Part shown: in pieces, positions 1-64,000 of the stretch | How positions within the stretch are numbered: position 1 is the first letter of the stretch | How the letters are laid out: each line of letters starts with the position of its first letter | NCBI GenBank assembly: GCA_021850865.1 | Contig: JAJZKN010000001.1 | Span: forward strand, 94,834-158,833 | DNA length: 64,000 nucleotides | From: a bacterium | GTDB taxonomy: Bacteria > Patescibacteriota > Saccharimonadia > Saccharimonadales > UBA4665 | Reading direction: 5' to 3' | Program-made: the position numbers and the translations under genes | The notes under the pieces: generated by a model | What the model saw: only the letters and a program-made list of their open reading frames with translations | Databases searched by the model: none | What the model was told of the DNA's origin: nothing

Positions 1-1309
1 TCGAAAAGGCCAGACGCTTTGGAATTGAACGGGCAGCTACTAATATGGCTACGGAAAAAGAGAAGACCATACCAATATTGGAAAAGGTTCTGAGCATGCC
101 GGATGAAATACCAAACATATTTGGCGGCGATGCTTTCATAACCGCCGAATTGTTGGCCGGGAAGAAACTGCTGCCTCCAATACCATTAACTATGCTGGCC
201 GCAACCACAACCCATAATCCGGTCGACATCCCGAGGTTCGCATAAATAAATAGTGCAAGAATCTGGATTGCCAGCCCAAGCGTTGCCGGGATTACCGGAC
301 CCACCTTATCCGAGAGTCTGCCGGCAAACGGCCCAATCACCGAACCGACAATATAGCCGGGGATCAGCAGTAACGACGCGTGAATCGGCGATAGTCCTCT
401 GGTGCCCTGAAGATACATAATAACCAGAAACAAAACGGCAAAGTTGGCCAGGCCCTGAAAGAGCGCCGCCAGCAACGTCGGAGTCATTGTTGGAATCTTA
501 AAAATCGACAATCTAAGCATTGGTTCGGCTTTTTTGTTTTCTATTAAGCCAAATATAATTAACAGAAAAATGCCGCCAATCAAATAGCCGTAAACCGATA
601 AATCAAGGGAACTGGTGGCTAATTTAGTCATCGCCCAGAGTATCCCGAACAGGCCGAGGCCTAAGCTGATCATCCCAATAAAGTCAGTCTTATGCTTCAT
701 ACGTATAATGGTCTCCCTGAGAGTTCGGGTAGCCAGGATAATGGCTACAATGCCGATCGGAACATTGACCCAAAAAATCCATCTCCATGACAGATAAGTA
801 ACGATCAGACCGCCCAATACCACCCCCAGCACCGCGCCTAAACTCCAGCCGATAGCATTATAGCCGTATGCTTTGCCTCTATGATGGGGAGGATAGAGCC
901 CGGCAATAATAGCGCCGCTATTAGCCGAGACAAACGCGCCACCTATTCCCTGAATAATGCGGAAAATTATGATCGAACTCTCGTTCCAGGCAAGAGCGCA
1001 GGCCATTGAACCGAGCACAAAAACCAAAAAACCGGCTTCATACATCTTGACTCGCCCGTACATATCGCCGAACCGGCCAACCTGAGTGGCTAATAATGTG
1101 ATGACTAATAAATAACCGATAACAATCCAAATAACCGAAGCCAGGCCGACTCTGAGACCTTTTTCGATTTCCGGCAAAGCTAAAACCACGATTGTCGTGT
1201 CGATAGCCGTAATCAGCACACCGGTCATTACCACAAGCATCGCCAGCCCCCGGTGCTTGGCTATGCTGCTATGGAAATCAGCCTCGTCGACACTTTTCGC
1301 CTCACTCAT
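1..1309 (-). CDS. MFS transporter, DHA2/EmrB-QacA-like (3' end outside window)
   Basis: Minus-strand translation from ATG at 1309: MSEAKSVDEADFHSSIAKHRGLAMLVVMTGVLITAIDTTIVVLALPEIEKGL...QVGRFGDMYGRVKMYEAGF; typical DHA2 motif. Missing from the ORF track because it runs off the window edge. Confidence 0.9.
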   Translation of the reverse strand, partial: MSEAKSVDEADFHSSIAKHRGLAMLVVMTGVLITAIDTTIVVLALPEIEKGLRVGLASVIWIVIGYLLVITLLATQVGRFGDMYGRVKMYEAGFLVFVLGSMACALAWNESSIIIFRIIQGIGGAFVSANSGAIIAGLYPPHHRGKAYGYNAIGWSLGAVLGVVLGGLIVTYLSWRWIFWVNVPIGIVAIILATRTLRETIIRMKHKTDFIGMISLGLGLFGILWAMTKLATSSLDLSVYGYLIGGIFLLIIFGLIENKKAEPMLRLSIFKIPTMTPTLLAALFQGLANFAVLFLVIMYLQGTRGLSPIHASLLLIPGYIVGSVIGPFAGRLSDKVGPVIPATLGLAIQILALFIYANLGMSTGLWVVVAASIVNGIGGSSFFPANNSAVMKASPPNMFGISSGMLRTFSNIGMVFSFSVAILVAARSIPKRLAFS

Positions 1310-1462
1310 ATACTCTTGAGTATATCAGTTTAATTAGCAGGGCTTGTTTAGGCCTGGTCAAAGTTTTATTATTTTTTTGCCCGTCGACTAATAAAGTCGT
1401 TTTTTATTGCATTGTTAAGATTACTAGGTATTGTTTAAATATAAACTGGGTACACCGATCGA

Positions 1463-2029
1463 GTGAATATGTTAACGAGAACTCTAAGCCAACCGACAAT
1501 TTATGAAATTAGCAAAAACATAGAGTCTATCGACTTAAGCCCGCAAAAGTCCGGTGACTTTTATCCGGAACAGCCAGGGCCTCAATGCCCGTACCTGGCG
1601 GCAGCTGATTATATGACTAGGCGAGAAATGAAAGGACCGGCTGCCCGCATTGGGCGTAGCTCAATTGTCCGATGCCAAATAAACGGTCCGGCAGCGGGCT
1701 ATGGCCAAATACCGGCCAAAAACGACGATGAGACAATTCTTGAATATACCGTCGGCTCACTATATGTTCGCCAAAATCGAACGAGCTTGGCCAGTACGTA
1801 CATAGAGGAAGTACACTATTTCTACGCCGGTTCCGAACGTTTCGAACCGGTAGAAGTCGCTACCCGGGGAATATATATTTTCCTTAACGGTTTTAATAAA
1901 AATGTCTCTAAAGAGATTAAGTTTCTACTGCAAACAGGCAAACACGAGAAGTTGCTCGAGCTGGCTACCCACACCAGAAAGCTAATTAAGCAGTCGCTGG
2001 AATTGCCCGGACTATCTACGACATCATAA
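1463..2029 (+). CDS. hypothetical protein
   Basis: 188 aa ORF with no competing ORF on the other strand over most of its length. Confidence 0.6.
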   Translation: MNMLTRTLSQPTIYEISKNIESIDLSPQKSGDFYPEQPGPQCPYLAAADYMTRREMKGPAARIGRSSIVRCQINGPAAGYGQIPAKNDDETILEYTVGSLYVRQNRTSLASTYIEEVHYFYAGSERFEPVEVATRGIYIFLNGFNKNVSKEIKFLLQTGKHEKLLELATHTRKLIKQSLELPGLSTTS

Positions 2030-2100
2030 AAACCCGACCCAGCATAACCGACTGCCACGCTTTATTTGCTTTAACACATGCAAACAGGGCAGACGTCAAA

Positions 2101-2361
2101 CTAGCTGCCGGCCGCTTTTTCCATCCGTTTAAGTCTAGTGTAATAATCGGGTATTTCTTTAAGGTGCGCCCAGACTATCCGTCCGGTAAGCTTCGGGTCG
2201 TCCCCAGTGATATTGGTCGAGCCACCCCATAATGATCCGTGCTCCAGCTCAACCGCCAGACCGATTCTAAATTGCTCAAGGTCAACCTCGCCAAAGTCTA
2301 CGCCGATTTGCCGGCCGATAACTTCGGCCTCCTGGCTGGTAAATTCCATAACATCACTCAT
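2101..2361 (-). CDS. small hypothetical protein (DUF5661-like possible, not verified)
   Basis: 86 aa ORF, acidic, soluble; alternative + ORF looks like antisense. Confidence 0.55.
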   Translation of the reverse strand: MSDVMEFTSQEAEVIGRQIGVDFGEVDLEQFRIGLAVELEHGSLWGGSTNITGDDPKLTGRIVWAHLKEIPDYYTRLKRMEKAAGS

Positions 2362-2561
2362 GTCTCAATCCTACCATTGGTTCGGTAACCGGTTTGTAAA
2401 TTTTCTAATAGTAAAATCTTGGACCTTAAGCGACAGCCGGCAGCAGGAAGGTGAAATGTCTTAACTGCTATTAGAACGCACGCAAAAGCTGAATAAGTTT
2501 TTATCTAATTATCTACTGGTTAATAAATTAGCCGCGTTGAATTACGGGTGTCTTCTCGGGT

Positions 2562-2978
2562 TCAGTCGGGTTTGTCGCTCCGTCTAAGCGGTGGCATCAA
2601 ATAAACAGCCCCGGCCACCAGTCCGCCTATCAGAAATAACATATCCTTTGACTGCACATTGGTTTTTGCTTGATTGTTAATTTGCTCTAAGTTCAGTGCC
2701 CGAACCGAAGCGGCAGAGGGCAAAACATAAACTTTTAGTCCATCCCGGGAAAAACTATAATCTGACTGATTAATCTCATAGCTCTGGTTATTACAAGCCG
2801 CCGGAATCGAACTGGTTAACGAAGACTGCTGTGGCAAATACTTAGCGCATACCAGACCTGCTTCATACCACCGGATATTTGTCCCGGGGTTGTTAATGGC
2901 AGCAGTCACGCCGTAAGACCCTAACGATGCCGCTCCACCCGCAACCAAAGACAAAGCCGCTCTCTCGAATCTTTTCAT
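2562..2978 (-). CDS. hypothetical membrane/secreted protein with two TM segments
   Basis: 138 aa, N- and C-terminal hydrophobic segments. Confidence 0.6.
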   Translation of the reverse strand: MKRFERAALSLVAGGAASLGSYGVTAAINNPGTNIRWYEAGLVCAKYLPQQSSLTSSIPAACNNQSYEINQSDYSFSRDGLKVYVLPSAASVRALNLEQINNQAKTNVQSKDMLFLIGGLVAGAVYLMPPLRRSDKPD

Positions 2979-3231
2979 TAGCTAAATATTATATAACCGA
3001 TACTTATTAAGGCAAGATATAGCGCATTATCTCATCACCGATAGCTTATTGCGGAACAGAACCGGTAAAGTCACGAACGCAGATTCGTCAAGCTTATCTA
3101 AATTTATTCTCTTAAAGATAGGTTGGGATCATTAAATTACATCTAGCCAGCTTGCAATATAAAGAGGATAATTTCTTACAGCTAAGTCACATAGCAATCA
3201 ATTAAAGTCATATTTATAAGGAGGAAAGACA

Positions 3232-3474
3232 ATGATGTACGGCTGGCGATATAACCACGCGAGTTTTGGTATTTGGGGTGTTATCTTGATGGTTATAGTA
3301 ATGGCGTTATTATTAGCGGGAGTTATCATCGTAATCCACTACCTAACGGCGCACTCGAGCGGCAAACACTACGCCGACGGTGATTCAGCCCTCGCTATAC
3401 TGGAAAAACGCTATGTAACGGGGGAAATCGAAAAAACCGAATTCGAGGAAAAGCGCAAAACCCTGAGTCAATAA
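3232..3474 (+). CDS. SHOCT-domain-like small membrane protein
   Basis: TM segment followed by ALAILEKRYVTGEIEKTEFEEKRKTL (SHOCT pattern); AAGGAGG-type RBS upstream (aaggaggaaagacaatg). Confidence 0.75.
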   Translation: MMYGWRYNHASFGIWGVILMVIVMALLLAGVIIVIHYLTAHSSGKHYADGDSALAILEKRYVTGEIEKTEFEEKRKTLSQ

Positions 3475-3542
3475 CTAGCTAGAATAGCTTTTCACTGGAA
3501 TATATTTTTTTTGAGGCGCAAGTATTATGCTATATATAATTT

Positions 3543-4379
3543 ATGGAAGGTTCGCCCCTAAAAATTAACTACGAGGCGGATAGTGCCCGCGAAGGGTATC
3601 TGACTCTGCAAAAGCTCGTTCAAGAACAAGAACTTTTGTTCATCGAATTTAGGGCGCAAGTCAGCGTTGAGCTTGATGAGACCGGCCGGAAACACCTGGG
3701 CAAAGAGGGTGAGGGTATCGCCAGAGCGCTATTTTATATAGCACCGCACATCAAATATGCGGATAGGGCGGATCGTCACGAACTACAAAACTGCCTGCCG
3801 CCATTCGATAACGTGCTGCTGTCAATTGACGACTGCGTTAAAGCCCTGAGAATTGCCTCCAATGCATCCGGAAGAGTTTTAACCGGAAGATACGGCGACC
3901 TCTACCTAAAAGAGTCGCCGCAACCAACCGCCAATTCGACATCAAGAAGACCGCCTGATCCCCTGGAAGTACATAAGTCTTTATTCAGTGAAGTCATAAA
4001 AATTAGTAAAGACAATATTAAAAGACAGCTCCGGGCCGAAATAGACTATCTCCGTCAAATGAATTCCATCGGTAATGATCATTTCGGGCAAAACGGGGAA
4101 TTAATTGCCCATATTCTCTATGCCCTGTATCCGGCAATCAACGAACAGGTCAACTTAACACAGCAATATCGCCTAGACCAAATACACCCCATGACTATAC
4201 CAATAGATAGCAACTCTGTTAATTTATACGCCAGCGCGTTACAAATTGCCGCCGATGCGGAAAATGTTGTTTTGATCGCCCAGGGAAACAACCAGCTATT
4301 AGTCATTATTCCGGACAGTCGGACCGAAGATGCAGTCGAATATTGGCAAGACAGCGTCAAACAAAGAAATACCGGTTAA
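3543..4379 (+). CDS. hypothetical protein
   Basis: 278 aa ORF. Confidence 0.6.
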   Translation: MEGSPLKINYEADSAREGYLTLQKLVQEQELLFIEFRAQVSVELDETGRKHLGKEGEGIARALFYIAPHIKYADRADRHELQNCLPPFDNVLLSIDDCVKALRIASNASGRVLTGRYGDLYLKESPQPTANSTSRRPPDPLEVHKSLFSEVIKISKDNIKRQLRAEIDYLRQMNSIGNDHFGQNGELIAHILYALYPAINEQVNLTQQYRLDQIHPMTIPIDSNSVNLYASALQIAADAENVVLIAQGNNQLLVIIPDSRTEDAVEYWQDSVKQRNTG

Positions 4380-4439
4380 GCCCAAAGATCACCGAACAGT
4401 TTTATTTCAATTGAAAATGTTTATGCTTTTCATTGCATC

Positions 4440-5921
4440 ATGTTAAGATGTTGTGGTATTTATCATACAAATATGAATCCAGAAATAACTGAGCCGCAAC
4501 AACACAGCATAGATCCTACCGGCTCAGCGATAGATAATAATGGCTCAACGCTGACCCGTTCGGGAGAACGGGTTATTATGCCACTTAGCCCGATCGCCCC
4601 AAACAAGACAGACATCTCTAATGATCCGGTTGTTAGTGCCACCGATTCACAACCGCAGGTCTCTACGGACGAAACGAGCGCCGTTTTTGATCCACTCCCG
4701 CCGACCGAAAACTCCAATATCCAGGCTTCGATCAATACTGCCACAACCTCTAGCGCTAAGCATTCGCAGAACACCAGCTCACCAATTATCAGCGGCAATA
4801 AAAACAAAGCGCAATCGGCCAATATCGTCGAAGGAGACCCTAACAAAATCGTGGCATCCCACCACACTATGCCGGCCAGCCCGTTTGTCGCTTCCTATCA
4901 GCCGAGAAAGAGTAAGCCTAAACGAAAGATCAATTTCCACATCTGGCAGGCAGCAGTTTTGGCAGCGCTCTTGATTATCGCGGCAGCCGTTACGGGAGTT
5001 TTTCTACCAAACTACTGGAGCAATAGCTATCTATCCAAAGTTACCCCGGCGTATAACTACCAGTCAGCCAAAATGTTGTTGGTTTATGAGGCGTTTGCCA
5101 GGCCGGTATTCAGTAGCAACAACAGCCCCTCCTACAAAAGCGATATGGGTGACTATGCCGCTGCCAGCCAAGCAATTAACGCCGCCCGAGTCGGCACCAA
5201 TCAGCTCCAGACCGACAATCAACTAACATCCTGGCCCAGTCTGTTAGTCTTAAGCAAAACCAAACAGGCAGAAGCCACAAACCTGGCAATGAACCAATAC
5301 ATAAAAAATAGCCAGAACTTACTGAATAATTTTTCGGTCTTAATCGCCTACCTTAAAGGTTTCGAAACAATAACTTACGCTGAATCGCCTATGCTGGTTA
5401 CGGCTGTTAAAGAAATAAATAACGCCACCACTAGAAGTCAGCTAATCGCTGGGGTCCAAAACTTACAGTCCGGACTTACTTCTACAGTCACTACCATAAA
5501 CGACTTGCACCCGCCGGCTTACCTCTCAAGCTTTAACACTATCACGATTAATGACTGTACAGCTTTAGCGGCGGCTGCCGGAAATTTTATAACCGCAGTA
5601 AATAATCTCAGTGTTAGCGAATTATCCGTCGCCAATAATCAATACACTCAGGCATCCAACCGGCTGGTTACCGAAATGTCAATCAATATGGCCGGTCTGC
5701 TGCAGAACCATTCACCAATTCATAGTGAAATTATCCGACTAGAGTCAGAGAATCCACTGGGTATAAAAACCAATCACAAAACGAATCCGGGCGGCACGTC
5801 TGGCGGCAAACAGACAACACAGGCAACCAATTACCAGAATTTAATATCCGGACTTAATCAACTCACCAGCGGCAATAATCTGGTCCAGAAAATCAACAAA
5901 AGTATTATCGAATTTCACTAA
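4440..5921 (+). CDS. hypothetical single-TM surface/secreted protein
   Basis: 493 aa; Ser/Thr/Asn-rich N-terminus, one TM (IWQAAVLAALLIIAAAVTGVFL), extracellular-like domain; true start may be the ATG at 4473 (MNPEITEPQQ). Confidence 0.65.
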   Translation: MLRCCGIYHTNMNPEITEPQQHSIDPTGSAIDNNGSTLTRSGERVIMPLSPIAPNKTDISNDPVVSATDSQPQVSTDETSAVFDPLPPTENSNIQASINTATTSSAKHSQNTSSPIISGNKNKAQSANIVEGDPNKIVASHHTMPASPFVASYQPRKSKPKRKINFHIWQAAVLAALLIIAAAVTGVFLPNYWSNSYLSKVTPAYNYQSAKMLLVYEAFARPVFSSNNSPSYKSDMGDYAAASQAINAARVGTNQLQTDNQLTSWPSLLVLSKTKQAEATNLAMNQYIKNSQNLLNNFSVLIAYLKGFETITYAESPMLVTAVKEINNATTRSQLIAGVQNLQSGLTSTVTTINDLHPPAYLSSFNTITINDCTALAAAAGNFITAVNNLSVSELSVANNQYTQASNRLVTEMSINMAGLLQNHSPIHSEIIRLESENPLGIKTNHKTNPGGTSGGKQTTQATNYQNLISGLNQLTSGNNLVQKINKSIIEFH

Positions 5922-5998
5922 TCATCGACTAGGGTGGATGATAGGCCCTTAAGAGTGCGGTTATTTTCAAATAAACAAATTAATTATAAAGTTAAGTA

Positions 5999-6619
5999 AT
6001 GTTGCTAGGCGAAGACAGGCCAACCGAACCAGCCTTTCTGATGGCCGAACTTAGGGCCGCTTCGGAAGCTTTTTTAGCTGGTACTAAAACGAGACCCGGT
6101 GAAGTTTATCGTCCGGTCCGGATGTTTCTCGGCCAAAACACCGTCGATTCGTGGCGGCAAAAAAGATATAGAACCCCGTTTTATACTTTGGATTTACCGG
6201 CAACGCGCGCCGTTTTAGTGAGTGAACTGTCAAAAGATAAGACCAGCCCAGAAGAAGAAGTGATGTTTCTGGAACAGTTTGGACTAATAAGGAGCCGGGA
6301 AGCACGGAGGCGCAAACTTGGTAAACTAGTTTTGAACGCCTATCAGCTGTCAATGCTGGAAAATTTACGAGTCAAGCCGGCGGTTGATGAAATAATTTAC
6401 GATTTAAACGTAAACAGTCGACGTTTAGGCAGCAAGAAGTTACCGGAAACAGCGACAGAGAGGTTCATTTACTCATCGGAACGAGGGATGCTTTATGTCA
6501 ACCCCGAGCGGGAAGGGGACGATGCTATAGCTATAGCACCACAAACCGCTTTAACACATTTAAGTCATATGACCGGGATTCAAGCTGCGCCAAATAGAGA
6601 TAGGGGGACACTAAATTAA
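5999..6619 (+). CDS. hypothetical protein
   Basis: 206 aa ORF. Confidence 0.55.
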   Translation: MLLGEDRPTEPAFLMAELRAASEAFLAGTKTRPGEVYRPVRMFLGQNTVDSWRQKRYRTPFYTLDLPATRAVLVSELSKDKTSPEEEVMFLEQFGLIRSREARRRKLGKLVLNAYQLSMLENLRVKPAVDEIIYDLNVNSRRLGSKKLPETATERFIYSSERGMLYVNPEREGDDAIAIAPQTALTHLSHMTGIQAAPNRDRGTLN

Positions 6620-6696
6620 CCCAACCTTTAGAAGTCGGCAAAATCATACCACTAAACAACCATTCATTATTTTCCAGGATATGTTATGGTAAGCAC

Positions 6697-7341
6697 ATGG
6701 TAATGAGCGACCCGGAAAAAGACCCCTTCAAACTACCCTGGTCTTGGAATCCATGGATTCGCAATGTCCAAAAAGAAGAATATTACGAATGTCAGCTGCG
6801 GAAGATCGCGCCTGATCCAGTCAGTCAGCAGGAACTGGAACAATCCATCGATCGGCAATACCATAAATACATTATTCCGCGACACGCGGCGGCTATGTTG
6901 ATATCGACGATGCTGGGACTGGCAAAAGGGGAAGCAGGCAACCTGCGGCAAGAATTATTAACGGACTGTAGCGCGCAAGGTTTTGATCTTGTTGTTGAGG
7001 ACTTCGAACTAAGTACGCTAAAAATAGAGTCCGCTCCTTCGCTTGGAACTTCTTACCGATCAGGTGAGAATGAACGTTATCTCGGTGGGCATTATTCAGC
7101 TGAAATTATAGCCCGAACAGTCGGAGTTAACCCAAACGATTTAACGGATATGCTTGGCGATCCATCGACCGACCAAAATTATCTAATGCTCAGAGACGGC
7201 AGTTATATTTTTGAAGTTCGCTCAAGTGTTATACCCAATAAAATAGCTATCAGTGAATTAATGAAACTGAGTGAATTCGGTAGCGCAATGCTGGAAAACA
7301 GTCTCGCGTCATATGCCAGGGGACTGAACTTCAGCGACTGA
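6697..7341 (+). CDS. hypothetical protein
   Basis: 214 aa ORF ending in TGA. Confidence 0.55.
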   Translation: MVMSDPEKDPFKLPWSWNPWIRNVQKEEYYECQLRKIAPDPVSQQELEQSIDRQYHKYIIPRHAAAMLISTMLGLAKGEAGNLRQELLTDCSAQGFDLVVEDFELSTLKIESAPSLGTSYRSGENERYLGGHYSAEIIARTVGVNPNDLTDMLGDPSTDQNYLMLRDGSYIFEVRSSVIPNKIAISELMKLSEFGSAMLENSLASYARGLNFSD

Positions 7342-7794
7342 TATATTTGGAGTTGTCGGCTCTGCTTTGCCGCCCGAGCAAGACCGATCGTTATTTAGTT
7401 TATGGTAACAAGCCCACCCCCGACAAATTGTTGATTTCGGATAATTACCAACCCCGGGTGACCGATTGAACACCCCCGGCTCGGCTTCTGTTATTGTCTT
7501 AGCCAATGGTTTTATTATTTTAGCTGACCGGTTTAAATTGTAGTGTGCGGCGTAAACGAATCGTAAAAGAAAGGCTGATTTTACAAGTTGCGCTGGTAAG
7601 ATTAAGAAAAAAGACGGCGCAAAGATCTCGCAACAGCCCCACATCAGCAAGTGTATCCACGGCAAATACGCGATACTCAGCAATTATCGTTAGTTAGCAC
7701 AAGCATTAAGATAGTTTAATTGCATAGTTAGCGAATCTATTGCTTCGAATATTTATTTATTGTAATATTCACTTAGTACCGGTTATTAGAACTG

Positions 7795-10272
7795 GTGGTC
7801 TATAGTCGGCTAGAAAGAATCAACAGCTTTGCAATGATTAAGAAACTATTTACCTTAACTATCGCTGCCGTTATCTTTAGTTTTACGATTTTGCCGATTG
7901 AATCTTATGCTTCCGCTGCAAGCACTAACCTGATAGCAAACCCGGCACTCACCACACCCGATCCGACAAACTCGAATTTGCCGGAATTCTGGCAACAGGG
8001 AAGCTGGGGCACTAACACTGAAACCTTCGCCTATCTAAACAGCGGCTATAACGACACTAACAGCGTTCAGGTCAATATGACCAGCCACACCTCTGGCGAC
8101 GCCAAATGGTATTTCAATCCGGTCAGCGTCACCCCGAACAGCAAATATACCTTCAGTGATTACTACCAAAGCAACGTCACTACCGACGTGGTTGCCCAAT
8201 ATGGTCTAAGCAGCGGCGGCTATACTTACGTCGATCTTGGATCGGTCGCCCCCAGCAGTTCCTGGCAGGAATTCAGTTCAACCTTCAACACGCCGTCGAA
8301 TATAACCAATTTAACCATCTTTCATCTGATTAACAGCGTCGGCATGCTGACGACCGACAACTTTTCACTGACTGCCGGCGCGCCGTCAGCACCGCTTAAC
8401 AGCAATTTAATCTATAATCCTTCGATGGCAATATCCAGCGGTAGCCAGCCGGCCGGCTGGCAACAGGGAAGCTGGGGCACTAACACTGAAACCTTCGCCT
8501 ATCTAAACAGCGGCTATAACGACACTAACAGCATTCAGGTCAATATGACCAGCTACACCTCCGGCGACGCCAAATGGCATTTCAATCCGGTCAGCGTCAT
8601 TCCGAACACTACTTATAATTTCAGTGACTATTATCAGTCGAACGTGGCAACGGATGTTGTTGTCCAGTTCGAAGACACTAGTGGTAACTACACCTATTTG
8701 GATCTAGGAAATGCCAACCAGAGCAATACCTGGGCTAATTATGCCGCTTCTTTCACTACGCCCGCTAACGTCGCCAACTTAACTATCTTCCACCTGATTA
8801 ATAGCGTCGGCACACTGACGACCGATGACTACTCATTAAGTGTTTCGACGGCACCAAGCGTCGACATTACCAACCCGACAAACGGGTCCACTGTAAGCGG
8901 TACTCTAACTTTGTCCGCCACAGCTTCGGCGAGCGATAAGATAGCAAGTGTTCAGTTCGTTCTGGATGGTAACAATATCGGGCCGGCAATTACCAACGCA
9001 CCATATGATTTAAGCTGGAGCTCAGACGGAGTAGCCAACGGCTACCACAACCTGACCGCTGTCGCTGTCGGCTCCGACGGGGCAACCACTAAATCAACTC
9101 CCGTGACAATAAACGTCAGCAACAGTAACCCGACTGGAGGCAATTTAATACCCGACCCGCTAATCAACGTGCCGGATCCGGCAAATTCCAATTTGCCACT
9201 TAATTGGGTTCATTCTTCTTGGGGCACCAACACTGAAACCTTCGCCTATCTAAACAGCGGCTATAACGACACTAACAGCATTCAGGTCAATATGACCAGC
9301 TACACCTCCGGCGACGCCAAATGGCATTTTATGCCGCAGGTGGTATCACCCGACACTCAGTACAAGTACAGCGAATACTATAAGTCAAACATTCAGACAC
9401 AGGTAATGGCCGTCTTTAATATGAATAACGGGACGACCCAGTACCAGTTTATCGGCCTACCCGATAGCGCCAATAGCTGGACTAAGTTTACTAGTGACTT
9501 TTCCATACCGCTTGGCACGTCAACACTAACCATTTATCACCTAATCAACGGTGTCGGCACACTGACAATTGATGATTTTTCACTGTCACCGTACAACCCG
9601 ACCGGTTTTAAGCGTCCGCTACTAAGCATTACTTTTGACGACGGATATTCCAGCACATTTAATAATGGCTTACCACTACTAAAGCAATACGGCTACAGCT
9701 CGACCCAATACATTATTACCGATTTAATTAACGCCAACAGCTATTACATGACAAACTCTCAGGTAAAAAAGATGTACCAGAGCGGACAAGAGATTGCCTC
9801 GCATACTACTTCCCACCCAAATTTGACGACCGAGTCAAGCGCGTCGGTTATCAATGAATTGACCCAATCGCAAAAACAACTGGAGAAATGGATCGGTGCA
9901 CCAGTAACGGATATGGCTTACCCCTACGGCCTTTATAACACGGCTGTGCAAAACCTGGTTTCGAACGATTATGCCAGCGGTCGGGGCGTCGAAGACGGTT
10001 TAAATAGTAAAGATAACTTCAATCCTTATGACCTCAAAGTCCAAAACATCTTCAGTTTCACCACCACCGCGCAGGTTGCGGATTGGATCAAGCAAGCCCA
10101 GGAAACAAACACCTGGTTAATTCTGGTCTATCATTCGGTCGACCCCAATCCCGTAGACATCTATAACGTCACACCTACTCAGTTAGCGAATCAACTGGCA
10201 GCCATAAGGTCCAGCGGCATAACCGTCGAAAATATAACGACAGCTCTTGCAGAAGTTAAATCCCAGCTATAG
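7795..10272 (+). CDS. secreted multi-domain polysaccharide deacetylase (NodB-like) with three CBM-like beta-sandwich modules and one Ig-like domain
   Basis: Signal peptide (MIKKLFTLTIAAVIFSFTILPIESYA; true start probably ATG at 7834); C-terminus RPLLSITFDDGYSSTF...EIASHTTSHPNLT...MAYPYG is NodB-type; PSVDITNPTNGSTVSGT...VQFVLDGNNIG is Ig-like. Confidence 0.88.
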   Translation: MVYSRLERINSFAMIKKLFTLTIAAVIFSFTILPIESYASAASTNLIANPALTTPDPTNSNLPEFWQQGSWGTNTETFAYLNSGYNDTNSVQVNMTSHTSGDAKWYFNPVSVTPNSKYTFSDYYQSNVTTDVVAQYGLSSGGYTYVDLGSVAPSSSWQEFSSTFNTPSNITNLTIFHLINSVGMLTTDNFSLTAGAPSAPLNSNLIYNPSMAISSGSQPAGWQQGSWGTNTETFAYLNSGYNDTNSIQVNMTSYTSGDAKWHFNPVSVIPNTTYNFSDYYQSNVATDVVVQFEDTSGNYTYLDLGNANQSNTWANYAASFTTPANVANLTIFHLINSVGTLTTDDYSLSVSTAPSVDITNPTNGSTVSGTLTLSATASASDKIASVQFVLDGNNIGPAITNAPYDLSWSSDGVANGYHNLTAVAVGSDGATTKSTPVTINVSNSNPTGGNLIPDPLINVPDPANSNLPLNWVHSSWGTNTETFAYLNSGYNDTNSIQVNMTSYTSGDAKWHFMPQVVSPDTQYKYSEYYKSNIQTQVMAVFNMNNGTTQYQFIGLPDSANSWTKFTSDFSIPLGTSTLTIYHLINGVGTLTIDDFSLSPYNPTGFKRPLLSITFDDGYSSTFNNGLPLLKQYGYSSTQYIITDLINANSYYMTNSQVKKMYQSGQEIASHTTSHPNLTTESSASVINELTQSQKQLEKWIGAPVTDMAYPYGLYNTAVQNLVSNDYASGRGVEDGLNSKDNFNPYDLKVQNIFSFTTTAQVADWIKQAQETNTWLILVYHSVDPNPVDIYNVTPTQLANQLAAIRSSGITVENITTALAEVKSQL
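7991..8129 (+). repeat. internal repeat copy 1 in deacetylase gene
   Basis: ggcaacagggaagctggggcactaacactgaaaccttcgcctatctaaacagcggctataacgacactaacagc... Confidence 0.9.
8459..8608 (+). repeat. internal repeat copy 2 in deacetylase gene
   Basis: Almost identical DNA to copy 1, 468 bp downstream. Confidence 0.9.
9220..9330 (+). repeat. internal repeat copy 3 in deacetylase gene
   Basis: About 110 bp matching copy 2 (8473-8582) with one mismatch seen by eye. Confidence 0.9.
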
Positions 10273-10431
10273 ACACCGGTAAAGTACATAAAGGTTACGC
10301 TTTATCATATTCTTTACTATATTGCATATTTAGTGTATCTTATATTTAAACAAATACCTCTTTTTATGCACAGCCGAACAGGGCTGCCGTATTGTTATTA
10401 TCTTTAATCAAAATACTGAGGTCTAAGAAGA

Positions 10432-11574
10432 TTGGTTAAGACTAATAGTAGAGTAAAAACCGCCGGGCGGCGACTAAGAGCGGACAAGTCAAAGTCCAGT
10501 GTCGTAGCTTTGGTGCCCGCGCATAACGAGGCCAAGATTATCGGTCGGACAATCGAATCGTTAATGAATCAGTCATATCCGTTATCTTACGTCCTAATCA
10601 TTGCCGACAATTGTTCCGATTCGACGATAAGGGTAGTCCACCGTTACCAGAAAATATATGGTAAGCGTAAGTTGAGACTGATGAAAACCACTAAAAACAC
10701 CCATAAAAAAGCCGGGGCGTTAAACCAAGGCTACAAATCCTTGAGACGTAAGCCAGACTTTATTTTTTGCATGGATGCCGATACCATTCTCGACACAGAA
10801 ATCATCGAAGCCGGTGTTGATCAGCTGCATCGCGAACCGCTGACCGGCGGCATTTGCTCTGCCTACCGCACATTGCCTCTGCGAAAAAACGCCACCCGTT
10901 GGATGCGTTATTTATGGCGATTGCAAAACATTGAGTTCAGCCTGGCTAACGCCTGGCGGGTTGAAAACTACCAGAATGCAAGGGTATTGCCCGGTGTATC
11001 GGTTATTTTTCGCGCCGAAGCACTCAGTGAAGTCTACGCTCAACACAAAGGTATAGTATGGGCGATTGACAGTTTGGTCGAAGACTACCGTTTGACACTC
11101 GAGTTAAAAGATCTGGGCTGGACCGTCAAGTCGTCACTACTGATGATATCCTGGTCCGATGTTCCTTTGAAGGTAACCGGCAAGGGCGGGTTATTTGATC
11201 AGCGGCAACGCTGGTACAGTGGCACGGTTGACGAGATTCGTCGCCGCGGCTTAAAAAAACACTCCCGCTACGAAGCATTCACAATTGGTTTATTAAGCCT
11301 TAACCTGGTAATGCGGGTTCTACTATATGCAACTTACATAATTTTGGCCCTGAGTGGTAACTTGGCTCAGCTATTATCTTTGTTTCTGTTATTACCCCTG
11401 GCTGCCGCTTTTATTCAGTACTACCGCTGGAACAGATATGCTGACCAAAAAGACAAATGGCAGGCATTAATGACCATAACTTTGATACCCAACGAGCTAT
11501 ATGCCATATTCCGTGAACTAATTTATACATATTCAGTTTGGATAAGTTTCGCCAAGCCGGACCGGGCCTGGTAA
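10432..11574 (+). CDS. glycosyltransferase family 2 membrane protein
   Basis: TTG start; VVALVPAHNEAKIIGRTIESLMNQSYP...DADTILD...VEDYRLTLELKDLGW...QRQRWYSGT: GT2 processive-type motifs (ED, QxxRW) plus C-terminal TMs. Confidence 0.9.
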   Translation: MVKTNSRVKTAGRRLRADKSKSSVVALVPAHNEAKIIGRTIESLMNQSYPLSYVLIIADNCSDSTIRVVHRYQKIYGKRKLRLMKTTKNTHKKAGALNQGYKSLRRKPDFIFCMDADTILDTEIIEAGVDQLHREPLTGGICSAYRTLPLRKNATRWMRYLWRLQNIEFSLANAWRVENYQNARVLPGVSVIFRAEALSEVYAQHKGIVWAIDSLVEDYRLTLELKDLGWTVKSSLLMISWSDVPLKVTGKGGLFDQRQRWYSGTVDEIRRRGLKKHSRYEAFTIGLLSLNLVMRVLLYATYIILALSGNLAQLLSLFLLLPLAAAFIQYYRWNRYADQKDKWQALMTITLIPNELYAIFRELIYTYSVWISFAKPDRAW

Positions 11575-11593
11575 TAAGTAGGAAGCTATAGCA

Positions 11594-11911
11594 GTGCACA
11601 TACCTCAACCCTCACCATCATCAGCCATCTTGCCGGTCGGCGGTATCGGCGCTGGATTACATCATTTCGCGGGAGTCAGTTGGGATGTTCTGATGCCCTA
11701 CACAATTCTGGGAACGGGTCTAATGGTCTATTCACATTTTCGTCTAATTCGTGGGCAACAAGTAATGCAAGGCCGAGAATTCGCTATGACCGGTCCGCGC
11801 CAAAGCAATCCGTCACTAGAAACTGCCAGACAGCCGTTATCCGGTCTTAAACCACCAAGGCTCACGGATCGACTGGAAAACCTAGTGATCGCCTGGGAAA
11901 ATATACAATAA
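11594..11911 (+). CDS. small hypothetical single-TM protein
   Basis: 105 aa immediately downstream of GT2; LPVGGIGAG...TM...RLIRG. Confidence 0.5.
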   Translation: MHIPQPSPSSAILPVGGIGAGLHHFAGVSWDVLMPYTILGTGLMVYSHFRLIRGQQVMQGREFAMTGPRQSNPSLETARQPLSGLKPPRLTDRLENLVIAWENIQ

Positions 11912-11936
11912 ATTTACCACTCCCGAAGTTTTCGGT

Positions 11937-13190
11937 TTAATTAGTTTTTGCAGCAAGGTAAGGATAATAGTAGATAGACTTGATTTGCAGCTTGGCTGGC
12001 AGCGCCGAGTTATCAATGCCGTTTCCGGGAAATTGGGCCGTGTCCTCGCCACCCCAAACACCACCGACAGCCAAATCAATAATCAGATAGAAGGGTTGAT
12101 TAAAGGGCCAAGTGGTGTAAGTAGCGCCCGGCTGCTTGGTATAGGTAAAGTACGGCTTGTTATTAACTTCGAAGGTAATGCTATCTGGTGTCCACAGCAC
12201 GGAATACAGGTTGTACTTCAAATTATTATTAGGAATGAGTACCTGATTATAATATCCGACACTATTCGGATTATTCTGGTTTGAGGTAATGGTATGCACA
12301 ACCCCGTAAACTATATTCGGATTAAGGCCCACAGCCTCAGCCATATCTATTTCGCCGCCGTTCAGAAACCGGTAGTTTTCGTTCGGCGGACCCATATTTT
12401 CGTATTTGGTATTGGCCGGCAGCAGCCAAACCGCCGGCCAGGTACCGACGCCCGCGGGTAATTTAGCCATTACGTCAATTCTGCCATATAGAAAAGATAG
12501 CTTGCCCTTGGTATCAATGCGCCCTGAACCATATTGGTAGTTATTGGGTTCGTTCTGATGGGTGGCTTCTAGGATCAGAGACCCCCGGGAAATCCTTAGA
12601 TTTTGCAGGTTATTTGTGTAGTATTCTGCCTCGTTATTACCGTTATTAGGCGCACCGATATTAATCCGCCAATAACGGGAATCAAGCGATTTTGAACCAT
12701 AACGGCTAAAATCCTGCGACCAAGTAGGATAAGTTGAAAACTGTTTGTCCGGCTGCACCGGCCCGTAGGTAGTGACCCGGCCAGGGGCTTCCTGGGCTTG
12801 AACTTGTGGTCCCAATCGAAGCATGCTCGATCCAAAGTCCGTAACCTTACCTCCCGGCAAACTCAACGCATAAACACTACCGGCAATCAACATACAGCCA
12901 ACGATTATTAAACGGTACTGATAGACAAGGATACTTTTAAGTTTTAAAATGTACGGTTTGTACGAAATTGACGTATAGTGCTTTTGATTATTGATTCGTC
13001 CGAAACTTTTCAGGAATGATGAAGCCGGGCTGAAAACAGCCAGCAATTTTAGCAGCAAAAACTGCCGACTAAATTTGTCCGGCTTAGGTTTACTGACGGG
13101 TTTCGGCCGAGACGAAACAGGCTGTTTACGCTTAGTCTGGGCCTTAGTTCTCGTGGGCTTCTTTTTAGCTTTAGCCTTGGACATAATCAC
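11937..13190 (-). CDS. glycoside hydrolase family 16 (beta-glucanase-like), membrane-anchored
   Basis: Catalytic GGEIDMAEAVG (ExDxxE) plus SGRIDTKGKLSFLYGRIDVMAKLPAGVGTWPAVWLLP; N-terminal TM. Confidence 0.92.
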   Translation of the reverse strand: MIMSKAKAKKKPTRTKAQTKRKQPVSSRPKPVSKPKPDKFSRQFLLLKLLAVFSPASSFLKSFGRINNQKHYTSISYKPYILKLKSILVYQYRLIIVGCMLIAGSVYALSLPGGKVTDFGSSMLRLGPQVQAQEAPGRVTTYGPVQPDKQFSTYPTWSQDFSRYGSKSLDSRYWRINIGAPNNGNNEAEYYTNNLQNLRISRGSLILEATHQNEPNNYQYGSGRIDTKGKLSFLYGRIDVMAKLPAGVGTWPAVWLLPANTKYENMGPPNENYRFLNGGEIDMAEAVGLNPNIVYGVVHTITSNQNNPNSVGYYNQVLIPNNNLKYNLYSVLWTPDSITFEVNNKPYFTYTKQPGATYTTWPFNQPFYLIIDLAVGGVWGGEDTAQFPGNGIDNSALPAKLQIKSIYYYPYLAAKTN

Positions 13191-13372
13191 TTCCTGCTCT
13201 TATCCGGCCTTCACCAAACCGGACGTAAGACATAGAATAATTATTATACTAGTTTGTTGTGTTTTTGGCAAGGTTTATGCATATATTTTTATGGCTACTA
13301 GTTTCGTTAAACAACCATTGCCGGTTGGTGTATGATGGATATATAAACGCATAAGCAGTTTGGAGATGGGCA

Positions 13373-14155
13373 GTGGAAATATCTTTGGAGGGTAAACGAG
13401 CCTTGGTGACCGGAGGCAATTCCGGCATAGGCGCCGCCATTGCCCAGGCATTATCCGACGCCGGCGCCAAAGTTGCCATTAACTACCTAAGCAACCCGGA
13501 GGTTGCCGAACAAATGGCCGGCCAAATGCATAATTCCGGTCATGACGCGTTGACTATCGAAGCGGATATCGCTAATCAAAGCGAAGTTGAAGCTATGTTT
13601 AATAAAATGGATGAGGCTTGGGGCGGTATCGATATCCTGATCAATAACGCCGGAATCGACGGAGTTCATGCGAATAGCTGGGATATTGACACGGACGACT
13701 GGACGAAAGTTATAAATATTAATCTATTCGGGAACTTCTACTGCGCCAGACAGGCACTTAGCCGAATGATACCGCAACGATCCGGAGTAGTATTAGCCAC
13801 TTCTTCCGTACATGAAATGATTGCCTGGAGCGGACACAGCGCTTATACGTCCAGCAAAGCTGCCATTGGTATGCTGACCAAGACTATGGCTCAAGAGGCA
13901 GCCCCCTATAATGTCAGGGTTTTGGCTTTAGCGCCGGGAGCAATTAAAACTTCGATCAATCAAGGAGTCTGGGACAACGCTCAAGGGATGACCGACTTAC
14001 TGGAAAAAATCCCGCTCAAACGGATCGGCGAACCCGAAGAAGTAGCGAAAATGGCAGTAGTTTTAGTATCCGATGCCGCATCATACGTAACCGGACGCAC
14101 GATTTATGTAGACGGCGGCATGACCGATTATCCGGACTTTGCGCACGGTGGCTGA
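13373..14155 (+). CDS. SDR family oxidoreductase, glucose 1-dehydrogenase-like
   Basis: GTG start; TGGNSGIGAAIA, NNAG, YTSSKAA, LAPGAIKT, YVDGG motifs. Confidence 0.9.
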   Translation: MEISLEGKRALVTGGNSGIGAAIAQALSDAGAKVAINYLSNPEVAEQMAGQMHNSGHDALTIEADIANQSEVEAMFNKMDEAWGGIDILINNAGIDGVHANSWDIDTDDWTKVININLFGNFYCARQALSRMIPQRSGVVLATSSVHEMIAWSGHSAYTSSKAAIGMLTKTMAQEAAPYNVRVLALAPGAIKTSINQGVWDNAQGMTDLLEKIPLKRIGEPEEVAKMAVVLVSDAASYVTGRTIYVDGGMTDYPDFAHGG

Positions 14156-14188
14156 ACGGAACAAGAAAGGGGTAGGGGAACAAACATT

Positions 14189-16573
14189 ATGGCAAACCAG
14201 GCACAAGCTCCAGCAGGAGCACCCGGGACTGACGCCAACTGGGAAGTTGGCCGGAAAGACGCCGTTGGCACTGCACTGTCCAGCGAGAGCAACGTCTGGT
14301 TTACTATTGCTAGCGGCATACTGACCGAGGCTTTTTATCCACAAATCGACACTCCCTGCCTGCACAGCGTGGACTTGATCGTCACCGACGGCAGCGTCTA
14401 CTTTTCCGACGAAGAAAACAAGACCGACAGCAAGGTTGTTTGGCATGCGCCCGGGGTGCCGGCCTATAGCATCACCAACACCGCCAATGACGGCCGGTAC
14501 GTAATATCCAAGAAAGTGTTCACGAATCCGGACCATGCCTGCATTCTTCAACAAGTTAGCTTTGCCGCTCAGAGTAGTACCGATCACCATCTATATGTTG
14601 TGTTGACGCCGCGACTGGACGGTCATGGCTCTAATAACAGCGCGAGAACTATCCGACATGGCAACCAGACTATCTTAAGCGCCGAGACTGACAAGAGCGC
14701 TTTGGCTTTAGTTTGTTCGGCGCCGCTGACTAAAGCGACCGCCGGTTTTGTCGGTGCCGGCGACGGCCTTAGCGATCTGATCAATCACAAACAACTAACC
14801 GAAACATACAAAGAAGCGCTCAACGGTAATGTCAGATTATGTGCCGAAATTGATTTGAAGGCCTGCGATGGCAAATTCACCTTAGCATTGGGCTTCGGTC
14901 CAACCCGCGAAGAGGCAATAATCACCGCCCTAGACAGCCAGGGCAAAACAATAGCAGACATAGAAAGCAAGTATATTGACGGCTGGACAAACTGGCTTAA
15001 CGAGCTGAGTGCAAATGACCTCCCCGATTTGAGCAAAATCAGCCTGGCGACATTAAAATGCCATGAATCAAAGAATCCGGCCGGAGGAATCGTCGCCGGA
15101 CTCAACACGCCTTGGGGATTCGCCCAAGGAGATAATGACCGCAACGGTTACCACGTAGTTTGGACCCGGGATATGGTGGAGACAGCTGGAGGTATGCTGG
15201 CTGCCGGGAGTAGCAACCAGATACTTCCGACTATCGAGTTTCTGGCAAAAACCCAACAAACCGACGGGCACTGGCCACAAAATATGTGGATTAGCGGCAA
15301 GCCTTACTGGGAAGGTGTACAGATGGACGAAACCGCATTGCCGATTCTGCTTATCAACCTGGCACGACATCAACAAATACTAAGCGATGCCCAGCTGGCA
15401 AAGTTCTGGCCAATGGTCGAGAAAGCTGCCGCTTTTCTAGTCCAGAACGGTCCGGTCACCCAGCAGGACCGTTGGGAAGAAGATCCCGGTTATACGCCGT
15501 TCACACTGGCGGCGGAAATCGCCGCACTGCTGGCCGCGGCCGACCTGGCGGACTTACAGCCCGAAAATCAGTCTGAAGCTGCCCGTTTTATGCGGGAAAC
15601 AGCAGACATCTGGTATGACTGTATCGACCTCTGGCTTTACGCCCGAAACACTGACTGGTGCCAGCGATTTAGTGTCGATGGTTACTACCAGCGCATTATG
15701 CCGGTTGCGAATGAAAAAATAAGCCGCTATCAGCAAGTAGTACATGTCCAAAATGTCCTGCCGGATGAAACCAATATGCCGGCTATTAATTTAATCAGCC
15801 CAGATGCTCTTGCGCTGGTCCGCTTTGGCCTCAGACGCCCCGACGACAAACGTATTACCGATACAGTTAAAGTCATTGACAACCTGATTAAGATACAAAC
15901 ACCTCGTGGCGAAAGCTGGCATCGCTATAACGATGACGGCTACGGCGAGCAAGCCGATGGCAGCCCCTTTAACGGTGTCGGTATCGGCCGCGGCTGGCCG
16001 CTACTTAGTGGCGAACGGGCGCATTACGAACTGGCCGGCAAAAACCTGGATTATGCCAATAGACTAAAGACTGCCATGGAAGGGTTTATGAGCGAGACCG
16101 GATTATTATCAGAGCAGATATGGGACAGCGAAGACATTGCCGAACGCCAGCTATATTCCGGACAAGCCACCGGATCAGCCAGACCGTTAGCCTGGTCCCA
16201 TGCCGAGTACCTAAAACTACTGCGCTCGCTCGCAGATAACGCCGTTTTTGACCAGCCTTCTCAAACAGTTGAACGCTATTTAAATAATGACTTTACCCAG
16301 CAACGTCGCGCCTGGCGGTTCAATAACAAGCTGCGACGTATGGCTAGCGGCAAAATACTGCGCGTTGAAACACTGAGCGCCTGCAAGGTTCACTGGTCCG
16401 CGGATGCCTGGAAAACATCTAACGATATTACGGCTAAAGACAGCGGACTCGGGATCTACTATGTCGACTTGCCAAGTGAAACTATTGCCAAAGGCCAGCA
16501 AATCGAGTTTACCTTTTTTTGGAGCCAAGCCCGAAAATGGGAAAACCAAAACTATATTGTTAATGTAATCTAG
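14189..16573 (+). CDS. glycoside hydrolase family 15 glucoamylase / glucan 1,4-alpha-glucosidase
   Basis: 794 aa; WTRDMVETAGGMLAAG, GHWPQNMWISGKPYWEGVQMDETALPI, GIGRGWPLLSGERAHYEL. Confidence 0.92.
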   Translation: MANQAQAPAGAPGTDANWEVGRKDAVGTALSSESNVWFTIASGILTEAFYPQIDTPCLHSVDLIVTDGSVYFSDEENKTDSKVVWHAPGVPAYSITNTANDGRYVISKKVFTNPDHACILQQVSFAAQSSTDHHLYVVLTPRLDGHGSNNSARTIRHGNQTILSAETDKSALALVCSAPLTKATAGFVGAGDGLSDLINHKQLTETYKEALNGNVRLCAEIDLKACDGKFTLALGFGPTREEAIITALDSQGKTIADIESKYIDGWTNWLNELSANDLPDLSKISLATLKCHESKNPAGGIVAGLNTPWGFAQGDNDRNGYHVVWTRDMVETAGGMLAAGSSNQILPTIEFLAKTQQTDGHWPQNMWISGKPYWEGVQMDETALPILLINLARHQQILSDAQLAKFWPMVEKAAAFLVQNGPVTQQDRWEEDPGYTPFTLAAEIAALLAAADLADLQPENQSEAARFMRETADIWYDCIDLWLYARNTDWCQRFSVDGYYQRIMPVANEKISRYQQVVHVQNVLPDETNMPAINLISPDALALVRFGLRRPDDKRITDTVKVIDNLIKIQTPRGESWHRYNDDGYGEQADGSPFNGVGIGRGWPLLSGERAHYELAGKNLDYANRLKTAMEGFMSETGLLSEQIWDSEDIAERQLYSGQATGSARPLAWSHAEYLKLLRSLADNAVFDQPSQTVERYLNNDFTQQRRAWRFNNKLRRMASGKILRVETLSACKVHWSADAWKTSNDITAKDSGLGIYYVDLPSETIAKGQQIEFTFFWSQARKWENQNYIVNVI

Positions 16574-16581
16574 TTTGTATT

Positions 16582-16845
16582 TTACTTGGCTTTGCGTTTG
16601 CCGGCCGACTTGTTCAGCCGCAGCTTTTGCACTGCCAAAATAGTCCAAAAAACACCGTTTAATCCGGCTGATACGGCCGCTAAGGGCATATGCAGGGTCG
16701 TATAGGTAACGCCTATGCTGTAAGCAACCAACCCGGTCAGAACACTGGTCCAAATTTCCGGCTTGTCTTTAGTGAAAACCGACGGCAGCAACGCTACTAT
16801 GAAGATTACCTGGCCCAAAGTTAAAATTAATTCTTGCCAGGACAT
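16582..16845 (-). CDS. small 3-TM membrane protein
   Basis: 87 aa hydrophobic protein. Confidence 0.6.
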   Translation of the reverse strand: MSWQELILTLGQVIFIVALLPSVFTKDKPEIWTSVLTGLVAYSIGVTYTTLHMPLAAVSAGLNGVFWTILAVQKLRLNKSAGKRKAK

Positions 16846-16903
16846 TAACCAATATTATACACCAGCTAGGCCGGCGTAACACTTATTCGCGGCATAACCC
16901 TGA

Positions 16904-17266
16904 TCAACCGATATGCAGATGCTGGTGCCGGGCGTGTTGAACTTCGCTTGCTTCGACTCCATCCCAAGACGCTAACGCAAAGATGACGATAGCGGCAATA
17001 ACCTGATTCCAGGCAGCATTATTACTCATAGATAGTGCAAACGCCGAAATAAACAGCCAGATTGCCGCCAGAGCAGTCACCCAACTGGGCACAACATTGA
17101 ACCAGAACAGCTGAACCAATCCGGCCGCAGCCATAACTCCGCCGCTAACAATAACGCTAGTTAGAGCCACGCCGTCCATTGAAATAAATAACGGCGTAAC
17201 CATTAACCAAGCTCCGGCAAGCATCGTCAAAGCACTGGCAGTCCTTGATTGAACAATGTCTTTCAT
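16904..17266 (-). CDS. SPW-repeat-like membrane protein
   Basis: Two ~50-aa hydrophobic repeats (GAWLMVTPLF... / AAIWLFISAFAL...). Confidence 0.6.
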   Translation of the reverse strand: MKDIVQSRTASALTMLAGAWLMVTPLFISMDGVALTSVIVSGGVMAAAGLVQLFWFNVVPSWVTALAAIWLFISAFALSMSNNAAWNQVIAAIVIFALASWDGVEASEVQHARHQHLHIG

Positions 17267-17430
17267 AGTTCCTCCCTTAAATGGCCTTATTATTTACTGC
17301 TTCGAGTAAACAAACCTCCTTTCTGATTAAAATTATGGCCGGCAACCACCGTTTTTCGCTATAACTTTACTTACATTTTCAAAAACTTCTTGAAAAAAAA
17401 TAATACTTCATAGACAATTTACTGCTAGTT

Positions 17431-17901
17431 ATGGCAACAGCAAGTAACAACGGCCAGGAATGGTATGCCCTTACGGCTTTTAGTTTCGGGAAAATCAAAC
17501 CGGAAACAGTTATGCCGCTGGCACGAATTGTCGAACAAAAGCTGCCGCCAGAAAATCAATCTATCTGCGTATCGCAAGAAAAGTCTATCATTGCCGTCAG
17601 ATATTCAATTTATTGCGCACTATACCAGCAAGCATTTCAACGCGCCCACCAAAACGCCAATGAGGTTATTGGATTAAACTTAGCTCGGATGAATTTGCTT
17701 GACGTTACTGTCTTATCGCCCTCGGAGTTCGCCGTCCTGAACCAAAATGATGAGCTTAACCGCCGACGACAACAGGCAATGGACCGACACCCAACTTCGT
17801 TAACCAATTATCCGCCCAATCAAGATGCGACAATACTACCTTTTCCCACCAGAGTAGAGATCTGGCAGCCAAACGATGATGGTCCACCGTTTGCCGGATA
17901 G
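17431..17901 (+). CDS. hypothetical protein
   Basis: 156 aa ORF. Confidence 0.55.
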   Translation: MATASNNGQEWYALTAFSFGKIKPETVMPLARIVEQKLPPENQSICVSQEKSIIAVRYSIYCALYQQAFQRAHQNANEVIGLNLARMNLLDVTVLSPSEFAVLNQNDELNRRRQQAMDRHPTSLTNYPPNQDATILPFPTRVEIWQPNDDGPPFAG

Positions 17902-17907
17902 GGCAGT

Positions 17908-18369
17908 CTAGACGGTCTGCAGTTGTTTTAAATCAGCAATTATCTGGTCGGCGTGAATGCTCGGATCGACCCCGGTATATTTTTTAGCAATATAGCCTTT
18001 AGGGTTAATGATAAAGGTGTTTCTCTCAGTGCCCAGAAAGCTTTTCCCCATGAATTTGCGATCCTTCCAAGAGTCGTAAGCGGCGATAGTTGTATGCTCG
18101 GGGTCGCTTAGCAGAGTAAAGTCCAGCTGAAATTTATCGGCAAATTTGCGGTGCGACGCTACGCTGTCTTTGCTGATCCCGACTACTACCGAGTTGCCAA
18201 GATTTTCAATTTCCGCTCGGCGGTCACGAAAACCGCAGGCTTCCTTAGTGCAGCCCGGCGTATCATCTTTAGGGTAAAAATAAAGTACCAGCCATTTTCC
18301 GGCGTAATCATTAAGCGTATGTTCTTTTCCGTCTTGGTCTAACAGCCTGAAATCCGGTGCTTGGTGCAT
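17908..18369 (-). CDS. bcp: peroxiredoxin, Bcp/PrxQ type
   Basis: APDFRLLDQDGKEHTLNDYAGKWLVLYFYPKDDTPGCTKEACGFRD. Confidence 0.95.
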   Translation of the reverse strand: MHQAPDFRLLDQDGKEHTLNDYAGKWLVLYFYPKDDTPGCTKEACGFRDRRAEIENLGNSVVVGISKDSVASHRKFADKFQLDFTLLSDPEHTTIAAYDSWKDRKFMGKSFLGTERNTFIINPKGYIAKKYTGVDPSIHADQIIADLKQLQTV

Positions 18370-18479
18370 AATTAGCCTGCCTTTCCTTGATTAGTTGGTT
18401 CTGCTTAAATTATACAATAACGTGTATGCCCTCTTGATTTGCGCTTAAGATAATTGTTAAATTATAAGGCACACCAAAA

Positions 18480-18962
18480 ATGAAACACTTTTTTCATAGA
18501 ATCTCCATTAAAATTGCTCATCTCGCCGGCACGCCGTACGCGTTTATTGCGGCTAGTATTGGGGTTATTATCTGGCTGATCGTCGGACCTTATTATCATT
18601 TTTCCAACACCTGGATGATTGCTATCTCGACAATCTCTGACGTAATTATCTTTCTAATGGTATTCTCGATTCAAAACACCCAGAACCGGGACAGTAAAGC
18701 CATCCAGTTGAAACTGAACGAATTAATCGCAGTCGACAAGAAGGCGCGGGATTCCTTTATCGGCCTCGAGAGCTTAACCGATGAGGAGTTGAGTGATCTC
18801 GATGGTGAATTTCAAAAACTGCTCGATGAGCTCGATGTCAAGTCACCGCTGCACCGGATGATCCACGGCAGCATTAAGCGAGAAAAAGCCAAGCGTCCGT
18901 CATTTTACCAGCAGGCAGAAAATATCGTTGATCATATAATCAAGTCAGTAGAGGACAGCTAA
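18480..18962 (+). CDS. low-affinity iron permease family protein
   Basis: AGTPYAFIAASIGVIIWLIVGPYYHFSNTWMIAISTISDVIIFLMVFSIQNTQNRDSKAIQLKLNEL. Confidence 0.85.
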   Translation: MKHFFHRISIKIAHLAGTPYAFIAASIGVIIWLIVGPYYHFSNTWMIAISTISDVIIFLMVFSIQNTQNRDSKAIQLKLNELIAVDKKARDSFIGLESLTDEELSDLDGEFQKLLDELDVKSPLHRMIHGSIKREKAKRPSFYQQAENIVDHIIKSVEDS

Positions 18963-18978
18963 AGGGGAGTTTAAGTTT

Positions 18979-19239
18979 ATGGATGAAGAGAGTAAGACAG
19001 CGACCGGCGGCAAAACCCGGGGCATCGATATCTACATGGCGGTTATGCTGACGCTGGTAGTAATTTTGCTGCTTGGTGTATTCGGAATGCTGCTGTATGG
19101 GGGATACAAAGTTAAACAGGGCTCAGCTACGATCAATAATAAAATTAACAGCTTTAACTCCCAAATTAAAAGCATTAACACTAATTTGACCAATATCGAT
19201 ACCCAGCTCAAAGTCGGCACAGCCCTTACGCACCCATAA
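18979..19239 (+). CDS. small single-TM protein
   Basis: 86 aa, TM then coiled-coil-like tail. Confidence 0.55.
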   Translation: MDEESKTATGGKTRGIDIYMAVMLTLVVILLLGVFGMLLYGGYKVKQGSATINNKINSFNSQIKSINTNLTNIDTQLKVGTALTHP

Positions 19240-19347
19240 TCCGATCAGGCTATTGAACATGGCCTAAGCGATGGCGTAATATTGAGTCATAGGAAGTCGG
19301 GATATTTATTCTGATAATATTCGGTAGTTAATAAAAAGAAGACAGCT

Positions 19348-21048
19348 ATGCTAAAAAATATACTTAAGCATGCCGACAGGCAGAGCCCTAACTATAAATG
19401 GATCGCCCTATCCAACACTACGCTTGGTATGTTGATGGCTTCTCTGAACGCCACGAGCCTGATCATTGCCTTACCGGTCATCTTCAGAGGAATTAAAATT
19501 AACCCTCTCAATCCGGGTAGTTTTTCTTACCTGCTTTGGATTCTGTTGGGCTATATGCTGGTAACCGCCGTATTGGTAGTGTCCTTGGGACGGTTGGGCG
19601 ATATGTATGGTCGGGTAAAAATGTACAACATCGGCTTTATTATCTTTTCCGTGGGAGCATTGGCAGCCGGACTGACCTGGAGCCACGGCGGCCTGGGGGC
19701 GATCGAATTGATCGGGTTTCGAATGATTCAGGCGGTCGGCGGAGCACTGCTTATGGCCAACTCAGCAGCAATCCTCACCGACGCCTTTCCGCATAATCAG
19801 CGGGGAATGGCGCTGGGAATTAACCAGATCGCCATGCTGGCCGGATCATTTTTCGGCATTTTGGTTGGCGGCTTTTTGGCCCAATTCTCCTGGCGGTGGG
19901 TGTTTCTGTTTAATGTTCCGGTCGGTATTGTCGGTATCATCTGGTCCTATCTGGCACTCAAGGAGATTGATGTCTTCCATCCGGCGAAAATCGACTGGAT
20001 CGGCAACATTTCCTTTGCCGCCGGTTTGGCATCGGTGCTGATCGGTATCACCTACGGCATCAAACCTTATGGCGGTTCAGACATGGGCTGGAGCAATCCG
20101 CTGGTGCTGTGGTTAATTGCCGGTGGCATCGGCATACTGATTCTGTTCGTACTAATCGAGCGCCGAGTCGCCCAGCCGATGTTCAATTTAGCCCTATTTA
20201 AAATCAAGGCCTTCACCGCGGGAAACATCGCCGGTTTGCTGGCGGCCATGGGCCGGGGAGGGCTGCAATTTATGCTGATTATGTGGCTGCAGGGGATATG
20301 GTTGCCGTTGCATGGTTATGCATTCACGCAAACCCCGCTCTGGGCGGGCATTTATATGCTACCGACAACTTTGGGCTTTTTAATCGCCGGACCGTTGTCC
20401 GGATATTTATCCGACAAATACGGCGCCCGTCCCTTTGCTACCGGAGGCATGCTCTTAGCCGCACTTAGCTTCGGTCTGATGATGACCCTGCCGGTGAATT
20501 TTCCATATTATCTGTTCGCAATTATTCTGCTGCTTAATGGCCTGTCTTTCGGTATGTTTTCGTCGCCAAATACCGCCGGCATTATGAACTCGGTACCTGC
20601 CAGATTCAGAGGAGTGGCATCAGGCATGCGCTCGACATTTATGAACGTCGGAATGCCGTTATCGATCGGCATATTTTTCACTCTAATGATCATCGGCTTA
20701 ACCGCCAGCGTGCCGGGCAGCATCTATCACGGACTGACACTTAATGGCATTCAGCCGGCACTGGCCAGCCATTTATCACATTTGCCGGCCATCAGCTATC
20801 TGTTTGCCGCATTCCTTGGATACAACCCCCTAAAGACACTGCTGGGAGGACCTGTGTTGAAATCATTAAAACCGGCCGCGGCGGCCAGACTGGTATCCAA
20901 AGATTACTTTCCTAAACTAATAGCCAATCCGTTTAAGCATGGCCTGGTCGTAGTTCTGTGGTTTGCTATCATTACCTGTATCGTGGCGGCGGCTGCTTCT
21001 TGGCTGAGAGGCGGCAAATTCGTTAACCAGGAAGAGGAAGCTTCCTAG
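19348..21048 (+). CDS. MFS transporter, DHA2/EmrB-QacA-like
   Basis: LGRLGDMYGRVKMYNIGF...IQAVGGALLMANSAAILTDAFP. Confidence 0.93.
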   Translation: MLKNILKHADRQSPNYKWIALSNTTLGMLMASLNATSLIIALPVIFRGIKINPLNPGSFSYLLWILLGYMLVTAVLVVSLGRLGDMYGRVKMYNIGFIIFSVGALAAGLTWSHGGLGAIELIGFRMIQAVGGALLMANSAAILTDAFPHNQRGMALGINQIAMLAGSFFGILVGGFLAQFSWRWVFLFNVPVGIVGIIWSYLALKEIDVFHPAKIDWIGNISFAAGLASVLIGITYGIKPYGGSDMGWSNPLVLWLIAGGIGILILFVLIERRVAQPMFNLALFKIKAFTAGNIAGLLAAMGRGGLQFMLIMWLQGIWLPLHGYAFTQTPLWAGIYMLPTTLGFLIAGPLSGYLSDKYGARPFATGGMLLAALSFGLMMTLPVNFPYYLFAIILLLNGLSFGMFSSPNTAGIMNSVPARFRGVASGMRSTFMNVGMPLSIGIFFTLMIIGLTASVPGSIYHGLTLNGIQPALASHLSHLPAISYLFAAFLGYNPLKTLLGGPVLKSLKPAAAARLVSKDYFPKLIANPFKHGLVVVLWFAIITCIVAAAASWLRGGKFVNQEEEAS

Positions 21049-21053
21049 AGAAA

Positions 21054-21449
21054 TTAACGCGTTGCCTTTAATTGTTTCTGCCGACGCCACACATAATGCA
21101 GTGCGGTGCCACCGGCAAAAGCTAGACTAAAACCGATAATTACCGAATTACCCGGACCGGTGTTAGTTAACTGCGAAGGGGATGAAGGCATAGTTGTCGC
21201 GGAACTGCCGGACGTCGGCGCACCGCCCGCTTGATTACTGTTCGGGTTCGTAGCCGAGTTATTCTGCTGCTGACTAATACCGGCCGGTGTTTTTGGTAGC
21301 GCGTTCGTAGCAACTTTGTTCGAAGAATTATTGTTAACTACCGAGTAGATTCCGTAACCAATCAGTGCCAGTACCACCAAAACGAGAAGTGAGGCTGAAA
21401 TAATTCTAAGCAACGGCCAGTTTCTGGACTCACTGTCGATCATTGCCAT
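21054..21449 (-). CDS. small surface protein with LPxTG-like C-terminal sorting signal
   Basis: N-terminal TM, Ser/Asn-rich linker, C-terminal QLTNTGPGNSVIIGFSLAFAGGTALHYVWRRQKQLKATR (motif, TM, basic tail). Confidence 0.65.
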   Translation of the reverse strand: MAMIDSESRNWPLLRIISASLLVLVVLALIGYGIYSVVNNNSSNKVATNALPKTPAGISQQQNNSATNPNSNQAGGAPTSGSSATTMPSSPSQLTNTGPGNSVIIGFSLAFAGGTALHYVWRRQKQLKATR

Positions 21450-21655
21450 AGATTCGCCTCCTCAGCTTTTTTATTATATACCAAATATTATTTTTGATAC
21501 TACATAGATTTTCTAAATAGTCGAAGATAATACATCCGGCTTAATTCATAGCGCATCTTCCATAATCGGCCCAACGTGTCCTATAAGCCTTATTAGCGAG
21601 CTAATCTTGGCCGCTGAGTACCCAAAAAAATAATCAAATCCGAAGCTTAACTAGG

Positions 21656-22462
21656 CTACGAACCGATGTACGGCGCAACGAAGCTCTTAGCAGCGTTAAT
21701 CGGAATAGCGAAACCGAGATTCTGTCCTTGAGCTGAAGTGGCTGTATTAATACCGATTACCAGGCCGGACGACGCATCAATCAGTGGGCCACCAGAGTTA
21801 CCGGGATTAATCGCCGCATCGGTTTGCAGCAGGCCGGACAACGACTCACTGCCGGTGGCGCTGGCCGAATCACTGGCCGTGATTGATCGATTAAGGGCTG
21901 AGATAATACCATTAGTGACAGTGTTCTGGAATTGGCCAAGAGCATTACCGATAGCAATCACGCTTTTGCCGACCACCACCGATGACGAGTCACCGAGCTT
22001 AACTGTACTTAAGCCGCTGGCGTTAATTTTAAGTAACGCTAAGTCGGCAGTCGGATCGGAAGCGACAATGGTAGCCGGATACTGTTTTTGATTGGTTAGC
22101 GTTACCGTCAGGTTCTGTGCCCCCTGAGGCGCGACATGATTGTTGGTCAGAATATAGCCATTGGCGGTAAGTATCATACCGGTTCCCGAGCCTTCTTCGA
22201 CTAACGGGCCGCCAAAGAAACTGTAAGTTGTACTGGTAGTGGTGATCGCCACGATCGCTGGCGAGTAGCTGTTGACCAGTTGCGGTATGGTCAGGCCACT
22301 GGCATTGGTCGCTTCCACTATCTTCGCTGTCGGACTCTGTGATTCGATTACCGTTCCACCGTAAGGATGCTTCGACTGGTACCAATAGGCACCGGCAACA
22401 CCGCTGGCCAAACCTATGGCAAGGATAATAAGCACTGAGAGTATTTGACCGATTCGTTTCAT
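21656..22462 (-). CDS. S1C trypsin-like serine protease (HtrA/DegP-like, no PDZ domain)
   Basis: GSGTGMILTANGYILTNNHV, ADLALLKI, TDAAINPGNSGGPLID; ends just after the protease domain. Confidence 0.92.
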   Translation of the reverse strand: MKRIGQILSVLIILAIGLASGVAGAYWYQSKHPYGGTVIESQSPTAKIVEATNASGLTIPQLVNSYSPAIVAITTTSTTYSFFGGPLVEEGSGTGMILTANGYILTNNHVAPQGAQNLTVTLTNQKQYPATIVASDPTADLALLKINASGLSTVKLGDSSSVVVGKSVIAIGNALGQFQNTVTNGIISALNRSITASDSASATGSESLSGLLQTDAAINPGNSGGPLIDASSGLVIGINTATSAQGQNLGFAIPINAAKSFVAPYIGS

Positions 22463-22809
22463 ATATAGCTAGCCTACCTTCGGTTGATTAGAATAACCTT
22501 AAACCTTCCGCTCTGTCAAAAACGGCTCAAGCTTTAGCACACAGCAAACGAGCGGAGTATAATTAATTCTCAGGAAGGCATACTACGGTCCCTGCTTCAC
22601 CTTAATTTATTATCAACGCCGTGATCCCTCCACTAAAGGAAGGCTCACTCTTACTGCGAGCAGCATAAGCTGTAAACAGGAACATACCAAACACGTAACC
22701 GGTCGGTAAAACCGGATCTTAGCTTTAATCTAATAATTAATCATTTCGGGCCAAAATCACCCACCTCCATATTCAGTGGAGGAGTGGCAGTAATGAAGGA
22801 GTAAAAACT

Positions 22810-23076
22810 ATGCGCGAAAAAATTAACCAGGACGTCAGTGTGGTTATGTACTATAGCGCCAGCAAGCGGCTGGCCTTACCGCACTTGATTCATTGGCAAA
22901 ACCAGGATTACGGAGTCGGCAAAATCGGCTATCATCACACCATTAAAGAGGGAATGACGCTGCACCACATTTTTGAGCTGGTGGACTCCACTCAAACCCT
23001 GTGGTTCCGTCTTAATCTGGACACCTCTAACCTGCACTGGAAATTGGAAGCCGTCAGTGACGGGCTACCCTACTAG
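22810..23076 (+). CDS. small protein coupled to Y-family polymerase gene
   Basis: 88 aa; RBS aaggag; stop 8 bp before the next start. Confidence 0.75.
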   Translation: MREKINQDVSVVMYYSASKRLALPHLIHWQNQDYGVGKIGYHHTIKEGMTLHHIFELVDSTQTLWFRLNLDTSNLHWKLEAVSDGLPY

Positions 23077-23084
23077 GAGTAATT

Positions 23085-24326
23085 ATGGATTTAGGCCTTA
23101 ACTACAACCGACCACTGGTCATGCACATCGATCTTAATTCCTGTTTTGCCACCATTGAGCAGCAGGCCAATCCGCTACTCCGGCACAAACCAGTGGCAGT
23201 TGCTGCCTATGACACGCCGCGCGGCATCATCCTGGCCGCCAGCTATGAAGCCAAGGCTCTGGGCATTAAATTAGGCGTCACCGTCAAAGAAGCCAGAATG
23301 ATCTGCCCGGAAATAATCGTAATGATGCCTGATCCGGACAAGTACTTTGACGCTCATCGCCGCTTCGAACAGGTCTTATGCAAATACACTAACGAAGTAA
23401 CGCCAAAGAGCGTCGACGAATTCGTGGTCGATTTTACCGGCTCGATAGCCATTCGCAGCGGCATTAGCATGGAAGAGATCGGCAGGCAGATTAAGCAGGA
23501 TATCCGTGCCTCCCTGGGCGAATATGTCAGCGTCAACGTTGGTATCGGCCCGAACCGGTTCCTAGCCAAGCTGGCCGCCGGCCTACACAAACCTGACGGC
23601 ATGGACAAAATTGACGCCAGTAATCTGAGACGGATCTATTCCGGGCTTGAGCTGATCGACCTGCCAGGCATTAACTACCGTTACGCCGCCCGGCTGAATT
23701 TAGCCGGCATTTACAGTCCGCTACAGATGCTTGACGCACCGCTTATGCAGCTCAAGCGTGAGGTCTTTCATAGCATCGTCGGCTTTTACTGGTACTTAAG
23801 ATTGCGCGGACATGAAGTCGATACTGTTGATTTCGGCCGCAAAAGTTTCGGACAGCAATACGCCATTAGCCAAAAAACAACAGATAAGCACGAACTGTCA
23901 CGGCTGCTCATGAAGCTCTGCGAAAAAGCCGGACGACGCTTAAGGAAACAGGGCTATCAGGCTGGCGGCATTTACCTCTGGCTAGCTTACGAAGACCGTA
24001 CCTATTGGGCTAAACGGCAACAGTTGCGAACGGCCGTCTATTCCACCCAGGATATTTTCCGCCAAGCCCAAAGTCTGCTAATGGCCACTCCCGAAAACAC
24101 GGCCAGAGCCACGAATATAGGCGTCAGTATCCATAACCTGCAGCTGGTTAACCCGCTCCAGCTGGGTTTGTTCGACGACACCAGGCTGGACACCAGATCA
24201 TTGGCCGTAGCAGCCGATCGGGTAAACGACCGTTACGGTGAATTCACCCTGGTGCCGGCATTAATGGCCAACATGCAGGACATTATCATCAAACGGGTAT
24301 CTTTCGGTCAGGACAGTACTAATTAG
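23085..24326 (+). CDS. Y-family DNA polymerase (DinB/UmuC-like)
   Basis: MHIDLNSCFATIEQQANPLLRHKPVAVAA...ILAASYEAKALGIKLGV...SVDEFVVDFTG...VNVGIGPNRFLAKLAA. Confidence 0.95.
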   Translation: MDLGLNYNRPLVMHIDLNSCFATIEQQANPLLRHKPVAVAAYDTPRGIILAASYEAKALGIKLGVTVKEARMICPEIIVMMPDPDKYFDAHRRFEQVLCKYTNEVTPKSVDEFVVDFTGSIAIRSGISMEEIGRQIKQDIRASLGEYVSVNVGIGPNRFLAKLAAGLHKPDGMDKIDASNLRRIYSGLELIDLPGINYRYAARLNLAGIYSPLQMLDAPLMQLKREVFHSIVGFYWYLRLRGHEVDTVDFGRKSFGQQYAISQKTTDKHELSRLLMKLCEKAGRRLRKQGYQAGGIYLWLAYEDRTYWAKRQQLRTAVYSTQDIFRQAQSLLMATPENTARATNIGVSIHNLQLVNPLQLGLFDDTRLDTRSLAVAADRVNDRYGEFTLVPALMANMQDIIIKRVSFGQDSTN

Positions 24327-25248
24327 CCGGGAATTGCGATAATAACTGACATGGGTAATCAAAATCCAAAGTACCGATTGTGTACTGCGTCATAATTAAC
24401 GGGCCGCCCAAAAACGATTTGGTGTCACATGACTTTGCGGCTTGGAAGCTAGATGTATCGCCGGTTCCCAGCCAAAGCGGCAAATTAATCGGCCATTTAC
24501 CGACCAGCGACGCCCATTGATTGGATGCCGTGTAGATACCCAGCTTAGGAGTTAAAAACCGGCGGGAACTAAATCCGTAAATCATGCCCATTAAATCGGC
24601 CCGATTAGCCACCAGCGAAGTCGTCCAACTGTTAATACTTTCGACGTCCAGCCACCAACCGGGAACATAAGCGGCCGCCAGATCGGCTTGGCGCATAGAA
24701 TAAAGCGCCGCCTGATAGCCGTAATTGAACGAGTAACAGTTCAATTGGTTTTTATGGGCGCAGTTAAGCGGGCCACTACCTACCTCTCTAATTCTGGGAA
24801 AGCCCGGATCTCCGGTATTAACATAGAGTGCGTAGGAGGTATTAGCTTGCCGGACTTCCTGGCCCAGACAGGGGTTAGGCTTAAAATCCAGTCCGCCGTT
24901 AACGCCAATAATAGCCCGGGAGAACTGGTCGGTCGGCAAACGCGAACAATTCGGCCATGACATATCGACCGTTAGCGGGCGCACGGCCCGCGAAGTAAAC
25001 AAAACCAAAAATAGCAAAGCGACCAGTACGGCAACCGGTATAAGAATAATGATCAATCTAGATGCCCAAATTTCCGCTTCTGGCGAAAATCCGGATCTGG
25101 TTTTTAGTCTCCCCAAGGATAAACCCATTACCTTTAGTATAGACCATCGTTTAAAGCCGAATAAGCACCGGGCCGTGGACAAAATCTCTGAAAAACGACC
25201 AAGAAAGTTGTTGCCAGGGACAGCGACTAGCCGACGAGCAGAAGCCAC
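24319..25248 (-). CDS. membrane-anchored GH25-like/DUF1906-like glycoside hydrolase-fold protein
   Basis: TM then VDMSWPNC...WWLDVESINSW...YGFSSRRFLTPKLGIYTASNQW...PLWLGTG. Confidence 0.65.
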   Translation of the reverse strand: MASARRLVAVPGNNFLGRFSEILSTARCLFGFKRWSILKVMGLSLGRLKTRSGFSPEAEIWASRLIIILIPVAVLVALLFLVLFTSRAVRPLTVDMSWPNCSRLPTDQFSRAIIGVNGGLDFKPNPCLGQEVRQANTSYALYVNTGDPGFPRIREVGSGPLNCAHKNQLNCYSFNYGYQAALYSMRQADLAAAYVPGWWLDVESINSWTTSLVANRADLMGMIYGFSSRRFLTPKLGIYTASNQWASLVGKWPINLPLWLGTGDTSSFQAAKSCDTKSFLGGPLIMTQYTIGTLDFDYPCQLLSQFPAN

Positions 25249-25430
25249 TTGCGATTGTTCAGTTTAAATTAAAAGCTTAATCTATCCAGTCTGCAGTCTA
25301 TTTATCTCAGTTAGCGATTTTTTGTTGCATTGTTTTACTTAATATGCAATGATGTACCCACTCTAGAAGAAGCTGCTAGCGAATCTTTGTGAGAAGTTCT
25401 AGTAAAGTATTAACAATAATTTTCGGTAAT

Positions 25431-25485
25431 TGAGGTGCAGCTAAGCGACCATCGGTGCGACTTACCTCAGAGCGAAGAAAGAGGT
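25431..25485 (+). promoter_or_regulatory. 5'UTR stem-loop with alternative pairing to the Shine-Dalgarno of the RRM gene
   Basis: TGAGGT (25431-25436) pairs with ACCTCA (25464-25469); the same ACCTC can pair with GAGGT (25481-25485). Confidence 0.5.
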
Positions 25486-25498
25486 AACAAATTAAATC

Positions 25499-25759
25499 AT
25501 GGCAAATAAACTATTTGTCGGATCTTTGGCTTGGTCGGCAACAGATGACGACTTGGCTAATTTTTTCAGCGACGCAGGCACAGTCGTATCGGCTAAGGTC
25601 ATCGTCGACCGCGAAACTAACCGCAGCAAAGGTTTCGGCTTTGTCGAAATGAGCTCTGACGAAGAGGCCAAGGCCGCTATCGACAAGCTTAACGGCAAAG
25701 ATCTTAACGGTCGTCCGGTCGCAGTTAGCGAAGCCCGTCCGCAGGCACCGCGCGACTAA
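25499..25759 (+). CDS. RRM-domain RNA-binding protein
   Basis: NKLFVGSLAWSATDDDLANFF (RNP2) and KGFGFVEM (RNP1). Confidence 0.96.
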   Translation: MANKLFVGSLAWSATDDDLANFFSDAGTVVSAKVIVDRETNRSKGFGFVEMSSDEEAKAAIDKLNGKDLNGRPVAVSEARPQAPRD

Positions 25760-25785
25760 CCAGTCTTGTTGGTTCGGTTAGAATA

Positions 25786-25818
25786 AGCCTATCGGTAATC
25801 ATTTACCGGTAGGCTTTG
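25786..25818 (+). terminator. hairpin terminator after RRM gene
   Basis: AGCCTATCGGTAA-tca-TTTACCGGTAGGCT followed by short T run. Confidence 0.8.
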
Positions 25819-25876
25819 TATATTAAGCGCACTTTGACTAGCTTTATTCTCAGCTGGCAAGTTATTATATGAGGGT

Positions 25877-26557
25877 ATGCAAATATACAAAGTCGGCATT
25901 CCAGAAATTGCCATCGCGCCCTTAACCAGTAAGTTAAAAAGCGCCCTCTACATCGGCCCCACTCTTTGGCTGATGCCTGGCGGCAGTAATATTAAACTAT
26001 GCGTAACGATCATGAGCCGCCTGGACAGTGACCTAACCGCCAATTTAACACTAGCATTAACCGATGAGCGATTTGGCCCGTACAATCATTCGGACTCCAA
26101 CTGGACCCAACTAATAAATGAAGGGCTGGCAGTTAAGAATGCCCGGGTTATAGAAGTTCTCCAGCCAGAGAACAACGACTTGGCGGGAACGGTTGCAGCT
26201 TACTCCAGCAAGCTCGAGCTCGCCATGGAAGAATCAACCACTATTATCGGGCAATTCGGTATGGGTAGTGATGGTCATATTGCCGGGATTCTACCTAATT
26301 CAGCTGCCGCCGACGATTCACTTTCCGGCATAGTAACCAGCTATGTCAGCGATCCCTTTACTCGTATTACCCTAACATTTAATGGCATCCGCCGGGTCAA
26401 ATCGGCTTTTTTGATTGCCTTTGGACCAGAAAAGCAACAGGCCTTAACCAATCTAGCCACTCTGAACCTGCCGTTAAGCACTCAACCGGCGCAAATAATT
26501 AAGGAAGTTAGGGAAGCCTACGTGTACAATGATCAGATAATAGGAGAAAATCAATGA
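25877..26557 (+). CDS. pgl: 6-phosphogluconolactonase
   Basis: LMPGGSNIKLCVTIM, ALTDERFGPYNHSDSNW, FGMGSDGHIAGILPNS; in operon with gnd and zwf. Confidence 0.9.
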   Translation: MQIYKVGIPEIAIAPLTSKLKSALYIGPTLWLMPGGSNIKLCVTIMSRLDSDLTANLTLALTDERFGPYNHSDSNWTQLINEGLAVKNARVIEVLQPENNDLAGTVAAYSSKLELAMEESTTIIGQFGMGSDGHIAGILPNSAAADDSLSGIVTSYVSDPFTRITLTFNGIRRVKSAFLIAFGPEKQQALTNLATLNLPLSTQPAQIIKEVREAYVYNDQIIGENQ

Positions 26558-27465
26558 AAATAGCCATTCACGGTCTGGGACGCATGGGCATGCAGATCTC
26601 ACGCAAATTAAGCGAGACCAATCACCTGGTAATCGCCCACAATCGCAGCTTCGAAAAGTCCGAAGAGGCTGCTCGCTTCGGCGCCAAGCCGGCCGCCACC
26701 AAAGAGGACGTAGTTAAACTGTTTGATACTGAGCCGGTGATCATCTGGATTATGCTGCCGGCGGAAATCGTCGACCAGCAAATCGACGAATGGTTCGAAC
26801 TGTTGCCCAAGGGTAGCATTCTGATTGACGGCGGCAATTCCGACTTTCGTCTAACCAAAGAATTGTCGGCCAGAGTCGAAGCCAAGGGCTTTAAGCTGGT
26901 TGATGTCGGCGTCAGCGGCGGGGTATGGGGCTACCAAAACGGTTTCTCGATGATGGCCGGCGCAAACGACCGGCAAGCATTCGAAGTCATCGAACCGGCG
27001 CTGATTGACCTGGCAAAACCGGAGGGCGGCTATGCCTATTTCGGCGAAAGCGGTAGTGGCCACTTTGTCAAAATGGTCCATAATGCCATTGAATATGGAA
27101 TGATGGAAAGTCTGGCGGAGGGCTATCGTTTCCTTAAGGACGGACCGTATGGCAATCTGGATTTGGCAGCTGCCGGAGAAGTCTGGCAGCATCATAGCGT
27201 GATCACTTCCTGGTTGAATCAACTTTGCCGGGACGCTCTAAAGGAGAACCCGACGCTGGAAGGAATCAACGGCTACGTGGCCGAGAACGGCGAAGCTCGC
27301 TGGACTCTCGAAGTCGCCAATTCCATGAATATCGGTATGCCGTCTATTCAATCGGCCCTGGACGTCAGGCTGGCCTCGCAAAAAGGCGAAATCAACTTTT
27401 CCACCCAGTTACTGGCAGCAATGCGTAACCTGTTCGGCGGACATGCGCTGAACAAGGATGATTAA
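26554..27465 (+). CDS. gnd: 6-phosphogluconate dehydrogenase (decarboxylating), short type
   Basis: MKIAIHGLGRMGMQISRKL, DGGNSDFR, GVSGGVWGYQNGFSMMAG, GSGHFVKMVHNAIEYGMM; ATGA overlap with pgl. Confidence 0.95.
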   Translation: MKIAIHGLGRMGMQISRKLSETNHLVIAHNRSFEKSEEAARFGAKPAATKEDVVKLFDTEPVIIWIMLPAEIVDQQIDEWFELLPKGSILIDGGNSDFRLTKELSARVEAKGFKLVDVGVSGGVWGYQNGFSMMAGANDRQAFEVIEPALIDLAKPEGGYAYFGESGSGHFVKMVHNAIEYGMMESLAEGYRFLKDGPYGNLDLAAAGEVWQHHSVITSWLNQLCRDALKENPTLEGINGYVAENGEARWTLEVANSMNIGMPSIQSALDVRLASQKGEINFSTQLLAAMRNLFGGHALNKDD

Positions 27466-28888
27466 ACGATTAACTATGCCTGAAGCACCGGAAATTAAGC
27501 CGTCTATTCTGGTTATTTTTGGGATTACTGGGGATTTGGCCAAACGCAAAGTCCTCCCGGCACTTTACCACCTTTGCAAAGACCGGTTACTGCCCGAAGG
27601 CACCAAAGTTATCGGCATCAGCCGCCGCGACGTGCCGCTTGAAGAAATTCTTGATACCGTTAATCTGTGCGTGATGGAAAAGGACAATATCTGCGACCCC
27701 GAAGTGATCAGTCGACTGCGTTCCTGGGTTAGTATGTTCAAACTTGACCCTCTTAGCGACGACGATTATGAACACCTGAAGCGCCACTTAAACGATCTCG
27801 AGCAGGCCGCCAAACAATGCATGGACAGACTTTTCTATTTATCCATACCGCCACAAGTCTATTCGCCGATTATCCAGAAAATGGGCCAGCATGGACTTAA
27901 CGCCAGTTGCGATCATAATCAGGCGAAAGTTCGGTTAATGATCGAAAAACCGTTCGGCCACGATGTGACTTCGGCTGAATTTCTCGTTAACGAAACCGAA
28001 AAGGTGTTCACTGAAGAGCAGATATTCCGGATAGATCACTATCTGGCGAAAGAAACCGCCCAAAACATTCTGCGGTTCCGTCGGCACAATCCGGTCTTTT
28101 CCAGCCAATGGAACTCTCGTCATATCCGCCGGATACACGTTATGGCAAAAGAAAAAATCGGCATAGAAAACAGAATCAACTTCTATGAACAAGTCGGAGC
28201 TATGCGTGATTTAATCCAAAGCCACCTGATGCAGCTGCTCTCACTAACCGCTATGCATCTGCCGGCCGAACTGAATTCCGAAGATATTCACGCAGCAAAA
28301 CATGCTTTTATGCAATCGCTAATCCCGCCCGGGACAGAAGGCAAGAGCATATCTAATCAGGTAGTGCGCGGACAGTACGATAGCTATCGAGAGGAAGTTG
28401 CCAATCCGCACTCATCCACTGAAACTTTTGTTTCGCTACTGCTGAAAAGCAGCGATCCCGATTGGGAGGGGACAACCTTTCAGCTAACCACCGGTAAATC
28501 TCTGGACGAAAAACTGACACAGATTCAGGTTCAGTTTGGTGATCGGGACCCCAATATTTTAAGCCTGCGCATTCAACCGGATGAGGGAATAGATATTAAT
28601 CTGCTGATCGAGCAACCGGGTTTTACTCACAATTTGCGCCAGGTACGGTTGAATTTCAGCTACAGCCAGGATTTTGATACCATCAATCACGATGCCTATG
28701 AAAGAGTGCTGGTCGATGCTATCCGCGGAGAAAGACTGCTATTCGCCACTAAAATGGAAGTATTAACCTCATGGCACTTATTGCAACCGATAATCAACAG
28801 CTGGCAAAACCAATCTGACGATTTAAAATTTTATGCCGCCGGCAGCCGAGGACCGTCTATACTAAAATTAAACCGCCAGGAATTTTAA
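27458..28888 (+). CDS. zwf: glucose-6-phosphate 1-dehydrogenase
   Basis: ILVIFGITGDLAKRKVLPALYHL, RIDHYLAKETAQNIL. Confidence 0.96.
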   Translation: MIKRLTMPEAPEIKPSILVIFGITGDLAKRKVLPALYHLCKDRLLPEGTKVIGISRRDVPLEEILDTVNLCVMEKDNICDPEVISRLRSWVSMFKLDPLSDDDYEHLKRHLNDLEQAAKQCMDRLFYLSIPPQVYSPIIQKMGQHGLNASCDHNQAKVRLMIEKPFGHDVTSAEFLVNETEKVFTEEQIFRIDHYLAKETAQNILRFRRHNPVFSSQWNSRHIRRIHVMAKEKIGIENRINFYEQVGAMRDLIQSHLMQLLSLTAMHLPAELNSEDIHAAKHAFMQSLIPPGTEGKSISNQVVRGQYDSYREEVANPHSSTETFVSLLLKSSDPDWEGTTFQLTTGKSLDEKLTQIQVQFGDRDPNILSLRIQPDEGIDINLLIEQPGFTHNLRQVRLNFSYSQDFDTINHDAYERVLVDAIRGERLLFATKMEVLTSWHLLQPIINSWQNQSDDLKFYAAGSRGPSILKLNRQEF

Positions 28889-28909
28889 GACACGTAGTCA
28901 GAGCAGCTT

Positions 28910-30079
28910 ATGATCGTAGATCTTATTATCATCGTACTCGTGATCAGTGCCATTTTTCGTGGCAAGGAGATTGGCTTCGTCCAGCAGATACTGTCAACTA
29001 TTGGTTTTTTCGGCGGCCTGATTCTTGGCACTTATTTATTGCCGTTAACCCTCAAGCCGATGCACACCGCACTTTCCAGGTCAATCGTCACTCTATTGAC
29101 GACGTTGGGTATGGCCATTATTATGCTGTCGCTCTTTGAGATCGCCGGAGTCTATGCCAAAAAACGGGTCGCCAGACTGGCTGAGCTAAACCGCTTTGAT
29201 AACATTCTGGGTGCAGTTATTAGTGCTATCTCGATTGTTATCGGTGTGTGGCTGGGTGTTGCGATTATTCGAACTCTGCCGTATAGCTCTTTCCAGCAGG
29301 ATATCAACGATTCAAAAATTGTCGGGTTTTTAGACCAACACCTGCCACCGGCACCTAACATTATCGCCGATTTAAGCCACTTAATTGATCCTAACGGTTT
29401 TCCAAAGGTGTTTAACGGCAACGAGCCGGCACCGCCGGGTTCGGTCAATCTGCCAGCCCAAAGCAAACTGGCCGCCGCTGTCAGCGCCGACCGGACGTCA
29501 GTCGTCAAAATCGTCGGTAGCGGTTGTGGCGGGGTCGTCGAAGGCTCAGGCTTCGTCGTAAGTAGTGATTTAGTGGCGACTAACGCCCATGTAGTAGCCG
29601 GCATCTCCCTGCCGTATGTTGAGGATGCCAACGGCAATCATTTGGCAAGTGTCATCTATTTTAATCCGAATCTTGATTTCGCCCTGCTGCGGGTAAGCCA
29701 TCTGGCTGGCAAACCATTAAGCATCTCCTCAGGCATTGTTCCCAATAAAACCCCGGCGGCCGTACTCGGTTATCCCGGCGGCGGCAGCTTCACTGTGGAT
29801 CCGGCGGCCGTGCTGGCTGAATTTTTAGCTACCGGCAGTAATATCTACGGCAAAGGCACCACTAATCGCCAGGTATACGAACTTCAGGCAAATATTATTC
29901 CCGGCAATTCCGGCGGCCCGTTAATCAACGTATCGGGTAGTGTAATTGGAGTAGTGTTCGCCGAATCAACGGAATACAATCACGTCGGATACGCCTTGGT
30001 CACTAAACCAATCGTTACGATTGTTAATAGTGAACTGAATAAAACTTCAACTGTTTCCACCGGCAATTGCGCTATGTAG
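28910..30079 (+). CDS. CvpA-like membrane domain fused to trypsin-like serine protease (MarP-like)
   Basis: CvpA-like 4-TM N-terminus; SGFVVSSDLVATNAHVV, LDFALLRV, IIPGNSGGPLIN. Confidence 0.9.
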   Translation: MIVDLIIIVLVISAIFRGKEIGFVQQILSTIGFFGGLILGTYLLPLTLKPMHTALSRSIVTLLTTLGMAIIMLSLFEIAGVYAKKRVARLAELNRFDNILGAVISAISIVIGVWLGVAIIRTLPYSSFQQDINDSKIVGFLDQHLPPAPNIIADLSHLIDPNGFPKVFNGNEPAPPGSVNLPAQSKLAAAVSADRTSVVKIVGSGCGGVVEGSGFVVSSDLVATNAHVVAGISLPYVEDANGNHLASVIYFNPNLDFALLRVSHLAGKPLSISSGIVPNKTPAAVLGYPGGGSFTVDPAAVLAEFLATGSNIYGKGTTNRQVYELQANIIPGNSGGPLINVSGSVIGVVFAESTEYNHVGYALVTKPIVTIVNSELNKTSTVSTGNCAM

Positions 30080-30086
30080 CCGGGCC

Positions 30087-30692
30087 CTACAAATGCTTGC
30101 CGTAGTAGTACCAGAAGTGGTTCAACAAAAATCCGACCACAAGCAAAATCCAAAGCACTATTAAGTCGACATGGTGCTTACGTATCCAACCGTAAATTCT
30201 TTGTAGTTTAGCCCGTTTGAAGCTGATGATTTTATTATCGATCACGTACAGCCAGCCGTACCAGAAACTGACCGTCGTAACCAGATCGACGCTCAAGCAA
30301 AACGGACAAAGCGCGTGAATTGAAAAAACACTTTTACCAAGCAGTACGTATGCTCCAATTAACCCCGCGCTGATAATTACCATAAAAGCGCGCCAGAAAT
30401 ATTTATTCGGCTTGGCCCCGGCGAACATCATGACCGCAACGCTTAACATCGCAGCGAACGCGCCGATGCCGTAATAAGGGTAGGGGATACCGAAAATGGT
30501 GTCACCGGTGGCATTAATGACGCTGCCGCAACTGATCACCGGATTTAAATTACAGGACGGAATATACGAAGGATTGCGGGCGATTGAAAGAGTGTCATAG
30601 GATAAAATCAGCGAAGCCACCAGCCCGATCAACGCAGCAATCCCGATAATGTAAGGAAAACTCCTGTTCAGGGTAACTTTATTAGCTGCCAT
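30087..30692 (-). CDS. VKOR family protein
   Basis: LSYDTLSI...SCNLNPVISCGSVINA...GIPYPYYGIGAF...HALCPFCLSVDLVTT; multi-TM. Confidence 0.92.
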   Translation of the reverse strand: MAANKVTLNRSFPYIIGIAALIGLVASLILSYDTLSIARNPSYIPSCNLNPVISCGSVINATGDTIFGIPYPYYGIGAFAAMLSVAVMMFAGAKPNKYFWRAFMVIISAGLIGAYVLLGKSVFSIHALCPFCLSVDLVTTVSFWYGWLYVIDNKIISFKRAKLQRIYGWIRKHHVDLIVLWILLVVGFLLNHFWYYYGKHL

Positions 30693-30731
30693 AACGATAT
30701 TATTTTACCTCAACGACGCTAAAGTCAGGCA

Positions 30732-31940
30732 TTAATCATTCCTTAAGGCATCGATCGGTTCTTTGCGTGAGGCCCGAAAAGCCGGTACTAAACCGAAAAT
30801 TATACCGATCCCCATCGAGATAGCGACGGCAATCAACATAATTTGCCAGTTCAGCGTCGGTGATAAATTAGTCAGCGAGCGAATAGCTCCATTAGCTACC
30901 AGGGCTAAAATTATTCCAATAATTCCGCCGATCAAACTGACGGTAATCGCTTCGACTAAAAACTGGGACAGGATCTGACGGTTACTGGCGCCAACGGCTT
31001 TACGAATGCCAATCTCATGCATCCGCTCAGTAACCGATACCAACATTACGTTCATAATACCGACTCCGCCGACGAACAGGGAAATGATGGCGACGCCAAT
31101 AATCAGTTCAGTTAGCAGATTCAGAACTCCGGTATTACTTTCAGCAACTTGGCTTGGTAGCAGTACCGTAAAATCATGCTGATTGGAGTGGGTAGCTAGT
31201 AGCGCCGTGTTAATTTCCTTATCGACTATCGGTAATAATCTGGAACTGGTAACTCTAACCAGGATCTCGTAGATCGAACGGTTGCCCAATGACATCTGAT
31301 TGGCCGCGTTGATAGGGATAAAAATAGCGTTGTTATAAAGCGTATCGTTAGAGAACAGCGTATTGCTGAAGTTATTGAGTACGCCATCAACCACAAACTG
31401 CTGCGAACGCCAGTTAAAGCTGTAGCCCAGTGGAATTGAGTCCCGAAACAGCCCGGTAGCAGCATTGGCCCCCAACACGGCGCTATAAGTGTTTGAATCC
31501 TGATTATTAAAAAACGTCCCGAAGGCCAACGATTGACTGAGCACCAACGGCAAGTTCTGGTTGGTGGCAATTACAACCGCCCCATGAAATATCCGGTCGC
31601 CCTTAGCCTGACCGGAGAGAATTTCCAGCGGCACGCTGGCTTTAACGCCACGAATGTTCGCTATGGCACTAACGTCCTGCGGTGTTAGAGTCGAGACTGC
31701 CGGCACCGAGGAGACGCCGAAAGCATTTAAATTTGCCGCCCGGGATGAAACCGTGATGACATCTTTGGAATAAACATTAACCTGGTTGGTTATCTGGTTT
31801 TTTACGCCTTCGCTAATACCGATAATCGTCACGACACTGGCAACTCCGACAATTACTCCGAACATAGTCAGCAGGCTGCGCCAGCGGTTTTGACGCATCG
31901 TGAGCACGGCGGTCCTGACATGGCCGGGACTGAAACTCAT
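30732..31940 (-). CDS. ABC transporter permease, MacB/FtsX type
   Basis: ALLTMRQNRWRSLLTMFGVIVGVASVV...GGVGIMNVMLVSVTERMHEIGIRKAVGAS. Confidence 0.94.
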   Translation of the reverse strand: MSFSPGHVRTAVLTMRQNRWRSLLTMFGVIVGVASVVTIIGISEGVKNQITNQVNVYSKDVITVSSRAANLNAFGVSSVPAVSTLTPQDVSAIANIRGVKASVPLEILSGQAKGDRIFHGAVVIATNQNLPLVLSQSLAFGTFFNNQDSNTYSAVLGANAATGLFRDSIPLGYSFNWRSQQFVVDGVLNNFSNTLFSNDTLYNNAIFIPINAANQMSLGNRSIYEILVRVTSSRLLPIVDKEINTALLATHSNQHDFTVLLPSQVAESNTGVLNLLTELIIGVAIISLFVGGVGIMNVMLVSVTERMHEIGIRKAVGASNRQILSQFLVEAITVSLIGGIIGIILALVANGAIRSLTNLSPTLNWQIMLIAVAISMGIGIIFGLVPAFRASRKEPIDALRND

Positions 31941-32824
31941 TCTGTTTCGTCCTTGGAGCGCTGCCGTTTAGTCGCTATACGCCTAGCGGATTTACCGGAT
32001 TTTTTTGTTTTGACAGATTCGCTGGCCAAATCCTTTTCTTCAACCATGTTCATGAGAAGCGATACTCCGGCTAAATCGTCTTCAACTGATTTACGCGGAC
32101 GAGAATAAAGCTGTCTTCTGGCCGTTGTCGCCACCTGGCCAAGAGCGGTTTTTTCATCTTCGATGATCATACCGTCGTGCATATACACCACCCTGGTTGC
32201 ATATCTGGTAAGTTCAGGATTGTGAGTAACGAATATGACCGTATTACCAGTTTTATGAATTTCACTCAGTAATTCCATTACCAGCCGGCTGCCGGCACTG
32301 TCCAGATTGCCGGTCGGCTCGTCGGCAATAATAATGCTAGGGCTGTTAACCAGTGCCCGGGCAATAGCGGCACACTGGATCTGACCGCCGGAAAGTTGAG
32401 AAGGGTAAAAATATTCACGGCTCTGCATTCCAACCCGTTCCAGCATGCCACTGGCCTGTTTCAATCTTTTAGTCAAGCCCATACCTTTATATGTCAGTGG
32501 CAGCGCCACATTTTCCAATACCGTAAGTTTAGGCAGTAGGTTATAGGACTGAAAGATAAAGCCTATGGTGTCGCGGCGTAATTTAGCAGCCTGCGGCGGT
32601 CGAAGCCGCTGCACCAGCCGGTTATTTAATTTATACGTGCCATGAGTCGGCCGATCCAGCAATCCCATAATGTTGAGCAGTGTGCTCTTGCCGCAGCCGC
32701 TCGGTCCCATAACGGCCACAAACTCACCTTTATTAATAGCCAAACTGACTCCGTCGAGCGCCAGGGTAGTAGCGTCTCCGAAGCCGTACAGCTTACTGAC
32801 GTCTTCCAGCTTAATTAATGCCAT
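31937..32824 (-). CDS. ABC transporter ATP-binding protein, MacB/LolD type
   Basis: GPSGCGKSTLLN, LSGGQIQCAAIARAL, IIADEPTGNLD; overlaps permease start by 4 bp. Confidence 0.95.
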   Translation of the reverse strand: MALIKLEDVSKLYGFGDATTLALDGVSLAINKGEFVAVMGPSGCGKSTLLNIMGLLDRPTHGTYKLNNRLVQRLRPPQAAKLRRDTIGFIFQSYNLLPKLTVLENVALPLTYKGMGLTKRLKQASGMLERVGMQSREYFYPSQLSGGQIQCAAIARALVNSPSIIIADEPTGNLDSAGSRLVMELLSEIHKTGNTVIFVTHNPELTRYATRVVYMHDGMIIEDEKTALGQVATTARRQLYSRPRKSVEDDLAGVSLLMNMVEEKDLASESVKTKKSGKSARRIATKRQRSKDETE

Positions 32825-32917
32825 TCTTAATTCAAGTTTACAGCGTAGTTTTGCATTTTACCATGTTTTATTGTAGTAATTTAATCCTGAAAAATTTATG
32901 TATAATAGTTAGTCGTT

Positions 32918-33006
32918 GGAGGGGTCGCCTAGCGGCCTATGGCGCACGCTTGGAAAGCGTGTTGGGCTAAACACCCTCGAGGGTTCGAATCCCTCTCCCT
33001 CCGCCA
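32918..33006 (+). tRNA. tRNA-Ser(GGA)
   Basis: GGAGGGG acceptor, anticodon loop cttGGAaag, long variable arm, GGTTCGAATCC T arm, encoded CCA. Confidence 0.95.
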
Positions 33007-33234
33007 GAAAGTTTATGGAATGTTTTAGTTATCGACCGCGGCAAAATGGTCTGCGGCAAATAGCCGGCAGATTAAGACCTGCCTGCGGACAACTAGAAAA
33101 ATGCCTTAAGGCCAACCGATTAAATTTAAAATTAGAGAGGGTCAGCCAAGCAGACGGACGGACATCGGTCTTAGCCTAAGCACTGCTACTAGCAGGAAAC
33201 CCGCAACAGCTTGAAACCAATACTTATGTAGCGT

Positions 33235-34173
33235 TCACACCACTTGAGAGCTGGCGCCAGAATCTCTACGGGCGGTACGCATCTTTCTTCTTTCACGCTC
33301 GTTCTTACCACCCCAAACACCATACTTCTCATCATTAACCAGTGCCTGCTCCAGGCACTCAACGCGAACACAACAACTGGCGCATATTTTTTTGGCCGGA
33401 TCGGAGCTTTCGCCCTTACCGGGAAAGAATCCGTTCGGATCGCTACCAACACATTCACCCTGACTAAGTTTACCGGAATGCAGTCCGGCTAAGCCTAGAA
33501 TAAACGATCTGGTATTTGTCTTTTGCTGATCTAAAACTTCTGCATTATTATATTCAACCCGCGAAGTACGGACTTCGCGGGCAAGTTGGTTTATTTGATT
33601 AAACCGTTCCGCAACTTCTGGCTGCTTTAATTCATCACGACCCGCAAGTAGACCGAGTACCCTCAAAGCGCTTGGTCTATTGATATCTGCCGGCAGTTTG
33701 ACACCATTTAAAATAAATTCCGCCAACGCTTTTCTTTCGTCACTCATTTTTGCGGTGATCTCTTCGACACTAGAACTAAAACGATCGGTTCCGTAATAGA
33801 GCTTTTCCCGTCGACTTGTGGCGCTATTCACGCTGTTATCAAGACTGTTAGTAATTTGATATTTTCCCTCTGATGCATCGTCATCGAGATAAATATGAGC
33901 GCCGGCCGAGCGGCTCAGTTTTCGGCCCGGGGCGAGCCGGGCTGCTACTTTGTCGGTGGAACCACTCCGTAAAGACTGCTGGCTGGTATAATTTACGGTC
34001 ATATCCGGACCCGAAAGCCCCAAAACACAGCCTTGGCCTATTTCTCTTACTTTGTTAATATCTTCCGTTACTCCCAAGTCTGAAGCCTTTGTTTGATCGG
34101 AGGCGACCTCAGTGCCTAGTTTAAAACGATCGGTTCCAGGCTTGGCTTCAATAGATTGAAAAATTTCACTCAT
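33235..34173 (-). CDS. WhiB-family-like protein with long N-terminal extension
   Basis: C-terminus ECVGSDPN...KKICASCCVRVECLEQALVNDEKYGVWGGKNERERRKM: C-x(n)-CxxCx5C plus GVWGG; likely start ATG at 34173 (ORF open to 34236). Confidence 0.85.
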   Translation of the reverse strand: MSEIFQSIEAKPGTDRFKLGTEVASDQTKASDLGVTEDINKVREIGQGCVLGLSGPDMTVNYTSQQSLRSGSTDKVAARLAPGRKLSRSAGAHIYLDDDASEGKYQITNSLDNSVNSATSRREKLYYGTDRFSSSVEEITAKMSDERKALAEFILNGVKLPADINRPSALRVLGLLAGRDELKQPEVAERFNQINQLAREVRTSRVEYNNAEVLDQQKTNTRSFILGLAGLHSGKLSQGECVGSDPNGFFPGKGESSDPAKKICASCCVRVECLEQALVNDEKYGVWGGKNERERRKMRTARRDSGASSQVV

Positions 34174-34316
34174 AATAGTTTTTGCTTTACCTCTACCTAT
34201 CTCCAAGATTAAACAAGCTTTTGTCGATCTATTCAATACCCAGTTTAATCAATTTCCGATTAGGAGATTAAAACGTAGCCAAGCGGCAAAGAGGCAAATT
34301 TCCAAACCAACCGGAC

Positions 34317-34859
34317 TTAAGCGCCGCAGCTTACGCTCATAGGTAAACTGATGCCGAATGAGCCAAAGCCACTGATGTAGCCATTGCATGAATACAAAAC
34401 CTGAGTAGTGGCCGCGCTTGATAAGTTGCAGTTATAGTTTAATGTCAAATTGACAGGACCAGATCCGGCGTTGGTCGTACCGCTACAAACCACTTGGTCC
34501 GAACTGGCATAGTAATTCGGACGATAACAATTAAGACTAAGGTTGGTAGAGCCCTGGAAAAGAGTGCCGTCACAGCTTAAAACTACATCGCCGGTTAAGC
34601 CTGGCGGGTTACAATTTAGGTTAGTGATGACATAGTCGCTGGATAGCTGTACGAGCGACACGTTGGTGGCACAGCTAAACGGCGGTTTGGGCAGAATGGC
34701 TGACGGACTACTCGCTGTTTTAGCGGTTGAGGCGGTCGTCTTAGCGGTATGAACGGCGGTGGCTGTTGAGTGAGCCGAACCGTTAAATAACGCCCGGCCG
34801 CCCATAACAATCGCTATGACTAAGATAACTGCTACCGCCGCTAAAATTATACTTTTCAT
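34317..34859 (-). CDS. hypothetical secreted/anchored protein with several Cys
   Basis: N-terminal TM/signal, Ser/Thr linker, Cys/Asn-rich domain. Confidence 0.65.
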   Translation of the reverse strand: MKSIILAAVAVILVIAIVMGGRALFNGSAHSTATAVHTAKTTASTAKTASSPSAILPKPPFSCATNVSLVQLSSDYVITNLNCNPPGLTGDVVLSCDGTLFQGSTNLSLNCYRPNYYASSDQVVCSGTTNAGSGPVNLTLNYNCNLSSAATTQVLYSCNGYISGFGSFGISLPMSVSCGA

Positions 34860-35044
34860 TGTTTATTATTCAGAGTCAACTTCATTAAATGCCTGTTGAT
34901 ATTATAAGCCCGGGCCAAAGCTTGTCCACGCCAATATATTCTAATTATCAGCTTAGGTTTAGTCAGACAACAAAAGACCGTTCAGGCATAAGCTTTTTCG
35001 AACTTCAGCTATTTGCTATATTAAAGTAAAGAGGAGTTGATACC

Positions 35045-38000
35045 TTGGACGACGCAAACCAACCTGAACCCGAGCAAAGGGCGGGAAACGACGGCATCAC
35101 ACCGGCCGAGTTTGCGGCTCAACCGGTAACCCCAAGCGAAGTTACAGAAAGCACACCTTTACTTAACCCTGAACCAATCGAGGCCATCGACATGGCTGCC
35201 GGGGACAACACGTCAAACACCCTTAAGCCGCCGGAGATAATGTCGAACGAACAACCGGCCAACCAACCGCAAACTCCTAAGCGGCGACGGGCCGGACCGG
35301 AGAAGTTTTTGTTCCCCCGAGCGTTAAGAAACAAGCTGGGGAAGGCAGCTAGACCGCTAAGCATCCTGATCTTATTAATCATTGTCGGCGGCATGTCTTA
35401 CGGCGGCTATTATTACCACAATAGATACATGACAGTGGCGACTGTTCATCCGATAATCAGGTTTCAGGCCAAAATAGTCGGCTTTAAGATCATCTCTACG
35501 ACCCCATCCAATAACCAGCAAAATGTTAATCCGGCCACGCCGATAACACTGACCTTCAATCAACCGGTTAGTCCACAAAAGCTCTCAAGCGCTTTCTTTG
35601 TTTCGCCGACCATCAGCGGCAAATATTCCCAAGGCAACAATAAAGACCAGGTAATATTCACGCCCGGTGCAGCGTTTGCCCAAGGCACAAAAGTCCAAAT
35701 CATGATTAACGGGACTTTTCAGAGCCAAGAGGGAAGTAAACTGGGAGCTGATTGCTTTTACGGCTTTACGACTTCGATTCCGGATAGCGGCGTGCTATTC
35801 CAGGACCAGAACGGACTTATCGATACGCTCAGTACGGCCGCATCCGGCCAAAAACTTAACTACACACTTTTAGTGGGAAGTAAGGTAGCCGCTTCCGCCA
35901 ACAGCAAAATTACACTTTATCACGGCAACTTAAACCTACTGCTTAATTCGCTGGTTTACAAAAACACTACCGCGTACGGCGTTACCAGCCAGGACTTTGT
36001 TAACCAATATGTTGACACTACCGGCCTGAACGCAATCAGTACTTCCAACGGAATAGCCAACAACCAAAGTTATAGCGTAAACCAGGGCGACGGTATCTAC
36101 CTGGCGGTAGCAACCGGCTCAACCGGTAAACAGTTAGGTTATGTCTGGATCGTTATCAGTAATTTCGGCGTACTGATGCGCCAAGACGACCAGAAAATCG
36201 TTTATGACGTTCAGAACTTCAGCGCCGGCAGAGTAGATGTGCCGGCCAATGTCGGCTTTTACAACTTAAACGACAGCGTTAATTTACTTGCCAGCCAGAC
36301 TGCCAATGGCTTAACAACCGAAACTTTACCGCTTATGCCTAGCGTCGACGTTATGGTTGCCTCATTTAACGGCGAATACTCAATCGTACCGGTATCGGTA
36401 TTCGAAAGCCAGGGAGATATCAGGGCGGATCGAAACCTGTCCGTAGCCCAAGATATTTTTGGCCTTACTAACAAGCCGACTTACCAGGTTGGCAACACGA
36501 TTCATATAGCCGGGTTTGTCCGCCAGGACAACGATGCGCAGTACAGCGTTCCAAGCGGCGGTACTTTGCAAATGTACATAGCTAATCCAACCACCGGCGG
36601 ACATCTTCTAGACTTTAACGCCACTATCGGTACAAACGGAATGTTTTCGGCTAACATTCCCACCAGCGCCGCCTGGCTGAGCAGCGGCACGACTCTTAAT
36701 AAGTTCCAGATTTTTGCCGATGCTCTAGGGTCAACGCCGACAGCCTTTATTGCAGATACCAGTGTAGCCAGCTTTAGCCTGACCAACCAACCACCGTCCT
36801 TAACCAATATCAGCGTCCAGTTTTCGCGTAGTTCATACCTGCCAACCGATACCATTTCCGCTCAAATAACCGCCGACAACACAGCGACCGGACAACCATT
36901 AGCCAACGCCAGTATTAACGTGCATATTTTCAGTAAGGATTATTACGAGAATGACCCGAGCGATAACTTTCTGTCATTCGGCAGTACGGGCAGTGAAATC
37001 AAGAATAGTCCGCAAACCGTCCAACTTAACGGCAGCGGCCAAGCAGTCGTCAACATCCCGGTCAGCGAACTGCCAAGCGACGGCTATAGCCAGCAGGTAA
37101 CCCTTCAGGCAAATGTTGCCGGGTCCCCGCAAGGAGCCGGTGCCGCCGGCGGTGCGTCGACAATCGTCCATCAAGGTAACGGCATTTTAGTGTTTGGCAT
37201 GGGCCGGACGATTATTGCTCCGGGTGGGGTGTTGATCGGCCGGGTTTACGCCGAACAACTCAACGGCTCGCCGCTACCCAACGCAACTATCAATTACACA
37301 CTGACAGATAATGCATCTAGTCCAAATGGCAATGCGGTGATCGCTAGCGGCACTACGTCAGCCGATTCCAAAGGATATGCCCAAATCGATATCAATCTCC
37401 CCGCGAACGTCAAACAGGGAGACAGCCTGACCCTTAAAGCCATCACTAGTGATTCGATGAACAATCAAATCGAAGCCCAGAACTATTATTATGTCCAGGA
37501 TCCGAGCGGCGCCGAAGACTACAGCGGTGCTCAGCTTGGCGAGCTGGATGTATCCGGATCATCCGGCAACGTTCAAGTCGGCCAGACGCTTAACCTGACA
37601 ATTAATGCGCCCCGGGCAATGCGAGTAATGGTCACCATGGACCGGGGACGGATCTATAACCCGCGGATGCTTAATCTGAACGCCGGCAATAACAGTTTTT
37701 CAATCATTGTCACCAAACAACTGGCGCCATCATTCACCCTGACCTTTGCCTATTTTCAAAACGGTAATTATCATTCGGAGGGCACGTCTTTCAATGTCAG
37801 CGAACCGCAGCAAAAAGCCAGCCTGACACTCAGTGGCGCCAACCAGACCGCCGTGGCCAATCAGCCACTTTCGCTTAAAGTGAATGTCCGGGATGCCGCC
37901 GGTAACCCCCTCCAAACAGGCTTAATTGTCAGCGTAGTTAGCGCCACCGCCTACGACTTATATAATCAAGTCGTGCCCTCGATGTATGCGTCACTTTACT

Positions 38001-38269
38001 CATCCAGACCGCTCATGACCAGCTCTTCATCCTCGTTAACCAATATTGGCAGTGGTGGTGGTAAATGCGGCGGTGGAGGCTTTGGTGCGCCAAGCTTCGC
38101 CAACGCCGTTGGCACAACCCTACTTTGGCAGCCCGACTTAACAACCGATGCTAACGGTAACGCGACAATCACTTTTACTCCGCCAAAAGGCTCATGGCAG
38201 GTCAATATCTATTCGATGGACGCCAACAGCGTCGTCGGCAGCACGTCAGCTATCGTTAACGCCAATTAA
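35045..38269 (+). CDS. large surface protein with N-terminal TM, Ig-like domains and C-terminal alpha-2-macroglobulin-like domain
   Basis: TTG start; Big_5-like PSNNQQNVNPATPITLTFNQPVSP; MG-like repeats; TLLWQPDLTTDANGNATITFTPPKGSWQVNIYSMD matches the A2M domain pattern. Confidence 0.8.
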   Translation: MDDANQPEPEQRAGNDGITPAEFAAQPVTPSEVTESTPLLNPEPIEAIDMAAGDNTSNTLKPPEIMSNEQPANQPQTPKRRRAGPEKFLFPRALRNKLGKAARPLSILILLIIVGGMSYGGYYYHNRYMTVATVHPIIRFQAKIVGFKIISTTPSNNQQNVNPATPITLTFNQPVSPQKLSSAFFVSPTISGKYSQGNNKDQVIFTPGAAFAQGTKVQIMINGTFQSQEGSKLGADCFYGFTTSIPDSGVLFQDQNGLIDTLSTAASGQKLNYTLLVGSKVAASANSKITLYHGNLNLLLNSLVYKNTTAYGVTSQDFVNQYVDTTGLNAISTSNGIANNQSYSVNQGDGIYLAVATGSTGKQLGYVWIVISNFGVLMRQDDQKIVYDVQNFSAGRVDVPANVGFYNLNDSVNLLASQTANGLTTETLPLMPSVDVMVASFNGEYSIVPVSVFESQGDIRADRNLSVAQDIFGLTNKPTYQVGNTIHIAGFVRQDNDAQYSVPSGGTLQMYIANPTTGGHLLDFNATIGTNGMFSANIPTSAAWLSSGTTLNKFQIFADALGSTPTAFIADTSVASFSLTNQPPSLTNISVQFSRSSYLPTDTISAQITADNTATGQPLANASINVHIFSKDYYENDPSDNFLSFGSTGSEIKNSPQTVQLNGSGQAVVNIPVSELPSDGYSQQVTLQANVAGSPQGAGAAGGASTIVHQGNGILVFGMGRTIIAPGGVLIGRVYAEQLNGSPLPNATINYTLTDNASSPNGNAVIASGTTSADSKGYAQIDINLPANVKQGDSLTLKAITSDSMNNQIEAQNYYYVQDPSGAEDYSGAQLGELDVSGSSGNVQVGQTLNLTINAPRAMRVMVTMDRGRIYNPRMLNLNAGNNSFSIIVTKQLAPSFTLTFAYFQNGNYHSEGTSFNVSEPQQKASLTLSGANQTAVANQPLSLKVNVRDAAGNPLQTGLIVSVVSATAYDLYNQVVPSMYASLYSSRPLMTSSSSSLTNIGSGGGKCGGGGFGAPSFANAVGTTLLWQPDLTTDANGNATITFTPPKGSWQVNIYSMDANSVVGSTSAIVNAN

Positions 38270-38311
38270 TTCCCCGATGTCGTCTAGGCGCTCAATGGTA
38301 CAATAACTGTT

Positions 38312-38674
38312 ATGTTGGCATTAGCATTTTTCTCTTGGTGGTATTCCCGGGGATGGCAACAACTGGGGGAACGAATACTTAATTTAATTAAGGAGACTGA
38401 ACGGTCATTTTCGGTCAGCTTGCTAATCAGGACGCTGTTTAAGCCCTGGCGGCGAATTATTACTTACCCAGGATCAGGTCTGGCCGCACATTTTCAATCA
38501 TTAGTCGACAATTCAATTAGCCGGCTGGTAGGGTTGGCCGTGCGACTCGCCGTCTTATTTGCCGCGTTAATAACCACGATCGTCTTAACGCTTATCGGTG
38601 GCGTACTGCTGCTTGTCTGGCCGCTGTTGCCACCGGGCATATTACTCACCTTACTCTTGGGGTTTACCAAATGA
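38312..38674 (+). CDS. small membrane protein upstream of Clp-like ATPase
   Basis: 120 aa, two TM regions; ATGA overlap with next gene. Confidence 0.75.
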   Translation: MLALAFFSWWYSRGWQQLGERILNLIKETERSFSVSLLIRTLFKPWRRIITYPGSGLAAHFQSLVDNSISRLVGLAVRLAVLFAALITTIVLTLIGGVLLLVWPLLPPGILLTLLLGFTK

Positions 38675-41055
38675 GCGCGCCGGCAGTAACGATTGATCTT
38701 AAAACCATTCGGGCAAAAAAAGCCAGGCTTGGTTACGCGATTGGCGAAACGGGCGTCAAATTGCTGGCTTTAATCGCAGGCTTACTATTAATCGGCGGGC
38801 TCGGGGTAGTCATTTACGAACGACAGAACTATGGTTATTTTTTGCTCAGCGGCGCCTTGGTGTGCCTGGTTATCTCCACCTGGACGGAATGGGATTTATT
38901 AGCACCCAGCCCGGCGCCCGCCAAAGATATTAATGAACGTCTGTCGGCGGATATCTTATCCCGACTGAAACCGGCCGACATGGGCGCTAGGCAGGTCTGG
39001 CTGCGACTGGCCAAATCATGGCAGACTTATTTCTTAGCTAACCATCTATTACTCCCGTCCGACTCAATCGAAGTACTACTCAGCAACGAGCCCGCCAGCC
39101 TGGCGATAGCCTTGGATAAAGCCGCCGGCTATGCCGACAGTTTAAATCATTCTCAAATCGAAGTCGGAATGCTAGCGGCGGCCATTCTGGCCACTAACGA
39201 TCAGGTGGTCGATATTCTAAAACAAACCAAGGCCTCGCCGCAGGATATCGATGCGGTCACCGGCTGGCTGGTTAGAATCATTCAACTATCCGAGCGAAAA
39301 AAGGAAAACTTTGGCGGGATCGGCCGGGATTGGGCATTCGGCTTCACTAATTTTCTCAATCGATTTTCAAATAATGTCAGTCTGGCAATTATTCGCTACG
39401 GGTCCAATTTCGGCTGGCTAACCGACTCGGCTGACGTTAAGGCAATTGAGAACGCATTGGCAAGTCAGGGCGGTGCTGTGGCGATCATCGGGCCAACCGG
39501 AATCGGTAAGACTTCGAGAGTTTACGCGCTGGCCCAGCGAATGATCGAAGGCAAGTCATCAAGCAAATTGGCCTACCACCAAATACTTAAGCTTGACGCC
39601 TCAATCATTCTATCCCGGGCCACTCACCCTGGAGAGCTGGAGTTTATCTTCAATCGAATGCTTAATGAAGCGGCGGCGGCCGGGCATATCATTTTGTTTC
39701 TGGATGACGCTGAAATATTTTTTAAGGAAGGGGTTGGCTCGTTTAACGCCAGCGCGTTGCTGCAACCGATTCTACAAAACCGTTCCATTCGCTTTATTTT
39801 AACTCTGACCCCGGAAGATTATCAGCGGCTAAGAGTTAAAAATGCCACCTTAGCCACTTTATTAAAACCAATCATTCTAAACGAATTACCCCAAGAGCAC
39901 ATTATGAAAATATTAGAAGATAGCGCCGGTGGTTTGGAGAACCGTTACAAATGCCTGATCACCTACGATGCCATAAAGGCAGCCTACCGTTTGAGCGGGC
40001 GTTTCAACGCCGAAGAAGCTTACCCGGGTAAAGCAATTAAATTACTCGAGCAAGCGATAGCCTTCAAAGTTAACACCTTGGTCGACGACCATTGCGTCGA
40101 GCAGGCGATCGAACAGGCATACGGGGTGAAAGTCTCTGCCGCCAAACCGGCTGAGGCGGCAATTCTGTTGAACCTCGAAGATCAGATCCACCACCGCATG
40201 ATTAATCAAAACGAAGCGGTTAAGGCAGTCGCCTCAGCGTTACGCCGCGCCCGGGCCGGAGTATCCAACCCCAACCGCCCGATTGGCAGTTTTTTATTTC
40301 TCGGTCCGACAGGAGTCGGTAAAACCGAGCTGGCCAAGGCCATTGCCGCGACGTATTTCGGCGGGGAATCAAACATTATCCGCCTGGACATGAGTGAATA
40401 CCAAAGCGAGGCAGACGTTTCCCGCCTGCTCGAACCGGGCAGTGACCAAACAGCCAATATCAGCTTCTTAATGAGCATCCGGCAACGGCCGTTCAGTGTG
40501 GTCTTGCTAGACGAAGTAGAAAAAGCCCATCCGGGAATACTAAACTTGCTGCTGCAACTGTTGGACGAAGCTCAACTTACCGATTCCGCCGGCCACAAGG
40601 CTTCATTCAAGGACGCAGTCGTTATTGCCACCTCCAACGCCGGAGCTGATATAATCGCTCAACAAATTGCCGCCGGCAACAGTCTCGGCAATTTTAAAGA
40701 TTCACTGATTGAACAACTGATCAACGCCAATATCTTTAAAGCCGAACTTCTCAACCGTTTCGATGAAATCGTCCTGTTTAGGCCACTGGACAAGAGCGAG
40801 CTGGGAGAAGTGGTAAAATTATTGCTAAAAGAAGTGAATGCTAACCTTGCTAAGCAAAACATCGCGGTCGAACTAACCGATAACGCCATTCAGAAAATTG
40901 TTAATCTGGGAAGTGATGAGCGATTCGGCGCGCGGCCGATGCGACGGGCATTACAGAAGGGAGTCGAGGACTCAATTGCTCAGAAAATTTTAAGTGGTGA
41001 AGTCAATCCTGGCAGTACGGTAACTCTGGATGACAGCGATATTGATCAGCTATAA
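38671..41055 (+). CDS. membrane-anchored Clp/Hsp100-type AAA+ ATPase (ClpC-like)
   Basis: Two N-terminal TMs; D1 Walker A GPTGIGKTSR; D2 GPTGVGKTELAKAI, VVLLDEVEKAHP, ATSNAG, RFGARPMRRALQ. Confidence 0.92.
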   Translation: MSAPAVTIDLKTIRAKKARLGYAIGETGVKLLALIAGLLLIGGLGVVIYERQNYGYFLLSGALVCLVISTWTEWDLLAPSPAPAKDINERLSADILSRLKPADMGARQVWLRLAKSWQTYFLANHLLLPSDSIEVLLSNEPASLAIALDKAAGYADSLNHSQIEVGMLAAAILATNDQVVDILKQTKASPQDIDAVTGWLVRIIQLSERKKENFGGIGRDWAFGFTNFLNRFSNNVSLAIIRYGSNFGWLTDSADVKAIENALASQGGAVAIIGPTGIGKTSRVYALAQRMIEGKSSSKLAYHQILKLDASIILSRATHPGELEFIFNRMLNEAAAAGHIILFLDDAEIFFKEGVGSFNASALLQPILQNRSIRFILTLTPEDYQRLRVKNATLATLLKPIILNELPQEHIMKILEDSAGGLENRYKCLITYDAIKAAYRLSGRFNAEEAYPGKAIKLLEQAIAFKVNTLVDDHCVEQAIEQAYGVKVSAAKPAEAAILLNLEDQIHHRMINQNEAVKAVASALRRARAGVSNPNRPIGSFLFLGPTGVGKTELAKAIAATYFGGESNIIRLDMSEYQSEADVSRLLEPGSDQTANISFLMSIRQRPFSVVLLDEVEKAHPGILNLLLQLLDEAQLTDSAGHKASFKDAVVIATSNAGADIIAQQIAAGNSLGNFKDSLIEQLINANIFKAELLNRFDEIVLFRPLDKSELGEVVKLLLKEVNANLAKQNIAVELTDNAIQKIVNLGSDERFGARPMRRALQKGVEDSIAQKILSGEVNPGSTVTLDDSDIDQL

Positions 41056-41056
41056 T

Positions 41057-41767
41057 CTATTGTATTTTGGTTCCGACCGCTTCGCCTGACGCCACTTTTA
41101 GTATATTCCCGGATTTCATACCGTTAAAAACAACAATTGGTAAATTATGTTCCAGCGCCAAACCCATCGCCGCCTTATCCATAATCTTTATATTAGGGTT
41201 GGATACCGCCTCGTCGGCCGACAACTTGTCATATTTAGCCGCGCCGGGGTGTTGCATTGGATCAGCACTAAAGACGCCATCGACTTTAGTGGCCTTAAGC
41301 ACCACTTCACAGGAAAGTTCCAGCGCCAACGCCACCGCGGCCGTATCGGTAGTCAGATAAGGCCGACCGATACCGCCGGCGACAATCACCACCCGTCCTT
41401 TTCCGAGGTGTTTTTCCGCCAACCGATGCACGAAAGGCTCGGCCAACTGCTCAGCAAAAATATTACTTAAACAGCGCGCCTGCACATCATTAGATTCAAA
41501 AATATCAATAAGCGCCAAGGCATTCATCATAGTGCCGAGCATGCCGATTTGGTCAGCGGTTACCCGTCTAATACCGTTCCCGGCCAACTGCGTGCCCCTG
41601 GCAAAATTACCGCCACCAACCATAATTACGGTCTGGATATTCGCGTCGCTCAATTGTTTAACTTCCTTAGCCAGCCAAGAGGCAAGCTCGGTATCAATAC
41701 CACTTTGGTATTTTCCGGCCAGTTGTTCACCTGAAATTTTTAGAAGTATACGCTTATATGCCATCAC
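41057..41767 (-). CDS. pyrH: UMP kinase
   Basis: YKRILLKISGEQLAG...MVGGGNFARGTQLA...TADQIGMLGTMMNALAL. Confidence 0.97.
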   Translation of the reverse strand: MMAYKRILLKISGEQLAGKYQSGIDTELASWLAKEVKQLSDANIQTVIMVGGGNFARGTQLAGNGIRRVTADQIGMLGTMMNALALIDIFESNDVQARCLSNIFAEQLAEPFVHRLAEKHLGKGRVVIVAGGIGRPYLTTDTAAVALALELSCEVVLKATKVDGVFSADPMQHPGAAKYDKLSADEAVSNPNIKIMDKAAMGLALEHNLPIVVFNGMKSGNILKVASGEAVGTKIQ

Positions 41768-41817
41768 CGAAACCTAGTCTAGCAAATCAATCGGCGCCTG
41801 GCTATACTAAACACCAG

Positions 41818-42618
41818 ATGTTATCGATCTATTCTTGGAATGTGAACGGCATACGGGCAGTAACCAAAAAAGGTACGCTGCTGCAGTTGTTAGATTCAGC
41901 CAAGCCGGATATTGTTTGTTTGCAAGAGATAAAAGCTAAACCCGAACAGATTGATCTGCCATTAAACAGCTATCAGGCAATTTGGTATTCTGCCGCCAAG
42001 CCGGGGTATTCCGGTGTCGCTCTGCTCAGCAAAACTAAACCGCTGAACTGGCTGAATGGATTTTCTGAAAAAATTATTAAACAGTTCGGCCTAGCCGATG
42101 ACGGTTACGGCGACCCTAATCAAGAGGGCAGGGTTCTGTCTGCTGAATTTTCGGATTTTTGGCTGGTCAACGTCTATACGCCTAACGCCAAAGATGATCT
42201 CAGCCGACTGGCGCTGCGGCATCAAAACTGGGATCCGGCCTTTTTAGCCCACTTAAACGAGTTACAGACAACCAAGCCGGTCATCACCTGCGGAGATTTC
42301 AACGTCGCTCATAGCGAAGACGACCTAGCCAACCCTAAAAGCAATAAAGGCAAAAAAGGATTTACCGACGAGGAACGCAGTGGTTTTCAGGCTTTAATTG
42401 ATGCCGGATATATTGATAGTTTCCGCTTGTTTCACCAGGGCAACGGCTTCTATACCTGGTGGAGCCATTTCGCCAACGCCCGGACCCGAAACGTCGGCTG
42501 GCGGATCGACTATTTCTTAATCTCATCGTCGTTGCGCAGTAAAGTTACCGCTGCCGATATACATCCGCAAGTAACCGGCTCCGATCATTGCCCGATTAGC
42601 CTAAGTTTGGATCTTTAA
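41818..42618 (+). CDS. xth: exodeoxyribonuclease III
   Basis: MLSIYSWNVNGIRAV, DIVCLQEIKA, GDFNVAH, WRIDYFL, GSDHCPI; start re-assigned from the 41758 ORF start to the ATG at 41818. Confidence 0.95.
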   Translation: MLSIYSWNVNGIRAVTKKGTLLQLLDSAKPDIVCLQEIKAKPEQIDLPLNSYQAIWYSAAKPGYSGVALLSKTKPLNWLNGFSEKIIKQFGLADDGYGDPNQEGRVLSAEFSDFWLVNVYTPNAKDDLSRLALRHQNWDPAFLAHLNELQTTKPVITCGDFNVAHSEDDLANPKSNKGKKGFTDEERSGFQALIDAGYIDSFRLFHQGNGFYTWWSHFANARTRNVGWRIDYFLISSSLRSKVTAADIHPQVTGSDHCPISLSLDL

Positions 42619-42620
42619 AA

Positions 42621-43376
42621 GTGGCGGCAAACCCGCGACCATTCGCCGCCTTTGACATTGACGGCACGTTAATCCGCTGGCAACTCTATCATGCCATGGC
42701 AAATGCGCTCGTTAAAAAACAGGCTATAGATAAAAATCAGTATCTTGCAGTCCTGAAACAACGCGACAACTGGAAGAACCGGAAAGAAAATAATTCTTTC
42801 GTTCGATACGAGGAATCTCTAATCAGGCTCTTGGACAAAGCGCTGATCGGCATCGACTACGACCTATTTAAAGAAACCTGCGCCGAAGTGGTTGAGCGCT
42901 ATCGCGGCCAAGTCTACACCTATACCAGAGACCTGATTAACGACCTTAAACAACAAAACTACCTGCTATTTGCCATCTCCACCTCACCGGCTGAGCTTGT
43001 TAAGTTGGTAGCCGATTATTACGGTTTTGACGACTATGGCGCGTCTAGTTACCAAATCCAGGCCAACCGACTAACTGGACGAGCTGAAATTCTTTATGGC
43101 AACGCCAAAGCCAAGCGATTGGAGCAATTGATCAGCCGGCACCGGGCAACCTTTAGCGGTAGCCTGGCGGTCGGCGATACCGAAGGCGACGTACCAATGC
43201 TCGAATCAGCAGAAACGGCAATCACTTTTAATCCTTCGCTTAAATTATTTAACCTGGCTATTATTAGACACTGGGAAATAGTAATTGAACGTAAAAACGT
43301 CGTTTACCACTTACAATATAGTCATGGAGAATACGTACTGGCACCAACAGAAAAACACCGAACCGCTGTTCGCTGA
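42621..43376 (+). CDS. HAD superfamily hydrolase, HAD-IB (SerB-like)
   Basis: GTG start; FAAFDIDGTLIRW, AISTSPAELV, AVGDTEGDVPMLE. Confidence 0.9.
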   Translation: MAANPRPFAAFDIDGTLIRWQLYHAMANALVKKQAIDKNQYLAVLKQRDNWKNRKENNSFVRYEESLIRLLDKALIGIDYDLFKETCAEVVERYRGQVYTYTRDLINDLKQQNYLLFAISTSPAELVKLVADYYGFDDYGASSYQIQANRLTGRAEILYGNAKAKRLEQLISRHRATFSGSLAVGDTEGDVPMLESAETAITFNPSLKLFNLAIIRHWEIVIERKNVVYHLQYSHGEYVLAPTEKHRTAVR

Positions 43377-44145
43377 TATTATTTGGAGCCGGCCCGAACA
43401 GCGGGCGGCTGCCGGTAAGCTGGCGATTTTCGGCGGTAACGTGCACGGATTTAACGGGGTTTCAAGCGCCTACGATGCCGCCAACAAAGCCCGGGTTGGC
43501 AGCATCCGGGTATTACTGCCAGACTCGCTGAGAAAAACACTCGCCAAATTATGGCCGGAGTGCGAATTCGCCCCAAGCAACAAAAGCGGCGGTTTTAGCA
43601 GCCGGGCACTCGATAATTGGCTAGAACTATCCACCGGCTGGGCCGATGCCACCTTGATTTGTGGCGACCTCGGACTAAACAGTGAAACAGATATATTACT
43701 CGAGCAATTTCTGGAAAAAGAGTCCGGCTACATCAGCTTGTGCGGCGACAGCATTAACTTACTAATCGGCACCTCTCAATCAGTACTGGATAGAAGCAAC
43801 ATACTGCTGGCAGCCGACTCCGGACAACTGCAACGTTTAGCTAGCGCCATCCGTTTCCCCGGCGCATTTAAATCGACACTGACTTTGCTTCAGGCAGTCG
43901 AATTCCTGCACCGTTTAACGGCCGCTTATTCGTTTGCCGTCGTTACCATCTTTGAAAGCAATATAATTATCGCCGATGACGGGCAAATCAGTACTACCAA
44001 AATCCCGCCAACTAGCATTAACCAACCTTGGCCTTTAATCGACCTGGCAACCGCTTGCGCTGTCTGGCAACTCCAACAACCAAATAAAACCTTTGCCGCG
44101 CTCAGCTCAGCAGCGTTTATGCAAGTTCACCCGTCATATAATTAA
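43324..44145 (+). CDS. ribokinase-like/NAD(P)HX-dehydratase-like (YjeF C-terminal domain-like) protein
   Basis: GKLAIFGGNVHGFNGVSSAYDAANKARVGSIRVLLPDSL; overlaps end of HAD gene; ATG at 43324. Confidence 0.6.
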   Translation: MENTYWHQQKNTEPLFADIIWSRPEQRAAAGKLAIFGGNVHGFNGVSSAYDAANKARVGSIRVLLPDSLRKTLAKLWPECEFAPSNKSGGFSSRALDNWLELSTGWADATLICGDLGLNSETDILLEQFLEKESGYISLCGDSINLLIGTSQSVLDRSNILLAADSGQLQRLASAIRFPGAFKSTLTLLQAVEFLHRLTAAYSFAVVTIFESNIIIADDGQISTTKIPPTSINQPWPLIDLATACAVWQLQQPNKTFAALSSAAFMQVHPSYN

Positions 44146-44277
44146 ATGGCTAAAGTCAGTTGCCGGCTTAAGCAACAATAACCGTTTGGGTCAGGGCATC
44201 TAGAAAGCAGCATCTTCGGCTAGTGGGATCCTGGACGTTTAAACTAATCTATGAAAAGCGAATAAATTAAGATCCGT

Positions 44278-44363
44278 TGGTGCCGGAAGAGGGAATCGAA
44301 CCCTCAATCCTAAAAGGAACACGATTTTGAGTCGTGCGCGTATACCAATTCCGCCATTCCGGC
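44278..44363 (-). tRNA. tRNA-Leu(CAA)
   Basis: Reverse complement GCCGGAATGGCGGAATTGGTATACGCGCACGACTCAAAATCGTG...GGGTTCGATTCCCTCTTCCGGCACCA; anticodon loop CTCAAAA; encoded CCA. Confidence 0.95.
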
Positions 44364-44439
44364 AATTGCAGTATTTTTAACGACCAGGCGCTCTTAATTG
44401 TACTATACTAAGTTTAAAGGGTAGGTCTTTTCCTTAATT

Positions 44440-45801
44440 ATGTCAGACAATAATAATTTAGATCCTCTAAGCAACGAAAATACGCAGCCAAATTTGGCCG
44501 ACGATAAGCCGGACAACCTGAATGCTGGGCCGGCTATCGAGTTGATCAGAGCCAAGCTCGATTCAATCTACGACGAAGAACCGGACGTCAGCACCGAAGA
44601 GGCCGAAGCTACCGCTGCCGTTCACCGCAGTCGACACCAGCAATTCATGTATGAACTAATGACATCAGGAAAAGATCTGGCGTTGATTCAAACCGAATGG
44701 CACAACTATTACCAGAAACTATCTAACAAGGATAAACAACAGGTATGGCATGAGTTTTATGCCAGCAACAAAAACGCGAACATTATCCATCAACAACCGG
44801 ATAACACAGATCAATCAACTATCGCTAGCGACAATAGCCCGACAAAAACAGTTTCCAGCACAAAAATAGCTAAGCATCTTAACGAGCGGGCATTAAAACT
44901 ATCCGGCAGAGGAGTAGCGGGTAAACTCCAAAACGGTGGTGCCGACGCGGCCGCGCTGCGCAATTCAATCCGCTCCAGTGCCGTAGTTAGCGCCCCTAAA
45001 TTAACTTGGAAACATCATCTGCAATCGGCAGCCTTCGGTCTGGCCTGCGGCCTGGTAGTAATTTTCATTTTGTTATTCAGTTTTTTCAATCAGGTAGTTA
45101 TCGCGCCCTTTATCCAGCCTAGCCGGAACCAAACCGCCACGCCGATCATTTTGAGTAACGCCACCATAGCCCCCAACTCAACGCCGGAAGTAATTATCCC
45201 AAAAATTAACGTGGAGATACCTGTAGTTTATTCGGTCAACACCACTAACGAAGCTATCATTGAAAATAACCTCGAAGACGGAGTAGTCCATTTTCCGACG
45301 ACTTCAGTGCCGGGGCAGAATGGCAATGCCGCATTTTTCGGTCATTCCGCTAACAACATATTTAATCCGGGAAAATATAAATTCGCCTTCGTGTTACTGC
45401 ATGATCTGGTAGCCGGTGACGTGTTTTATTTAACCTATAACAACACCGTGTACGCCTATAAGGTTTTTACCACGGAAATCGTCAACCCTAATGATGTCAG
45501 CGTGTTAAATCCGGTACCGGGCCATACCGCCACCGCCACGTTAATTACCTGCGATCCGCCGGGAACCAGCATTAACCGGCTGGTGGTTATCGGAGATCAG
45601 ATCAGTCCAAGCCCGGCCGGCAATGTTTCAGTACCCCAGGCAGCTACCGCCGCGGCGGCACAAGTTTCGGTATTGCCAAGCAACGGACCATCGCTCTGGC
45701 AGCGGTTCATTTCAACCACTTGGGGCAAGATTGTCAGCGTGGTTTTCGTCGTCGGGGCAATTTATCTTATCTGGCTTTGGTATACCAAATTGGTGACTTA
45801 A
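44440..45801 (+). CDS. sortase family protein with ~200-aa cytoplasmic N-terminal extension
   Basis: NAAFFGHSANN...(catalytic His), TATLITCDPPGTSINRLVVIGDQ (TLxTC Cys and Arg); C-terminal TM. Confidence 0.92.
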   Translation: MSDNNNLDPLSNENTQPNLADDKPDNLNAGPAIELIRAKLDSIYDEEPDVSTEEAEATAAVHRSRHQQFMYELMTSGKDLALIQTEWHNYYQKLSNKDKQQVWHEFYASNKNANIIHQQPDNTDQSTIASDNSPTKTVSSTKIAKHLNERALKLSGRGVAGKLQNGGADAAALRNSIRSSAVVSAPKLTWKHHLQSAAFGLACGLVVIFILLFSFFNQVVIAPFIQPSRNQTATPIILSNATIAPNSTPEVIIPKINVEIPVVYSVNTTNEAIIENNLEDGVVHFPTTSVPGQNGNAAFFGHSANNIFNPGKYKFAFVLLHDLVAGDVFYLTYNNTVYAYKVFTTEIVNPNDVSVLNPVPGHTATATLITCDPPGTSINRLVVIGDQISPSPAGNVSVPQAATAAAAQVSVLPSNGPSLWQRFISTTWGKIVSVVFVVGAIYLIWLWYTKLVT

Positions 45802-47264
45802 GGCACCACCAAAGAGGTCTGGTAAAGATCGACTCCTGTCGGGGTAGCCTGCACTAATCCGAAATAAGACCGGTAGTCCGGAGCAAAAAATGATGGATAC
45901 GCTGGCAGGGCGGGAGTTAATGTCTGGCGATTGGTGTTATCGTAATCAAAGACTACCAGCTTGCCACCACTGACAAACATTAACCGGTCACCGTCCATCC
46001 AACTAACATGCGTTTGGGGCGAATCAAGCGGCAGACTGGTTTTATAATGGTAGATAATATCGTTATAGATATCATAAACGGCAAAGTTTTGACCATTTTC
46101 AGTTAGTATAAATTGGGCGGTCGGTGCGAATGATTCATAGTTAGGGTTGGCAATTTTCAGCGCCCTGAACGGTTCGATCTTGGGATTAGGCCCGGCTTGC
46201 GCCTGGGAAAGTATGTTTTCGTAGATATAAACAAAGTCACCGGAGCTGGCTCCTACTACGCTGTAGTTAGTGCCGTTATAGTCGGCCATATTAAGTAAAT
46301 AGATGGTCGAAGTGGGTAGATATCTGACAAAATAGTCGGTGCCGCCGTTATCCAGCTCAACGGACACCTGGCCGGCCGGATCACTACTGGTAGAAGTAAC
46401 GTAGAGAAAGTCTTTGCTGCCATAACTTTTATAGGCAAGAACACCTGTTTCCAGTTGATTAACGGTACTTGATCCGATAGTGGCTGCAGACAAAATTTGC
46501 GTGGTTGAATCATAAAAATAAAACTGATTATACCTGAGGTTATTGAAGCTGACGCTGGTCGGATTAACATTATAGGTCTTATTAAGGTTAATCGATTGGG
46601 AGGGGTTCTGGGTGTCCAGTTCAATGAATTCCTGCGAGCCGTCGTACAGATGATCAAGCAAAAGATGTTGGTTATCATTGGCCCAGCCGACAACTTGCCA
46701 GCTTTGGCTGGTGGTCGCCGGACTTAGTAAACCTTGAGGCAGGTTCAAAGTGACCGGTGGCACTTTAGGGTTGGTCAAATCATACTCTAAAAAACTGCCA
46801 AAATTTGCTGGATCGGAAACGACCAGATATTGCTGGCTCGGACTTTGGGTAGCAATCACTGGAGCGGCTGCGTATTTAGCAATGATCGTCTTGGTCAATT
46901 TTACCGGAAACAGTAATGGATAGTCGTAGTGAATAACCTGACCGCCGTAAATCGGAATCAAGTGGTACCAGGGCCGGTAACCGGGAGAGCTTAACTCGAA
47001 CTTATAGACTCCGGCCGGAATCGTCAGCCTGGTATTGGTAGTCGCTGGATTAAGCACGCCATTGACATAAATCGACGCCGGATTGGGCTGCGAAGACAAA
47101 AAGACCATACCGTTTTGAATTACCTGGCCATTTTTTAAACCGTAGCCATAAGCCTGCCAAAGTAAAATAACGCAACCGATGACGATACTGATCGCCACCA
47201 ATGCATAGCCTATCCATAACCGGATACGCTGCATTCGTTGTGATTTGGGGTCTAGATAATCCAT
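45798..47264 (-). CDS. PEGA-domain membrane-anchored protein, beta-propeller-like
   Basis: SSQPNPASIYVNGVLNPATTNTRLTIPAGVYKFELSSPGYRPW. Confidence 0.8.
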   Translation of the reverse strand: MDYLDPKSQRMQRIRLWIGYALVAISIVIGCVILLWQAYGYGLKNGQVIQNGMVFLSSQPNPASIYVNGVLNPATTNTRLTIPAGVYKFELSSPGYRPWYHLIPIYGGQVIHYDYPLLFPVKLTKTIIAKYAAAPVIATQSPSQQYLVVSDPANFGSFLEYDLTNPKVPPVTLNLPQGLLSPATTSQSWQVVGWANDNQHLLLDHLYDGSQEFIELDTQNPSQSINLNKTYNVNPTSVSFNNLRYNQFYFYDSTTQILSAATIGSSTVNQLETGVLAYKSYGSKDFLYVTSTSSDPAGQVSVELDNGGTDYFVRYLPTSTIYLLNMADYNGTNYSVVGASSGDFVYIYENILSQAQAGPNPKIEPFRALKIANPNYESFAPTAQFILTENGQNFAVYDIYNDIIYHYKTSLPLDSPQTHVSWMDGDRLMFVSGGKLVVFDYDNTNRQTLTPALPAYPSFFAPDYRSYFGLVQATPTGVDLYQTSLVVP

Positions 47265-47431
47265 AAATATAGTATGCGCTTAGGCAAATTCCGAAACCAT
47301 GCAAAAACCAGGGGGACAAATCCCAAAACGCATTTACTATTTTAGTTATACTTGCAGGCGAGTACAAGTAGTAATAAGATGAATACAAAGTCTCTATACG
47401 CTTACGCTAATCAAAGTTTGGACAAAACCAA

Positions 47432-48496
47432 GTGGATATTCAACCGGCTAACAGTTTAGATAATGCTCCTTCGCGAAACGGCGGTAAAAAACGGAAAGCC
47501 AGCCGTAGCATTGACGGGCTTATCAGTAATGCCAAGCATGCTACCGTGCAAGTCAAACCAAAGACTCCTCAAGCGAATAACCGGCGAGGACTCAAACACA
47601 CGATGCCTCAACCCGATCGTTCAGCGACTCTGATGCGGGCGTCAGTCGAAAAACCACTCAAAAATCATTACCGCTTAATTGGTCGATCAACCTCGCCGCT
47701 CAGCGTAATTAGTAAAAGTCCGGGTATTATTAGTTCGACAATGGTCGGCAGCATCGACCGCCGAGTAGCAAAAAGAGCCCAGTCAATTCGTCTAAGCAGC
47801 AAAGTTAGCCGCTTCGGTAGTATAGAAGGAGTAAATGGCGAACCGGTGATTCATAGCATCGCTCCGGAACCGCCGCGGCAGCCTATTTATAACCAGCCCG
47901 CTGCCGAGGCGACAGACAGCAACCGACCAACAATTAAGCAGCCGGATATGTTTGAACGGGCAATCGAGCAGGCGACCGCTCACCAACAACCAAAATTGAC
48001 TAAAAAACAACTCCGGCAGCTTAACGGCAAAGCAAAAAATAATCGAAAACTGGCTGTTTATGGACTGGGTATTTTAGTGGTATTTGCCGCACTTGGAGTA
48101 TTTGTTTATTCGAATATGCAAAATATTATGGTAAAAATCGCCAGTAGCCGGGCCGGCTTTTCGGCAGTTATTCCCAGTTATCATCCCGCCGTATTCGCAC
48201 TTGCTTCAGTTAGTTATCAATCGGGGTTGGTGTCGATGAACTACAACAACGCAAATAGCTCAAGCCATTATACGATTAACGAACGCCCCTCCTCATGGGA
48301 CGACCCGACACTACTAAACAGTCTGGTTATCCCCGCTAGCGGCAATCATTATAAAACACTTATGGTCGCCGGACAGACTCTGTATGTCTACAACAACAGC
48401 CAGGTAGTTTGGGTATCCGACGGAATTCTCTACCAGCTGGCCGGCGGCAACAGCTTGAGTAAGCTCCAGCTGGAAAAACTGGCGACTACGCTTTAG
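47432..48496 (+). CDS. hypothetical single-TM protein with basic cytoplasmic N-terminus
   Basis: GTG start; 354 aa; TM KLAVYGLGILVVFAALGVFVYSNM. Confidence 0.65.
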   Translation: MDIQPANSLDNAPSRNGGKKRKASRSIDGLISNAKHATVQVKPKTPQANNRRGLKHTMPQPDRSATLMRASVEKPLKNHYRLIGRSTSPLSVISKSPGIISSTMVGSIDRRVAKRAQSIRLSSKVSRFGSIEGVNGEPVIHSIAPEPPRQPIYNQPAAEATDSNRPTIKQPDMFERAIEQATAHQQPKLTKKQLRQLNGKAKNNRKLAVYGLGILVVFAALGVFVYSNMQNIMVKIASSRAGFSAVIPSYHPAVFALASVSYQSGLVSMNYNNANSSSHYTINERPSSWDDPTLLNSLVIPASGNHYKTLMVAGQTLYVYNNSQVVWVSDGILYQLAGGNSLSKLQLEKLATTL

Positions 48497-48553
48497 TGTT
48501 GCCACTGATCTATTTTTAGTATTTACTTAACGAGAAGGGGGATAATCGATTCG

Positions 48554-49984
48554 ATGCAACCAATAAGGACCCGGTTCGCCCCTAGTCCGACCGGACAACT
48601 GCATATAGGCGGCGTTCGGGCCGCTTTGTTCCCATGGCTTTTAGCCCGCCGCTACGGCGGCAGCTTTATTTTACGGATCGAAGACACCGATCAGTCCAGG
48701 GAAGTTTCCGGTGCAATCGACACCATCAAAGACAGTCTGAAATGGTTGGGGCTCGACTGGGACGAAGGTCCGGATATCGGTGGACCATATGCGCCGTACA
48801 TCCAAAGCCAGCGCCGAACTTCCTATTTAGACTGGGCAAACAGACTTGTGCATGCCGGCCGGGCCTATGCTGATGACCGCTCGACAAGCGAACTAGACCA
48901 ATTGCGTCTTGACGCCAATAACCGCCACCGACCGTTTCTGGCTAGAGACTACCGGCCAACAACAAAAAATCAATGGCAGCCGGGAACGGTACCGCTGCGG
49001 TTCCTGTCCGAACCGAAAGCCTATACATGGCATGACGAAATCATGGGCGAACTAAGTGCCGGAGCTGATGCGGTGGACGATTTTATTTTGATAAAATCCG
49101 ACGGACTGCCGACGTATAACTTTGCTTACATAATCGACGACTTCGAGATGAAGATTAGCCACGTCATCCGTGGACTTGAATATATCGCCTCAATGCCCAA
49201 GTATTTGAACTTATACGAAGCTCTGGAACTTAGTAAACCGAAGTTCGCCCACATGCCACACATTCTTGGGCCGGAAGGCAATAAGAAGCTAAGCAAACGG
49301 GATAACGCCATGAGCGTCCTTGAATATAAAGAGCAGGGATACCTGCCGGAAGCAATGATCAATTTCCTGGCGCTGCTGGGCTGGAATCCAGGAATTGAAC
49401 AGGAAATATTTACTCTTAACGAACTCATTGAAAAGTTTTCTCTCGAGCGGGTAGGTCGCAGCGGTGCCCGCTTTGACGAGCGGCGACTACTTTGGATGGA
49501 TGGCAATTACATACGCAATCTACCATTAGACGAACTGTATATTAGAAGTGAACATTACTGGCCGCCCGAAGCCGAAAGTTATCCGCCTCAATATAAAAAG
49601 AACATTCTCAACCTGGTTCAGGAAAGATTGAAGTTCCTTGGCGAGCTACCGCAGTTAACCCGCTTCTTTTTTGTCGATTTACCTATCGACACCGCTTTAA
49701 TCAAAGACAATAAGAAACTAGCCGCCCTCAGTAGCGGGCAGCTGAGTGCACTACTAAATGAAACTTTGACCGAGTTTAATTCAAGCGACTTTACCGCCGC
49801 CGACTTGAACTTACACCTCAACCAGCTACTAACGCGTCTTCATGAGAGTCCGGCGGTCTTATTCGGTCTAATCAGAATTGCCACCACGCAGGCGCCGGCC
49901 AGCCCGCCATTGGCTGAATACCTGGCACTGATCGGCAAAGAAAAGACAATTGCCCGGATCAAAACACAGCTTGAACATTTATAG
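48554..49984 (+). CDS. gltX: glutamyl-tRNA synthetase
   Basis: RFAPSPTGQLHIGGVRAALFPWLLAR; KKLSKRDNA. Confidence 0.97.
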   Translation: MQPIRTRFAPSPTGQLHIGGVRAALFPWLLARRYGGSFILRIEDTDQSREVSGAIDTIKDSLKWLGLDWDEGPDIGGPYAPYIQSQRRTSYLDWANRLVHAGRAYADDRSTSELDQLRLDANNRHRPFLARDYRPTTKNQWQPGTVPLRFLSEPKAYTWHDEIMGELSAGADAVDDFILIKSDGLPTYNFAYIIDDFEMKISHVIRGLEYIASMPKYLNLYEALELSKPKFAHMPHILGPEGNKKLSKRDNAMSVLEYKEQGYLPEAMINFLALLGWNPGIEQEIFTLNELIEKFSLERVGRSGARFDERRLLWMDGNYIRNLPLDELYIRSEHYWPPEAESYPPQYKKNILNLVQERLKFLGELPQLTRFFFVDLPIDTALIKDNKKLAALSSGQLSALLNETLTEFNSSDFTAADLNLHLNQLLTRLHESPAVLFGLIRIATTQAPASPPLAEYLALIGKEKTIARIKTQLEHL

Positions 49985-50019
49985 ACTTTCTCCGATTCCG
50001 GTCGTGCTAAAATATCCGT

Positions 50020-51300
50020 ATGCATGATGATATTCAAGGCGAACCAAAATTAAAAACTCATCATCAAAACCCACCAGCTAAACCCGAAGCCACGGAAAGT
50101 TTCCATACTCCAGAAGAAATCGCCGCCCATGACGACGGCATAACCATCGATATGGCTAACGAAGATCTAGCTCCACCCGCAGCGGCAGCTCCAATAAGCA
50201 GTAAGCCGAAACCCCGAAAATGGTTCAATAAGCTTTGGCCGCCAAGCAAAAAACAACTGATCATAACCGGCGCAGCGGTGGTTGTACTGGCAGGGCTGGG
50301 AATTGCCGGCTGGAAACTCGCCGGTACAACTCATCAGCTTAGCTCCACTAAACCAGCAACCATCGCCAAATCCAAGACTAAAGCCCCAACACCGAAAAGT
50401 AACACAGTGGCATCGACGCTTACCGGCTTACAAGTAAACCCGTCCGCCAACCAGCGACCAATAACCGCAGTCATGATTGAAAATCTACCCCCCGCCAGGC
50501 CCCAGTCCGGGCTCAGTCAGGCAGGAGTCGTATTTGAGGCCTTGACCGAAGGCGGCATTACCCGATTTATGGCTTTATTCCAAGACCAGCTGCCCACCAG
50601 CGTCGGGCCGGTCAGGTCATTGCGGCCATATTTTATTGATTGGGCGCTGGGATTTGACGCGCCGATCGCCCATGACGGTGGCAGCCCGCAAGCACTAGCC
50701 GACGTAACAGCTTGGAATGTCAAAGACCTTGACCAGATGTACAACCCCGGACCATACGTCAGAATATCGTCCAGGCCTTCGCCGCACAATCTTTATGCCA
50801 GTCTGCCGGCACTAGTAAATCTCGAAGCCAGCAAAGGCTGGACATCCAGCAGTTTCACGGGCTGGCCAAGAAAACCGGATGCGCCGGCTAAAACACCAAA
50901 TGCCACTAATATAAACTTCACCTTGTCCTATTCAACTTACAACGTCAATTATTTGTACAACAAGTCGACGAACAGTTATAACCGTAGTGTCGGCGGCGCC
51001 CCGCAAATTGACGCCAACACCAATAAACAGCTGAGTCCGAAAGTGGTAATCGGCATGGTCATACCTTGGAGTCAGGGTTCACTTGACACCTCCAACGCTT
51101 ACTATTCGGTTTATCAGACAATCGGCAGCGGTGCCGCTTATGTCTTTCAGGATGGCACGCTAACGATCGGTACCTGGAGCAAACCTTCGGCTAACGCGCC
51201 GATTGCCTTTACGACCGCGAATGGTCAAACCTTAAAACTAAACGCCGGCCAAACCTGGATAACCGCAATCGCTGCGCCGAGCGATATTGCCTATAACTAA
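50020..51300 (+). CDS. DUF3048 (YerB-like) membrane-anchored protein
   Basis: ITAVMIENLPPARPQSGLSQAGVVFEALTEGGITRFMALFQDQLPTSVGPVRSLRPYFIDWA. Confidence 0.88.
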   Translation: MHDDIQGEPKLKTHHQNPPAKPEATESFHTPEEIAAHDDGITIDMANEDLAPPAAAAPISSKPKPRKWFNKLWPPSKKQLIITGAAVVVLAGLGIAGWKLAGTTHQLSSTKPATIAKSKTKAPTPKSNTVASTLTGLQVNPSANQRPITAVMIENLPPARPQSGLSQAGVVFEALTEGGITRFMALFQDQLPTSVGPVRSLRPYFIDWALGFDAPIAHDGGSPQALADVTAWNVKDLDQMYNPGPYVRISSRPSPHNLYASLPALVNLEASKGWTSSSFTGWPRKPDAPAKTPNATNINFTLSYSTYNVNYLYNKSTNSYNRSVGGAPQIDANTNKQLSPKVVIGMVIPWSQGSLDTSNAYYSVYQTIGSGAAYVFQDGTLTIGTWSKPSANAPIAFTTANGQTLKLNAGQTWITAIAAPSDIAYN

Positions 51301-51340
51301 ACTATTGTCTATGACAGGGAAGTTCAACAAATAAAATCAG

Positions 51341-52885
51341 GTGGATAATCTAAAAAAAACCCGGCGACAGTACCATATAAGGCTATTAATTGCGTTTTTT
51401 ATTAGTGGTGTGCTACCACTGGCCGTTTATATTGGCATTAAGAAAACCGTTGGGCTGCATAACGACTATTATGGCTCGGCAATTGCCCTAGCCTTAGTGC
51501 TGCTCATGAGCTTATTTATGGCATCGATTTTAGCTCGCTCATTAATCACGCCACTAAAGACCCTGTGGGAGCTGATTATCAGCTACAGTCCGCAGAGTAA
51601 CGTTCAACAGCCAAAAATTGAAACGCTCAAGATTGGCCGGGAAATGGTCGCCAATTTGTCAATGCAAGTCTTTAAACTGGCGTCAGCGGCCGACACTAAT
51701 CAACAAGCACAATCCGCACAACTAATCTCACTAAGCAATGATTTTGTTGCCAATAAATTGCCGCTGCCACTGTTCGTACTCGACGCCAGCGAAACTATTA
51801 TCTTCGCGAACACGCCTGCCAGTGATTATGTCGGAATGCCAAACAAGGATATTATCGGCAAAAACTTTTATATGGTTATGGATATGTCTTTTCCTAGCGA
51901 AAACACGCTTGACCACTGGCTGAAGGAGGTTACAGTCAACACTGCCACCGCCAGTACGAGTTGGGAGCGGGTTAAGCTTAACGTCCTAGACAACCACCCG
52001 ACCAGGCTGTTCGATTTGGCGGCCTTTTATAATAAGGATAATCCGAATCACTACGAAACTATGCTGGTCTTATTCGATCACACTAAACAGTACTCCCAAG
52101 ATGACCAGGCGATCAGTTTCGTTGCGTTGTCCGTACATGAACTCAGAACACCTCTAACTTTGCTCCGAGGATACATTGAAGCACTGGACGACGAACTTGA
52201 CACTAAAAACAGCAACGACCCGGAACTGAAAAAATTTATGGAGAACATGCGCGCCACCGCTCAGCAGCTTACCGCTTTCGTTAACAATATTCTGAATGTC
52301 GCACGGGTCAACAACGACCAGCTGGAGCTGGAGCTACACGAGGAGAATTGGGCAGAAATTCTTAATTCGGCCGTCAATGCCATACGCCTAAGAGCCAAAG
52401 TCAGGGGCATCGAAATTGAAACCACTATTGCGCCGGATTTGCCGACTGTCGGCGTCGATCGCTTGAGTATCTACGAAGTAATCAGCAACTTAATCGACAA
52501 TGCCATTAAATACAGCGGCGAATCTAAAACAATTAAAATAGAATCTCACTTAAATAATGACGGAATGGTCGAGACCAATGTACAGGATTTTGGCCTCGGC
52601 ATCAGCTCCAGCATAATGCCTAATCTATTTACCAAATTCTACCGCGACCACCGGAACCGATCGCAAATCGGCGGCACCGGACTGGGACTATATCTAAGCA
52701 AGGCTATTGTTGATGCCCACGGCGGAGTTATCTGGGTAAGGTCAACTATTGGCAAGGGGAGCATTTTCGGTTTTACGCTGATACCATTCACTCAGCTTGC
52801 TGAAGAAATTAAAAACAGCGATAATAAAGACATAGTCCGTGGCGCCCACGGCTGGATTAAAAATCATTCACTCTATAGGAGATAA
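51341..52885 (+). CDS. sensor histidine kinase with two TMs and PAS domain
   Basis: GTG start; VHELRTPLTLLRGYIEAL, NLIDNAIKYS, GGTGLGLYLSKAIV. Confidence 0.94.
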   Translation: MDNLKKTRRQYHIRLLIAFFISGVLPLAVYIGIKKTVGLHNDYYGSAIALALVLLMSLFMASILARSLITPLKTLWELIISYSPQSNVQQPKIETLKIGREMVANLSMQVFKLASAADTNQQAQSAQLISLSNDFVANKLPLPLFVLDASETIIFANTPASDYVGMPNKDIIGKNFYMVMDMSFPSENTLDHWLKEVTVNTATASTSWERVKLNVLDNHPTRLFDLAAFYNKDNPNHYETMLVLFDHTKQYSQDDQAISFVALSVHELRTPLTLLRGYIEALDDELDTKNSNDPELKKFMENMRATAQQLTAFVNNILNVARVNNDQLELELHEENWAEILNSAVNAIRLRAKVRGIEIETTIAPDLPTVGVDRLSIYEVISNLIDNAIKYSGESKTIKIESHLNNDGMVETNVQDFGLGISSSIMPNLFTKFYRDHRNRSQIGGTGLGLYLSKAIVDAHGGVIWVRSTIGKGSIFGFTLIPFTQLAEEIKNSDNKDIVRGAHGWIKNHSLYRR

Positions 52886-52890
52886 AACCG

Positions 52891-53289
52891 ATGGAACCGG
52901 ATAAGCCAGGCGAGCAGATGACCAAAAAAGTACTTTGCATCGAAGACGAGCATTTTATTGGTGAACTTTATAAACGAACGCTCGATAGGTCCGGATATGA
53001 CACCACCCTGGAGGTTGACGGGGTGAAAGGCTTAAGCCTGGCCCAAACCGATCAATACGATATAATTCTGCTTGATTTGATGGTACCTAATTTGACGGGC
53101 ATTGAAATTCTCAGAACGCTGCGCGACAGCAGTAAAACACCCCACCTGAAGGCAAAGATCATTATTATTACCAATCTTGATCAGCGGGATGACATCAGAC
53201 AGGAAATCGAGAAACAGGCCGACGGTTATGTCGTTAAAGCCGAGCTAACACCCAAGGAACTAGTTGAGTTTTTAGATAACGTCGCTTGA
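52891..53289 (+). CDS. response regulator (receiver only)
   Basis: KKVLCIEDEHFIGELYKRTL...ILLDLMVPNLTG. Confidence 0.92.
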   Translation: MEPDKPGEQMTKKVLCIEDEHFIGELYKRTLDRSGYDTTLEVDGVKGLSLAQTDQYDIILLDLMVPNLTGIEILRTLRDSSKTPHLKAKIIIITNLDQRDDIRQEIEKQADGYVVKAELTPKELVEFLDNVA

Positions 53290-53987
53290 TAAGGGACCGT
53301 TTAATTATTTTGTTAAGAGGAGAGGTTTTGGCTAAACCGACTACAGTTAATCAGCTGATTAAAAGCTATCCGCTATTAAGCGAGCAGATGACCAAACCTA
53401 GACTCAGCGTGATCTTGAGAACGCTAAGCGAAACATTAAGCTTGCCCGGTAATAACGGAGATATTGTCGAGTTCGGCTGTTACAGCGGGACTACCAGTGT
53501 GTTTATCCGGCGGCTCTTGGATAGTATGAATACGCCCGGCCAAATAATTCGTACCTTTCATGTCTACGACTCATTCAGCGGCTTACCGGCGAAGTCAATA
53601 AAAGATGCTTCGGTAATCGGAACAGCCTTTCAAGCCGGCGAATTAACGGCTACTAAACGCCAGTTAATTAAAAACTTCAAGCAGGCCGGTCTAAAACTTC
53701 CGGTAGTCCATAAAGGCTGGTTTAGTGATCTCGGCGAAACTGACTTGCCGCCGGAAATTGCTTTTGCGTTCTTGGACGGGGACTTTTATGATTCCATTAT
53801 GGCCAGTCTGGAACTGGTCTGGCCAAGATTAAATTTCCAGGGTTTGGTTGTTGTTGACGATTACAACCGCGACCAGTTACCGGGAGTAACCAGAGCGATA
53901 AATGATTTTTTCGGTGCCAATAATCAATCGCCGATTTTGCGCCACGAACAAAATTTGGCTCTAATACGCAAAAATATCAAGAAATAG
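53286..53987 (+). CDS. TylF/macrocin O-methyltransferase-like protein
   Basis: TTG start overlapping upstream TGA; VEFGCYSGTTSVFIRRLL...FHVYDSFSGLP...AFLDGDFYDSIMASLE...VVVDDYN. Confidence 0.85.
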   Translation: MIRDRLIILLRGEVLAKPTTVNQLIKSYPLLSEQMTKPRLSVILRTLSETLSLPGNNGDIVEFGCYSGTTSVFIRRLLDSMNTPGQIIRTFHVYDSFSGLPAKSIKDASVIGTAFQAGELTATKRQLIKNFKQAGLKLPVVHKGWFSDLGETDLPPEIAFAFLDGDFYDSIMASLELVWPRLNFQGLVVVDDYNRDQLPGVTRAINDFFGANNQSPILRHEQNLALIRKNIKK

Positions 53988-53992
53988 TTTAA

Positions 53993-54535
53993 TTAAACAG
54001 TCCCGGTATTGACGAGTTCCGGCTTGGTAACAATACGTGTTATATATGGCACGATACCTTTCCGGGATGTCCTGATGGCTACACCCTTGGTATTGTGCAC
54101 CAACGGACATGGTCCATACCAAAGTTCCGCCTTGATTATTGCCCGCAAACCAGCGCCATTTCGAATGTTGGCACTGGCCGAAAGCTCAAAGCCACGAAAC
54201 TGCTCAATGGTCGTAGCGCTTAACTCGCTTTTACGCTTAGAGGCGCTGCCCGAGCCGCTTGTGAAGCTTGTGCCTCTTTGTCTTGCGTCAAGCAATCTTT
54301 CATAAGGTTTAGGCATCACAGTTAATTCAACGCCGTTAATTGAGCCGTTATACGCCGCAGGGCGAATAAGATCTTTTAATGGCGCCCGACCCAGCCATCT
54401 TAATTGCTCGCTAGTGGTCGGGTAGGGCTCAATAACAGCAGCCGCCAGATCCTCAAAAACGGCAAGTTAAGCCAACCCGGTCAGCTTAATGACTGAGCCG
54501 GGCGGTAAATCGCCCAGGGGAAGAGACGCATCCAT
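53993..54535 (-). pseudogene. hypothetical protein interrupted by one in-frame TAA (codon 23)
   Basis: ATG at 54535: MDASLPLGDLPPGSVIKLTGLA*LAVFEDLAAAVIEPYPTTSEQLRWLGRAPLKDLIRPAAYNGSINGVELTVMPKPYERLLDARQ...; same frame on both sides of the stop at 54467-54469. Confidence 0.5.
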
Positions 54536-54672
54536 ATAGTTGTGTTATAAACCAGATTTACCTATTATGTCAATTTTAAGTATTAGTATTACTCAGCTTT
54601 ATGGTTTCAACCAATCCAAAATAAACTAGCCGGAAACTGGTTGTACCCATAATATTGTCCCGAACGAATCTT

Positions 54673-55266
54673 CTAGTGCCGTGAGATTTTCGCAGTAACA
54701 GTTTTGAGGGGAGAGCTTAGTATAATAATTACGTAGGCAACTGCGAGAAAAGAAGCAGCAAAGTAAACTAAACTGGCCGATCCGGCGGAAGTGCCAAGAC
54801 TCACCTCAGACAACTCCATCAAGGTGAAAACTATCAGGAATAAATACCAAAGGTTGCGACGCTTAAATTGACCGCCGGAAATCCGGTAAATAATCAAAGC
54901 TATTAAGCTTACTAAAAATATGTAACCGGCATTTAATAAACTGCTCTCGTTAAATGGCAAAAAATAATAATCGTGGTAAATCTTTAGAGTTTTGCAGGTT
55001 AAACCTGATTGCTGTACGCTGGCCGCAAAGGGAAAGCCAATTTTGCCTGTTTTTTGGGGCAAGATCAGTCTTGGAACGACTTTTGCCACCGGTTTAAACC
55101 CACAATTAATAACTAGCGGATGAGCTATTTGATAACTAACAAAGTCTGCTAATGGTTGTTTTAAACTATAGTTCGGCCCGATTATGATAAAAAAATTGGA
55201 GATGATGAATTGGACCAATACCAAGGAATAAATAATTACTACTATTGCCGGCAGGCGGCGCTTCAT
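54673..55266 (-). CDS. multi-TM hypothetical membrane protein
   Basis: 197 aa hydrophobic protein. Confidence 0.6.
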   Translation of the reverse strand: MKRRLPAIVVIIYSLVLVQFIISNFFIIIGPNYSLKQPLADFVSYQIAHPLVINCGFKPVAKVVPRLILPQKTGKIGFPFAASVQQSGLTCKTLKIYHDYYFLPFNESSLLNAGYIFLVSLIALIIYRISGGQFKRRNLWYLFLIVFTLMELSEVSLGTSAGSASLVYFAASFLAVAYVIIILSSPLKTVTAKISRH

Positions 55267-55796
55267 ATGCCTATGTTAGCACGCCGTTTCGAAGAGTAAG
55301 CTGTAAGGCAAAGATAGTAAAACAAACGAGGAAAAACGCGGCACTGACCACATCGCCCGAACAAGATAGGTTGCAGCTAATTAATAAACACTGTCGCTAT
55401 GCGCGGTACATTAAGATTTTTAGCTATCTACATAAGTTAATAATTTCGGCCACCGTAAGCAACCCAGCCATGGGAGACGACATAAAGGTGGAGTTAGACA
55501 AAGTAAAGGTTTAATTTCTGGAAGCTGGACCCATAAAACTTTGTTACGTTTTTAAAATTACACTCCGCGGAGCAAATTGAGGTCGATTCTGGCAAAAACT
55601 TCACATTCGCAAAATTAGCCGGATTTACTTCTTAGAGACTGAACTAGAAACCATAAAAGTGACAAAAAGGTGTTAGTGGTGATCCCCGCTACACTCGAAT
55701 TGGAAGGTTATTTGCGCAGAAATTATTAGGTGGCACAACGAGTTAATAGCTATTAAGCATCTTATCTTAAGTTAGCCAACATTAAAGAAGTATTTT

Positions 55797-56210
55797 TTAG
55801 TTTGAGATAGTAGGATAAACCAAATATTCTGCTCTGCCAGGCAAACTCGGCCTAAAACCCGATCTAGCTTTAGCAATATCACTGCCGCCTGTAAGGTTTA
55901 TCCATGGATCCATCCAGCCCCCTGAAGTCTTTGTAAGGAAATGCCCATAAGGTAATTGTTTAGAGCGTTCGACAAAGACTATATCTCCAGGTTTAAAATC
56001 TCTGCCCGTTTCGGTTTCTGGAAGTTGCATCCAGGCATACTTAAGTCCGTTTTTGCCCAACAATTCTACTAACTCTGGGCAATAAAATCCTATAGTATTC
56101 AGCTGCTCATCACTTATTGCTTCTGTAAACTGCTCGTAGGGAACTCCCGTAACAAATGAAACACAAGCTAGCCCACAGGCCATATCGTGCTTTTGAGTTA
56201 CGCTATCCAT
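55797..56210 (-). CDS. C39-like cysteine peptidase domain protein
   Basis: VTQKHDMACGLACVSFVTG (Q...CGxAC), LPYGHFLTKTSGGWMDPW (His, Asp). Confidence 0.75.
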   Translation of the reverse strand: MDSVTQKHDMACGLACVSFVTGVPYEQFTEAISDEQLNTIGFYCPELVELLGKNGLKYAWMQLPETETGRDFKPGDIVFVERSKQLPYGHFLTKTSGGWMDPWINLTGGSDIAKARSGFRPSLPGRAEYLVYPTISN

Positions 56211-56248
56211 AGCCTTAAGACTAACTATTAAATTTATTGGGTCAAGAA

Positions 56249-56310
56249 CTACTTGTTCTCAAAGAGTAGTCGACAATCAATATGCTTGACGTAGCGTACT
56301 AACAAGTAGT
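56249..56310. promoter_or_regulatory. inverted repeat overlapping candidate TA promoter
   Basis: ACTACTTGTT (56249-56258) and AACAAGTAGT (56301-56310) are perfect reverse complements; second arm lies between TTGACG (56286) and TACGAT (56310). Confidence 0.55.
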
Positions 56311-56354
56311 ACGATTGTATTGTAATATTAAATTGTACAACTAGGGGTAGGCTT

Positions 56355-56597
56355 ATGGGTACTAAAACACTAACAGCTTCACAACTCAGAAATGGTCTTG
56401 CTGATGCCTTAGATTCAGTAAGCGGTGACGAGATAATTATCGTTACTCGTCGGGGCAAAAAAGAGCGAGCAATCGTAGATTTAGATAAGCTAGAGGATTT
56501 ATTGGCAGTTAGCGACCCTCAGTATTTAAAAACCATCAAGGAAGCTAGGGATAGCAAGGAATATTTCAGCCACGAAGAGGTCTTTGGAGCAATATAA
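56355..56597 (+). CDS. type II antitoxin, Phd/YefM-like
   Basis: TLTASQLRNGLADALDSVSGDEIIIVTRRGKKERAIVDLDKLEDLL. Confidence 0.88.
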   Translation: MGTKTLTASQLRNGLADALDSVSGDEIIIVTRRGKKERAIVDLDKLEDLLAVSDPQYLKTIKEARDSKEYFSHEEVFGAI

Positions 56598-56608
56598 TAA
56601 CTAGACAT

Positions 56609-56860
56609 ATGCTGCTTTATAAAAAGCCAGCAGTTAAATCAATAGGCAAATTACCGCCTCACATCAAGAAAAGAATTAAGGCAAAGCTTGAGCGGTTTAT
56701 TGAACAAGAAGATCCACTTGGTTTCGCAGAGCACTTAACTAAGCCTGCCGACGCGCAATACAGATATAGAGTAGGGGTCTACCGCATATTGTTTGATGTT
56801 GAGGGTGACAATATAGTTATCTTATATGTTCAGCATAGAAGTGAAGTTTACAGTAGATAG
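56609..56860 (+). CDS. type II toxin, RelE/ParE-superfamily
   Basis: KSIGKLPPHIKKRIKAKLERFIEQEDPLGFAEHLTKPADAQYRYRVGVYRILFDVEGDNIVILYVQHRSEVY. Confidence 0.92.
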   Translation: MLLYKKPAVKSIGKLPPHIKKRIKAKLERFIEQEDPLGFAEHLTKPADAQYRYRVGVYRILFDVEGDNIVILYVQHRSEVYSR

Positions 56861-57058
56861 CAAGATTTAATGTTCTCATGAGTATCTAGACGCTGCAAGC
56901 TTTAGAAGTCAATTTAACAGATACATTCTACAAAATAAGTCTTGTATGCGCTGTTTAACACTACTGGCGCAAATTGAGCCTTTAGAACCATAGGGTTTAA
57001 CAACCTTTATAGATATGGATTACAGAAAATTAAGTAATTTCAACGAACAATTCTCTCA

Positions 57059-57135
57059 TGGTGACCCCTGCGGGATTCGAACCCGCGATTGCCGGACTGA
57101 GAACCCGGAGTCCTGGACCGCTAGACGAAGGGGCC
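57059..57135 (-). tRNA. tRNA-Glu(CTC)
   Basis: Reverse complement GGCCCCTTCGTCTAGCGGTCCAGGACTCCGGGTTCTCAGTCCGGCAATCGCGGGTTCGAATCCCGCAGGGGTCACCA; loop TTCTCAG; encoded CCA. Confidence 0.95.
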
Positions 57136-57242
57136 GATATAGTTCCAATTTCGAATCTTAGCATATCTGTTTAGAAGCGTCTATAACCCCTTGCGTACTA
57201 ACGGGTAAACTGGGATAATGGAAAAAGTAGAAAATAATAAAA

Positions 57243-58598
57243 ATGAACATAGAAACATTAATCAATATTGTGCTTGGGATTATTGTTGTAGTTTTAGGGA
57301 TACTGCTGACTTTAAAAATCCGTGGCAGCAAAGACAGGGTTCACAGTCAAAAACCCGGAATTAATTTGGAAACCAATTTGCGCGACGAGCGACTGAAGTC
57401 CGGTATAATCCTTAACGCAATTGAGGACGGAGTCGTCTTGATCGACCGGGATGGTGCCATTCAGCTGTTTAATCCGGGCGCGGCCGTAATTACCGGGTGG
57501 TCTGAGGATGAAGCCAGAAAACTTGAATATAAATCAGTTATCAAGCTGGTGAATGACAGGGGCGAACCATATAGTGTTGACTTGAATCCATTAGATAAAA
57601 TCTTCGCCAGTCCATCAACCACCATAAGAGACAACAATGCCAACCTACTGACCAGAAACGGCAAAATCATTCCCTTATCGATCAGCGTATCGCCGCTTTT
57701 TGATGATAAAAAAATCTTCAACGGAGCAGTGGCTATTATCCGTGATGTCACCAAGGAACGAATCGAGGAAAAACAGCGTTCAGAATTTATCAGTACTGCC
57801 AGCCACGAAATGCGCACACCCGTGGCAGCCATTGAGGGTTATCTGGCTCTAGCCCTAAACGATAAGGTCAGCACCATCGACAGCCGAGCCAGAGACTACC
57901 TGGAAAAGGCACATGATTCAACACAGCACTTGGGAAAACTGTTCCAGGATCTACTTACCTCCGCCAAAGCCGAAGACGGGAGACTGACTTCACACCCCAG
58001 GCTGATCGACCTTGGAGAATTTATGGAACAACTGAGTAACGACCTAAGGTTCATAGCTGACAAAAAGGGCCTGTCACTGGAGTTTAATATCGGCTCGAGT
58101 GATATTATCGACGCCACCCTAGGAGCCGGCGGCAGCCATAAAGTCATTAAACCCTTTTATTACATTAAGGTTGACCCGGACAGAATGCGCGAAGTTATTA
58201 CCAACCTCTTCGACAATGCCGTAAAATACACCGACCAAGGTAAGATAACCCTGGGACTAACCGGAGACAACCAGATAGCCCAGTTATACATCAAAGATAC
58301 CGGAGTCGGCATTCCGGCCGAGGATATTCCACACTTGTTTCAAAAGTTTTACCGGGTAGATAACTCAGCTACGCGGACGATTGGCGGGACCGGACTGGGA
58401 CTTTATATCTGCCGCAGGATCGTCGAACTCTATCAAGGAAGAATTTGGGTTGAAAGCAATATGGGAAAGGGTTCAACATTTTTTATCAATTTGCCTAGGT
58501 TAAGTACTGGTCAGGCGAAAATCGAACAGGAAAAAGAGTCGGTAACCGCTGCTGCCGGCAGCCAGTATACACCTACGCCATCACCCGTGTTACAATAA
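57243..58598 (+). CDS. sensor histidine kinase with PAS domain
   Basis: DGVVLIDRDGAIQLFNPGAAVITGWSEDEA; ASHEMRTPVAAIEGYL; NLFDNAVKYT; GGTGLGLYICRRIVE. Confidence 0.95.
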   Translation: MNIETLINIVLGIIVVVLGILLTLKIRGSKDRVHSQKPGINLETNLRDERLKSGIILNAIEDGVVLIDRDGAIQLFNPGAAVITGWSEDEARKLEYKSVIKLVNDRGEPYSVDLNPLDKIFASPSTTIRDNNANLLTRNGKIIPLSISVSPLFDDKKIFNGAVAIIRDVTKERIEEKQRSEFISTASHEMRTPVAAIEGYLALALNDKVSTIDSRARDYLEKAHDSTQHLGKLFQDLLTSAKAEDGRLTSHPRLIDLGEFMEQLSNDLRFIADKKGLSLEFNIGSSDIIDATLGAGGSHKVIKPFYYIKVDPDRMREVITNLFDNAVKYTDQGKITLGLTGDNQIAQLYIKDTGVGIPAEDIPHLFQKFYRVDNSATRTIGGTGLGLYICRRIVELYQGRIWVESNMGKGSTFFINLPRLSTGQAKIEQEKESVTAAAGSQYTPTPSPVLQ

Positions 58599-58637
58599 TA
58601 TAAATGAGCTTAAGCTTAAGGATTCGAAGTAATATAT

Positions 58638-60086
58638 ATGCCTAAAGTACTCCTCGTAGAAGACGACAATAACTTACGCGAAATATATGAGGCCAGGCTT
58701 CAGGCAGAAGGTTACACTATTGTTTCAGCCAAAGACGGTGAAGAAGCCTTGGTGGTAGCCAAAGAAGAAAGTCCTGATCTGATTATATCCGACGTCATGA
58801 TGCCTAAAATCAGCGGTTTCGAAATGCTGGATATTCTACGCAATACACCCGGAATGAAGGAAACCAAAGTCATTATGCTGACCGCTCTGGGCCAGGCAGA
58901 AGATCAGACCCGAGCCAACAAGCTGGGAGCCGATCGTTACTTAGTTAAGTCACAGGTTACTCTGGAAGATATTGTCCGGGTATCACATGAACTGCTTGGA
59001 GACGATAGCCAGGAGCCGGCAACAGAAGAAAATACTGCAGAGACAGCATTGTCTGGTGCGTCACCGCAAGCAATACTGTCAGAGACTCCCGTTACACCAG
59101 CACCAAGCGTCCAGCCCCAACCGTCCGTTCCGGCTCCAGAGCCCGCACTGACCGACCTACCTCAACCGCCAATCCAACCGGTTACTCCAGTTATGCCAGC
59201 ATCGACGAATCCGGTCGCAGATAATTCTCCTGCCGCAACCGCAGACCCGGTAAACAGCACCCTCTTGGCAACAGCGCAAGCCGCTGCCGCACCAAGCGTC
59301 CAGCCCCAACCGGTTACTCCAGTTATGCCGCCGGCAGAAGTACCAATAACGATGGCTGGCCAACAGCAGCCATTTGAACCAGTTAAATCCGGTTCTGAAA
59401 CAGATTTACCGGGAGTTAGTTACGCCAATTCCGGACCAGTTACGCCCAATATCTCGGACGTAACGTCACCGCCAGTTGCCGCTTCCGCTACTATTCCGAC
59501 CGTGCAGCAAAACACACCTCCGGCCAGCGCCGGTTTGCCGAGTGAAATATCGATCAACGCCGACGGCATTCTAGTACCGACCGAAGCGGAAGAATCGGCG
59601 ACTATGGATAAGCGTATCAATGACTTTTTGAACAATACTCCGAATACCGTTCCCGCAGTAACACAGGCGACAACCACTTCAAATAACACGAATGTCGCCA
59701 ATCAAACAGCAAATGATCAGACATTAGCTCAAGCGGTAAATAATCTGATGTCCGGTAACGACCCTTCCGATGATACTTCAATGCCCGGGGGAATAGTTCA
59801 GCCTGAACCAACCGCCGCTACCGCCACTACAGTAGACCCGAATATCGTATCGCCCTCTGACATTAACCAGAACAAAGTACCGCAGCCAGTTTCTAACTCA
59901 TCAATAATAAGCGGCAAGAAGATTATTCAGCCTCCCGCACCACAACCACAAAAGAACATTGAGCTGCTAGCTGCTCAAGAAGAGGCCGCCGAAAATTATA
60001 CCCAGACCAGTAACACCAACCCCTATCAGGAAGAGTCCAGTAGCGGCCCCAATAATCCTATCGACCCGAACAGCATAGCCTTATAA
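58638..60086 (+). CDS. response regulator with ~350-aa disordered Pro/Ala/Thr-rich tail
   Basis: KVLLVEDDNNLREIYEARL...LIISDVMMPKISG...; rest low complexity. Confidence 0.92.
   Translation: MPKVLLVEDDNNLREIYEARLQAEGYTIVSAKDGEEALVVAKEESPDLIISDVMMPKISGFEMLDILRNTPGMKETKVIMLTALGQAEDQTRANKLGADRYLVKSQVTLEDIVRVSHELLGDDSQEPATEENTAETALSGASPQAILSETPVTPAPSVQPQPSVPAPEPALTDLPQPPIQPVTPVMPASTNPVADNSPAATADPVNSTLLATAQAAAAPSVQPQPVTPVMPPAEVPITMAGQQQPFEPVKSGSETDLPGVSYANSGPVTPNISDVTSPPVAASATIPTVQQNTPPASAGLPSEISINADGILVPTEAEESATMDKRINDFLNNTPNTVPAVTQATTTSNNTNVANQTANDQTLAQAVNNLMSGNDPSDDTSMPGGIVQPEPTAATATTVDPNIVSPSDINQNKVPQPVSNSSIISGKKIIQPPAPQPQKNIELLAAQEEAAENYTQTSNTNPYQEESSSGPNNPIDPNSIAL
59101..59329 (+). repeat. 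short imperfect direct repeats coding PSVQPQP / QPVTPVMP
   Basis: accaagcgtccagccccaaccg at ~59102 and ~59291; ccaaccggttactccagttatgcc at ~59174 and ~59306. Confidence 0.8.
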
Positions 60087-60093
60087 TTTAGGC

Positions 60094-60780
60094 ATGCGAA
60101 TTAATGCGTATATCGCTAATGCAACCGGTCTCAGCCGGCGGCAAGCTGAGGGATTAATTAAATCGGGTGCCGTATCGGTTAATGGTGTTCAGGCTGAGCT
60201 TTGGTATCAGGTATCAACGGATGATCTAGTTGAGCTTAATCATCACAAAGTATTCATAAAAGCTCCGGCTATTATAATGCTCAATAAACCGGCCGGCTAT
60301 GTGGTTAGCCGAAATCCCCAGGGCGCAAACTCTATATATGATCTGCTGCCCAAAGATCTACACAATCTTAAGCCCGTTGGCCGTTTGGACAAGGAGTCAA
60401 CCGGACTGCTACTACTGACTAACGACGGCAAGCTGGCGCAAGAGCTAACCCATCCATCATTCGATAAAGTCAAGGTCTACCGGATAATCCTTGACCGCCC
60501 GCTCAAAAAAGAGGATGAGCAAACAATCGCTAAAGGTATTCGGGTAGAGAACTACCTAAGTAAACTGGAGATAACAGACTGCTCATCAGACCGACGACTA
60601 TTAAGTGTTAATCTTACCCAGGGTAAAAACCGCCAAATCCGTAAAACATTTGCCAAACTCGGCTATCAAGTCCTAGAACTTCATCGGCTCAAATTCGCCA
60701 GCTTCAGTATCGGTAATCTTAAACCAGGGGAGTTCCGGCATTTGTCAGACGGAAACATTAAAAAACCGGTTTTTAAATAA
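60094..60780 (+). CDS. rRNA pseudouridine synthase, RsuA/RluB family
   Basis: S4 domain RINAYIANATGLSRRQAEGLIKSGAVSVNG; GRLDKESTGLLLLTNDG. Confidence 0.96.
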   Translation: MRINAYIANATGLSRRQAEGLIKSGAVSVNGVQAELWYQVSTDDLVELNHHKVFIKAPAIIMLNKPAGYVVSRNPQGANSIYDLLPKDLHNLKPVGRLDKESTGLLLLTNDGKLAQELTHPSFDKVKVYRIILDRPLKKEDEQTIAKGIRVENYLSKLEITDCSSDRRLLSVNLTQGKNRQIRKTFAKLGYQVLELHRLKFASFSIGNLKPGEFRHLSDGNIKKPVFK

Positions 60781-60800
60781 TATCCTATACAATATCTTTT

Positions 60801-62168
60801 ATGACCAATAAATTACCTATCGTAGCTATCGTCGGCCGAGCAAATGTCGGTAAGTCAAGTCTTTTTAATGCCATACTAAGACGCCGGGAGGCAATTGTCG
60901 CTAAAGAAGCCGGTACCACCCGAGATAACGTGACGGCACTAACTAGCTATAACCGGCAAAGTTTTTGGATCGTCGACACTGCCGGAATTAAAGATCCAGA
61001 AGACGAATTCGAAGCCTCCATTCAATCTCAAATCAAACAAGCAAGCGACAGTGCAGATGTAATTGCCGTAGTCATTGAGGCCGATGTTCCAATTAACGAC
61101 GAGGACCGTCGAGTTGCGACTATGGCTTTGAAAAGCCTAAAGCCAGTAGTACTGGTAGTTAATAAAATGGATAAGACCAAGGGTCGATTCGAGTATGACT
61201 ATACAAGACTAGGCATTACTGACATTATTCCGACGAGCGTAACTCAAAACCAAGGCATTCAGGATCTGCTTAGACAAGTCACTAAGAAAATGTCCAAGGT
61301 GCCCATTAAGCCTCAACCAGCCAAGCTAAAAATAGCTTTGTTGGGGCGCCCGAATGTTGGAAAATCAAGTCTATTCAATAATTTATTACAAAAACAGCAA
61401 GCATTGGTTGCTTCTCGAGCCGGTACCACCAGAGACGTCAACCGGGGCATCGTCAGGTACAAGAATCAGGATATTGAACTAATGGATACCGCTGGCATCC
61501 GACGACCCGGAAGAATCGAAAAGGGCATTGAACAATTCAGCATTTTACGAACTCTCACCGCCATTGAAGAAGCGGATATCTGTTTGGTGCTGATTGATGC
61601 AAGTGAGCCCGATGTCGCCCTGGATCAAAAAATCGCCGGCATGGTAAAAGAAGCCGGCAGAGGTCTGGTGTTAGTGGTCAGCAAATGGGATAGCCTGGCG
61701 GAAGATGAAGATGAGCTGAACAGCTTACTGAAGCAGCTTGGAACAAACTACGACTTTGTATATTGGGCACCGCTAGTGGTCACTTCAGCTATCACCGGCC
61801 AAAACGTGAGTAAAATATACGAACTGGCCCAAAACATCAACCAAGAACGAAGCCAAAAGATTCCAACGCCGCGCTTAAACAACTGGCTTGGCCACGTCGT
61901 TCGTGCCCATCCACCGGCGGGACTAAAAAACCGCAACCCGAAACTTAATTACATGGTTCAGGAAACGGACAACTCCATACCGGCGTTTAAAATATTCGGC
62001 AGCCAAACGAGCTATATACACTGGAGCTACCGCCGTTATTTGGAGCGAAAACTGCGTGAAGAATTTGGTTACTTTGGTAATCCAATCCAATTATGGTTCA
62101 TTGAAAAACATCAAGCCCATAAAAATGGAGAGCGTCCGGTAGCAACAACCGAAGGGGCAGACTCCTAA
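60801..62168 (+). CDS. der: ribosome biogenesis GTPase Der (EngA)
   Basis: Tandem G domains: GRANVGKSSLFNAI and GRPNVGKSSLFNNL, NKMD, SKWD; KH-like C-terminus. Confidence 0.97.
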   Translation: MTNKLPIVAIVGRANVGKSSLFNAILRRREAIVAKEAGTTRDNVTALTSYNRQSFWIVDTAGIKDPEDEFEASIQSQIKQASDSADVIAVVIEADVPINDEDRRVATMALKSLKPVVLVVNKMDKTKGRFEYDYTRLGITDIIPTSVTQNQGIQDLLRQVTKKMSKVPIKPQPAKLKIALLGRPNVGKSSLFNNLLQKQQALVASRAGTTRDVNRGIVRYKNQDIELMDTAGIRRPGRIEKGIEQFSILRTLTAIEEADICLVLIDASEPDVALDQKIAGMVKEAGRGLVLVVSKWDSLAEDEDELNSLLKQLGTNYDFVYWAPLVVTSAITGQNVSKIYELAQNINQERSQKIPTPRLNNWLGHVVRAHPPAGLKNRNPKLNYMVQETDNSIPAFKIFGSQTSYIHWSYRRYLERKLREEFGYFGNPIQLWFIEKHQAHKNGERPVATTEGADS

Positions 62169-62169
62169 T

Positions 62170-62811
62170 ATGCCTTGGCTACAGAAGCGGCCGCAGGTAG
62201 CCTTGCCGGCAAGTTATTTTACAGTAGGTCAAAATACGACTCTGCTGATTATCGGCTTAGGCAATCCCGGAAAAGAGTATCTGGAAACCAGACATAATAT
62301 CGGTTTTGAGTGTCTAGAGGCTTTCGTGGCAAAGCACGAAGAGATGTCCGGCTGGGTAGGTAAAAAGGATCTTAAATGCCTAATGTCCAACGGGCGGATC
62401 GGCGACACCACTTTAATCGCCGTTAAACCCGAAACTTATATGAACTTGAGTGGCGAAGCAATCGAACTAGTAATAAATTTTTATAAATTGCAATTGTCTC
62501 ATGTGTGCGTAATTCACGACGATCTAGACGTTGCGTTTGGCAATATTCGGACGAGATACGGCGGCGGCGCCGCCGGACATAACGGCATAAAATCAATATC
62601 GGAAAAGATCGGCGAAGACTACGGCAGAATAAGGGTCGGTATCGGACCGAAAAAACCAGAACAAATCGATCTGGCAGACTTCGTACTTCAAAAATTTAGC
62701 CCTGCCGAGCAGAAGCAAATTGCTAACCTTAAACGCGAAGCAACAGCCATACTCAGCGAGTTTGTCTTCAATAAGAACCTTGTAGCGGAAACCAGAAACT
62801 TTATCGTCTAA
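62170..62811 (+). CDS. pth: peptidyl-tRNA hydrolase
   Basis: LLIIGLGNPGKEYLETRHNIGFECLE; KPETYMNLSGEAI; VIHDDLDVAFGNIR; GGGAAGHNGIKSI. Confidence 0.96.
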   Translation: MPWLQKRPQVALPASYFTVGQNTTLLIIGLGNPGKEYLETRHNIGFECLEAFVAKHEEMSGWVGKKDLKCLMSNGRIGDTTLIAVKPETYMNLSGEAIELVINFYKLQLSHVCVIHDDLDVAFGNIRTRYGGGAAGHNGIKSISEKIGEDYGRIRVGIGPKKPEQIDLADFVLQKFSPAEQKQIANLKREATAILSEFVFNKNLVAETRNFIV

Positions 62812-62814
62812 AAA

Positions 62815-62865
62815 CAGAAACAGACTGACGAGAGGGGGTGGGCACCGCTCGTCAGTCTGTTTCTG
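62815..62865 (+). terminator. strong hairpin after pth (18-bp perfect stem, no U-tract)
   Basis: CAGAAACAGACTGACGAG (62815-62832) / CTCGTCAGTCTGTTTCTG (62848-62865). Confidence 0.6.
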
Positions 62866-62899
62866 CGGACAACCGAAGCTGTCCGCATATATAATCACC

Positions 62900-63144
62900 C
62901 CTCAAGCCCACCCGGACGAAACATCGCGCAAACTTAAGAATAAGGCGCGTGTCTTTACGTTAAGTAAAACCATTCAGGTTCGTACTTGATCGGGGGATCA
63001 CTTAAAGGGGTTAGTTTGCTTTAGAACGGCGCGTAAGCCCCTAAAGGATTTGGTAGTGGAGGGTAACAACTACATTTAAATCCTGCTCTAAAGCAATCTA
63101 ACATTTGTTAGAATGGGTAAAAGGTGCGTAAGCCATATTTTTTT
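62900..63144 (+). ncRNA. candidate structured RNA / riboswitch-like leader of unknown class
   Basis: TATAAT at 62890-62895; 15/16-bp stem 63010-63025/63087-63102; nested AGGATTT/AAATCCT and GTAGT/ACTAC stems; competing TCTAAC-attt-GTTAGA; two GG-Y-GC-GTAA-GCC hairpins; T7 at 63138-63144. Confidence 0.5.
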
Positions 63145-63258
63145 AAGACCTACAGCTGGCTATAATAGCAAATATATGTTTTTATGTCAATACTTATTAA
63201 TGTTTTGTTAATTTTGTCCATTTGATGCAATGATCGTGCTTGTGTTAAAATAGCTGCT

Positions 63259-63432
63259 ATGAAAATGGTAATATCTTTTAGTATTCTTGTTTTCAGTTCG
63301 ATTGGCGGCTGGATTGGTCAAGTTATGGACAAGGGCAACTGGTTAGGCGGCTGGTCGTTGCTGATAGGAACCCTCGGGGCGTTTATGGGCGTCTGGATAG
63401 GTTATAAGGCAGGAAAGTATTTTGGCGTTTAG
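63259..63432 (+). CDS. 57-aa AtpI-like small membrane protein
   Basis: MKMVISFSILVFSSIGGWIGQVMDKGNWLGGWSLLIGTLGAFMGVWIGYKAGKYFGV; below the ORF-track length cutoff. Confidence 0.65.
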   Translation: MKMVISFSILVFSSIGGWIGQVMDKGNWLGGWSLLIGTLGAFMGVWIGYKAGKYFGV

Positions 63433-63517
63433 TTACATCTGTAGGTTCAAGCGCGCCCCACGAGTTTGTCCGGCAATATTAATTGCATTCTAATATTATT
63501 GTGCTTAAGATGTATAG

Positions 63518-64000
63518 ATGCCCAAAAATCTTGTTATCGTAGAAAGCCCGGCCAAAGCCCGCACGATTGAGCGGTTTTTAGGCAATGACTATATCGTCAA
63601 AAGCAGTTTCGGTCATATTCGTGATTTGCCAAAAAAAGGCCTAAATGTCGATATTGAACATGACTTTATGCCTAGGTATGAAATTTCTTCCGATAAAAAA
63701 ACTATAGTTCAAGACCTGAAAAAATTAGCTAAAGATACGAATGTACTGTTAGCTAGCGATGAGGATCGCGAAGGTGAAGCCATAGCCTGGCATTTAACCC
63801 AAGCACTTAATTTAGATCCGGCTAAAACTCAGCGAATTGTTTTTCATGAGATTACCAAGCCGGCTATTGAAGAAGCAATTAAAAACCCGCGAACGGTTGA
63901 TTTACATCTCGTGGACGCTCAGCAGGCCAGGCGAGTACTTGATCGGCTGGTTGGCTACGAGCTAAGCCCGATGCTATGGAAGAAAGTCCGGACCGGACTA
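63518..64000 (+). CDS. topA: DNA topoisomerase I (5' part, runs off window)
   Basis: [56 protein letters not shown]...[15 protein letters not shown]. Confidence 0.97.

What the first reader, a model, noticed from the sequence alone, without database searches (positions are those of the whole stretch)
33238..33453. WhiB-type iron-sulfur signature in an apparent CPR genome
Seen directly: C-x23-C-x2-C-x5-C (C VGSDPNGFFPGKGESSDPAKKI C AS C CVRVE C) followed by YGVWGG and a basic tail. Established: the four-Cys [4Fe-4S] arrangement plus G[VI]WGG defines WhiB-like (Wbl) regulators, classically considered restricted to Actinobacteria and their phages. Inference: if the contig is Saccharibacteria, this may reflect transfer from an actinobacterial host; the long (~240 aa) N-terminal region is unlike the compact classical Wbl proteins.
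Basis: partly seen in the sequence, partly recalled or inferred. Interest (0 to 1): 0.68.

Follow-up and report, generated by a model that had tools for sequence, protein, structure and literature searches.

The report
WhiB-like iron-sulfur regulator in Saccharibacteria
A gene regulator with an oxygen- and nitric-oxide-sensing type of iron-sulfur centre, described in the literature as found only in Actinobacteria and their phages, is really encoded in this tiny parasitic bacterium and is widespread across its class, where it often sits beside, and twice is fused to, the sigma factor gene that its actinobacterial relatives are known to control.

Summary
ORF 33235-34236 (-) carries a full WhiB (Wbl) domain: Pfam Whib 70.4 bits against a cut-off of 23.6, four Cys in C-x22-C-x2-C-x5-C, GVWGG and a basic tail. 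The genome is Saccharibacteria: its RpoB groups with a named Candidatus Saccharibacteria at full support. Whib is in 110 of 393 genomes of the class and in 0 of 343 genomes of other classes of the phylum. Saccharibacterial and actinobacterial Wbls interleave (AU test rejects one clade, p 4e-48), so there were several transfers; the donor of this copy is unresolved. New here: (1) a ~65-residue conserved 'pre-Wbl' domain with no Pfam or PDB match, found only in front of Whib, also in two helicase-Wbl fusions; (2) two independent sigma70-Wbl fusion proteins; (3) wbl within 5 kb of a sigma70 gene in 24 of 78 genomes (1.3 expected), same strand, downstream in at least 23. Best reading: a horizontally acquired Fe-S regulator acting on sigma70, with a lineage-specific extra domain. 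Against: the saccharibacterial sigma region 4 lacks the His that actinobacterial Wbls need, and this copy lacks the N-terminal Trp. Cluster, sigma binding and regulon are untested.

The parts
33235..34236 (-). wbl gene; 333 aa from TTG 34236, or 312 aa from ATG 34173 (preferred start)
   Evidence: open frame without stops; domain homology across genera; upstream sequence of the ATG
33280..33462 (-). Wbl (WhiB) domain, residues 259-319
   Evidence: Pfam PF02467 1.9e-19; PDB 8dy9 1.2e-19
33355..33453 (-). four cluster cysteines: C262 (33451-33453), C285 (33382-33384), C288 (33373-33375), C294 (33355-33357)
   Evidence: translation; all four invariant in alignment A1
33424..33429 (-). Phe-Phe pair F270-F271, equivalent to WhiB1 F17-F18, which contact sigma region 4
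   Evidence: translation; role from PMC10245118
33307..33321 (-). GVWGG loop, residues 306-310 (W308 = WhiB1 W60)
   Evidence: translation; role from PMC10245118
33238..33306 (-). basic C-terminal tail KNERERRKMRTARRDSGASSQVV
   Evidence: translation
33568..33759 (-). 'pre-Wbl' domain, about 65 residues, predicted all-helical; conserved pattern YILNGxxxP...LAGxxxLxDxxVxxRF
   Evidence: profile hits in other saccharibacterial genomes, always directly before Whib; no Pfam or PDB match
33760..34173 (-). N-terminal region without recognisable domain, probably largely disordered
   Evidence: no Pfam hit above cut-off; low-confidence model
32918..33006 (+). tRNA-Ser(GGA) that borders the variable slot in which wbl lies
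   Evidence: linkage to the ABC-transporter gene conserved in 28 of 30 family loci
34317..34859 (-). neighbour inside the slot: 180-aa protein with one apparent N-terminal membrane segment
   Evidence: translation; no Pfam family
35045..38269 (+). neighbour inside the slot: alpha-2-macroglobulin-like surface protein (Big_5, MG2, MG4, A2M_BRD)

Best explanation
The gene encodes a true WhiB-like (Wbl) protein of a saccharibacterium. Most likely the C-terminal domain binds a [4Fe-4S] cluster through its four Cys and docks, via the cluster pocket, the Phe-Phe pair and the GVWGG loop, on region 4 of the cell's sigma70, changing promoter choice when O2 or NO alters the cluster; the basic tail touches DNA. 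The pre-Wbl domain before it is a lineage-specific second module that probably brings another partner (nucleic acid or a helicase-linked process, because in two relatives it joins Wbl to an SF2 helicase). The family reached Saccharibacteria from Actinobacteria or their phages several times; this copy sits in a variable slot beside tRNA-Ser(GGA). SHOWN: Wbl domain with the sequence hallmarks, saccharibacterial genome, class-wide distribution, several exchanges with Actinobacteria, the shared pre-Wbl domain, sigma70-Wbl fusions and sigma70-wbl gene linkage in relatives. INFERRED: cluster, sigma binding, sensing, direction of transfer, role of the pre-Wbl domain.
For: Pfam/PDB matches. Saccharibacterial placement and vertical neighbours. 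Distribution: 18/37 of the class vs 0/343 of other classes; 110/393 in the class, including single-contig genomes G022, G094, G125, G604, G626; named controls: Actinomycetes and Acidimicrobiia positive, Chloroflexi, Firmicutes, Cyanobacteria and five other CPR negative. Tree: saccharibacterial rows not one clade, dlnL 385, p-AU 3.7e-48; WhiB-, WblE- and WblA-type groups each hold both. Sigma link: fusions L085:5766-7301(-) with Sigma70_r2 37.7 and Whib 29.8 bits, and L244(-) with r2, r4 and Whib above cut-off; wbl within 5 kb of sigma70 in 24/78 genomes vs 1.33 expected, same strand and downstream, in the dnaG-rpoD-[wbl]-polA slot. Interface residues F270, F271, W308 kept; their role from PMC10245118. 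Pre-Wbl domain in the G008 and G543 helicase fusions.
Against: The sigma partner residue H516, essential for WhiB3 binding in M. tuberculosis (PMC10245118), is Lys in all 29 Saccharimonadia RpoD read, with a His one place later in 28, so the interface cannot be identical. This copy lacks the Trp a few residues before the first Cys, as WhiB7 does. In this genome the wbl is not next to a sigma gene (G000's rpoD was not found; 68% complete). No structure model of usable confidence. The exact donor is unresolved.
Confidence: 0.68

Rival explanations
1. The Wbl fold is kept as an Fe-S module but has left sigma behind: with the pre-Wbl domain it serves a nucleic-acid enzyme or defence-like machine (as in the helicase fusions), not promoter selection.
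For: Two helicase-preWbl-Wbl fusions in different families, weak matches of that helicase to restriction and defence helicases; H516 not conserved in the class's RpoD; N-terminal Trp missing in the window copy.
Against: The window protein has no helicase; FF and GVWGG, which serve sigma binding, are kept; other Wbls of the class are fused to or adjacent to sigma70.
Confidence: 0.22
2. Wbls were present in several copies in an ancestor shared by Saccharibacteria and Actinobacteria, or in one ancient acquirer, and were lost patchily; no repeated transfer.
For: Deep, unresolved placement of many saccharibacterial Wbls including this one; only 4-5 changes are forced by strongly supported branches.
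Against: 0 of 343 genomes of other classes of the phylum and none in Chloroflexi, Firmicutes or Cyanobacteria controls; near-identical WhiB-type domains in both groups; patchy presence within genera.
Confidence: 0.12
3. Misbinned actinobacterial contig or chimeric assembly.
For: The genome is a 9-contig, 68% complete metagenome-like assembly.
Against: The contig is 245 kb; the flanking ABC-transporter gene is 76-88% identical in congeners with conserved tRNA linkage; GC of wbl matches the window; Wbls occur in single-contig genomes of the class.
Confidence: 0.02
4. The protein is exported and acts on the sigma factor of the actinobacterial host.
For: Cultivated Saccharibacteria mostly live on Actinobacteria (PMC10633639 abstract), whose sigmaA is the known Wbl partner (PMC10245118); RpoD of the class lacks H516 while actinobacterial sigma has it (PMC10245118).
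Against: No signal peptide or export motif seen in the translation; sigma70-Wbl fusions and rpoD linkage point inward.
Confidence: 0.04

Closest known systems
WhiB / WhiB2-type Wbl proteins (Streptomyces WhiB, PDB 8dy9/8dy7)
   Same: Four Cys with the same spacing, FFP, ICxxCxVRxECLxxAL, YG[VI]WGG, ERERR tail; the best solved relative over the domain
   Different: Those chains are compact (87 aa) single-domain actinobacterial proteins; this one is 312-333 aa with a pre-Wbl domain and lacks the N-terminal Trp
Acidimicrobiia-type Wbl (WQDYANCLGVDPDLFFPERGASTREAKEVC..., loci L197, L198)
   Same: Nearest rows by path in the tree
   Different: Placement has no strong support; no pre-Wbl domain found in those two genomes
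WhiB7/WblC
   Same: Also lacks the N-terminal Trp; four Cys, WGG loop
   Different: WhiB7 has an AT-hook RGRP tail; none here
Actinophage WhiB proteins
   Same: Phage hits match the Wbl domain, the best at about 60-73% identity
   Different: No phage hit covers most of the protein; all named records listed are from actinobacterial phages

Membership tests
Wbl (WhiB-like) family | Match to the Whib profile over the curated cut-off | tested here: met
   70.4 bits vs 23.6, residues 259-319
Wbl (WhiB-like) family | Four conserved Cys, C-xn-C-x2-C-x5-C | tested here: met
   C262, C285, C288, C294; translation, invariant in A1
Wbl (WhiB-like) family | G[I/V]W[G/A]G loop | tested here: met
   GVWGG 306-310; definition from PMC10245118
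Wbl (WhiB-like) family | Phe pair contacting sigma region 4 (WhiB1 F17, F18) | tested here: met
   F270-F271
Wbl (WhiB-like) family | N-terminal Trp before the first Cys (WhiB1 W3; absent in WhiB7) | tested here: not met
   sequence LHSGKLSQGEC has no Trp; not universal in the family, so not a defining feature and not disqualifying (PMC10245118)
Wbl (WhiB-like) family | Binds a [4Fe-4S] cluster | not testable with these tools
   needs purified protein
Wbl (WhiB-like) family | Binds region 4 of the primary sigma factor | tested here: inconclusive
   gene linkage and sigma-Wbl fusions in relatives speak for it; loss of H516 in the class's RpoD speaks against an identical interface
Wbl (WhiB-like) family | Restricted to Actinobacteria and their phages (literature statement) | tested here: not met
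   110 of 393 genomes of this class are positive; this is a property of past sampling, not of the protein
Sigma70 factors | Sigma70 regions 2 and 4 | tested here: not met
   no sigma domain in the window protein; pre-Wbl domain unrelated to RpoD by profile comparison

The most novel reading that the evidence does not exclude
Saccharibacteria have built their own Wbl-sigma70 regulatory system from genes taken from Actinobacteria: wbl genes kept in the rpoD-polA slot, covalent sigma70-Wbl factors, and a class-specific pre-Wbl module that links the Fe-S sensor to helicases; the window gene is a free-standing member of the pre-Wbl branch, and sigma and Wbl have changed their interface together (His moved by one position).
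Probability: 0.4. Interest if true: 0.82.

Novelty: new variant of a known kind. Interest (0 to 1): 0.72.

Why it matters
Papers and reviews describe Wbl proteins as confined to Actinobacteria. Here a whole class of tiny episymbionts, whose cultivated members mostly live on Actinobacteria, carries them widely, in new domain arrangements, and physically tied to sigma70 genes. That offers a naturally simplified system (genomes of roughly 0.6-1.5 Mb) in which to ask what a Wbl does, a ready-made covalent sigma-Wbl protein for structural work, a test of host-to-epibiont transfer of regulators, and a candidate answer to how Saccharibacteria sense O2 or NO around their host.

Tried and rejected
AlphaFold of the whole protein without an alignment: pLDDT 38, useless. 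The pre-Wbl domain alone: pLDDT 63, helical; the PDB fold search gave nothing significant; hits to sigma region 4 at E about 7 were not taken as evidence. The idea that the pre-Wbl domain is a decayed sigma region 4 was tested by hhalign against 30 RpoD: probability 0.1%, rejected. Direct repeats around the tRNA-bordered slot: no convincing attachment site. NCBIfam: no match. Defence library: no match for the window protein. Sequence-entry slips: the first few residues of protein 3 (and added start Met residues), and two residues at a stop in the G015 row, were typed inexactly; neither touches a reported domain hit, and the G015 row was entered without the change for A2 and A3. One linked sigma-wbl pair (G660) has two sigma copies, so its orientation is ambiguous.

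Full report
1. The observation. The minus-strand frame 33235-34236 is open for 333 codons from TTG (312 from ATG 34173) and ends in a complete WhiB domain. Pfam Whib scores 70.4 bits (cut-off 23.6, E 1.9e-19); the nearest solved proteins are WhiB (8dy9, 8dy7; E 1e-19), then WhiB4, WhiB1, WhiB7 and WhiB3. Cys spacing is C-x22-C-x2-C-x5-C, followed by GVWGG and a basic tail. No NCBIfam model matches.

2. Which organism. The window lies in a 571-kb, 9-contig assembly, 68% complete, on a 245-kb contig. Its RpoB is 77% identical to that of an unnamed bacterium MAG and 68% to a record titled Candidatus Saccharibacteria; apart from one more unnamed MAG at 68%, everything else is 60% or less. In an RpoB tree it groups with them at SH-aLRT 100, inside CPR, away from Actinobacteria. 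The ABC-transporter ATPase next to wbl is 76-88% identical in congeners, and its linkage to tRNA-Ser(GGA) holds in 28 of 30 loci of the family. So the contig is saccharibacterial.

3. Local setting. In a congener (L285) the clp gene starts about 600 bp beyond the tRNA. In the window the space between tRNA-Ser and clp holds wbl, a 180-aa protein with an apparent membrane anchor, an alpha-2-macroglobulin-like protein and a 120-aa protein. In the relatives' loci tblastn with the window wbl found no copy at this site. wbl is therefore part of a variable slot beside a tRNA gene. I found no attachment-site repeat. GC of wbl (46%) equals that of the window (47%), so a very recent arrival from a high-GC donor is not indicated.

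4. Distribution. Whib is over cut-off in 57 of 100 nearest genomes and in 110 of 393 of the class, 77 of 152 genera. In an even draw from the phylum it is in 18 of 37 genomes of this class and in none of 343 of other classes. Named controls: all Actinomycetes and Acidimicrobiia tested are positive; two Coriobacteriia, a Solirubrobacterales MAG, Chloroflexi, Firmicutes, Cyanobacteria and five other CPR are negative. Single-contig genomes G022, G094, G125, G604 and G626 are positive, which rules out contamination as a general explanation. In phage and plasmid collections the named hits listed are actinobacterial; one unassigned 30-kb viral contig also carries a wbl.

5. Origin. A tree of 156 Wbl domains mixes saccharibacterial and actinobacterial rows in the WhiB-, WblE/WhiB1-, WblA/WhiB4- and Acidimicrobiia-type groups (the type names are my reading of the sequences). 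After removal of long branches, one saccharibacterial clade is rejected (dlnL 385, p-AU 3.7e-48), and strongly supported branches force at least four changes. Several exchanges are therefore shown; the direction (into Saccharibacteria) is inferred from ubiquity in one group and patchiness in the other. With 65 columns the window copy itself is unplaced; its nearest rows by path are Acidimicrobiia MAGs.

6. The N-terminus. Residues about 159-224 recur in G008, G015, G088, G100, G101 and, found independently, G543 (E 1e-9 with a profile that did not contain it) and a second G101 gene. In each case the domain stands directly before Whib. It has no Pfam or PDB match, is absent from the 20 actinobacterial genomes tried, and is not related to sigma by profile comparison. 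In G008 (767-aa frame) and G543 (604 aa, cut by the contig end) it links an SF2 helicase (ResIII plus Helicase_C over cut-off) to Whib. I call it the pre-Wbl domain.

7. Link to sigma70. (a) Two fusion proteins from different families: G029, Sigma70_r2 plus Whib; G545, Sigma70_r2, r4 and Whib over cut-off, r3 just under; both lie away from contig ends, without stops. (b) Of 78 genomes with both genes located, 24 (16 genera, 3 families, mostly f35) have wbl within 5 kb of a sigma70 region-1.2 gene; random placement predicts 1.33. The genomes are related, so the nominal p is not meant literally. All pairs are on one strand with wbl downstream, except that G660 is ambiguous. In the loci read in detail the site is the gap between rpoD and polA, and it is occupied by Wbls of different types, which argues against one inherited linkage. 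In G604 wbl follows rpoD by 89 bp on the same strand; in G360 an opposite-strand gene lies between them, so not every pair is an operon.

8. What speaks against a copy of the actinobacterial mechanism. A single Ala substitution of F31, F32 or W76 in WhiB3, or of H516 in sigmaA, abolishes binding in M. tuberculosis (PMC10245118). The window Wbl keeps the Wbl side. But all 29 Saccharimonadia RpoD read have LRK[H/N].. there, so H516 is Lys, with His one position on in 28; another CPR class keeps HP (the register with M. tuberculosis SigA is my own knowledge). This is equal in genomes with and without wbl. Either the interface shifted or some of these Wbls do something else.

9. Novelty. Papers call Wbls present only in the actinomycetes (PMC7363131) or an actinobacterial signature (PMC4255298). 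Four searches of the open-access library found no report of Wbls in Saccharibacteria (the one candidate, PMC12369343, speaks of the host's WhiB); subscription papers and preprints could not be searched, and public domain databases may already list such proteins. The protein is a member of a known family in a new lineage and a new architecture: a new variant of a known kind.

Noticed in passing
G000 contig C8:10481-10651 (locus L102/L021): A second, diverged wbl in the same genome (167-aa frame), with GVAGG instead of GVWGG: the Trp of the sigma-binding loop is lost.
   Followed up: partly
L244 (G545:C14), L015 (G079:C3), L092 (G100:C122): Tandem clusters of two to four wbl genes in single saccharibacterial loci; the G545 cluster includes the sigma70-Wbl fusion.
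   Followed up: partly
L240, L087, L095, L088, L026, L249: Wbl domains at the N-terminus followed by long C-terminal regions that look like winged helices (weak MarR/GntR-type hits in L240 and L095).
   Followed up: partly
L223 (IMGVR_UViG_3300003320_000074): A viral contig of 45% GC with family A DNA polymerase, an endolysin/tail-like protein and a wbl; the host is unknown, but such a phage could carry wbl genes between hosts.
   Followed up: partly
window 35045-38269: Alpha-2-macroglobulin-like surface protein (Big_5, MG2, MG4, bait-region domain) that ends early in the A2M domain and has an odd GGGKCGGGGFG stretch; apparently short or truncated.
   Followed up: no
G000:C6:160888-161025 and equivalents in most class members: A second conserved protein of about 350 aa with a partial Sigma70_r4 match (positions 7-49), present in addition to RpoD in nearly every genome examined; identity not determined.
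   Followed up: no
G015:C42, locus L090 around 2276: The pre-Wbl-Wbl frame has an in-frame TAA just before the conserved pre-Wbl domain; either the gene starts later or the N-terminus is broken.
   Followed up: no
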